This document shows, in pieces, positions 1-37,431 of a DNA stretch of 37,431 bases. Below the pieces are notes generated by a model that worked only from the letters and a program-made list of their open reading frames with translations, was not told the origin of the DNA and searched no databases. The stretch's first letter is position 1; the number at the start of each line of letters is the position of its first letter. Source of the DNA: Bacteroidia bacterium (GTDB lineage Bacteria; Bacteroidota; Bacteroidia; B-17B0; Aurantibacillaceae); NCBI GenBank assembly GCA_026414605.1, contig JAOAIP010000076.1:1-37431 (forward strand), read 5' to 3'. The position numbers and the translations under genes are program-made.

Positions 1-254
1 CGAATCACAGGGTATTTTTCTTCCCAATTCCATTTATCATAAATAAACAATCCTTCAAACAACTCTTTCTTTCCTTCAAACAAACACTTTATTGTATCTA
101 CTAACAACGACTTCCCAAATCTTCTCGGACGTGAAATGAAAAAATATTTCCCACTATTCAATAAATCATAAATATAATTTGTCTTATCAACATAAATGTA
201 GTTGTCTTTTCTAATGTTTTCAAAACTCTGTATGCCAATGGGTAATTTTCGCAT
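1..254 (-). CDS. AAA-ATPase-like / DUF1703 family protein, N-terminal part, runs off the left edge
   Basis: Only the first 84 codons are inside the window; the gene continues past position 1. The protein opens with an N-terminal segment typical of the AAA-ATPase-like (PF09820) plus DUF1703 (PD-(D/E)XK nuclease-like) family. Visible marks are YIYVDKTNYIYDLL (residues 19-32) and the P-loop ISRPRRFGKSLL (residues 40-51), followed by the usual FEGL..Y..W stretch. Members occur in many copies in Bacteroidota genomes and have no firmly established role. The ATG at 254 is chosen because a good Bacteroidota promoter lies just upstream (267-294, minus strand). The gene is divergent from the DUF58 gene at 317. 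Family assignment is strong; function is not known from this sequence. Confidence 0.85.
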   Translation of the reverse strand, partial: MRKLPIGIQSFENIRKDNYIYVDKTNYIYDLLNSGKYFFISRPRRFGKSLLVDTIKCLFEGKKELFEGLFIYDKWNWEEKYPVI

Positions 255-266
255 TCGTTTTTTGTG

Positions 267-294
267 CAAAGTTAATAAATAAAACATCTTGCAA
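267..294 (-). promoter_or_regulatory. Bacteroidota-type promoter for the left-edge AAA-ATPase gene
   Basis: On the minus strand, TAACTTTG (267-274) matches the -7 consensus TAnnTTTG. TTG (292-294) sits 17 bases further upstream as a -33 element. It lies 12 bases before the ATG at 254. This is the only site in the window where I see both elements at normal spacing. Confidence 0.6.
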
Positions 295-316
295 ATTATT
301 TAGTATTTTAGTGGCT

Positions 317-1231
317 ATGAAAAATCTTGAAGAAGAAATTTTAGCCGTTAAATCCCTTGAATTAAAAGCCAAAGAAATCGTTAAAGGTTTTTTAATTGGA
401 CAGCACAAAAGTCCTATGCACGGCTATTCTGTGGAATTTGCTGAACATAAAATGTACAATACAGGCGAATCTACTCGTCATATTGATTGGAAACTCTTTG
501 CTCGTACTGAAAAATTATATCAAAAAAAATACGAAGAAGAAACCAATCTTCGCTGTCAAATTATTATTGACACCTCGTCATCTATGCTTTATCCAAAAGG
601 TGCAGCAATAAATAAACTTCAGTTTTCAATTTATTCTGCTGCAGCACTAATGCAACTTATGTTACAACAACGAGATGGGGTTGGTATCAGTTTATGTTCT
701 GATACCATTGAAAAACATTTGCCTGCAAAATTACAGCACACGCATATTCAATACATTTATTCCATTTTATCTGATTTACAAGAAAATAGCCATCAACAAC
801 TACTCAAAAAAACAAATATTACTACTGCCTTGCATCAATTGGCTGAAATTATTCATCAAAGGTCATTAATTATTATATTCAGCGATATGTTTGAACACGA
901 TTCAGAAAATGTATTTGCGGCTCTTCAACATCTTCGTTATAGAAAACACGATGTTATTGTATTTCACACATTGGATTACACTACAGAATTAAACTTTGAC
1001 TTTGAAAATCGCCCCTATCAGTTCATTGATATGGAAACAGGAGAAGAAATAAAAGTGCATTCTATTGAATACAAAAATGAATTTCAAAAATTAATGCAAA
1101 CGTTTTTAAATAAACTTCAAGAAAAATGCCATCAATATAAAATTGACTTTGTGCCTGTTGATATAAAAAATGCTTACTATTCTGTTCTCCAAGAATATCT
1201 AATTAAAAGAAGTAAGATACTAAAAAAGTAA
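317..1231 (+). CDS. DUF58 domain protein with a von Willebrand A-like fold
   Basis: The protein is 304 aa. Residues 35-75 carry the DUF58 core, including HGYSVEF and the HIDWKLFARTEKLYQK stretch. A MIDAS-like DTSSSM follows at residues 85-90, as in vWA domains that bind a divalent metal. The rest alternates predicted beta strands and helices, with SDMFEH around the second metal-loop region. DUF58 proteins usually sit beside a MoxR AAA-ATPase and BatA-type vWA proteins and are thought to act with them as a chaperone-like system; no MoxR gene is visible here. An in-frame GTG lies two codons upstream (311), but the ATG at 317 is the more natural start. The gene converges with the BtuF-like gene 30 bases downstream. 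Molecular role is inferred from the family only. Confidence 0.9.
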   Translation: MKNLEEEILAVKSLELKAKEIVKGFLIGQHKSPMHGYSVEFAEHKMYNTGESTRHIDWKLFARTEKLYQKKYEEETNLRCQIIIDTSSSMLYPKGAAINKLQFSIYSAAALMQLMLQQRDGVGISLCSDTIEKHLPAKLQHTHIQYIYSILSDLQENSHQQLLKKTNITTALHQLAEIIHQRSLIIIFSDMFEHDSENVFAALQHLRYRKHDVIVFHTLDYTTELNFDFENRPYQFIDMETGEEIKVHSIEYKNEFQKLMQTFLNKLQEKCHQYKIDFVPVDIKNAYYSVLQEYLIKRSKILKK

Positions 1232-1261
1232 AAAACTTTAATTATTTCAAAAAATATAAAC

Positions 1262-2056
1262 CTAAATACTCTCTCCCAACATTCTCAAATAACTTGGCAA
1301 ATGCCGCATCCTTACTCCATACCAACTAAATACTTCACCATCTACTAAAATTACTTTTGTTTTGTTTCCTAATAATGCTTGCAATTCTTCTTTATGTTTT
1401 TCCTTAAATGGAAAGGGTTCTGAAGAAAGCAATACATAATCAATAGATAAAGTTTGCATTGTTTCTACATCAACTTCTACATATCTATTTTGATTTTGTA
1501 GCACATTGATTGCCCCTATTTTCAACAACATATTATGAATAAAAGTTTGATTAGCCACTGCTATATAAGGTTGATACCATATTAAATACAATACTCTTTT
1601 ATTTTTCAATAAATATGTAGAGTGCTTGAGTTCTTCAAATGCTGAATTAATTTGAGTACTAATTTGATGAGCCGTATTTTCAGTATTCGTTATTTTTCCA
1701 ATAGATTGTATCATATCCAAAGCATCTTCATAAGTATTAACATCACTCATCCACACAGGAAATAATTTTTCTAATTCTTCTATTTGGCTTTTGACATTTT
1801 CTTCTTTATTACCAATTATCAAGTCGGGCTGTAATGTTTTAATTTTTTCAATGTTCAAATTTTTTGTTCCGCCAATTTTTTCTTTACTCTTAAATATCTC
1901 TTCAGGATGAATACAAAACTTTGTAATCCCTACAATTTTTTCCGATAAACCCAATTCTACCAACAATTCAGTAATAGATGGCACTAATGATAGTATTCTA
2001 TTTGGTGGAAAATTTTTTATATCAATCTCTCTTTTCATTTGGTCTTGAACTACCAT
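1262..2056 (-). CDS. BtuF-like helical-backbone metal/cobalamin-binding protein without signal peptide
   Basis: This 264-aa protein has the Peripla_BP_2 / BtuF fold signature: RILSLVPSITELLVELGL near the N-terminus, then IVGITKFC, the IGGTKN loop, and LQPDLIIGNKEEN before the long linking helix. These proteins bind vitamin B12 or metal chelates and deliver them to an ABC importer. I see no signal peptide or lipobox: the N-terminus is charged (MVVQDQMKREIDIKNFPPN). The protein is therefore either cytoplasmic or the annotated start misses an exported N-terminus. An alternative ATG lies six codons in. Partner permease and ATPase genes are absent nearby. It follows lnt on the same strand after 32 bases, so co-transcription is plausible. 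Ligand identity cannot be read from the sequence. Confidence 0.8.
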   Translation of the reverse strand: MVVQDQMKREIDIKNFPPNRILSLVPSITELLVELGLSEKIVGITKFCIHPEEIFKSKEKIGGTKNLNIEKIKTLQPDLIIGNKEENVKSQIEELEKLFPVWMSDVNTYEDALDMIQSIGKITNTENTAHQISTQINSAFEELKHSTYLLKNKRVLYLIWYQPYIAVANQTFIHNMLLKIGAINVLQNQNRYVEVDVETMQTLSIDYVLLSSEPFPFKEKHKEELQALLGNKTKVILVDGEVFSWYGVRMRHLPSYLRMLGESI

Positions 2057-2088
2057 TGTATTCCAATTTTTATTACTCTGTGTAGATA

Positions 2089-3687
2089 TTATTTACGCAT
2101 AATTGGAAATAATATCCTGAATAAGAAAAGAACCAAAAATAAAACATTTGCAGGTGAAATAATATCTCCAATGCGAGAATAAATAGAAGCATTTTTTTGC
2201 AATGGAATTTTAGCAATTAAATGTTCTCTTGTCCAATAATTGGTTTGCTGCAAGATATTTCCTAATGGATCTATAACTGCGGAAATACCTGTATTAGCAG
2301 ACCTTGCAATATATGTACGATTTTCTATTGATCGCAATCTCCCAAACATCAAATGCTGATAATACCCTGGTGTATCTCCCCACCATCCATCATTAGTGAT
2401 AATGAACAACGCTTTTGCCCCTATTTTGAAAAATTTTGATACAAAATCTGAAAAAACACTTTCGTAACATATTATTGTAGCCACAGGAATTTTATTTTTT
2501 ACAAACAATAAAGAAGGTTGATCTTGTTGTCCTAAACTTCCTGTTGTTCCACCCAAATCAATAGCCAAATTTTCTAATGGTTTAAATATTTCTGGATATG
2601 GCATTTTTTCTACCCCAGGCACTAACTTTGACTTGTGAAATATCTGAATAGTATCTTTTGAAAGACATAAAGCCGTATTAAAAATATCGTAAAACATTCC
2701 TTCTGAATTTTGTCTTGCAGTAGCAGGAATCTTATCTTTATCAGAATATACCTTGAATGTATTAGCACCTGTAATAATGTTGATAGTAGGATATTTCATC
2801 AAAATACTATCATATAAATACCGAATGCTTGGATACTGAATCATTTCAAACATTGAACCTTCATAGATATTTTCAGTAATAAATGTTTCTGGCAATACTA
2901 TTACATCTATGCTATCGTTCAAAAAGGGCTTGATTTGTTGATACATTGCATTGACTTGAATAAGTGGTTCTATATAAAACTTATCATTATAAGGATCTAC
3001 ATTGGGCTGTACAATCAGCACATTTAATGAATCAGAAAAATTATTAGGCAATGCTTTACTTCTGTAAATCAACAAACTTAAAGACACAACAATAGGTATT
3101 ACAAGAATGTTAATTACATTTTTAATCAACCATTGAGTAGCGAATCCATTTATGATATATTGAGTAATTATGATATTACTTGCTAAAATCCATAATGTTC
3201 CGCCCGATGTTCCAGTCAATTCGTACCATTGAACCATCCAAGGTGCAAAAGCAAATACATTTCCTAAACACAACCAAGGCCACATTAAATCCCAATGATA
3301 GTGCAAGTATTCAAAGGATATCCAAAAAGGTATAATCCACCATAAACTTAAACTTTTACTATATTTTTTTTGTAACAAAAATGGCATTGAAAAAAACATA
3401 CACATCAAAATACTATTGGCTACTATAGCCATTATTGAACCACCTACACTGGCTAAACTTATCCACCAAGTAGTCAAAGCATTCCATAATAAAAACATCA
3501 ACCCATTTAATTGAATAAACTTTAATGTACTAATCTTTTGATCAAATAATTGTTTTACTAATAAAAACAAGGGCACAAATGAGACAAAACTTAACCAAAA
3601 CAAATAAGATGTAAATGATGCTGACAACAACAATCCACTCAACAACGCTAACAACAAAGGGGATTTTAATAAATACTGCTTAAACAT
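2089..3687 (-). CDS. lnt: Apolipoprotein N-acyltransferase
   Basis: Lnt adds the third acyl chain to the N-terminal cysteine of lipoproteins at the inner membrane. The 532-aa protein has an N-terminal hydrophobic half (residues 1-210, about seven membrane segments) followed by a periplasmic nitrilase domain. The nitrilase triad is visible: E267 in VLPETF, K352 in HKSKLVP, C407 in IICYES. E267 carries the same number as the catalytic Glu of E. coli Lnt. GDTPGYYQH and RSIENRTYIARSANTGISA are typical family stretches. A last membrane helix closes the C-terminus (residues 508-530). The length is close to the family norm. Upstream lies the repeat-rich gap 3688-4126; downstream is the BtuF-like gene. 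Confidence 0.95.
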   Translation of the reverse strand: MFKQYLLKSPLLLALLSGLLLSASFTSYLFWLSFVSFVPLFLLVKQLFDQKISTLKFIQLNGLMFLLWNALTTWWISLASVGGSIMAIVANSILMCMFFSMPFLLQKKYSKSLSLWWIIPFWISFEYLHYHWDLMWPWLCLGNVFAFAPWMVQWYELTGTSGGTLWILASNIIITQYIINGFATQWLIKNVINILVIPIVVSLSLLIYRSKALPNNFSDSLNVLIVQPNVDPYNDKFYIEPLIQVNAMYQQIKPFLNDSIDVIVLPETFITENIYEGSMFEMIQYPSIRYLYDSILMKYPTINIITGANTFKVYSDKDKIPATARQNSEGMFYDIFNTALCLSKDTIQIFHKSKLVPGVEKMPYPEIFKPLENLAIDLGGTTGSLGQQDQPSLLFVKNKIPVATIICYESVFSDFVSKFFKIGAKALFIITNDGWWGDTPGYYQHLMFGRLRSIENRTYIARSANTGISAVIDPLGNILQQTNYWTREHLIAKIPLQKNASIYSRIGDIISPANVLFLVLFLFRILFPIMRK

Positions 3688-3860
3688 TTTTTATTTTCTT
3701 AAATTAAAGAACTCGCCTTATATTTCTTTGATAAATTGAATATCAAAATTATGTTACTTGTTTTAAATTATATCTTACCACAAAGAACACAAAGGATTTA
3801 CACAAAGTTCACAAAGTATCTTTAATAGATTATATTTTGTCCTTATGGGACACATCATAC

Positions 3861-3881
3861 TTTCCACTTTCCACTTTCTAC
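3861..3881 (+). repeat. Heptamer run, three units (TTTCCAC, TTTCCAC, TTTCTAC)
   Basis: Three consecutive 7-base units in perfect phase belong to the TTTTMAC-like family that recurs in this window. A second run in the same orientation, less regular, lies at 4010-4038 within the same composite element. Confidence 0.7.
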
Positions 3882-3900
3882 TTTCTTCCTTATAAGTGTC

Positions 3901-3981
3901 GCCCTTTCAGGGCTTGAAATGGTGTGGATTTATTTTCACAGGGCTTTGCCCTGTGCTATTGTATTTTGCCCCTTCGGGGCT
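3901..3981 (+). repeat. Hairpin-rich dispersed repeat, best-preserved copy
   Basis: The segment contains GCCCTTTCAGGGC, CACAGGGCTTTGCCCTGTG (8-bp stem, 3-base loop) and GCCCCTTCGGGGC, separated by AT-rich spacers. A clearly related but decayed copy lies at 16585-16664, and a fragment of it in inverted orientation at 22085-22109. Confidence 0.75.
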
Positions 3982-4126
3982 ACCCATATTTTATCCCTAC
4001 GGGACGGACTTTTTACTTTCAACTTTCCAACTTTGCACCAACAATTTATTTGTTTGTGTTCTTTGTATTTGAATTTAAGATAATGGATCAAAAATTCTTC
4101 AATTTACAATCAATTAAGCGAGTTTA

Positions 4127-5395
4127 TTATAATTTAATAATCTGATCTCTATCCGGACCAACAGATAAGTAAGAAATTTTAACCCCTGTATTTTCTTCAA
4201 TAAATTCAATATATCTCAATAATTCGGCTGGTAATTCTGATTTTAATCTACAATGCGTAATATCTTTTTTCCAACCTTTTAATTCTTGATAAATTGGAAT
4301 TATATCTTCATTACTCAAATCATAGGGCAAATAATCAATCACTTGATTATTAAAATGATAATGTGTACAAACTTTTATTGTATCTAAATCAGATAGTACA
4401 TCTGCCTTCATCATTATTAGTTCATTTGATCCATCCAATTGAATGGCATATTTTAATGCAGGTAAATCCAGCCAACCTACTCTTCTTGGACGTCCTGTGG
4501 TAGATCCAAATTCTTTTCCTTTTTGACGAATGAGTTCTCCTAAATCATCTTTAAGTTCTGTTGGAAAAGGACCACTCCCTACCCGCGTACAATAGGCCTT
4601 GAATATCCCAAAAACATTTCCAATTTTAGTAGGTGCAATACCTAATCCTGTACAAGCACCCGCAGTAATAGTATTTGATGATGTTACAAAAGGATATGTT
4701 CCAAAATCTATATCCAATAAAGTACCCTGTGCTCCTTCTGCAAGTATTTTCTTGCCTTTTGAAAGGGCTTCATTTAAGTAATGTTCGCCATCTATAATCT
4801 GCATTTGCTTTAAAAACTCAATGCTTTCAAACCATTCTTTAATCTGATCTTCATTAATCTCATTCCAATTATAAAACTTCAACAATTGCAAATGTTTTTG
4901 ATACAATTGTTCAAATTTATCTTTGAAGTTAGTTTGATCAATATCCCCTACTCTCAATCCATTTCTACCTGTTTTATCCATATAAGCAGGACCTATGCCT
5001 TTTAAGGTAGATCCAATTTTATCCTTCCCTTTCATTGCTTCGCTTGCTGCATCCAGCCATCTGTGTGAAGGCAGTATCAAGTGTGATCTTTTAGATATTA
5101 ATAATCGTTTTTTTACTTCTATTCCTTCTGCTTCAATGTTTTTAATTTCTTTCATTAACACAATAGGGTCTATCACTACTCCATTTCCAATCAGATTAAT
5201 AATCTCTTCTCTAAAAATTCCACTGGGAATAGTATGTAGAACATATTTTTTGTTATTAAACATTAAAGTATGTCCTGCATTTGGACCACCTTGAAAACGA
5301 GCAATAATATCATACCTTGGTGATAGTATATCTACTAATTTACCTTTTCCTTCATCACCCCACTGCAGACCTAATAAAACATCTACATTTTGCAT
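4127..5395 (-). CDS. purA: Adenylosuccinate synthetase
   Basis: PurA condenses IMP with aspartate using GTP, the first committed step to AMP. The 422-aa protein has the expected N-terminus with QWGDEGKGK (residues 11-19, catalytic Asp14) and GGPNAGHT, which puts the second catalytic residue at His42. IGSTLKGIGPAYMDK, EGAQGTLLDIDFGTYPFVTS and the GTP-binding TTGRPRR are all present. The length is normal. The ATG at 5395 is chosen: an in-frame TTG two codons earlier (5401) gives no family similarity. Upstream is a 143-base gap to ribH, holding a GC-richer island (5434-5478). Confidence 0.97.
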   Translation of the reverse strand: MQNVDVLLGLQWGDEGKGKLVDILSPRYDIIARFQGGPNAGHTLMFNNKKYVLHTIPSGIFREEIINLIGNGVVIDPIVLMKEIKNIEAEGIEVKKRLLISKRSHLILPSHRWLDAASEAMKGKDKIGSTLKGIGPAYMDKTGRNGLRVGDIDQTNFKDKFEQLYQKHLQLLKFYNWNEINEDQIKEWFESIEFLKQMQIIDGEHYLNEALSKGKKILAEGAQGTLLDIDFGTYPFVTSSNTITAGACTGLGIAPTKIGNVFGIFKAYCTRVGSGPFPTELKDDLGELIRQKGKEFGSTTGRPRRVGWLDLPALKYAIQLDGSNELIMMKADVLSDLDTIKVCTHYHFNNQVIDYLPYDLSNEDIIPIYQELKGWKKDITHCRLKSELPAELLRYIEFIEENTGVKISYLSVGPDRDQIIKL

Positions 5396-5433
5396 ATACA
5401 ATTTTTTTCTAATCCATTTGAATTTTTATTAAC

Positions 5434-5478
5434 TTAAAAGGGCTACCTGTCTTTTGTTCCATCCGGGCTTTTCGTCAA
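5434..5478 (-). other. GC-richer island upstream of purA, unassigned
   Basis: Within an AT-rich gap, the minus strand reads AAAAGCCCGGATGG followed by AACAAAAGACAGGTAGCCC and TTTT. It is flanked by AAAAG and CTTTT, which can pair weakly. One minus frame gives a 20-residue peptide ending in a stop (core DEKPGWNKRQVALL), with a stop immediately before it. It could be a leader RNA element of purA, a decayed coding remnant, or a dispersed repeat. I do not recognise it. Confidence 0.3.
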
Positions 5479-5538
5479 ACACGAATAACAATTACAAGAA
5501 ATAAACTTATTATCAATGCATTAAAATTATTACAAAAA

Positions 5539-6012
5539 TTACTTTTTTAATTGTTGCGATAATCCAATCATATTTAATAAACTAATAGCAAATTCTTTTC
5601 CTTTGATTCCAGATCTTTCCAATGCTTGCTGATAATTATTCGTCGTAAGTACTCCAAAAATAAACGGGATATTGTAAGTAAGATTAAGTTGTGTAACACC
5701 TTGGGTTACAGACATAGAAACATACTCAAAATGCGGCGTATCACCTTTAATGATACATCCCAAAGTTAATATACCACTGAAAGTATTTGTTTCTGCTAAT
5801 TGTTTGGCAGCAAAAGGAATCTCAACAGCACCAGGAACTTGAACAGAACGTATATTATTTTCTTTAATTCCATATTGTTTAAAGGTACTTATTGCATCAT
5901 AATACATCATTTCTATAAGTCGCCCGTTCCACTGAGTATACACGACACCTATTTTAATGTCACTTTCGTTTTTAATAGGATACAACAAAGATATAACATC
6001 CTGAGAAATCAT
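5539..6012 (-). CDS. ribH: 6,7-dimethyl-8-ribityllumazine synthase
   Basis: RibH makes 6,7-dimethyl-8-ribityllumazine, the penultimate compound in riboflavin synthesis. The 157-aa protein matches the family: a substrate-binding W28-N29 near the N-terminus, VPGAVEIPFAAK (59-70), LGCIIKGDTPHFEYVS (84-99) with the catalytic His94, and FGVLTTNNYQQALERSG, in which the usual arginine is retained. It follows the TPR gene at 8 bases and is very probably in one transcript with it, starting from the promoter at 6871. No FMN riboswitch is visible upstream. Confidence 0.96.
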   Translation of the reverse strand: MISQDVISLLYPIKNESDIKIGVVYTQWNGRLIEMMYYDAISTFKQYGIKENNIRSVQVPGAVEIPFAAKQLAETNTFSGILTLGCIIKGDTPHFEYVSMSVTQGVTQLNLTYNIPFIFGVLTTNNYQQALERSGIKGKEFAISLLNMIGLSQQLKK

Positions 6013-6020
6013 TCTGAAAA

Positions 6021-6845
6021 CTATTTATTACCTTCTAATTCAATATAAGTACTCACACGGGCAATGTATTTATCTATATCACGGGCCTCTGTGCTGGTTA
6101 CAAATTCCTTCTTAATTCTTTCATACAACTCCAATGCCGACTTATACTGCTTTTGTTGTTCCATTGCCAATGCTGCTTTTTTCAAGAATAAAGGTGTCGT
6201 AAAATTATTGATTTTATCGTTGGCTGCTTTTAAATAAAAACGAATACCTTCTTCGGGTTTATTCAATTCCATATAAGCATCACCTATATTGCCATACGCC
6301 AAAGGTTGAAGCATTTCATCATCTAAATCGTATTTTTCAAAATAATGGATAGCATCTTCATATTTGCCTAAATGCATATAACATACGCCTGCATAAAATG
6401 CTGCTAATTTTCCTCCTTTTGTATAACTATATTCCTCATAAATTTTTTCAAACCCCATCATTGGCTTTGTTCCTTGTGAATATCTCACCATTGGTCCGCC
6501 TTTCAGTGCCAAATTAAAACTATCTCTTTCAAATAAAGATTGGGCATAAAAAATTTCATCGGCGACTTCTTTTTCTTTAGTAGGCAACCAATAATATTTA
6601 TATCCCACAATAAGCCCAATCACTAATAATAACCCACCACCAACATAATTTATTATTTGCTTATGGCTTTCATAATACCATTGAAACCATTCCCAAGAAT
6701 ATTGAGAAGTGGGTTCGGGTTGGCTGGAAACTTCTTCAAATTCTACTACTTCTTGTTCTTCTGTTTGTTCATTGAGGTCTTGTTGAGATGCTTGTGTATC
6801 CTCAATGGGAGTGTTTTCTTGATTTTTTTTATTTTCATCCGACAT
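6021..6845 (-). CDS. Membrane-anchored tetratricopeptide repeat protein
   Basis: The 274-aa protein begins with about 45 polar, Glu/Gln-rich residues, then an aromatic patch (WEWFQWYYES), one membrane helix (about 64-82), and a C-terminal domain of TPR-like helical pairs (about 95-265). Examples are AFYAGVCYMHLGKYEDAIHY and AYGNIGDAYMELNKPEEGIR. Topology is likely N-in with the TPRs in the periplasm, like YfgM-type proteins that assist protein export; that function is only an analogy. The gene lies 8 bases before ribH, and a TAnnTTTG element sits 26 bases upstream of its ATG. The partnership with ribH is probably transcriptional rather than functional. Confidence 0.85.
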   Translation of the reverse strand: MSDENKKNQENTPIEDTQASQQDLNEQTEEQEVVEFEEVSSQPEPTSQYSWEWFQWYYESHKQIINYVGGGLLLVIGLIVGYKYYWLPTKEKEVADEIFYAQSLFERDSFNLALKGGPMVRYSQGTKPMMGFEKIYEEYSYTKGGKLAAFYAGVCYMHLGKYEDAIHYFEKYDLDDEMLQPLAYGNIGDAYMELNKPEEGIRFYLKAANDKINNFTTPLFLKKAALAMEQQKQYKSALELYERIKKEFVTSTEARDIDKYIARVSTYIELEGNK

Positions 6846-6870
6846 AGGTAAAATTTTTATTTTGGGGGGA

Positions 6871-6878
6871 CAAAAGTA
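6871..6878 (-). promoter_or_regulatory. -7 element (TACTTTTG) for the TPR-ribH operon
   Basis: A match to the Bacteroidota consensus TAnnTTTG, 25 bases before the ATG at 6845 on the minus strand. The same octamer precedes pyrC (11199-11206). No good -33 element is visible. Confidence 0.5.
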
Positions 6879-7005
6879 GGATTTATTTTTTAGTTAATGG
6901 TAATAAATTTAAATTTTTTGTTGAGTTATTAGTTTTTTGAGGCGATTACTCCACTTTCTAAATTTTTAGTACTTATTTTGCAAAGCAATCTATAAAATTA
7001 TTCTT

Positions 7006-7013
7006 TACCTTTG
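7006..7013 (+). promoter_or_regulatory. -7 element (TACCTTTG) for gcdH-rpe
   Basis: TACCTTTG matches TAnnTTTG, 17 bases before the ATG at 7031. A TTTTG ending at 6980 could serve as the -33 element, but the 25-base spacing is longer than usual. Confidence 0.5.
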
Positions 7014-7030
7014 CGGCAAAATTTTAATAT

Positions 7031-8209
7031 ATGCGTACAGATAACTATCAACATCATGATTATTATTTAGTAGACGAATTATTAAGTGAAGAACATAAAC
7101 TTATCCGAGACACTGTTCGTGCTTGGGTAAAAAGAGAAGTAACGCCCATCATAGAAGATGTTTGTCAAAAAGCAACATTTCACAAGCCATGGATTAAAGG
7201 ATTAGCCGAAATTGGTGCTTTTGGTCCCTTTATTCCCGAAGAATATGGCGGTCCAGGATTAGATTATATTGCTTATGGTATAATGATGCAGGAGTTAGAA
7301 AGAGGCGACAGTGGTGTGCGATCTACGGCCTCCGTTCAAGGATCTTTGGTAATGTATCCTATTTATGCATTTGGAAGTGAAGAACAAAAACGCAAGTACC
7401 TTCCTAAATTAGCCAAAGGAGAATTAGTGGGATGTTTTGGCTTAACAGAACCCGACTATGGATCCAACCCTGCGGGAATGATAACAAGAATAGAGGATAA
7501 AGGCGATTATTATTTACTCAATGGTGCTAAAATGTGGATATCTAATGCACCTATTGCCGACATTGCTGTAGTATGGGCAAAAGATGATAATGGAGAAATT
7601 CGTGGTATCATAGTAGAAAGGGGAATGGAAGGATTTTCGACGCCTGAAACCCACGGAAAATGGAGTTTGAGAGCAAGTGCTACAGGTGAATTAGTATTTG
7701 ACAATGTGAAAGTTCCAAAAGAAAATTTATTGCCAAATATCAAAGGGCTTAAAGGTCCTTTAAGTTGTTTAAACAGTGCGCGTTATGGTATTGCTTGGGG
7801 GGCTATAGGTGCTGCATTAGATTGTTATGACAGTGCTTTAAGATATTCAAAAGAAAGAATTCAATTTGGGAAACCCATTGGTGCTTTTCAATTACAACAA
7901 AAGAAATTAGCCGAAATGATTACTGAAATTACAAAAGCACAACTTTTAGCATGGCGATTAGGTGTATTAAAAAATGAGAATAGAGCCACTCCTGCTCAAA
8001 TATCTATGGCTAAAAGAAATAACGTTTATATGGCTTTGAACATTGCTCGTGAAGCAAGACAAATTCATGGCGGTATGGGTATCACAGGCGAATTCCCAAT
8101 TATGCGTCATATGATGAATCTTGAATCCGTCATTACTTATGAAGGAACACACGATATTCATTTACTCATTACGGGCATGGATATTACAGGATTTAATGCT
8201 TTTCAATAA
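7031..8209 (+). CDS. gcdH: Glutaryl-CoA dehydrogenase (acyl-CoA dehydrogenase family)
   Basis: This flavoenzyme oxidises and decarboxylates glutaryl-CoA to crotonyl-CoA in lysine/tryptophan breakdown. The 392-aa protein has the three acyl-CoA dehydrogenase parts: N-terminal helices (RDTVRAWVKREVTPII), the middle beta domain (CFGLTEPDYGSNPAGM and KMWISNAPIADIAVVWA), and C-terminal helices with ARQIHGGMGITGEF. The catalytic base is visible as Glu371 in TYEGTHDIH, placed as in GCDH. The phrase LTEPDYGSNPAGM is typical of GCDH rather than short-chain enzymes. The stop codon overlaps the rpe start (TAATG), so translation is probably coupled. Other acyl-CoA dehydrogenase substrates remain possible. 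Confidence 0.92.
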   Translation: MRTDNYQHHDYYLVDELLSEEHKLIRDTVRAWVKREVTPIIEDVCQKATFHKPWIKGLAEIGAFGPFIPEEYGGPGLDYIAYGIMMQELERGDSGVRSTASVQGSLVMYPIYAFGSEEQKRKYLPKLAKGELVGCFGLTEPDYGSNPAGMITRIEDKGDYYLLNGAKMWISNAPIADIAVVWAKDDNGEIRGIIVERGMEGFSTPETHGKWSLRASATGELVFDNVKVPKENLLPNIKGLKGPLSCLNSARYGIAWGAIGAALDCYDSALRYSKERIQFGKPIGAFQLQQKKLAEMITEITKAQLLAWRLGVLKNENRATPAQISMAKRNNVYMALNIAREARQIHGGMGITGEFPIMRHMMNLESVITYEGTHDIHLLITGMDITGFNAFQ

Positions 8210-8868
8210 TGAGTGCTATGGCTATTCTTGCTCCATCGTTATTATCGGCTGATTTTTTACGCCTATACGAAGCGTTAGAAATTGTGAATAAAAGTTCTGT
8301 AGAATGGTTGCATCTGGATATAATGGACGGTGTGTTTGTCCCTAATATCTCTTTTGGATTTCCTGTGTTGGCGGCAGTTCAGAAAAATTGTCAAAAACCA
8401 ATGGATGTTCATTTAATGATTGTAGAACCTGACCGTTATATTGAACGATTTGTAAAGCACGGGGCTTTTAATATCTCTGTCCATTATGAAGCGTGTCCCC
8501 ATCTTCACCGAACCATTCAAAATATTCACTCTTACGGAATTAAAGCAGGAGTAGCCATCAATCCTCACACATCAGTGAATCTATTAGAAGATATTATTCA
8601 AGATATTGAAGTTGTTTGTTTAATGTCTGTGAATCCTGGATTTGGTGGACAAAAGTTTATTGAACATACTTATTCAAAAATAGACAAACTCAAAAACCTT
8701 ATCATTCAAAAGAATTCCAAAGCCCTGATTGAAATAGATGGTGGTGTAGATGCTAATAATATCCAAGCATTGGTAAAAGCAGGTGCAGATGTCTTGGTGG
8801 CGGGTAACAGTATCTTTGGACAAAAAGACATTGCTGCTGCAATTAAGCATATTTATCAGTTGATGTAA
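8209..8868 (+). CDS. rpe: Ribulose-phosphate 3-epimerase
   Basis: Rpe interconverts ribulose 5-phosphate and xylulose 5-phosphate in the pentose phosphate pathway. The 219-aa TIM barrel shows APSLLSADF at the N-terminus, HLDIMDGVFVPNISFG with metal-binding His and Asp, MDVHLMIVEP, CLMSVNPGFGGQKF, and EIDGGVDANN followed by GADVLVAGNSIFG for the phosphate site. The ATG at 8209 overlaps the gcdH stop; a second ATG three codons on (8218) is equally compatible with the family. Confidence 0.96.
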   Translation: MSAMAILAPSLLSADFLRLYEALEIVNKSSVEWLHLDIMDGVFVPNISFGFPVLAAVQKNCQKPMDVHLMIVEPDRYIERFVKHGAFNISVHYEACPHLHRTIQNIHSYGIKAGVAINPHTSVNLLEDIIQDIEVVCLMSVNPGFGGQKFIEHTYSKIDKLKNLIIQKNSKALIEIDGGVDANNIQALVKAGADVLVAGNSIFGQKDIAAAIKHIYQLM

Positions 8869-9172
8869 AATATGTTATTCCACATTTATCTTTACTTAAA
8901 CTACAAATATCTCAATTAAAAACACACACAAAGAACACAGAGAAATAATTAGTTAAAAGTAGAAAGTGAAAAGTAAAAAAGTTTTATGCCACTATAACCT
9001 TAAATATTTAAATTGCAAAAATATTCTCATTACTTTCAAACTTTATGCTTTTCACTTTTTGCTAACGTGTTCTTTTGTGGTAAAAACGCAATCTGAGTAA
9101 AAAATTAAATTCGTTTCCAACTATTGACCAACCATTTTGTTTTTCACTCTTTTTAAAATTGGTTTTTAATTT
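8869..9172. other. Intergenic region with an inverted composite repeat (304 bp)
   Basis: No gene is supported. The middle of the gap holds the bounded repeat 8927-9079. The remaining sequence is AT-rich. The near-match TAAAATTG at 9155-9162 could be a weak -7 element for trmH but departs from consensus at one base. Confidence 0.7.
8927..9079. repeat. Palindromic composite repeat with CACAAAGAACAC-type ends (copy B)
   Basis: CACAAAGAACAC at 8927-8938 is the reverse complement of GTGTTCTTTTGTG at 9067-9079, apart from one extra T. Inside, heptamers run in opposite orientations: GTTAAAA, GTAGAAA, GTGAAAA, GTAAAAAA (8952-8980) on the left, and TTTCAAAC, TTTATGC, TTTTCAC, TTTTTGC (9034-9062) on the right. 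TAAAAAC occurs just outside both ends (8917-8923 and 9081-9087), possibly a target-site duplication, though chance is likely in A-rich DNA. The ends match those of copy A (3780-4066). Confidence 0.6.
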
Positions 9173-9835
9173 ATGGATATTCAACAACAAATAGAGTATT
9201 TGAAGTCATTCGTTACTGAAAAACGTTGGGATAGATTTTATTCCATTGTTCAACAAAGAACAAGGTATATTACTATTGTATTAGAAGATGTTTTTCAAGG
9301 GCATAATTCTGCCGCAGTACTGCGTAGTTGTGATTGTTTTGGAATTCAAGATGTACATTTTATAGAAAATAGAAATGAATTCAAGCCAAATGAAGAAGTA
9401 TCTATGGGGGCTTCACAATGGCTAAGTATTTATAGATACAAAGAAAAAGATATCAACAATACTGAAATTTGTTATCAAACTTTAAGACAAAAAGGATATA
9501 GGATAGTAGCCACTTCGCCACACGCTCAATCTGTAAGTATTCAAGAATTAAGCATTGATAAACCACTGGCATTAGTATTTGGTGCAGAAAAAGAAGGACT
9601 AAGTGAATATGCATTAAACAATGCAGATGAATGGGTGTATATTCCAATGTATGGATTTACAGAAAGTTTTAATATCAGTGTGAGTGCGGCTCTTTGTATG
9701 TATGAATTAAATCGCCGCCTAAGAAATTCAAACTTTCCTTATCAACTTTCTGAACAAGAAAAACAAGAAATACTTTTGCAATGGTTAAAAAACAGCATTA
9801 AAGATGCAGATAAAATTTTGGCGAGAGGGATGTAA
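9173..9835 (+). CDS. trmH: tRNA (guanosine-18-2'-O)-methyltransferase
   Basis: A SPOUT (SpoU/TrmH) methyltransferase of 220 aa that methylates the 2'-OH of G18 in the tRNA D-loop using SAM. Evidence: the N-terminal TrmH-type stretch RTRYITIVLEDVFQGHNSAA, the motif-1 region AVLRSCDCFG, motif 2 ALVFGAEKEGLSE, and motif 3 IPMYGFTESFNISVSAAL with the conserved Asn and Ser. A C-terminal helical extension (residues 186-220) fits TrmH rather than RlmB. It converges with pyrC; only 5 bases separate the two stop codons and no terminator hairpin is present. Confidence 0.93.
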   Translation: MDIQQQIEYLKSFVTEKRWDRFYSIVQQRTRYITIVLEDVFQGHNSAAVLRSCDCFGIQDVHFIENRNEFKPNEEVSMGASQWLSIYRYKEKDINNTEICYQTLRQKGYRIVATSPHAQSVSIQELSIDKPLALVFGAEKEGLSEYALNNADEWVYIPMYGFTESFNISVSAALCMYELNRRLRNSNFPYQLSEQEKQEILLQWLKNSIKDADKILARGM

Positions 9836-9840
9836 AAAAA

Positions 9841-11187
9841 TTATTTCCTCTTAAACTTTAATCGCATTGAATGTAGTTCTTCATTTACTTTTCCATTATC
9901 GTACACTAAATATCCATTCACAAAAGTTTTTTCAATTTTTGAAGAGAAAGTATGTCCCTCAAAAGGCGACCAGCCGCATTTGTAAAGTAAATTCTCTTTC
10001 TTCACTTCAGTTGTTTCTTTCAAGTTCACTAATACCACATCGGCATAATATCCTTCTTCAATATAGCCACGATTTTCAATAGCAAACATATCTGCCACAG
10101 AATGTGAGGTCTTACGAACAAGTGTTTCCAAAGATATTTTGTTTTGTTGATACATATCCAATAATGCTAATAAAGCATGTTGTACCAAAGGACCTCCACT
10201 GGGGGCTTCTAACAAAGGTTTATTTTTTTCTTCAAGTGTGTGGGGGGCGTGATCGGTGGCTATTACATCTATAATGTCAGTATTCACGGCTTCTAAAATT
10301 TTATCTCTATCGTATCTTGTTTTAATCGCAGGATTCCATTTTATTTTATGCCCTAATCGTTCGTAATCTTCATCTGAAAACCATAAATGATGAATGCACG
10401 CTTCAGCAGTGATTTTCTTTTCTTTTAATGGAATTTCATTTGTAAATAAACTCAACTCTTTAGCCGTTGAAATATGTAAGATATGTAATCGAGTGCCATA
10501 TTTTTTGGCTGTTTCAACAGCAAATTTGGACGAAGCATAGCACGCTTCTTCATTACGAATAATAGGATGAAAATAGGGCGGCAAATCAAAACCATATTCA
10601 TCTGTGATTTTGTCCAAATTTTTCTTAATAATATGATCGTCTTCACAATGAGCAGCAATTAATGTAGGACATTCTGCAAACAATTTTTCAATGGCTTTTA
10701 AATCATCTACTAATAAATTTCCCGTAGAAGAACCTAAAAATACTTTTACACCACAGATATTATTATAATCTGCTTTTTTGATTTCATCAGTATTATCATT
10801 AGATGCCCCAAGGTAAAAAGAATAATTAGCCAAGGATTTTTGGGCGGCAATGCTGTATTTTTTTTCTAATTCTTCAATGGTAATAGCAGGTGGCTTGGTA
10901 TTGGGCATTTCCATATACGATGTGATGCCTCCTGCCACAGCGGCTTTACTTTCAGTATAAATATCCCCTTTGTGTGTTAGTCCAGGTTCTCTAAAATGCA
11001 CTTGATCATCAATCATTCCAGGAATAAGAATTTTGTTAGTGCCGTCAATTTCAATAACATTTTTAGGTAAATCATCAATACATCTTTCAATCTTGCTAAT
11101 GAAAGGGGATTCAATTAAGACATCATAAACATCATAATATCCTTCGCTGGCTACAAACACATTTTTGATGAGATAATTTTGCGGCAT
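9841..11187 (-). CDS. pyrC: Dihydroorotase, Bacteroidota-type class I
   Basis: Catalyses ring closure of carbamoyl aspartate to dihydroorotate in pyrimidine synthesis. The 448-aa amidohydrolase shows DDQVHFREPG (60-69), NTKPP, GVKVFLGSSTGN, the metal-binding AAHCEDD, LHILHIS, and ATDHAPHTLEEK. The class I motif DxHxH is altered here: the first histidine is a glutamine (DDQVH, Q62). From memory, the Porphyromonas gingivalis enzyme has the same DDQVHFREPG, so this is a lineage variant rather than a defect. C-terminal CGWSPFEG also fits that group. TACTTTTG, a promoter element, lies 12 bases upstream of the ATG. Confidence 0.94.
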   Translation of the reverse strand: MPQNYLIKNVFVASEGYYDVYDVLIESPFISKIERCIDDLPKNVIEIDGTNKILIPGMIDDQVHFREPGLTHKGDIYTESKAAVAGGITSYMEMPNTKPPAITIEELEKKYSIAAQKSLANYSFYLGASNDNTDEIKKADYNNICGVKVFLGSSTGNLLVDDLKAIEKLFAECPTLIAAHCEDDHIIKKNLDKITDEYGFDLPPYFHPIIRNEEACYASSKFAVETAKKYGTRLHILHISTAKELSLFTNEIPLKEKKITAEACIHHLWFSDEDYERLGHKIKWNPAIKTRYDRDKILEAVNTDIIDVIATDHAPHTLEEKNKPLLEAPSGGPLVQHALLALLDMYQQNKISLETLVRKTSHSVADMFAIENRGYIEEGYYADVVLVNLKETTEVKKENLLYKCGWSPFEGHTFSSKIEKTFVNGYLVYDNGKVNEELHSMRLKFKRK

Positions 11188-11198
11188 ATTTTTTGGGA

Positions 11199-11206
11199 CA
11201 AAAGTA
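11199..11206 (-). promoter_or_regulatory. -7 element (TACTTTTG) for pyrC
   Basis: Consensus TAnnTTTG match on the minus strand, 11 bases from the ATG at 11187, implying a very short leader. Identical to the element before the TPR-ribH operon. Confidence 0.5.
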
Positions 11207-11266
11207 GGAATTATTAAAATATTTGTCAGTAAATTGCGAATGTTACAACTAAATTAAAAGTAGTTT

Positions 11267-13000
11267 ATGAAATTTATGAAAAAAGTTATTTTGTTAGTAC
11301 TAATACTTTCTAAAATGAGTAATGCTCAAAAAGTGAATTGGACATCTTTCACTCCTGACATTTTCCAAAAAGCACAACAACAGCAAAAACCAGTATTACT
11401 CCATTTAGCAGCAAACTGGTGTCATTGGTGTCATGTTATGGAAGAAAAAACCTACGGAGATCTAAATGTGATTAAATATTTAAATGAAAACTTTATTGCT
11501 TGCACAGAAGATCATGACAAACGTCCTGATTTGGCCAATAAATACAGAGATTATGGATGGCCTGCAACTATTTTATTTTCACCTGATGGAAAAGAATTAT
11601 TCAAACAAGCAGGATTTATTGAAGCCACAGAATTTTTAGAAATACTCAAAAAAATTAAAAACGAACCTAATGTAGTGAATATAACTAACCATCAAATAAA
11701 ATCTACAACTCCTAACACCAAAAATCTTTATTACATTAAAAAAGATGTTTTTAATAGTATAGATTTAAATAGGGGCGGGTTTGCTTCTCCCCAAAAATCT
11801 GTGGACTTTGAAATGTTTGAATATGCATTCAATCATTTGAACAATGACACACTCAAGAAGTGGTTAAAAATTACTATGAAAAACTCTATTTACTTAACGG
11901 ATAAAGAATGGGGTGGGGTCTATCAATATTCAACTTATGGAGATTGGGTACATCCTCACTATGAAAAATTGCTTTCAGTTCAAGCAAGGTATATTAAAAT
12001 GTATTTATGGTATTTTTATTTCACAAAAGATTCCACCTATTTTAAGTTAGCATTAAAAAATGTAAACTATGTTTATCGTTTTTTGAAGAAAAAAGATGGC
12101 ACCTTTGCTAATGCACAAGATGCGGATTTGATTAAAGGCAAAAAAGCACATAATTTTTTTAAACTAAAAAATGAAGAACGATTAAAGTTAGGCATCCCAT
12201 CTATTGATACTAATGCTTTCACAGATAATAATTCTAAAATAGCAGAAAGTTTGATTTATCTATTTTGGTACACCAAAGATTCTACTTACCTTAAAGATGC
12301 CATTACTACTATAGAATATCTGATTACTAAACGTTTTAGAAAAGATTCATTATTCAATCATAGTTATACTAATGATTTTACTCCTGCAATAGTAGATCAA
12401 ATATATCCCTGTAAAACGCTATTTTTATTGTATCGTGCTACTAATAATGCAAGATATTTAAAAATGGCACAAAAAACGATGAACGCTATTACTTATAAAT
12501 TTCATAAAAACAATTATGTTTTAAGTTATTTACCTTTGCCAGGTTATTTACCTCCCGATGCTATTGTTAGTGAGAACATTGAAACTGCAAGATTATTTAA
12601 TCTTTATGGTAAAGTTTTTAATAAAAAAGAATGGATACAAATTGCAAAATCTATCTTTGATTATCTTATAAGCGATGAGGTTTATGAAAAAATAATTGTA
12701 GAACCAGGTATTCTTACACTTTCTGAAGAAGTTGAAAAAGAACCTTTAACAGGTATTTATTTAGTGATAAATTTAAGAAATCAAGATAAAGCATTAGTTC
12801 AATCGATGCATCAAATTCCATATTTTTACTACTATGCACAGGCGGTAATGGATTTTTCAGTGTTTCCCGAAAAAAGAGAATTGTTTGAAAGTTTTAATGA
12901 TAACGTGTTGTTATTTTGTACTTCCACTTTCTGCAGTGCACCTATTTATCAAAAGGAAGATTTAATTCAATTTTTAAATAAGTTTTTTCAAAAAATGTAA
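11267..13000 (+). CDS. Exported thioredoxin-domain protein of the YyaL/SSP411-like type
   Basis: The 577-aa protein has a signal peptide (residues 1-20, MKFMKKVILLVLILSKMSNA) and then a thioredoxin-fold domain (about 25-140) with a CxxC site, NWCHWCHVMEEKTY (C52/C55). A cis-Pro-like loop YGWPATILF follows. The rest (about 170-560) is helical with repeated aromatic motifs such as YLWYFYFTKDSTYFK and GTFANAQDAD, resembling the alpha/alpha barrel of YyaL-type proteins. Known relatives are usually cytoplasmic and about 650-700 aa; this one is shorter and apparently exported. It precedes fahA by 62 bases. The reaction is unknown; thiol-disulfide chemistry is plausible from CHWC. Confidence 0.8.
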   Translation: MKFMKKVILLVLILSKMSNAQKVNWTSFTPDIFQKAQQQQKPVLLHLAANWCHWCHVMEEKTYGDLNVIKYLNENFIACTEDHDKRPDLANKYRDYGWPATILFSPDGKELFKQAGFIEATEFLEILKKIKNEPNVVNITNHQIKSTTPNTKNLYYIKKDVFNSIDLNRGGFASPQKSVDFEMFEYAFNHLNNDTLKKWLKITMKNSIYLTDKEWGGVYQYSTYGDWVHPHYEKLLSVQARYIKMYLWYFYFTKDSTYFKLALKNVNYVYRFLKKKDGTFANAQDADLIKGKKAHNFFKLKNEERLKLGIPSIDTNAFTDNNSKIAESLIYLFWYTKDSTYLKDAITTIEYLITKRFRKDSLFNHSYTNDFTPAIVDQIYPCKTLFLLYRATNNARYLKMAQKTMNAITYKFHKNNYVLSYLPLPGYLPPDAIVSENIETARLFNLYGKVFNKKEWIQIAKSIFDYLISDEVYEKIIVEPGILTLSEEVEKEPLTGIYLVINLRNQDKALVQSMHQIPYFYYYAQAVMDFSVFPEKRELFESFNDNVLLFCTSTFCSAPIYQKEDLIQFLNKFFQKM

Positions 13001-13062
13001 GTAGATAGTAGATTTAACTTCCTCCACTACACTCAATTTTTTATTATTGCCCTCAAAAAACT

Positions 13063-14331
13063 ATGTCTCTCACTTCTTGGAAAAAAATATCTCCTCATTC
13101 AGATTTTAGTATTTACAATATCCCTTTTGGCATTTATTCTGATGCAGAGGTCAAACACAGAGTTTGCTCTGCTATTGGTGATGAAATCATTGATTTGCAA
13201 GAATTGTATCAAAATGGTTTTTTCAAAAATATACCAATAGAAAATACTTCTGTCTTTGAACAAAGATACTTGAACGATTTTATTGATCTTGGAAAATTGA
13301 CTACTTCTGCCATTCGCCGTCGTATTCAAGAATTACTTTCTGATGCGAACACAGAACTTCAATCTGCCCATCACTTGCATTCCAAGATATTCAAGTCCAT
13401 TGATAAAGTAAAACTACTTTTGCCTTTGCGTATAGGTGATTATACTGACTTTTATTCCAGCGAGTATCACGCTACAAACGTTGGTAAAATGTTCAGAGAC
13501 CCTAATAATGCTCTCTTACCGAATTGGAAACATTTACCTGTTGGTTATCACGGCCGTTCATCCAGCATTTTTGTGAGCCCCCATTCCTTTTACAGACCAA
13601 ATGGTCAAACTAAACCCGCCGATGCAGAAAAGCCCATCTTTGGTCCATCTAAACTTTTGGACTTTGAATTAGAAACGGCTTTTGTAATAGGCAAAGCCAC
13701 TCAACAAGGCGATGTTATTCCTGTTCAACAAGCACGAGAATACATTTTTGGTATGCTATTGTTTAATGACTGGAGTGCTCGTGATATTCAAACGTGGGAA
13801 TATCAACCATTAGGACCTTTCTTGGCTAAAAACTTTGCTTCTACTATATCTCCATGGGTTGTAACAATGGATGCTCTTGCCCCTTTTTATATTGATGCTC
13901 CACCACAAAACCCCGAACCTCTGCCCTATTTGAGACAAAAACCCTTACAAAATATGGATATTCAGTTGGAAGTTTATCTCCGCATTCCTGATGGAAGTGA
14001 GACCTTAATTTGTCAAAGCAATACCAAATATCTTTATTGGACAATGGAACAACAATTAGCCCATCATACTATCAATGGATGTCCTGTAAATATCGGCGAT
14101 TTGATGGCAAGTGGAACCATTAGCGGACCTGAACCACATCAATTTGGAAGTATGTTAGAATTGACTTGGAAAGGCACAAAACCACTCCGACTCAACAACG
14201 GCGAAGAACGAAAATTTTTACAAGACGGTGATACAATCATCATCAAAGGATTTGCAGAAAAAGATAATATCCGTGTAGGATTTGGGACTTGCGAAGCCAC
14301 AGTATTGCCTGCTAAAAACTTGTCTTTTTAA
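13063..14331 (+). CDS. fahA: Fumarylacetoacetase
   Basis: Hydrolyses 4-fumarylacetoacetate to fumarate and acetoacetate, the last step of tyrosine degradation. The 422-aa length is normal. Clear motifs are DYTDFYSSEYHATNVGKMFR, LPVGYHGRSSS, the metal-binding LDFELETAFVIGK, LLFNDWSARDIQTWEYQPLG and LGPFLAKNFASTISPWVV. The N-terminal SH3-like domain (about 1-115) is present and carries FGIYSD. No other tyrosine-pathway gene (hppD, hmgA, maiA) lies in the window, so it is an isolated pathway gene here. TATTATTG shortly upstream departs from the promoter consensus at one base. Confidence 0.96.
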   Translation: MSLTSWKKISPHSDFSIYNIPFGIYSDAEVKHRVCSAIGDEIIDLQELYQNGFFKNIPIENTSVFEQRYLNDFIDLGKLTTSAIRRRIQELLSDANTELQSAHHLHSKIFKSIDKVKLLLPLRIGDYTDFYSSEYHATNVGKMFRDPNNALLPNWKHLPVGYHGRSSSIFVSPHSFYRPNGQTKPADAEKPIFGPSKLLDFELETAFVIGKATQQGDVIPVQQAREYIFGMLLFNDWSARDIQTWEYQPLGPFLAKNFASTISPWVVTMDALAPFYIDAPPQNPEPLPYLRQKPLQNMDIQLEVYLRIPDGSETLICQSNTKYLYWTMEQQLAHHTINGCPVNIGDLMASGTISGPEPHQFGSMLELTWKGTKPLRLNNGEERKFLQDGDTIIIKGFAEKDNIRVGFGTCEATVLPAKNLSF

Positions 14332-14369
14332 TATACTTTTTATAACGCATCCATATTAAAACAAAAAAT

Positions 14370-15164
14370 ATGAAACAATATCACGATTTACTTCAACATG
14401 TATTAAATACAGGGATCAAAAAACAAGATAGAACAGGTGTTGGAACTATTAGTGTTTTTGGGTATCAAATGCGATTTAATTTACAAGAAGGGTTTCCACT
14501 GATAACAACTAAAAAATTACACGTCAAATCCATCATTCACGAATTGCTTTGGTTTTTGAAAGGTTCTACCAATATCCAATATCTTAAAGAAAATGGCGTT
14601 ACGATATGGGATGAATGGGCAGATGAAAAAGGAGAATTAGGACCTATTTATGGTTATCAATGGAGAAGTTGGCCTGATTACAATGGTGGTCATATTGATC
14701 AAATTAGTCAACTTATAGAAGAACTTAAACGCAATCCAAATTCAAGGCGATTGATAGTTAGTGCTTGGAATGTTGCACAACTCAAAGAAATGCGACTACC
14801 ACCTTGCCATATTTTATTTCAATTTTATGTGGCTGATGGCAAACTTTCTTGTCAATTGTATCAACGCAGTGCAGATATTTTTTTGGGTGTGCCGTTTAAT
14901 ATCGCTTCTTATGCTTTGCTTCTTATGATGGTTGCACAAGTTACCAATCTTGAACCTTATGAATTTATTCACACATTAGGCGATGCTCATTTATATTTAA
15001 ATCATATTGAACAAGCCAAATTACAACTTACTCGTGATTTTCGTCCATTACCTAAAATGATTTTAAATCCTGATGTAAAAAATATCTTTGATTTTAAATA
15101 TGAAGATTTTAAGTTAGAAGGATATGATCCGCATCCACACATTAAAGCAGAAGTGGCTGTATAA
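14370..15164 (+). CDS. thyA: Thymidylate synthase
   Basis: Converts dUMP to dTMP with methylenetetrahydrofolate. The 264-aa protein is the E. coli-like short form: [57 protein letters not shown], and the catalytic Cys146 in [11 protein letters not shown], at the same number as in E. coli. [19 protein letters not shown] binds nucleotide and folate. In many bacteria folA follows; here only a 135-base gap and a lipoprotein gene follow. Confidence 0.98.
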
Positions 15165-15299
15165 ATGATGATTTTGATGAGTATTCAATTAAAACCAAAA
15201 GTTCAGAATGCTTTCAAAATTTTTATCATTTTTCTTTTCCCAAAAAATTTTTATTAAACATTGATTTCTTAAAAGTATCTCTCTCAAAAAAGAATCATT

Positions 15300-15800
15300 A
15301 TGAATGCAAACATTACCCTTTCTTTGTTAGTTTTTTCAACATTATTTTTTGCTTGTTCTACTGATAATAAAAACACGAATGAAGAAAAAAACAATGAATA
15401 TCTGATTCCAGAAAACGTATCAAACTCTAATACCAAAAAAGAAGAAGCCGTTGTAGATTATTATATCAAGCCCCCTGCGGACTCTACATACACGGGTGAT
15501 GCAGAAGAAAAATATCCGAATGGTATCGTGAAATATAAAGGATTTTATCGCTTTGGAAAAAGACATGGAGAATGGATCTATTTTTATCCAAATGGAAATT
15601 TATGGAGTGAGAGTATTTATAATAGAGGGAAATTAGATGGTATTAGCAAAGTATATTATCCTAATGGTAAATTGCACTATGTAGGTTTTTTCAAAAAAGA
15701 TATTAAGGATAGTATATGGACGTATTATGATACTACAGGAAAAGAAACTTACATTGAAGAATATAAAAATGGTAAGTTAATTAAACGTTTTACTAAATAA
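15300..15800 (+). CDS. YwqK/MORN_2-repeat lipoprotein
   Basis: The 166-aa protein has a lipoprotein signal peptide with lipobox FFAC (Cys19) and then a polar Asn/Glu-rich linker. From about residue 65 to the C-terminus it carries MORN_2-like repeats: EKYPNGIVKYKGFYRFGKRH, IYFYPNGNLWSESIYNRGKL, VYYPNGKLHYVGFFKKD. Proteins of this kind are often labelled YwqK-family antitoxins, but that label rests on one B. subtilis case; no toxin gene is near. It is 6 bases before the M48 peptidase and surely co-transcribed, so a shared envelope role is the better guess. Confidence 0.85.
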   Translation: MNANITLSLLVFSTLFFACSTDNKNTNEEKNNEYLIPENVSNSNTKKEEAVVDYYIKPPADSTYTGDAEEKYPNGIVKYKGFYRFGKRHGEWIYFYPNGNLWSESIYNRGKLDGISKVYYPNGKLHYVGFFKKDIKDSIWTYYDTTGKETYIEEYKNGKLIKRFTK

Positions 15801-15806
15801 ATACAA

Positions 15807-16553
15807 ATGAAAAAATTTGTTTTGTTTGTATTGACAATTACTTTGTTTTTAGCGACTTTGATTTATGTGGCATTTCGTTGGGGCAGTGAATGGATAAGCA
15901 GTGTAGTGGCAGATATCATTCCTATAGAAGTTCAAGAAAAAATAGGTGAAGCATCTTTGAAACAATTAGAAATTCAAGAGTTAGAAAAAACAAAGTTACC
16001 AGTATTTACACAAGAAAAAATTAAGTCACGTTTTTTGAAAATTGTTCAACAAGATACCACTCACTTAAAGATACTTTTTTATGATGCACCTTATCCAAAT
16101 GCTTTTGCACTTCCGGGAAATTATATTGTTATTTTAGATTCTATTGTAAAATTAAGCCAAGATACTATTACTTACAATGATGTTATTGGTGTGATGGCTC
16201 ATGAAATGGGGCATTTACATTTTAAGCACAGTTTAAAATTGGTTATTAAATCAGGACTTACTGCTATGGTCATTAGTTATTTTATTGGAGATATTTCTTC
16301 ATTTGTAGCAAGCATTACACATCAACTACTTACTTTATCTTATTCAAGAAGTTATGAAGAAGAAGCCGATGACTATGCCATTTATTTACTTAAAAAACAA
16401 AAAATACCTACACTTCCATTGGCCCATTTATTAGAAAATATGAGTAAAACATACAAAGAAGAATCTACATTGCCGGCGTTTTTATCTACTCATCCTGTAA
16501 CTGAAGAAAGAGTTAAAAAATTGAAAGATGCAAATTTGAACATCTCTTTGTGA
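15807..16553 (+). CDS. M48-family membrane-anchored zinc metallopeptidase
   Basis: The 248-aa protein has an N-terminal membrane helix (residues 3-23) and a metalloprotease domain. The zinc site is HEMGH (132-136), and the third ligand lies in the E184-E186 cluster of SRSYEEEADDYA. NAFALPGNYIVI (98-109) and the C-terminal STHPVTEERVKKL are typical of M48 enzymes of the Oma1/LoiP kind. A second hydrophobic stretch (150-175) may dip into the membrane. Paired with the lipoprotein gene 6 bases upstream, it probably works in periplasmic protein quality control; that role is inferred. Confidence 0.92.
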   Translation: MKKFVLFVLTITLFLATLIYVAFRWGSEWISSVVADIIPIEVQEKIGEASLKQLEIQELEKTKLPVFTQEKIKSRFLKIVQQDTTHLKILFYDAPYPNAFALPGNYIVILDSIVKLSQDTITYNDVIGVMAHEMGHLHFKHSLKLVIKSGLTAMVISYFIGDISSFVASITHQLLTLSYSRSYEEEADDYAIYLLKKQKIPTLPLAHLLENMSKTYKEESTLPAFLSTHPVTEERVKKLKDANLNISL

Positions 16554-16584
16554 TATGATTTGTGTGGAGTAATATAGAAATACT

Positions 16585-16664
16585 ACCCTTTCAGTGCTTA
16601 AAATGGAATTGTTTTTTACACAGGACTTTGCAATGTACTATTGTATTTCGCCCCTTCGGGGCTT
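16585..16664 (+). repeat. Decayed second copy of the hairpin-rich dispersed repeat
   Basis: Reading alongside 3901-3981, the order and spacing are conserved: ACCCTTTCAGTGCTT, then ACAGGACTTTGC, then CTATTGTATTTCG followed by GCCCCTTCGGGGC. The first two hairpins have lost pairing through substitutions while the last (16650-16662) is intact. Confidence 0.75.
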
Positions 16665-16696
16665 ATTGATTCTTATAATTGTTATTATTAGTCAAA

Positions 16697-16709
16697 GCGG
16701 CTGTGCCGC
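16697..16709. repeat. Short GC hairpin (GCGGC TGT GCCGC)
   Basis: A perfect 5-bp stem with a three-base loop in AT-rich surroundings. No T-run follows on either strand, so a simple intrinsic terminator is unlikely. It lies between the decayed hairpin repeat and the shared 20-mer. Confidence 0.6.
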
Positions 16710-16720
16710 CTTATCCCCGT

Positions 16721-16740
16721 CCCTTCTCTTTTGAAAAAGG
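16721..16740 (+). repeat. 20-mer shared with 22048-22067
   Basis: CCCTTCTCTTTTGAAAAAGG is identical in both places, and both are followed by a related A/G-rich tail ending in AGGATGA. The inner CTTTT/AAAAG can pair as a small hairpin. Confidence 0.7.
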
Positions 16741-16826
16741 TAAGGATGATAGTAATCAAAACAAAACCATTGTCCCCCTCTCTAACTCGCTTGTAGATGG
16801 GAATTAAATGATGGTGAGTTAATGAC

Positions 16827-16868
16827 TTTTCACTTTCAATTTTATACTTTCAACATTAAACTTACAAC
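16827..16868 (+). repeat. Heptamer run, six units in phase
   Basis: Consecutive units are TTTTCAC, TTTCAAT, TTTATAC, TTTCAAC, ATTAAAC and TTACAAC. The 7-base register holds across 42 bases although units have diverged. They belong to the same family as the runs at 3861, 8952, 9034 and 36367. Confidence 0.65.
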
Positions 16869-16885
16869 CTAATATTAAAATTAAT

Positions 16886-17620
16886 CTACCTTTTGACAAT
16901 TAAAATATCTTCTCTGCGATTTGCCATTGGTAAATCAGGATTTTGGGGTAACAAATAGGTTTCGCAACCAAATTTTCGTAACCGCATCATTAAAGAAAAT
17001 ATCACTGTATCATCCATTTTTTGATTAAGGTTTTCGTGAGCCGTAGATCCCTTTATCTTTTTTTGATTCTTTAAAAATGTTTTTCCTTCTTCAGATTGTA
17101 AAAATCTATTTCGTTTATCAAAATTTGGAATATCGCCCACTAACATTCTACCCCCTGGCTTTAATAAATCAACGGCTTCATGAATAAATTGATAGATGTT
17201 GTCATTCGCAAACACGTAAAACAAAACACTATAACATAATATAAAATCAATTTTTCCCCTGTATTTGTTTAGCACTGTATGTTCTAGTGGAAATTTTCCT
17301 GCAATGTATTTAGGGTAATCATCTTTTGGTAAATTATCCAACATTTCTTGTGAATCATTCAATATTAAAATATGCTTTTGTTTTTTACATACATCAATTA
17401 TTTTATGTGTCAATACATCGCATCCGCAACCTATATCTAATACTACTTTTTTTGTTGTAGTATTTATAGGCAATTTCGTAAAAATATCATTTAATATAGC
17501 ATCGTAATATCCTTTTCTATAAGAAGTGGGAAAGCCAATCTTTTCAGGCAAAGACAGATCTTTTTTCTTGGCTAAATTTTTAAAATCTTCAAAATTGAGT
17601 TCTTTTTGTTTTTTACTCAT
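16886..17620 (-). CDS. SAM-dependent methyltransferase in the ftsE-cupin operon
   Basis: The 244-aa protein has a class I Rossmann methyltransferase core: motif I VVLDIGCGCDVLT (59-71), an acidic residue in LNDSQEMLDNLP at the end of strand 2, IDFILCYSVLFYVF (motif IV), and LLKPGGRMLVGDIPN (post-motif). The N-terminal segment (1-45) contains SLPEKIGFPTSYRKGYYDAI, which may contact substrate. Its start overlaps the cupin stop by 4 bases (ATGA), so it is translated with it. The substrate is unknown; sugar O- or N-methylation would suit a neighbour of the FdtA/WxcM type, but this is inference. Confidence 0.85.
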   Translation of the reverse strand: MSKKQKELNFEDFKNLAKKKDLSLPEKIGFPTSYRKGYYDAILNDIFTKLPINTTTKKVVLDIGCGCDVLTHKIIDVCKKQKHILILNDSQEMLDNLPKDDYPKYIAGKFPLEHTVLNKYRGKIDFILCYSVLFYVFANDNIYQFIHEAVDLLKPGGRMLVGDIPNFDKRNRFLQSEEGKTFLKNQKKIKGSTAHENLNQKMDDTVIFSLMMRLRKFGCETYLLPQNPDLPMANRREDILIVKR

Positions 17621-18027
17621 ACATAAACTTGTTTGTAGATATTGTAATCACGAATATAATCGTTTTCATCGTATACCGCACTGGCTAATACTAACTGTAC
17701 GGCTGTATGGGAATATTCCATATAATGCCAGCAATGGGGTGGCAAAAAAATTCCAACATTTGGCTTTTCTAATGTATAAACTGATTTTGAACCATCGGGC
17801 ATTTCAGTATGTACATTAATTTTTCCCGCCACGGCTATTAAAACTTGTTGTGTATGGTAATGTGCGTGATGACCTCTTGTGAGTTCTTCTGGCGTAAAAT
17901 ACGTCCAAAATACACGGCGAATTTCAAATGGCACGTGCTTTTGTGCTTCTGCAACAGAAATATACCCTACAGCACTATTGCCTATTTTAGGAAATTCTAT
18001 AAAATATGGCTCTGCGTATTTTTTCAT
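17617..18027 (-). CDS. FdtA/WxcM-like cupin (nucleotide-sugar 3,4-ketoisomerase family)
   Basis: A 136-aa single-domain cupin. Family hallmarks are RRVFWTYFTPEELTRG (37-52), the histidine cluster RGHHAHYHTQQ (51-61), GIFLPPHCWHYMEYSH, and the C-terminal LASAVYDENDYIRDYNIYK, which is almost diagnostic of this family. Characterised members isomerise dTDP-4-keto-6-deoxyglucose to the 3-keto sugar on the way to amino sugars of surface glycans. The start is placed at ATG 18027, not further upstream, because it then overlaps the ftsE stop by 4 bases (ATGA), matching the coupling at its other end. No dTDP-sugar aminotransferase is nearby, so its substrate is open. Confidence 0.85.
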   Translation of the reverse strand: MKKYAEPYFIEFPKIGNSAVGYISVAEAQKHVPFEIRRVFWTYFTPEELTRGHHAHYHTQQVLIAVAGKINVHTEMPDGSKSVYTLEKPNVGIFLPPHCWHYMEYSHTAVQLVLASAVYDENDYIRDYNIYKQVYV

Positions 18028-18689
18028 ACTTGTGTTATCTTTTGATTTTCGCAAATTAAAGTTTGTCCTTTAATTTTTTGATAAACTAAAATATCGTGCG
18101 TAGCGAGAAGCACTGCTGTTCCTGATTGAGAAAGATCTTTTAAGAGTTGAACAATTTCCAGTGATGTTTGTGGATCTAAATTACCTGTTGGTTCATCTGC
18201 AATGATTAATTCAGGATGATTTAATAAAGCCCTTGCGATGCACACTCTTTGTTGTTCTCCCCCAGATAATTCATACGGCATCTTATTGTATTTATCCTTC
18301 AATCCTACATTTTGTAATACTTCTTGAATGCGCGCATCTATTTTTTGATGATTATCCCAGCCCGTTGCTTTTAAGACAAAAAGCAAGTTATCATACACAT
18401 CTCTATCCGGAAGCAATTGAAAATCTTGAAACACAACTCCAACTTTCCTTCTCAAATAAGGAATATCTCTTTTTTTAATGGTATTCAATGAATATCCACA
18501 AACCAAGGCACTACCGCTTTTTATTGGAATATCAGCATAAATTGTTTTGATAAAACTTGTTTTCCCACTACCACTTTTTCCCAAGAGATAAATAAAATCA
18601 CCTTTTTGTATATGAATGTTTATATCTTTTAATATCAAATGATCGTCGTAATAAATGGATACATTTTCGTATTTTAATACAGTGCTCAT
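18024..18689 (-). CDS. ftsE: Cell-division ABC transporter ATP-binding protein FtsE
   Basis: FtsE pairs with FtsX to control peptidoglycan hydrolases at the divisome. The 221-aa ATPase has Walker A GKSGSGKTS (37-45), the signature LSGGEQQR (141-148), Walker B LIIADEP (161-167) and a switch His in LATHD. The stretch VGVVFQDFQLLPDRDVYDN is characteristic of FtsE rather than of LolD or MacB. The ATG at 18689 is preferred because the promoter element TAACTTTG lies at 18708-18715; a longer reading from 18710 would start inside it. ftsX is not in this window. It heads a three-gene operon with overlapping stops and starts. Confidence 0.9.
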   Translation of the reverse strand: MSTVLKYENVSIYYDDHLILKDINIHIQKGDFIYLLGKSGSGKTSFIKTIYADIPIKSGSALVCGYSLNTIKKRDIPYLRRKVGVVFQDFQLLPDRDVYDNLLFVLKATGWDNHQKIDARIQEVLQNVGLKDKYNKMPYELSGGEQQRVCIARALLNHPELIIADEPTGNLDPQTSLEIVQLLKDLSQSGTAVLLATHDILVYQKIKGQTLICENQKITQV

Positions 18690-18707
18690 TGTAAAAATTT
18701 GAATGGA

Positions 18708-18715
18708 CAAAGTTA
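18708..18715 (-). promoter_or_regulatory. -7 element (TAACTTTG) for the ftsE operon
   Basis: Exact TAnnTTTG match on the minus strand, 18 bases upstream of the ATG at 18689. It is the main reason for choosing that start. The same octamer occurs in the promoter at 267-274. Confidence 0.5.
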
Positions 18716-18843
18716 ATGGAAATATGTTGGAATATGTGAGTCGTTATACAAAAAATTACTAACAATAAAAGGTGGATAAATTTTACTTGAATCAAGCATT
18801 TTATGAAGTTCTACTCCTTAATTTTACCCAAATTTTTTATGGT

Positions 18844-21800
18844 ATGAACATAAAACTAAAATCCTTGATTATAAGCGGACTGATTCTTTTTATTATTCCT
18901 TTTTCATTTGCCCAAAAAACAATTTATTATACAGACAATTCATTACTATTTAAGAAAGCACAAGAATTGTATTCCAAAAAAGATTTCTCTAATGCCTATC
19001 AATTATTTGAAAATTATATTCAATTAAAAAACAAAGATGCTTTATTATCTATTGATGCCGAGTACTTTAAGGCAATGTGTGCCTATTATCTTGAAAACAA
19101 AGACGCTGAAATGCAATTGTTACAATTTGTCAATCATTATCCTGAAAACACAAGAGTTAATGATGCTTTATTTCATTTAGCCAATCTCTATTACAAAAAG
19201 AAAAAATACGATGATGTATTAAATATCTATCAAAAAATAGAAATAGATAATTTATCCAAAACACAACAAGCAGAATATCATTTCAAAAAAGGTTATAGTT
19301 TGTTAGAAAAAGGAAAACTCAATGAAGCGTCCGCAGAATTTTATGAAATCAAAGATACTGATAATCCTTACTACGAACAAGCCACCTATTATTATGCTCA
19401 CATTGCTTATCAACAAAAAAAATATGAAACAGCATTACAAAACTTTTTGAAACTTGAAAATTCTTCCACTTATAAAATCATTGTGCCCTATTATATCACG
19501 CATATTTATTTTATTCAAAATAAATATCAAGATGTTGTGAATATCACTCAAAAACTCATTCAGGACTCTTTATTTTATCAAAAGTTGCCCGAAATCCAAA
19601 GAATGCTTGGTGAATCATTTTTTCATTTAAAGCACTATGACAAATGTTCTGAAGCCCTTGAAAAAGCCAATCAATTAAGTGGTTTAGACAATCAAGGAAA
19701 TTACTTATTAGGATATGCTTATTATCAAAGTAAAAATTATGAAAATGCTGCCAAGTATTTTGAGAAAGCCGTTGGCAAAAACGATTCTATTGCTCAAAGT
19801 GCGTGGTATCATTTAGCCGATTGCTATTTGAAATTAAATCAAAAAGAAAAAGCCAAAAATGCCTTTTATGGTGCGGCTCAATTAAATGCCATTCCTTCTA
19901 TTAAAGAAGATGCTTTGTTTAATTTTGCAAAACTATCTTACGAATTAGAATACAGCCCATTTAACGAAACTATTAAAGCATTTACAGATTATATTACTTT
20001 ATATCCTAAATCACCAAGAAAAGACGAAGCCCTGAAATATCTTATTAACGCTTATGCTACTACCAAAAATTACGAGAAAGCATTGCAAAGCATTGAAGAA
20101 CTTTCAGTAAAAACACCACAAATAGAACAAATTCACCAACGATTATTATACAATTTAGCCGTCAAATACTTTAACGATAAAAATTATCCTTTAGCAGAAA
20201 TGTATTTTAATAAAACGATTAAAATAGCCAATGAATCTGTATTTACAACATTAGCCCATTATTGGCTTGGTGAAATTGCTTATCAAAACAAGGACTATAG
20301 TAATGCTATTAATCATTGGAAAAAATTTCAACTGCTTCCATTTGCTGCCGCAATGAAAGAATATGAAATCAGTAATTACAACATTGGCTATGCTTATTTA
20401 AAAAGACAAAATGAAGAGGATATCAAAGAAGCCGCTGTTTCTTTTGGAAAATTTGCATCTGGTAATTCTACGGATTATCTCAAAAAAGCCGATGCCGCAA
20501 TAAGAGCAGGTGATTGCTTTTTTATGCAAAACAACTATCCAATGGCAATAGAATACTACAATAAAGCCATTCAATTGAACAAACTGGATGTTGATTATGC
20601 TTTGTATCAAAAAGCATTGTGTTTAGGACTATTGAAAAAACTGGATGAAAAAATTAATACACTCAAACAAATTGTTCAAGATTATCCAAAATCAGAATAT
20701 AAATCATTAGCCCTTCTTGAAATTGCAGATACCTACAATAATGACATTAAAAACAACGAATTGGCTACACAATATTATCAACAATTCTTAAATGAATATC
20801 CAAATAGCCCTTCATTTGCAAAAGCAATGGTTTCGCTGGGCTTAATTTACTATGCAAAAAAAGACGACGACAAAGCATTTCAATATTTTGATAAAGTGGT
20901 CAAATTAAATCCCAAAGGCGAAGAAGCACAAGAAGTATTACCTATTATCAAAAAAATTTTTGAAAGCAAAGGTCAAATATCAGAGATGGAAAGATATTTT
21001 GAAGCCATTGGAAATCCTTTGTCTGTCAATCAAGTAGAGAATTCATTGTACGAATCAGCCAAAGATTATTTTTACAATCAAAAAAATTGTGATAAAGCAA
21101 AAAGTTTATTTGAAGAATATCTCCAAAAATTTCCTGATGGAAAACACAACATTGAAGCCCATTATTGTATTGGGGAATGCTTATATAACACTAATGATTC
21201 TACTCAAATTCAAAAAGCCATTGAACATTATCAAGTAGTCATTAACTATCCCAATAGATTTATATTTACAGAAGATGCCTTAGGAAAAACAGCATATTAT
21301 TATTACAAAACCAAACACTATTCAGAAGCACTGCCACTTTTATTGAAATATGCTGAAATTACCGAAGAACCAAAAAATAGTTTTCAAGCCAAATGGATGG
21401 CTCTTAAATCGGCTTATCAAATCAAAGATTATTCTAAATCTTATGAACTTAGCAATTTTATCATTAGCAATGAAAACAAAGCCAACGAATCACAACTAAA
21501 AGAAGCAAAATACATAAGGGCGGTATCATTGTATGAATTACAACAATACAACGAAGCATTAAGAGAATTTATGCCCCTACCCAAATTACTTAAAAACTCT
21601 AATGGTGCCACTGCCTATTTATACATTGCAAAAATTTATTTGGCACAAGGCAATTATAAAAAATGCGAAGATGCCATCAATGAATTATTATCCTATCAAT
21701 ATACCAATGATGAAATCAATGCAGAAGGTATGCTAATTTTAGCAGATGCTTATGTTCAACAAAAGGACTATGCGAATGCAAAAGTGCTTGTAGAAACCAT

Positions 21801-21963
21801 ACTAAATGCTAAATTAAATAACCCCGAAATCATTCAACGTGCACAAGAAAAACTTAATGAAATAAATCGTGCTTTGAACGAAAATGAAAACAAACAAAGC
21901 AATCCTGATTTATTTGATAGAATGTTTGAAGAATATCAACAATCAAAGAATACAGGAAATTAG
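18844..21963 (+). CDS. Large periplasmic tetratricopeptide repeat protein
   Basis: A 1039-aa protein with a signal peptide (residues 1-23, ending FSFAQ) followed by TPR-type helical pairs over nearly the whole length, more than twenty by eye. Clear examples are ALFHLANLYYKKKKYDDVLN, NYLLGYAYYQSKNYENAAKY and AMVSLGLIYYAKKDDDKAFQ. The last 30 residues are polar and coiled-coil-like. The ATG at 18844 is chosen because it starts the signal peptide; the frame stays open upstream to a GTG at 18772. It is followed 190 bases later by a predicted outer-membrane barrel, and such TPR/barrel neighbours suggest an envelope assembly or secretion role. That is inference; no partner is identifiable. Confidence 0.85.
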   Translation: MNIKLKSLIISGLILFIIPFSFAQKTIYYTDNSLLFKKAQELYSKKDFSNAYQLFENYIQLKNKDALLSIDAEYFKAMCAYYLENKDAEMQLLQFVNHYPENTRVNDALFHLANLYYKKKKYDDVLNIYQKIEIDNLSKTQQAEYHFKKGYSLLEKGKLNEASAEFYEIKDTDNPYYEQATYYYAHIAYQQKKYETALQNFLKLENSSTYKIIVPYYITHIYFIQNKYQDVVNITQKLIQDSLFYQKLPEIQRMLGESFFHLKHYDKCSEALEKANQLSGLDNQGNYLLGYAYYQSKNYENAAKYFEKAVGKNDSIAQSAWYHLADCYLKLNQKEKAKNAFYGAAQLNAIPSIKEDALFNFAKLSYELEYSPFNETIKAFTDYITLYPKSPRKDEALKYLINAYATTKNYEKALQSIEELSVKTPQIEQIHQRLLYNLAVKYFNDKNYPLAEMYFNKTIKIANESVFTTLAHYWLGEIAYQNKDYSNAINHWKKFQLLPFAAAMKEYEISNYNIGYAYLKRQNEEDIKEAAVSFGKFASGNSTDYLKKADAAIRAGDCFFMQNNYPMAIEYYNKAIQLNKLDVDYALYQKALCLGLLKKLDEKINTLKQIVQDYPKSEYKSLALLEIADTYNNDIKNNELATQYYQQFLNEYPNSPSFAKAMVSLGLIYYAKKDDDKAFQYFDKVVKLNPKGEEAQEVLPIIKKIFESKGQISEMERYFEAIGNPLSVNQVENSLYESAKDYFYNQKNCDKAKSLFEEYLQKFPDGKHNIEAHYCIGECLYNTNDSTQIQKAIEHYQVVINYPNRFIFTEDALGKTAYYYYKTKHYSEALPLLLKYAEITEEPKNSFQAKWMALKSAYQIKDYSKSYELSNFIISNENKANESQLKEAKYIRAVSLYELQQYNEALREFMPLPKLLKNSNGATAYLYIAKIYLAQGNYKKCEDAINELLSYQYTNDEINAEGMLILADAYVQQKDYANAKVLVETILNAKLNNPEIIQRAQEKLNEINRALNENENKQSNPDLFDRMFEEYQQSKNTGN

Positions 21964-22047
21964 GCAAATACCTCACCCCCTTTTAATTTCTCCTCTTTAC
22001 GTCAAGTCAGAGAGATGGAACAATGAAATAAAACAATTATCGTATCA

Positions 22048-22067
22048 CCCTTCTCTTTTGAAAAAGG
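22048..22067 (+). repeat. 20-mer shared with 16721-16740
   Basis: Identical copy of CCCTTCTCTTTTGAAAAAGG in the gap between the TPR and barrel genes. The hairpin fragment at 22085-22109 follows in the opposite orientation to its relatives. Confidence 0.7.
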
Positions 22068-22084
22068 GAATAGGATGAATTAAA

Positions 22085-22109
22085 TAAGCCCCGAAAGGGC
22101 GAAATACTT
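22085..22109 (-). repeat. Fragment of the hairpin-rich dispersed repeat, inverted
   Basis: Read on the minus strand it gives AAGTATTTCGCCC and then TTTCGGGGCTTA. This matches the end of the copy at 16636-16664 with one change in the stem (GCCCC becomes GCCCT). Confidence 0.65.
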
Positions 22110-22153
22110 AAAATTGACAAGCATAATTGAAAAATAATAACAAACCAACAACT

Positions 22154-23809
22154 ATGAAAAAAATAATTTTGATACTTTGTTTATTGCATAGCACATTCAA
22201 ATACTACAAGGCACAAGTTCAGGATATTAGTTTTAATGTGCAATCCCATTTTCAACCTGTTATCAAAGCCGCAGAAAAATTATCAGACAATCCTGAAGTG
22301 GCAGATACAATAAAAAAAATACAACATTTTGATTACAGCATTAATTCCTTTCCCATCTACAAAAAATATCAAGTAGAACCATTGAGTTATGCCAAACACA
22401 AAGAAAAACAAATATGGACAGGCACACAATCTTTTATTAAAGGGGGATATGGATTTATGTATAACACCCCGATATTAGAACTCTATTATGGAAATAAAAA
22501 CGACAAGGACTTGCGATATGGTATTTACTACAACTTATTCGCCTCTAATAAACAATTACAAAATGTGGGCTACAGCGGATTTACAGACCATATTGCTAAT
22601 GCATTTGCAGAAAAATACATTGCCAAACATTCATTAAAATTCAATCTTGATTATTCTAACAACAAACTTTACAATTATGGCTTTGATACCTCTAAAACAA
22701 AATTTTCTGACAAGGACTTATACAGACAGCAATATTACTATTGGTCACCTTCTATCACAATAAAAAGTAATTATACCGACTCATCAAAGATACATCACGA
22801 TATAGTAGTATCTTATTATAATTTGCAAAACTATCAAGATGCCCGAGAAAACAACATTAAATTAAACACTACATTAAACAAACGAATTCAGCAAGAAAAT
22901 TTTTTCCTAAATCTTTCTTACGACTATTACAATCACAAACTTCATAAAGATACACTGAACAACCACCTATTTACCTTAATGCCCTATTTTATTGCAAAAA
23001 ATGCAGATGCAGAAATTCGTGTTGGTATTAAAACAACTTTAGATGCATTTCATACAAGCAAATTTTATTTTTACCCTATATTTTTTGGAAACTATAATCT
23101 TTATCGTCATATCATTGAAGTATTTGCAGGCGTTGATGGACAATTACAAAAAAATAGTATTTATTCACTATCTCGTGAAAACCCTTTTATCAACACACAA
23201 TTTTATACAAACAATAATTCTATTCACCTCACTAACTCTAATCAATCTATTCATATCTATGCAGGATTCAAAGGAAGATTAAGTTCTAAAACGGACTATA
23301 TTGTACAAGGTAGTTATGAACGTTGGGATAGTTTGTATTTCTTTAATATCTATTATCACCCTGTTGCAATGATAGACAATCAATACATTGTTGAATATGA
23401 TAACACTACACTTTATACCTTAAATGCCCAATTACGATACGATGCTTCTTCACAACTCAAACTCTTTGCATCAGGATACTATTATTATTATCAACTTAAA
23501 AACTTTGAAAAACCTTGGCAAAAACCTTTATACAAAGCCCAATTGGCGGCTCACTATCAACTTAATGAATTATTTTCTTTCAAAACAGATATGTTTTTAA
23601 TTAGCGAAAGATGGGCAAAAAGCAGAACAGGAAACGAATTGATGAAGTCCATTGTAGATATTAACTTTACTGCTGAATATCAAAGAACCAAAAAACTTTC
23701 TGTATTCTTGACGTTGAATAATATCGCTAATTTACGCTACTATCAATGGTATCACTATCCTTCGCAAAGATTTAATTTGATATTAGGATTCACTTATATT
23801 CCGTTTTAA
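22154..23809 (+). CDS. Predicted outer-membrane beta-barrel protein
   Basis: The 551-aa protein has a signal peptide (about 1-21, MKKIILILCLLHSTFKYYKA). Then follow many short alternating strands rich in Tyr, Asn and aromatic residues, such as YGIYYNLFASNKQ, HDIVVSYYNLQNY and FFLNLSYDYYNHK. The protein ends in GFTYIPF, a terminal Phe as expected of outer-membrane barrels. I see no TonB box or plug domain, although the C-terminal half resembles TonB-dependent receptor barrels. The ATG at 22154 is preferred over the TTG at 22127 because it starts the signal peptide. It follows the 1039-aa TPR gene and precedes a sugar permease; a transport or assembly role is a guess. Confidence 0.8.
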   Translation: MKKIILILCLLHSTFKYYKAQVQDISFNVQSHFQPVIKAAEKLSDNPEVADTIKKIQHFDYSINSFPIYKKYQVEPLSYAKHKEKQIWTGTQSFIKGGYGFMYNTPILELYYGNKNDKDLRYGIYYNLFASNKQLQNVGYSGFTDHIANAFAEKYIAKHSLKFNLDYSNNKLYNYGFDTSKTKFSDKDLYRQQYYYWSPSITIKSNYTDSSKIHHDIVVSYYNLQNYQDARENNIKLNTTLNKRIQQENFFLNLSYDYYNHKLHKDTLNNHLFTLMPYFIAKNADAEIRVGIKTTLDAFHTSKFYFYPIFFGNYNLYRHIIEVFAGVDGQLQKNSIYSLSRENPFINTQFYTNNNSIHLTNSNQSIHIYAGFKGRLSSKTDYIVQGSYERWDSLYFFNIYYHPVAMIDNQYIVEYDNTTLYTLNAQLRYDASSQLKLFASGYYYYYQLKNFEKPWQKPLYKAQLAAHYQLNELFSFKTDMFLISERWAKSRTGNELMKSIVDINFTAEYQRTKKLSVFLTLNNIANLRYYQWYHYPSQRFNLILGFTYIPF

Positions 23810-23836
23810 TTCAACCTTCACTCACTTTTATTACTT

Positions 23837-25234
23837 ATGAAAAAAACAACACCTGTATTTTACAACATTGTTGGATTGTTTTTCTTTTGGGGATTTGTAG
23901 CCGCCAGCAATGATGTGCTTATTCCAATTTTTAAAGACCATTTGAAAATAGAACAATGGCAATCACAAATGATTTCTTTTGTGTTTTATGTAGCATATAC
24001 CATTGGAAGTATTATTTATCTTTTAATGAGTTATTATTTACAAAATGATTTACTTCAAAAAATTGGTTATGCCAAAGGATTAAGTTATGGTTTATTGATT
24101 TCTTTTGTAGGCACATTGTTTTTTATTCCTGCTGCACAAAATAGTTCTTTCTTATTTCTCATCATTGGATTATTTATTATTGGATTAGGTTTTTCATTAC
24201 AACAAACAGCCGCTAATCCTTTAGTTATCGCAGCAGGTGATGAAAATTATGGATCACAAAGATTGAGTTTGGCTGGTGGTATAAACAATATCGGCACCAC
24301 TATCGGTCCATTGATTGTATCGTATGCAGTATTCAAAAACACTAAAGAAATTAGCCAACTCAATGATTTAATGTATCCTTATTTGATTTTAGGCATATTG
24401 TTTTTGATAGTGGCTATAAAATTTTATCGTCTTAAAGAAACTTCCATCAACACACATACAGAAAATGCATTGAATGTAAAACAATTGAGTGAAATAAAAT
24501 CACTCATTAAAGTTCCACAGGTATGGATGGGAATGTTAGCCATCTTTGTGTATGTTGGTGTAGAAGTATCTACAGCCGCTAATCTTGCAGAGTTTGCCAA
24601 ACAAAAAGCATCTCTATCTACCAGTGCCATTGCCCCTTATGTGTCATTATACTGGGCATCCTTGATGATTGGTAGATGGGCATCTGCTTCTGATATTTTT
24701 GCGGACTCACCCATCAAAAAAATGATATTAAAAATTTTATTTCCATTTGCAGCATTTATCTTTTTCTTAATTATCTTGTCTATTCATCAAAAGTCAATAC
24801 CAAATGTAGAATGGATGATGGCTTATATTATTTTGTTATTGATACTGGATTATTTATCGCAAGGGAATGCAGCAAAACAATTAGTATTGTACGCCATTGC
24901 AGGAATTGTTTTAATTACACTTGGTATTCTTTCAAAGAATGAATTTTCTGTATTTAACATCATTGCTGTTGGTTTATTTTGTTCCACATTGTGGCCTTGT
25001 ATATTTGAAATTGCCTTAAAAGGAATGGGCAACAAAGCAGGTATTGTATCCAGTTTGCTAATAATGATGATAATGGGCGGCGGATGGATAAGTTTGCTTC
25101 AAGGTTATGTATCCAAAATTGTTGGAATAGAAATAAGTTACAGCATAGGTATTTTATGTTTTGCTTATTTGTTATATTATGGATGGAAATCTTATAGAGT
25201 AGAGAATATCAAAGATTCAAAAATTACTAACTAA
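23837..25234 (+). CDS. Sugar MFS transporter of the FucP/GluP type
   Basis: A 465-aa inner-membrane permease with about twelve hydrophobic segments. The N-terminal FWGFVAASNDVLIPIFKDHL is the FucP/GluP family signature, and FSLQQTAANPLVIAAG (about 126-141) is its second hallmark. These proteins import fucose, glucose, galactose or mannose with protons. A long hydrophilic loop lies near residues 195-230. The gene is 27 bases after the barrel gene and 5 bases before the sulfotransferase, so the three probably share a transcript. The particular sugar cannot be told. Confidence 0.9.
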   Translation: MKKTTPVFYNIVGLFFFWGFVAASNDVLIPIFKDHLKIEQWQSQMISFVFYVAYTIGSIIYLLMSYYLQNDLLQKIGYAKGLSYGLLISFVGTLFFIPAAQNSSFLFLIIGLFIIGLGFSLQQTAANPLVIAAGDENYGSQRLSLAGGINNIGTTIGPLIVSYAVFKNTKEISQLNDLMYPYLILGILFLIVAIKFYRLKETSINTHTENALNVKQLSEIKSLIKVPQVWMGMLAIFVYVGVEVSTAANLAEFAKQKASLSTSAIAPYVSLYWASLMIGRWASASDIFADSPIKKMILKILFPFAAFIFFLIILSIHQKSIPNVEWMMAYIILLLILDYLSQGNAAKQLVLYAIAGIVLITLGILSKNEFSVFNIIAVGLFCSTLWPCIFEIALKGMGNKAGIVSSLLIMMIMGGGWISLLQGYVSKIVGIEISYSIGILCFAYLLYYGWKSYRVENIKDSKITN

Positions 25235-25239
25235 AAATA

Positions 25240-26304
25240 ATGTCTCTCAATATACAGCAAATACAAGCATTGCCCATTCATTTAATTTTATGCACAGAAA
25301 GAACAGGAAGTAGTTTATTAAATGCTATATTAAATCAATCGCCAGAGATATTAGCCACCTCCGAAGAATTATTTGCTCTTTATTTATATCCTAAATATCA
25401 TCACAAATCACAATACACAGAAAAAGAAATTGATACACTCGTAAATGACTTTGTGTATTTATCAGAAAAGAACTTAAAAATGTTTTTTAGTGATATTACT
25501 GTATTCAAGTCCAATTTACTAAAACATAAAGATCATTTGCCTTATCCCTTGTTGATTCGTCTTATTTACTGGCATTTCTTTGACTTAAAGGATAAATCAC
25601 AATTAAAAGTGATTGTAGACAAACAAATTAAATTTTTATATTACATCAAAGATGTTTTGAAAATTTTTCCGGATTCAAAATATATTATTCTAACTCGTGA
25701 TGTGCGAGATAATGTGCTTATTAGAAAGAAAAGAAATTTACACATCACATCCGATGTTGTGTATTTAGCGGGCATTTGGAACGATACTTACAAAAATGTA
25801 GAGTATCTTTTTCAGCATTTACCAAAAGAAAAAATTTTAGTAGTGCATTATGAAGATTTAATAACTAATACTTCAAATGTAATTCAAAAGATATGTGCGT
25901 TTTTAAACGTTCGTTATTTCCCAGAAATGATCCATTTTCAAGAGACATATAAAAAGTTCATTGAATTAAAACGACCTATTGTAGGCGAAGCATATTATCA
26001 ACGAATGTTGGACTTTCACAGTGGTTTATTAAACCCTATTTCAACTGAAAAAATTGGACTTTGGAAAAAAGAATTAAATACATTGCAACTTCAAAAAATA
26101 GCCACTATTTGTGGCAAAACAGCATCTTATCTCAATTATGACTTATACGAACAAGGAACAGCCCCATTAAGTTTATCCGATCATTGGCAATTATTAAAAG
26201 CCAAAATAAGCCGTTATTGGTTCTTAAAACTCTATTTAAAAATCCCAACCAATATAAAAATACTCATCAAAAAACTGCGTAGACACAGGGATGTAGAGGC
26301 GTGA
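25240..26304 (+). CDS. PAPS-dependent sulfotransferase family protein
   Basis: The 354-aa protein shows the 5'-phosphosulfate-binding loop LILCTERTGSSLLNAIL (15-31) and the 3'-phosphate-binding region YIILTRDVRDNVL (148-160) with Arg153 and Arg156. A further VVHYEDL around residue 206 is common in these enzymes. It resembles the bacterial glycan or carbohydrate sulfotransferase group. Immediately upstream (5 bases) is a sugar permease. Sulfate-activation genes (cysD/cysN/cysC) are not in the window. The acceptor is unknown. The C-terminal 40 residues are basic and could contact a membrane or anionic glycan. Confidence 0.85.
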   Translation: MSLNIQQIQALPIHLILCTERTGSSLLNAILNQSPEILATSEELFALYLYPKYHHKSQYTEKEIDTLVNDFVYLSEKNLKMFFSDITVFKSNLLKHKDHLPYPLLIRLIYWHFFDLKDKSQLKVIVDKQIKFLYYIKDVLKIFPDSKYIILTRDVRDNVLIRKKRNLHITSDVVYLAGIWNDTYKNVEYLFQHLPKEKILVVHYEDLITNTSNVIQKICAFLNVRYFPEMIHFQETYKKFIELKRPIVGEAYYQRMLDFHSGLLNPISTEKIGLWKKELNTLQLQKIATICGKTASYLNYDLYEQGTAPLSLSDHWQLLKAKISRYWFLKLYLKIPTNIKILIKKLRRHRDVEA

Positions 26305-26336
26305 TTTAATTACTACTAAAACACATTAAATAAATT

Positions 26337-27617
26337 TTATTTTTCCCTTAAAACAAATTGTACATGATGACGAGTGCGTTGTTCTAATAATACTTCTTTT
26401 CCTTCTAACAAAGAAGACAAGGTATTTGAAACATAATGACGAATCGTAAGTATGGCTACATTTTGATTAAACAAAACTTTGAAATGCTTTTGTAATTCTG
26501 ATATAAAATTCTTGAAAATAACCTCATCATAAGTAATGCAAATAGAAAAATTTAATGCTGTATTTTGCATCAAATTAATTTTAAGTCCATAATTATTGAT
26601 AATTTGAAAACATTGTTGAATTTGTGGTTCTGCAAAAAAAGAAAAATCTTGTGATTGTAAAGTAATCAACACTTGGTTAGGCAAGTAAGAATACGTTGTT
26701 ATTCTTTTGGTCTGTTGTGGTTGGTGAATAAGAGTACCTGATGCTTCAGGATGAATAAAGGATTTTACTTTTAGCGGAATGGATTTATTTTGCAATGGTT
26801 TAATGGTCTTGGGATGAATCACAGTGGCACCATAATACGTCATTTCAATAGCATCGTAATAACTCAATTCATCAATCTTTTGAGGATTCTTAAAATAGCG
26901 TGGATCGGCATTGAGTACTCCCTCTACATCTTTCCATATAGTAACTGAATCGGCATCTGCAAAATACGCCATTATAGCGGCTGTATAATCCGATCCTTCT
27001 CTTCCTAAAGTGGTAGTAAATCCGTGAGAGGTGCCCCCTATAAAACCTTGCGTAACAATTCTCGCCGTATCGCTTAAAAAGGGACGAACTATCTCCTCAA
27101 ATCGCCTCAATGAATTCGTCCAATCTATATTAGCCGCACGCCACTGTTGATCGGTCAATAACACTTGTCTTACATCCAGCCAAGTATTGTAACATCCAAT
27201 AGCATTCAGATATTCCGATACGATTGTGCTGGATACTAATTCACCAACGGAAACAATTTGATCATAAAATTGTCCAAAAGGATAAATAACATCTTGACGA
27301 ATTAATTGTTCAACATAAGCCCAGTGTTTGTTAATGAGTTGTTGAACCTCCTCTTCTTTTTGATAGGAAATGGAATGGAAAAGTGAGTGAATAATGTTTT
27401 GATGTTGGGTTTTTATAGATTCAAGATACTGTTCTGGTGGATTGGATTTGAAAAAAGCAGATTTTACAACATTTTCAAGATCATTAGTGGTTTTTCCAAT
27501 GGCTGATATAACAATAATAGAAGGTGTGGATTGTTGTTGAATGATATTCGCAACATTTTTAATAGATGCAGCATCTTTTAAGGATGCCCCACCAAATTTG
27601 TGAACAAACAAACTCAA
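26337..27617 (-). CDS. lysC: Aspartate kinase (monofunctional) with apparent TTG start
   Basis: Phosphorylates aspartate, the entry to lysine, threonine, methionine and diaminopimelate. The 426-aa protein has KFGGAS (7-12), the catalytic region SVGELVSS, TLGREGSDYTAAIMAYF, the nucleotide-binding IWKDVEGVLNADPRY and the regulatory ACT part (about 300-426), somewhat divergent. No ATG is available: the frame runs from a TAA at 27624-27626 through TTG codons at 27617 and 27611 to FVHKFGGAS. I use the TTG at 27617. It converges with the sulfotransferase gene. Which amino acid feeds back cannot be read. Confidence 0.9.
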   Translation of the reverse strand: MSLFVHKFGGASLKDAASIKNVANIIQQQSTPSIIVISAIGKTTNDLENVVKSAFFKSNPPEQYLESIKTQHQNIIHSLFHSISYQKEEEVQQLINKHWAYVEQLIRQDVIYPFGQFYDQIVSVGELVSSTIVSEYLNAIGCYNTWLDVRQVLLTDQQWRAANIDWTNSLRRFEEIVRPFLSDTARIVTQGFIGGTSHGFTTTLGREGSDYTAAIMAYFADADSVTIWKDVEGVLNADPRYFKNPQKIDELSYYDAIEMTYYGATVIHPKTIKPLQNKSIPLKVKSFIHPEASGTLIHQPQQTKRITTYSYLPNQVLITLQSQDFSFFAEPQIQQCFQIINNYGLKINLMQNTALNFSICITYDEVIFKNFISELQKHFKVLFNQNVAILTIRHYVSNTLSSLLEGKEVLLEQRTRHHVQFVLREK

Positions 27618-27761
27618 GGTAATTTATTTTAATTGAATTTAGTACTTCAAAAAAGAGAATTAAACTACAAAGAATAACACTCGTAAAGTAATGAATTTTT
27701 TAGTAATAAGTTTTAGCAAAATACTTTAGAACTATACCTTAAATATCCTGCTTAAAAATTT

Positions 27762-28112
27762 TTATTTCCCCTGTGGTGCTTGTGGTTGTTGGTTATTTTG
27801 TTGCATAGGGGCAGCGGGTGTTTGAGGCATTACAGCACCTGCGGCTTTTTTACGAGTTGTAGATTCTTCGGGTTCAGTAGATTTGGTGGCTTGATTGACT
27901 TTTGGGGAAAGTAATAAACTAAGTACCAACATTATACCTGCCAGTGTCCAAGTTGTTTTTTCAATAAAATCTGCTCCACGAGTAACACCTATGATTTGAT
28001 TGGCTGTAGAGAATTCGCTTGAAATGCCGCCTCCTTTTGAGTTTTGCATAAGCACTACAAGTATTAATAGTACGCAAACAAGGATAAGTAAGATGGTTAA
28101 TAATGTTTCCAT
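27762..28112 (-). CDS. secG: Preprotein translocase subunit SecG
   Basis: A 116-aa membrane protein with two helices (about 3-21 and 54-70). The canonical intervening loop LMQNSKGGGISSEF is followed by GADFIEKTTW. SecG assists the SecYE channel. The C-terminal tail (about 72-116) is Pro/Gln/Ala-rich, unusually long compared with E. coli SecG, but common in Bacteroidota. It follows the 358-aa Ser/Thr-rich gene by 30 bases in the same direction. Confidence 0.95.
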   Translation of the reverse strand: METLLTILLILVCVLLILVVLMQNSKGGGISSEFSTANQIIGVTRGADFIEKTTWTLAGIMLVLSLLLSPKVNQATKSTEPEESTTRKKAAGAVMPQTPAAPMQQNNQQPQAPQGK

Positions 28113-28142
28113 AATGATTGTTTTTTTGAGTGGTTTAAATAA

Positions 28143-29219
28143 TTATTTTTTTAATTGTTTTTTAAGTTCTTCAATTTTCGCCGCAAAGTAAGTGTTTTTT
28201 TGTGGAAATTTCAAGGACAAAATTTCATACGCTCTTATGGCTTTATGGATATTGCCTTGTGCCGCATATATTTGGGCTAATGTTTCGCTTACAAGGTCTT
28301 CTGTTTCTAATAAACTTTCTTTGGCTTTATTTTCAGCAGAATAAAAATTGGAAGAAGTAGATACTTTGGGCGTTTTAGGTAAATTAGAAATGATTTTATC
28401 AATCAATTCTTGTTGTTTTTTAATTCTTTCTTTTTTGTCTGTTGAAGGAATCTCAGCGTTTGTTTGTTCTGTAGAAGATGATGGCGGTGTTGCTGATGAT
28501 TTAAATGAAAATTGTTTTAATAAATGAGATAATGAATTACTCACAAGATAAGATGATTCTTCGGAGGATGTTGCTTGCGTAAGGTTCTCTTCAATAGGTT
28601 CTGATGGCGGTGTAGATTTTTGTGCGTCAATACTTGGTGAAAACTCTTGGACTTTCTCTTTGATAGTCGGTGCTATTTCAATAATTTCTTTTTGAACAAT
28701 ACTTTCTGCAATGCTTTTATTAATTTCTTTTTGAATTTCCTTTTCTAATGATTCTGAATCTTTAGTCGTTTTAGTATTAGCAGTGCTTTCGTTGTTTTGA
28801 ATAATCTCTGTTGTAGATTTTTCCTCTTTGGTGATAATTAAATTTTTTGTTGATGGATGAGTAGAATCCGATTCATTTTGAATGGCACTTGTTGAAATGT
28901 TTGAACTTTTTGTAGATTCAGATATTTCAGTTGATGTGATGATTGTATTTGAAGGTGTATTGGAAAGCGTTTTTTTAAGATGATACTGTTTGATTTTTTT
29001 TAAATATTCAAAAAGATATTTTCTATTTGGGATATTGTGAGAAATCCTTTTTAATTCTATAGAAAAAGCATCGTCATTATTTTGATATAAGTAAGAAAGA
29101 TATAGCAATTGAGCAACAGAAAAATAAGGATATTGCCGACTGATATTTTTTATATCTTGAATATACTCTGCCGAAGTACGAGGATTTTGCAATATGGAAT
29201 AAAAATGTTCAGTATTCAT
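28143..29219 (-). CDS. Hypothetical Bacteroidota protein with low-complexity centre and terminal TPR-like motif
   Basis: The 358-aa protein has a folded N-terminus (about 1-80, YPYFSVAQLLYLSYLYQNND). A long Ser/Thr/Glu-rich, apparently disordered centre follows (about 85-270). The end is TPR-like (about 305-350, ETLAQIYAAQGNIHKAIRAY). No signal peptide or membrane helix. I know this architecture only as an unnamed Bacteroidota gene found beside secG. It lies 3 bases after the DUF4834-like gene and 30 before secG, so it is in the same transcript. Function unknown; a scaffold near the translocon would be speculation. Confidence 0.75.
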   Translation of the reverse strand: MNTEHFYSILQNPRTSAEYIQDIKNISRQYPYFSVAQLLYLSYLYQNNDDAFSIELKRISHNIPNRKYLFEYLKKIKQYHLKKTLSNTPSNTIITSTEISESTKSSNISTSAIQNESDSTHPSTKNLIITKEEKSTTEIIQNNESTANTKTTKDSESLEKEIQKEINKSIAESIVQKEIIEIAPTIKEKVQEFSPSIDAQKSTPPSEPIEENLTQATSSEESSYLVSNSLSHLLKQFSFKSSATPPSSSTEQTNAEIPSTDKKERIKKQQELIDKIISNLPKTPKVSTSSNFYSAENKAKESLLETEDLVSETLAQIYAAQGNIHKAIRAYEILSLKFPQKNTYFAAKIEELKKQLKK

Positions 29220-29222
29220 ATA

Positions 29223-29414
29223 CTAATTTATTTCCTCATAATCAATATAATCTCCTGCATCGTTTTTAAGTTTTTTGGGAGCAGAAGATGTATCACTTAT
29301 ATCCAAATGCTGTGTATCTGATTTTTCTCCTTGTTCTTCATTCTCAACAAAAAGATATTTAATTTTAGAAAACAACCAAAAGAGAATAAGTATCCAAAAA
29401 ATCCATCTTAGCAT
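29223..29414 (-). CDS. Small DUF4834-like membrane protein
   Basis: A 63-aa protein: one N-terminal membrane helix (about 2-17, MLRWIFWILILFWLFSK), a short charged middle, and the C-terminal motif KKLKNDAGDYIDYEEIN. This matches the pattern of DUF4834 proteins, which carry a helix and a D-x-G-E/D-Y-x-D/E-Y-E-E end. Its spacing (3 bases to the next gene, 36 from the previous) makes it a genuine operon member rather than chance. Function unknown. Confidence 0.7.
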   Translation of the reverse strand: MLRWIFWILILFWLFSKIKYLFVENEEQGEKSDTQHLDISDTSSAPKKLKNDAGDYIDYEEIN

Positions 29415-29450
29415 AAATCTTTTTTAAATTATTTTCTCATTTAAGCAAAA

Positions 29451-30188
29451 TCAATTTTCATACTCATCGTTATAGTCGTCAAAATAACCATTTTGATTAA
29501 ACTCGTCATCATCAAATATATTGTCTTTTTCATCAAATATCTCATCTTCTGCTTCGTCTTCTTCGTCTTCTACAGGTTCCACAGGTATATTTTGATTGGC
29601 AGGTGTACCACTTATTACCTCTTCAAATTTTCCACTTAATATATCTTCTTCCGTAATTTTTTTATTTTCTAATTGACTATAAATAAATTGATCTAATTCA
29701 TCTTCATTCATTGTATTTGCAAGAGATGAAGCCGAAGTATTTGTCAACAAATCTTGATTGGAACCTTTTTGTTTTTTTCTTTTAGGAATTTTATTTTTAG
29801 AAGAAATTATTTTGGGTAATGTTTCTCCTTCACTAATAATTTTATCAGGTTCTATTTTAATCAATTCAATATGAAAGGTTAATTGTAAATCAGGATCGTA
29901 GACAAACACAAATTTTTGATGCACCTGTTCTACTTGAGTGGCGATTTTAGTTTTAGACATTAGTTTTTCATCGCCTTGAACATCTTCGGGTCTGAGAGTA
30001 ATTTCAGTGTGTTTATCCCAATAATCATCGGAAGTAAAAAAAGAAGAAGTAACATTTTTATTGGGTAATTCAAATGCTTCAACAAGGATATTAAAAAAAT
30101 CTTCAAATGTTTGATTGGACTTGATTAAAATGTATCTTTCTACCTCTTCGTTTTCTTCCCAAACTACTTTGAATTTGTATATAGCCAT
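29451..30188 (-). CDS. Plasmid pRiA4b ORF-3-like protein with acidic tail
   Basis: The 245-aa protein starts with MAIYKFKVVWEENEEVERYI, followed by SFFTSDDYWDKHTEITL and FVFVYDPDLQLTFHIELIKI (about 90-120), the core of the pRiA4b ORF-3 (IS1096 passenger TnpR-like) family. From about residue 125 it becomes Lys/Ser-rich, and the last 60 residues are strongly acidic (PVEDEEDEAEDEIFDEKDN). The ATG at 30188 is preferred: a longer reading to 30254 would overlap the glycosyltransferase end by about 60 bases. No transposase is near, so the passenger label is historical. Role unknown. Confidence 0.8.
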   Translation of the reverse strand: MAIYKFKVVWEENEEVERYILIKSNQTFEDFFNILVEAFELPNKNVTSSFFTSDDYWDKHTEITLRPEDVQGDEKLMSKTKIATQVEQVHQKFVFVYDPDLQLTFHIELIKIEPDKIISEGETLPKIISSKNKIPKRKKQKGSNQDLLTNTSASSLANTMNEDELDQFIYSQLENKKITEEDILSGKFEEVISGTPANQNIPVEPVEDEEDEAEDEIFDEKDNIFDDDEFNQNGYFDDYNDEYEN

Positions 30189-30192
30189 AAAA

Positions 30193-30942
30193 TTATTTTT
30201 TACGTTTATACATTTCTGAATGTAAGATTCCCCATTTATTGAAACGATGTACAAGAGATGTTTTTAAAACTCCCAATCCATATTTTACACTTCGTCTAAA
30301 ATTGATAGAACTGGCTTCGGGAAAGTATTTAGTGGGGCAAGTAATTTCTGCAATTTCAAATCCTGCATAAAAAATTTGAGAAAGCATCTGGTTATCAAAA
30401 ACAAAATCATCTGAGTTGGCGTGATAATTAATGGTCTCCAATACTTCTCTTGAAAATGATCTATATCCTGTGTGGTATTCTGAGAGTTTTTCCCAAATGA
30501 TGATATTTTGAGTTAATGTCAAAAAACGATTGAAAATGTATTTGTACAAAGGCATCCCTCCTTTTAGTGCTCCACCTCCCAAAATTCTTGATCCCAGCAC
30601 TACAGGATAAACTTCATTTGCAATAAGATACGCCATACTATGAATTAACTTGGGTGTATATTGATAATCTGGGTGAAGCATAATTACTATATCCGCTCCT
30701 AATTTTAATGCTGTATCATAGCAGGTTTTTTGATTACCACCATATCCCTTGTTTCTATCGTGCTGTATAATGTGTTTAATGCCAATTTTTTTAGCCACTT
30801 CAATTGTATTATCTTTGCTACAATCATCTACTAAAACAACATCATCTACAATATCAAAAGGAATTTCATTATAAGTTTTTTCTAATGTTTTTTCAGCATT
30901 GTACGCTGGCAAAACGACGACTATTTTTTTGTTTTTAATCAT
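30193..30942 (-). CDS. Family 2 glycosyltransferase (dolichol-phosphate mannosyltransferase-like)
   Basis: The 249-aa GT-A enzyme has VVVLPAYNAEKTLE (8-21), the nucleotide-binding VLVDDCSKDNT (36-46), HDRNKGYGGNQKT and a metal site IMLHPDYQYTP (88-97; HPD in place of DxD). RRSVKYGLGVLKTSL follows near the end. There is no C-terminal membrane helix, so it is soluble or peripheral. Family members transfer sugars from GDP- or UDP-sugars to polyprenyl phosphate or glycans. It is 4 bases before the pRiA4b-like gene and probably co-transcribed through secG. Acceptor not predictable. Confidence 0.9.
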   Translation of the reverse strand: MIKNKKIVVVLPAYNAEKTLEKTYNEIPFDIVDDVVLVDDCSKDNTIEVAKKIGIKHIIQHDRNKGYGGNQKTCYDTALKLGADIVIMLHPDYQYTPKLIHSMAYLIANEVYPVVLGSRILGGGALKGGMPLYKYIFNRFLTLTQNIIIWEKLSEYHTGYRSFSREVLETINYHANSDDFVFDNQMLSQIFYAGFEIAEITCPTKYFPEASSINFRRSVKYGLGVLKTSLVHRFNKWGILHSEMYKRKK

Positions 30943-31028
30943 ACTTATTTTTTAGGTTTTTGATATTATTCATTTCACTTTAATATAGCGCACCGATAAT
31001 TGAGAGGAAAATAAAATAAGTTAATCAA

Positions 31029-32600
31029 TTACTTTTTATTTTTTTCTTTTTCAAGATATTCAATAATTTTTGGAAGGGCTTCGTGAGATAGTTTTTTAGC
31101 ACGGATAATTTTATTTTTATCAAGTAGATAAATAACAGGGGTTGAAAATATGTCGTATTTTTCACGGATATTGTTGATATGAATTGGGTCATAAACATTA
31201 ATAAAATCCAATTTTTTCTCAATAATATATTTTCTCCATTTATCGTATTCTGTATGCGTGTATACAGCAAATACTTTTACATCGTATTTTTGCTTTAATT
31301 CGTGATAGGTCTTTAATAATTCAGGCATTTCTTTTTGGCAATGACCACAATCTACATCCCAAAAAACTAAAATAATGTAGTCGGCTTTGGTTTGATACAA
31401 TGAAACTAATAAAGGTGTTATTTTTTGAACATTTTCGTAATATAATTTGGTAATAGATTCGCTTGTGCGAGCGGTATCAAACCCCATTTTATTGGTAATT
31501 TTTCCTCCCGTAGTGTCTATCATTAATAATTCAGGTGCTTGGTTACCTATCAACAATGGTTTTAAGATATTACCTCTTTCAATAATTTTTTCTCTCACTT
31601 TTTCATCATACAAATCATTGGCTAATCCTGTACGAATGTATTTATCTATAATGTGCACAAATACTTTATCAAAGCCCATCACTTTATGAGATTCGTAATA
31701 GGGCGTAAGATATGCTAATAAAAACTTGAACATATCGCTCTTTGGATCGCATTGTCCTAAAATTTTATCTATTTCTACAATAGCAGAATCAGGCACTTGA
31801 GGAATGACCCGTTCAAAATAATTCTTAAACTTTTCTCCAAAAAATGGTGTGATTAACAAACGATCGTCTTTAAAATTCACACCATCCCAATAATGTGCCT
31901 TGATATAATTATATACATAAATACTATCAGGTCTGCCATTAGAGGCAAGTGGAATGTTTTCAGGTTCTTTTGAAATTTGTAAATTAATAACATCGGCTAA
32001 AAAACTTCCTTTATTGGCTTCATAAAAATCCTTTTGAAACTTTTTCACATCTTCATTCAGTTGCTTAACTTCTCTTTGCATAAATTCTGCCGAGTCCTTT
32101 TTAGGCATTTGCTGTGCTTTATCTTTTAATTTATTAAACATTTCATTTTTTGTAGCAATGTATTTAATGTACTCAAAAAATTTTTCATTTTCTTTTGAAC
32201 CTGTAACCTTGAATGTGCGTATTTCCTTTATATCTCCACCAATAGCAAATTTGTTTGACTCATTAATAAAGAAATCAAAATATCTTACTTTATCCTGACT
32301 TACAAGAAAATAAACTCCTTTTTCAATGTCTTTATTTGATTTAAAGTAAACTTTACCATTTTTTACTTTTTTACAAGTATCTACAATGTATTGTTTATCA
32401 AAAGTATACTTGGCTAAAAACACCATTGTGTCATTACAATTACTTAAATTAAACTGTAAGTTGTAACCTTTTGTTTTGAAGTTGGATGTGTTTTTGTTTT
32501 GAGGTTTTTCTGCTTCTTTGATTTTAGCATCTGATTTCTTTTGAGAAAACATTGAACCCAAAACTAAAATAGACAAACCAATAGTGGCTATTCTTTTCAT
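31029..32600 (-). CDS. Exported TlpA/DUF5106-type thiol-disulfide protein
   Basis: The 523-aa protein has a signal peptide (about 1-19, MKRIATIGLSILVLGSMFS) and a DUF4369-like beta domain (about 45-130, KVKNGKVYFKSNKDIEKG). A helical middle follows, then a C-terminal thioredoxin-like domain (about 385-523) with CxxC in FWDVDCGHCQKEMPE (C418/C421) and a cis-Pro in FSTPVIYLLDK. This Bacteroidota architecture is often annotated DUF5106/AhpC-TSA. It probably reduces or rearranges disulfides in the periplasm. CAAGTATA at 32620-32627 (TATACTTG on its strand) is one base off the promoter consensus. Confidence 0.85.
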   Translation of the reverse strand: MKRIATIGLSILVLGSMFSQKKSDAKIKEAEKPQNKNTSNFKTKGYNLQFNLSNCNDTMVFLAKYTFDKQYIVDTCKKVKNGKVYFKSNKDIEKGVYFLVSQDKVRYFDFFINESNKFAIGGDIKEIRTFKVTGSKENEKFFEYIKYIATKNEMFNKLKDKAQQMPKKDSAEFMQREVKQLNEDVKKFQKDFYEANKGSFLADVINLQISKEPENIPLASNGRPDSIYVYNYIKAHYWDGVNFKDDRLLITPFFGEKFKNYFERVIPQVPDSAIVEIDKILGQCDPKSDMFKFLLAYLTPYYESHKVMGFDKVFVHIIDKYIRTGLANDLYDEKVREKIIERGNILKPLLIGNQAPELLMIDTTGGKITNKMGFDTARTSESITKLYYENVQKITPLLVSLYQTKADYIILVFWDVDCGHCQKEMPELLKTYHELKQKYDVKVFAVYTHTEYDKWRKYIIEKKLDFINVYDPIHINNIREKYDIFSTPVIYLLDKNKIIRAKKLSHEALPKIIEYLEKEKNKK

Positions 32601-32706
32601 AGTGTAAAAATTTTTGCTGCAAGTATAAAAATAAAAATGCAGTTTATGGACATTTTCTGAATATCATTTTACTTAAATTAACTTTTATTATACCATATAT
32701 TATATT

Positions 32707-32714
32707 TATATTTG
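32707..32714 (+). promoter_or_regulatory. -7 element (TATATTTG) for the Bax-inhibitor gene
   Basis: Exact TAnnTTTG match 17 bases upstream of the ATG at 32732. No clear -33 element; the upstream stretch is very AT-rich. Confidence 0.5.
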
Positions 32715-32731
32715 CAAGCAAAATTAAAACT

Positions 32732-33472
32732 ATGGAAAATAGAAGCACAAAAATTGAAAATTTAAGTTATCAAGAAATTGAAAGCAAAACACTAAGCACC
32801 ACCATTTTGTTCAGACAAGTATTTGCTTGGATGTTTGGCGGATTATTACTTACAGCCACAAGTTCTTTGTATTTTGGAACGCATCCTGAAGCCATTCAAT
32901 ACCTTATTTCTGTAAGCGAAACAGGAGCACGATTAAACATTTTAGGATGGATAGTAATGTTAGCCCCATTAGGATTTGTACTTACTATGAGTTTTGCCTT
33001 TAATAGATTAAGTTTTATCCAATTAGCCGCATTATTCCTTGTGTATTCTGCTATTAATGGCATAAGTTTAGGATTTATTTTTTATGTGTATGAAATAGGA
33101 AGCATTTTCAAAGCATTTATAAGTGCTGCTGCTGTATTTGGAGTAATGGCTATTGCGGGCTATACAACTAAAACAGACCTTACTAAAATGGGACGCATAC
33201 TCTTTTTTGGATTGATTGGCATCATCATTGCTTCTTTAATTAACTTTTTTACAAAAAGTAACACAATGGATTACATCATTAGTATCTTTGGAGTAATTAT
33301 TTTTACAGGTTTAACTGCTTATGATGTACAAAAAATCAAAGCCCTTTCTTATGAAAGCGATGGTAGTGCAGCATACAGAAAATTAGGTATTATGGGGGCG
33401 TTGAACTTATATTTAGATTTTATCAACTTGTTTTTATTTTTGCTCAGATTAATGGGTGGAAAAAGAGATTAA
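32732..33472 (+). CDS. Bax inhibitor-1 (YccA/BI-1) family membrane protein
   Basis: The 246-aa protein has seven hydrophobic segments from about residue 28 to 240. Signature pieces are FRQVFAWMFGGLLLTA near the N-terminus, NGISLGFIFYVY in the middle, and GVIIFTGLTAYDVQKIK and GALNLYLDFINLFLFLLRL near the end. Acidic residues in these last segments are the pH-sensing/Ca2+-leak positions described for bacterial BI-1 proteins. A strong intrinsic terminator follows at 33505, so it is transcribed alone. The physiological role in bacteria is uncertain. Confidence 0.93.
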   Translation: MENRSTKIENLSYQEIESKTLSTTILFRQVFAWMFGGLLLTATSSLYFGTHPEAIQYLISVSETGARLNILGWIVMLAPLGFVLTMSFAFNRLSFIQLAALFLVYSAINGISLGFIFYVYEIGSIFKAFISAAAVFGVMAIAGYTTKTDLTKMGRILFFGLIGIIIASLINFFTKSNTMDYIISIFGVIIFTGLTAYDVQKIKALSYESDGSAAYRKLGIMGALNLYLDFINLFLFLLRLMGGKRD

Positions 33473-33504
33473 TTCCTATTTTACTTTTATGGATTAACCA
33501 ATAA

Positions 33505-33537
33505 GGGCAAGAAATCTTTCTTGCCCTTTTCTTTTTT
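33505..33537 (+). terminator. Intrinsic terminator after the Bax-inhibitor gene
   Basis: GGGCAAGAA pairs with TTCTTGCCC across a short loop, followed by TTTTCTTTTTT. It lies 33 bases past the stop codon. It is the clearest rho-independent terminator in the window and a good model for how few genes here have one. Confidence 0.85.
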
Positions 33538-33620
33538 AAAGTTAGTATGAATGATAAAACATAGAGAGGGTTTCACAAAAAAATAAAATTTTCTCTATAG
33601 ATATTATCCTACAAATTCTG

Positions 33621-33628
33621 TAAATTTG
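33621..33628 (+). promoter_or_regulatory. -7 element (TAAATTTG) for glmM-cysteine desulfurase
   Basis: Exact TAnnTTTG match 19 bases upstream of the ATG at 33648, within a promoter-sized gap that follows a terminator. Confidence 0.55.
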
Positions 33629-33647
33629 CACTTAAACTAAATACATT

Positions 33648-35066
33648 ATGCTCATTAAAAGTATTTCTGGAATAAGAGGAACAATCGGCGGAAAAATCAA
33701 TGAAAACCTAACTCCTATTGATATTGTAAAATTTACTACTGCTTATGCTAAATGGCTTCAAGTGAATTATGGTCCTTCCAAAAATTTAAAAGTAGTCGTT
33801 GGTAGAGATGCCCGAATTTCAGGATATAGTGCTCATCAGTTAGTAGTCAATACGCTTGTTTTTTGCGGCATAGATGTGGTGGATGTAGGATTAAGCACTA
33901 CCCCAACTGTAGAAGTAATGGTTACAGAACATAAAGCCAATGGGGGAATTATTCTTACGGCTTCGCATAATCCTATCCAATGGAATGCTTTGAAATTATT
34001 AAACAACGAAGGAGAATTTTTAAGTGCTGAAGATGGTCAAAAAGTTCTTCAATTGGCAGAAGAAATAGACAATTATCTTTATGCTGACATTCAAAAATTA
34101 GGAAAAATAAGCATTGATAACGATGCTATTGATAAACATATAGAAAAAATCTTAAACTTAAAATATGTTGATGTCAGTGCTATTAAAAAAGCCAAATTTA
34201 AGATTGTTGTAGATGCTGTAAATTCATCAGGAGGTATTGCTGTTCCTAAACTATTAAAAAAATTGGGTGTTGAAGATATTATTGAAATTCATTGTGAACC
34301 TAATGGACATTTTGCACACAACCCTGAGCCCTTACCCGAAAATTTACTGGACCTTTCAATGGCTGTAAAAAAACACAAAGCCCATTTGGGCATCAGTGTG
34401 GACCCTGATGTAGATAGATTAGCACTCATCTGCGAAGATGGCGAACCCTTTGGCGAAGAATACACATTAGTGGCTGTTGCCGATTACATTCTTAAATGTA
34501 ATAAAGGCGGGAATACGGTATCCAATATGTCTTCCACACAGGCATTACGAGATATTACCTTAAAACACAAAGGTCAATATTTTCCTTCTGCTGTTGGTGA
34601 AGTCAATGTAGTTAAGAAAATGAAAGAAGTAAATGCTATTATTGGTGGTGAGGGAAATGGTGGGGTTATTTTACCCGAGTTACATTATGGAAGAGATGCT
34701 TTGGTAGGCATTGCTTTATTTTTAAGTCATTTAGCATTATCTAAAAAAAGTATATCTATTTTGAGAGATAGTTATCCTAAATATCACATTTCCAAAAACA
34801 AAGTAGAAGTTAGCCCCGACATCAATACATCTGAGATTATCCAATACATTAAAGAAAGATATAAAAAATACCGACAAAATACTGAAGATGGCTTAAAAAT
34901 AGAATTTAACGATAAAGAATGGGTACATTTAAGACAATCGAATACAGAGCCAATTATTAGAATTTATGCAGAAAGCGAAACACAAACCATTGCAGATAAT
35001 TTAGCCAAAAAAATCATAGCCGATATCAAAGAATTTATTAAAGAAAAACAAAACAGTTTACTATGA
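33648..35066 (+). CDS. glmM: Phosphoglucosamine mutase (alpha-D-phosphohexomutase family)
   Basis: Interconverts glucosamine 6- and 1-phosphate for UDP-GlcNAc and cell-wall synthesis. The 472-aa protein starts with the substrate-loop SGIRGTIGG, has the phosphoserine site ILTASHNPIQWNALK (Ser106), the metal-binding VDPDVDRLALICEDG, the sugar-specificity loop GGEGNGGVI and the phosphate-binding RQSNTEPIIRIYAE. The sugar loop GEGNGG differs from classical E. coli GlmM (GEQSGH) and is usual in Bacteroidota enzymes annotated as GlmM, so phosphomannomutase activity cannot be excluded. The stop overlaps the start of the desulfurase gene (ATGA). Confidence 0.88.
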   Translation: MLIKSISGIRGTIGGKINENLTPIDIVKFTTAYAKWLQVNYGPSKNLKVVVGRDARISGYSAHQLVVNTLVFCGIDVVDVGLSTTPTVEVMVTEHKANGGIILTASHNPIQWNALKLLNNEGEFLSAEDGQKVLQLAEEIDNYLYADIQKLGKISIDNDAIDKHIEKILNLKYVDVSAIKKAKFKIVVDAVNSSGGIAVPKLLKKLGVEDIIEIHCEPNGHFAHNPEPLPENLLDLSMAVKKHKAHLGISVDPDVDRLALICEDGEPFGEEYTLVAVADYILKCNKGGNTVSNMSSTQALRDITLKHKGQYFPSAVGEVNVVKKMKEVNAIIGGEGNGGVILPELHYGRDALVGIALFLSHLALSKKSISILRDSYPKYHISKNKVEVSPDINTSEIIQYIKERYKKYRQNTEDGLKIEFNDKEWVHLRQSNTEPIIRIYAESETQTIADNLAKKIIADIKEFIKEKQNSLL

Positions 35067-36205
35067 CGCCTATTTATTTAGACAATGCAGCCACTACACC
35101 CATTGCCCCCGAAGTAGTAGAAGCAATGCTGCCTTATTTGAAAGAAGAATTTGGGAATCCATCATCTATCCATCAATTAGGAAATAGAACCCGTGTGGCT
35201 ATTGAAGAAGCCCGAAAAAAAGTGGCTGATTTATTAAATGCACATCCTTCTGAAATTTTCTTTACTTCAGGTGGAACAGAAGCCGATAATATGGCACTGG
35301 TGCAATCTGTTTTAGATTTAGGTGTGAAAGAAATTATTAGTACCCCCATTGAACATCACGCCGTAGAACATACTATTCAAGCAATGGAAAAAAGAAATTG
35401 GATCAAAGCCAAATGGCTTTCTGTCAATAAATTAGGACAAATTGATTTAGATGAATTAGAAAATATCCTCAAAAATCAGAAAGTTCCTACTCTTGTATCC
35501 ATTATGCACGCCAATAATGAAATTGGAACATTAAACCCCCTCAAAAGAATTGCTGAACTTTGTAAAGAATACAATGCTTATTTTCATTCTGATACAGTGC
35601 AAACGGTGGGGCATTTTGAGTTGGATTTAAAGAATACTCCTGTTGATTTTATTGCGGCATCTGCCCATAAATTTCACGGCCCAAAAGGAGTAGGATTCAT
35701 TTATATCAACAAAAATGTAAAAATAAAACCTTTTATCAATGGTGGTGCTCAAGAACGAAATATGAGAGGCGGTACAGAAAATGTAGCAAGCATTGTGGGT
35801 TTAGCCAAAGCCTTAGAATTGGCTTATCAAAATTTAAAAAAAGATATGGATTATATCAAAGGGCTTAAAAACTATGCTATTGAACGATTGAGTGAAGCCA
35901 TTCCTGATATGCAATTTAATGGGCCTACAAATGAAAAAGCATTATACACGGTTTTAAATTGTTCTTTTCCTGATCATCCACAAGGGATGATGTTTTTGTA
36001 CAAATTGGATATTGCTGGTATTTGTGCCAGTGCAGGAAGTGCGTGTAGTAGTGGAAGTAATGTGGGGTCTCACGTATTAAAAGCCATTGGTGCTCCTGCC
36101 GATAGACATGCCATTCGTTTTTCATTCAGTAAATACAATACCAAAGAAGAAATTGACAAGGTGGTTGATTTGATGAAAGAGATTTATAGTACTGTGAAAG
36201 TGTAA
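35063..36205 (+). CDS. Cysteine desulfurase (NifS/IscS family)
   Basis: PLP enzyme that moves sulfur from cysteine to FeS-cluster, thiamine or tRNA pathways. The 380-aa protein begins YLDNAATTPIAPEVVEAM, has FTSGGTEADNMAL, HHAVEH, and the PLP lysine K203 in SAHKFHGPKG. GGAQERNMRGGTENVA follows, then the catalytic Cys328 in SAGSACSSGS. The loop lengths fit class I (IscS/NifS), not SufS. It overlaps glmM by 4 bases and is thus co-translated, although the two pathways are unrelated. Whether it serves FeS or tRNA thiolation is undecided; no iscU or mnmA neighbour is visible. Confidence 0.93.
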   Translation: MTPIYLDNAATTPIAPEVVEAMLPYLKEEFGNPSSIHQLGNRTRVAIEEARKKVADLLNAHPSEIFFTSGGTEADNMALVQSVLDLGVKEIISTPIEHHAVEHTIQAMEKRNWIKAKWLSVNKLGQIDLDELENILKNQKVPTLVSIMHANNEIGTLNPLKRIAELCKEYNAYFHSDTVQTVGHFELDLKNTPVDFIAASAHKFHGPKGVGFIYINKNVKIKPFINGGAQERNMRGGTENVASIVGLAKALELAYQNLKKDMDYIKGLKNYAIERLSEAIPDMQFNGPTNEKALYTVLNCSFPDHPQGMMFLYKLDIAGICASAGSACSSGSNVGSHVLKAIGAPADRHAIRFSFSKYNTKEEIDKVVDLMKEIYSTVKV

Positions 36206-36282
36206 AGTCCTTAAAATCACATACAATATTTAATAACTTTAATTTACTGTTCATCTTATATTTTGCCATAAAGAATCATTTA

Positions 36283-36415
36283 GTAAAAAGTGGAAAGTAA
36301 AAAGTTTCAAAGTAAAAAGAATAATTTTGTAATTCAATTGATTCAAAATTATAGTGACATAAACTCTTTTCACTTTTAACTTTTCACTTTTCACTTTTAA
36401 CTTTCCACTTTCAAC
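36283..36415. repeat. Long palindromic heptamer element between convergent genes (copy C)
   Basis: Left arm: GTAAAAA, GTGGAAA, GTAAAAA, GTTTCAAA, GTAAAAA (36283-36318). Centre: ATAATTTTG (36321-36329) and CAAAATTAT (36344-36352), a perfect 9-bp inverted repeat. Right arm: seven consecutive 7-base units TTTTCAC, TTTTAAC, TTTTCAC, TTTTCAC, TTTTAAC, TTTCCAC, TTTCAAC (36367-36415). The arms are largely complementary, so a large cruciform or hairpin could form. It lies where both neighbours end, and may act as a bidirectional terminator; that is inference. Confidence 0.65.
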
Positions 36416-36424
36416 TAATAAACC

Positions 36425-37270
36425 TCACTTATTTCCTACTTTCTTTTCAGCAGATAGGGTATTGATTAAGATATTCATTTTTTCTGCAAGGGCTTTTACT
36501 TCAGATTTTGTTTGAGCGTTTTCTTCTTGTAATTGTTGAATGATTTTTTGTTGTTCTTGTATAATTTGTTGCTGTTCTTTAATAGATTGGATAGCTAAAA
36601 CTGATAATTTATCATAAGCCACTTGATAAAAACCCTCACTATCTTGCGAAACTAATTCAGGAAATAGATCTTTTATTTCTTGAGCTTTTATTCCAATTTG
36701 CCGGGTTGTATCATTAAATTTTTCAGGAAATTGAGAAGTATTCCAATGAAAGTAATAAGTATTAATCCTTAGAATCTTATTAAGTATATTATCCAATTTT
36801 ACAAAATCTTTCTTTAACCTAACATCCGAGCAAGTAACAAAGCTACCATAACTACAAACATTACCATTATTTTGTAAAATTAAATTTGTAGGTCCGCCAC
36901 CTGTATATAAACCAAAAGTATTTTCTATAATAAATCGCCTTCTACAACATTCAGGCGTAGTACCAGGATTAGCAGGGTATTCCCAAATTTCAAAATTCCT
37001 TGGACCTACTCCAAAACCGCCATCAGGGTCTCCTTGATAAATCGTCCATCCTTGATCTGATCCGTTCATCATTAAACCCACATAACCCTGTGTACCATTG
37101 TTTACTAAATTTGCTCTCACTCTAATGAATGCTGCATCAGAATTATCATAAACATCTAATTTGGAAAGAGGATTCGTCGTCCCGATGCCGACGTAGCCGT
37201 TTGCTTGAACTCTAAAAATATTCCATCTTGGTCCACTTGGTGAGCAACTAGCTCCATATGTCCCCACCAC
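36425..37270 (-). CDS. Peptidase S74 (endosialidase-chaperone) domain protein with unclear 5' end
   Basis: The protein carries GYVGIGTTNPLSKLDV near residue 25, a repeat typical of Bacteroidota fibre-like surface proteins. The C-terminal intramolecular chaperone follows: CSDVRLKKDFVKL (about 146-158) and IGIKAQEIKDLFPELV, then a coiled coil (EQQQIIQEQQKIIQQL onwards). In phage tail spikes this domain trimerises the protein and then cleaves itself off; in Bacteroidota it is common in surface proteins. The frame has no ATG: it opens after a TGA at 37307 and its first usable start is GTG 37270. A hydrophobic signal-like stretch (KKYFYPLLFVNF, 37309-37344) lies in another frame, so a frameshift or truncation is likely. 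Confidence 0.75.
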   Translation of the reverse strand: MVGTYGASCSPSGPRWNIFRVQANGYVGIGTTNPLSKLDVYDNSDAAFIRVRANLVNNGTQGYVGLMMNGSDQGWTIYQGDPDGGFGVGPRNFEIWEYPANPGTTPECCRRRFIIENTFGLYTGGGPTNLILQNNGNVCSYGSFVTCSDVRLKKDFVKLDNILNKILRINTYYFHWNTSQFPEKFNDTTRQIGIKAQEIKDLFPELVSQDSEGFYQVAYDKLSVLAIQSIKEQQQIIQEQQKIIQQLQEENAQTKSEVKALAEKMNILINTLSAEKKVGNK

Positions 37271-37419
37271 AAAAGCATCTGCTGATTGACAATGCGAATC
37301 AGGGGTTCAAAATTAACAAACAATAGTGGATAAAAATATTTTTTTACTTGCAAAAGAAAAGGTGAAAGGCCTTTTTTTGCGGTATGGATGCAAAAGAAAA
37401 ACTCATTACTATCTACTTT

Positions 37420-37427
37420 TATATTTG
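37420..37427 (+). promoter_or_regulatory. -7 element (TATATTTG) pointing off the right edge
   Basis: Exact TAnnTTTG match on the plus strand four bases before the window end. It suggests a rightward gene starting just outside, divergent from the S74 gene. No -33 element visible. Confidence 0.4.
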
Positions 37428-37431
37428 TAAT

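Follow-up and report, generated by a model that had tools for sequence, protein, structure and literature searches.

What is the DNA that lies between purA and lnt in this Bacteroidota genome, and how might it have arisen? In the window, by which we mean the whole stretch of 37,431 nucleotides that was analysed, the two genes (lnt at 2089–3687 and purA at 4127–5401, both on the minus strand) are separated by 439 bp, and within this interval a 14-bp arm, ACAAAGAACACAAA, at 3780–3793 and its exact complement at 4053–4066 together span 287 bp. An earlier note on this DNA had described the arms as a perfect inverted repeat enclosing a sequence without coding capacity, and both descriptions stand: the arms are complementary at every position, and no open reading frame in 3688–4126 reaches 80 aa. 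A perfect 14-bp inverted pair with its members 14–300 bp apart arose in none of 500 mononucleotide shuffles of 3600–4200. We regard the island as repetitive and probably mobile intergenic DNA.

Three repeat classes are nested in the island: CACAAAG ends, heptamer arrays (CTTTCNA) and a REP-like GC-hairpin core. Its left outer end (3753–3816, plus strand) consists of a GTTACT-type outer sequence followed by a CACAAAG array, CACAAAGAACACAAAGGATTTACACAAAGTTCACAAAG, at 3779–3816, and contains the left 14-bp arm; because the conserved outer sequence of better copies extends further outward, we place the left end of the island nearer 3753. The right outer end (4053–4083, minus strand) begins with the complement of the arm and is decayed in its outer part. 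Inside these ends, one heptamer array of period 7 (ACTTTCC/ACTTTCT, 3859–3886, minus strand) lies on one side of the hairpin core and a second (ACTTTTT/ACTTTCA, 4008–4036, minus strand) on the other; as the two have the same orientation, that is, are direct and not inverted, the core seems to sit inside a single split array. The core itself (3839–4004, minus strand) comprises the hairpins GTCCTTATGGGAC at 3839–3851 (outside the heptamer array at 3859–3886), GCCCTTTCAGGGC at 3901–3913, CACAGGGCTTTGCCCTGTG at 3937–3955, GCCCCTTCGGGGC at 3968–3980 and TCCCTACGGGA at 3994–4004. The CTAC at 3980–3983, which has the last base of GCCCCTTCGGGGC in common with that hairpin, reads GTAG on the minus strand and there forms the foot of the GCCCCGAAGGGGC hairpin, the single GTAG-bearing hairpin of the core. 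An AAAGT array was looked for in the window copy and none was found. The predicted RNA fold of 3752–4095 (minus strand) has a z of −5.05, and the outer arms close the structure.

Pieces of the same repeat family occur at 70 sites in the 2.48-Mb genome, a count that is unchanged with merging distances of 200, 400 or 600 bp. BLAST with the window island and a fuller copy as queries yields 61 of these sites and the 12-mer CACAAAGAACAC alone the other nine; the merged input comprised 20 12-mer sites, 43 of 71 HSPs of the island and 42 of 49 own-genome HSPs of the fuller copy, the weakest being excluded. The 12-mer occurs 20 times in the genome as against 0 for its backward control. A longer pattern at up to three mismatches gives 123 matches as against 86 for the backward control, so that weak matches are largely noise. 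Longer family matches within this genome are about 78–94% identical, and those of the hairpin core 88–94%.

Two further copies lie within the window itself. The second island (8925–9082, no strand assigned) runs from a CACACAAAGAACAC end through heptamer arrays and a short AT-rich core to a GTGTTCTTTTGTGGT end, and is without a hairpin core; its arrays, at 8951–8985 and 9031–9065, are roughly inverted, with about 71% complementarity. The earlier note had seen here, at 8927–9079, the termini of the first island in slightly altered form, which agrees with the perfect 9-bp pair at 8930–8938/9067–9075. It had also treated the two islands as unrelated, a description that has to be given up since both belong to the one family with pieces at 70 sites. 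The third copy (16586–16663, plus strand), a decayed hairpin core alone, lies downstream of an open reading frame ending at 16553.

The outer ends of the family tend to face one another. In 157 kb of stretches around matches, taking ends 60–600 bp apart, CCACAAAGAACAC at up to two mismatches forms 16 convergent pairs (14 distinct elements), no divergent pairs and five direct pairs, three of which lie at one locus, and the backward pattern at the same tolerance forms no pairs. The expectation that inverted pairs would outnumber direct ones is thus borne out in the stretches examined; these were picked for matching, which should leave orientation unaffected. At three mismatches the counts are 39 convergent, 5 divergent and 33 direct, as against 6, 8 and 16 for the backward pattern, and the pair excess is blurred. 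In better copies the ends reach outward to GTTACT and are of two types, GTTACTnnTCAGGTTATATTTTACCACAAAG or GTTACTACTCAGCACTTCAAACTTAACCACAAAG. By eye, fuller copies (C5:13632-14016 and one on C26) have, in order, a GTTACT/CACAAAG end, an AAAGT-type array, an AT-rich core, an inverted CTTTC-type array and the opposite end, and in many copies of the family one of the heptamer arrays holds a GC-hairpin core. Within 120 bp inward of 50 outer ends there is an AAAGT array at 30 and a CTTT array at 33, compared with 2 and 0 respectively on the outward side. At up to three mismatches there are 27 instances of the junction CCACAAAGAACACATTAGT, each with an AAAGT-like unit after it. Three copies (L003, L017 and L046, on C19, C64 and C62) have a further outer flank in common, TTGCACAAC then TAC.TAGGTTGT (by eye), which suggests insertion into, or carriage with, another repeat.

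The hairpin core matches the Rfam family Acido-Lenti-1 (RF01687) at 3937–3981 on the plus strand with 45.5 bits (gathering score 37), and the gathering score is also reached in 13 of the 18 further own-genome loci given. The passages on Acido-Lenti-1 in PMC2864571 list it among candidate RNAs, from Acidobacteria and Lentisphaerae, whereas in this Bacteroidota genome it forms part of a dispersed repeat. Together with Acido-Lenti-1, the closest described relatives of the core are the GTAG-tagged REPs with their RAYT proteins (PMC3733652), which it resembles in being a many-copy set of GC hairpins with a GTAG foot, here on one hairpin. The relevant part of that source assigns GTAG repeats to Proteobacteria, Cyanobacteria, Chloroflexi and PVC and CGTC repeats to Bacteroidetes among others, and the present case differs in its Bacteroidota host and in a genome without a Y1_Tnp gene: PF01797 (Y1_Tnp, RAYT) was looked for in this genome, which is 96% complete, and is absent. 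Acido-Lenti-1 was found at none of the 20 Y1_Tnp loci scanned (of 30), and on these two grounds a RAYT was rejected as the partner of the hairpin core. Some Y1_Tnp loci have GC hairpins of their own (by eye), and Rfam Flavo-1 RNA (RF01705) is present at L309:387-469, within a 2.3-kb locus that also has a Y1_Tnp gene.

The heptamer layer resembles arrays found elsewhere around a small gene. Genes for four-helix-bundle proteins (PF05635), present in 232 of 296 sampled Bacteroidota genomes, are flanked by period-7 arrays. We compared loci of PF05635, of GxxExxY (PF13366) and of the comparison family PF01797, all three sets being best-scoring matches with no random draw, after excluding loci that were cut off (0 of 30, 1 of 30 and 3 of 30 respectively). 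Inverted similarity between the flanks exceeds that of every far control at 23 of 30 PF05635 loci, where the own partner ranks in the top 5% at 11, and at 9 of 27 PF01797 loci. Strong short-lag arrays are present in 19 of 60 PF05635 flanks (14 of them at lag 7) as against 2 of 120 far flanks, and at a stricter threshold in 3 of 60 as against 0 of 120; the units at L271 are similar to the window heptamers (by eye). Six genomes (L278, L279, L282, L284, L286 and L297) have the gene at one site, upstream of what is presumably a thiolase-like gene, named from a motif. The arrays at this site are of two types (AGTATTT and AAGATTT), and left and right arrays differ together while the gene stays, which may reflect either replacement of the element at one site or concerted change of both arrays.

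The window's own genome has one intact PF05635 gene (C48:9017-9325, 119.5 bits), situated among the same heptamers: a CTTTC array adjoins it on each side, the two having the same orientation, and an inverted array lies further away. Internally deleted copies at C58:57925 and C36:24087 (the arrays at C36 seen by eye and not by script) have the first part of the gene joined to the downstream array. An adjoining GCGTGAGGGATGCGGAGGGCGGC-like repeat is common to all three of these loci (L330, L331 and L332, on C48, C58 and C36; by eye), so that they seem to belong to a larger repeat unit. The window island, which lies between purA and lnt and outside 23S rRNA, has no four-helix-bundle gene. The protein encoded at C48:9017-9325 matches PDB 2gsc, named XCC0516, with an E of 1.1e-10, and we take 2gsc to be the S23p protein of Xanthomonas. 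This would fit the account of the Coxiella burnetii 23S rRNA intervening sequence in the passages of PMC4990558, where an S23p frame, complementary termini, tandem GACAGAT heptamers before the start codon and excision by RNase III are described. That sequence is the closest described case for the heptamer layer, having in common with it an S23p/four-helix-bundle frame with complementary termini, heptamers, an RNA hairpin and decay of the frame, although the arrays and genes of the present case are intergenic, the heptamer is different, most copies are gene-less and RNase III cutting is putative. The TAACTGA repeats of Beggiatoaceae (PMC4679880) are likewise intergenic direct repeats of a heptamer with a patchy distribution across phyla, but their unit is different and the passages on TAACTGA in that source contain no link to a four-helix bundle.

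The outer layer resembles repeats around a second small gene. The CACAAAG class flanks GxxExxY genes in inverted orientation in Bacteroidota, where PF13366 is present in 150 of the 296 sampled genomes. We assume that PF13366 belongs to the PD-(D/E)XK nuclease superfamily, as its Pfam name, PDDEXK_3, suggests; no solved structure matched the one PF13366 protein tried. The inverted similarity of a locus's own flanks lies above every far control at 26 of 29 PF13366 loci, and at 18 of 29 the own partner scores within the top 5% when set against the downstream flanks of other loci; direct similarity has a median of 8.5 and a mean of 13.2, as against 16.5 and 17.3 for inverted similarity. CACAAAG-class units at these loci are predominantly convergent (56 upstream and 49 downstream, as against 2 and 7 divergent). 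Two or more such units on both sides are found at 12 of 29 PF13366 loci, the other 17 falling short of this, and at 0 of 30 PF05635 and 0 of 27 PF01797 loci. Because the units are spaced 8–11 bp apart with variable bases between them, we relied on orientation and not on lag; strong short-lag arrays are present in 0 of 58 PF13366 flanks as against 4 of 116 far controls. Other PF13366 loci have related units, CGCAAAG, CGCAGAT and CACAGATT (by eye), and at L246 three gene-less copies and one GxxExxY copy stand in tandem with near-identical ends. The window island has convergent CACAAAG-class ends without a GxxExxY gene, and a search of its 96%-complete genome for PF13366 gave no match.

The outer end is also widespread as an exact string. 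The 17-mer TTWACCACAAAGAACACAAAG was found in at least 118 stretches of genome contigs, 80 of them listed with titles, from Bacteroidota, Thermoguttaceae, a planctomycete, Holophagaceae, Lentisphaerae, Kiritimatiellaeota, Akkermansia, Spartobacteria, Anaerolineae, Sumerlaeota, Stahlbacteria, Proteobacteria, Bacillota and Elusimicrobiota; most are MAGs, with possible mis-binning, and the named isolates include Mucilaginibacter, Flavobacterium, Alkalitalea and Ekhidna. With a partner sought within 220 bp at up to four mismatches in these at least 118 stretches, 46 have one in convergent and 23 one in divergent orientation, four stretches being counted under both, and 53 have neither, so that some inverted partner is present in 65 of 118 among the matches listed. 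When these stretches and 8 viral ones were searched by tblastn, GxxExxY homologues were found at four loci, at three of which (L155, L218 and L232, among the matches listed) the homologue lies within 100 bp of the 17-mer; four-helix-bundle and Y1_Tnp homologues were found at one locus each, more than 1.6 kb away. The links to GxxExxY and to the four-helix bundle were starting hypotheses that were then tested, and did not come from a tool's prediction. As far as we found in the literature searched, the outer CACAAAG arrays have not been described previously: the string ACAAAGAACACAAAG was not found there, nor was any description tying CACAAAG or heptamer arrays to GxxExxY, on which there is very little, the mentions by name being annotations.

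We consider it likely, though well short of assured, that non-autonomous inverted-array elements, derived from GxxExxY- and S23p-type elements, are nested in the island around a REP-like core. What was observed directly, and underlies this proposal, is how the copies are built and how many sites they occupy, the convergence of their ends, the genes with which the arrays are associated at the loci examined, the two internally deleted gene copies and two short congener intervals described below. The outer CACAAAG arrays would be the gene-less version of an element that elsewhere carries GxxExxY (PF13366/TIGR04256), and the heptamer arrays would derive from an element with an S23p-type four-helix-bundle gene (PF05635), within whose arrays the REP-like GC-hairpin core (Acido-Lenti-1) would have come to sit. 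The layers may have arisen by successive insertion, and the composite would then have spread as one unit, because the junction with its AAAGT-like unit recurs so often. Such elements may persist as intergenic selfish DNA, and when transcribed between purA and lnt they would form a long hairpin, a possible substrate for RNase III like that of 23S rRNA intervening sequences.

Several results count against this explanation. GxxExxY is missing from a 96%-complete genome, and the outer-layer link consists of an array class and short exact ends without a long homologous element. Ranked against other loci in place of far controls, the own partner reaches the top 5% at only 18 of 29 PF13366 loci and 11 of 30 PF05635 loci, the pair excess is blurred at three mismatches, and divergent TTWACCACAAAGAACACAAAG pairs occur in other genomes. 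The nearest arrays of the intact C48 gene, like the two arrays of the window island, are direct. To these we add the lack of Acido-Lenti-1 at the 20 Y1_Tnp loci scanned, together with the search of related genomes, in which no family member was found, and the target-duplication counts, the last two given below.

A doubtful but real contender is the opposite order of events, in which GxxExxY and four-helix-bundle genes are passengers that inserted into existing palindromic arrays, the gene-less copies being the original form. A gene in the loop of a palindrome looks identical under either order, and some insertion sequences do insert into REPs. The scarcity of the gene beside the 17-mer, with 3 of 126 exact stretches (118 genome and 8 viral, among the matches listed) having GxxExxY within 100 bp, is what such an order would lead one to expect, as is a convergent partner within 220 bp in 46 of 118 genome stretches, again among the matches listed. 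However, L331 and L332 are gene fragments joined to the far array, so that at least some gene-less forms arose by deletion, and at the one orthologous site left and right arrays alike change with the gene lineage.

Comparison with congeners bears on the nest of gene-less elements as a mobile entity. In the congener G002 approximately 50 bp separate the stop of purA from the start of lnt (83 bp between tblastn ends) as against 439 bp here, and at a second comparable locus the congener gap is 33 bp between tblastn ends as against 204 bp between open frames here. The insert is therefore missing at both of the two loci comparable with a congener, in keeping with the empty sites that the earlier note had proposed looking for, although with so few sites loss instead of gain may explain the short intervals. 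The comparison covered 80 own-genome queries, some sites being represented twice, against 400 kb of one congener contig and two lnt loci. In G001 purA and lnt are not neighbours, and lnt had no match in G003; for the rpe-trmH site, where the second island lies, no counterpart turned up in L268 or L269, and the wider comparison yielded no usable pair. A search with the whole element gave one weak match in three congeners, and no member of the family was found in 86 other genomes of the taxonomic family, congeners included (E 1e-8, best 7 candidates per genome). Target duplications were sought in 11 two-ended elements, whose copies look old: one match at 7 bp with one mismatch allowed (0.1 expected) and none at 8 bp amount to no clear excess. 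No transposase with matching ends was found among the families looked for in the genome (PF13366 and PF01797).

These results also weigh on an explanation that we think unlikely, namely that the island is a conventional MITE whose mobility came from a DDE transposase encoded by an insertion sequence with GTTACT...AGTAAC ends, since lost or missing from the assembly, the arrays being its interior. The outer ends are indeed conserved beyond the arrays; C5:13632-14016, a single case outside the 11 elements, has GAATTTTT on both sides, and at L048 (C58, about 79.5 kb) an IS66-like transposase fragment adjoins a GTTACTATTCAGG-like end, both by eye. Set against this are the lack of a target-duplication signal in the 11 elements and the separate occurrence of CACAAAG and heptamer arrays in other genomes, around two gene families, which makes them more than the interior of one insertion sequence. 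A minisatellite-containing MITE of Porphyromonas gingivalis, BrickBuilt, is reportedly also short, non-coding and multi-copy, with inverted ends and a tandem repeat inside. MITECca01 of Cardinium is, in the relevant passages of PMC9769881, similarly short, non-coding and multi-copy with inverted ends, but the present ends are arrays of short units in three nested classes, for which no parental transposase was found among the two families looked for and no clear target duplication in the 11 elements.

The choice offered by the earlier note, between a MITE-like element and a REP-type composite, is on this evidence a false one. Much that it implied was found: the island is bounded, non-coding and multi-copy, with convergent inverted ends, REP-like hairpins and absence at congener loci, and its shortness, many copies and terminal inverted repeats are those of a MITE. 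What does not stand is the either/or, since the heptamer and CACAAAG classes occur elsewhere around two gene families with the REP-like core inside; each half is partly right, a REP-like core lying inside heptamer arrays inside CACAAAG ends. That the island might instead consist of selected, non-mobile regulatory repeats (terminators or mRNA stabilisers), as its intergenic position and strong hairpins could suggest, is very improbable given its occurrence in 1 of 87 family genomes (best 7 candidates per genome), its absence from both comparable congener loci and its position between unrelated genes.

Returning to the nest of elements derived from two gene-bearing types, we advance tentatively a bolder extension, that GxxExxY, as a small PD-(D/E)XK-like nuclease family, and S23p-type proteins are the mobilisers of two very widespread classes of mobile element, which would end in inverted arrays of short units in place of fixed terminal repeats and act through a hairpin DNA or RNA intermediate without a known transposase. 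On this view gene-less derivatives of both classes make up the three-layer nest in the window, but mobilisation by these proteins is a hypothesis and not a result. The unusual part of the island is that two nested array classes are those which, in the loci examined, surround two abundant and poorly understood gene families. The likeness of two of the island's layers to the repeats around two small genes in other bacteria may point to little-known mobile elements. If the flanking inverted arrays are element ends, a testable role would open up for the abundant PF05635 and PF13366 families, some of the unexplained intergenic repeats of several phyla would have a source, and the Acido-Lenti-1 'RNA' would need re-examination as a dispersed repeat.
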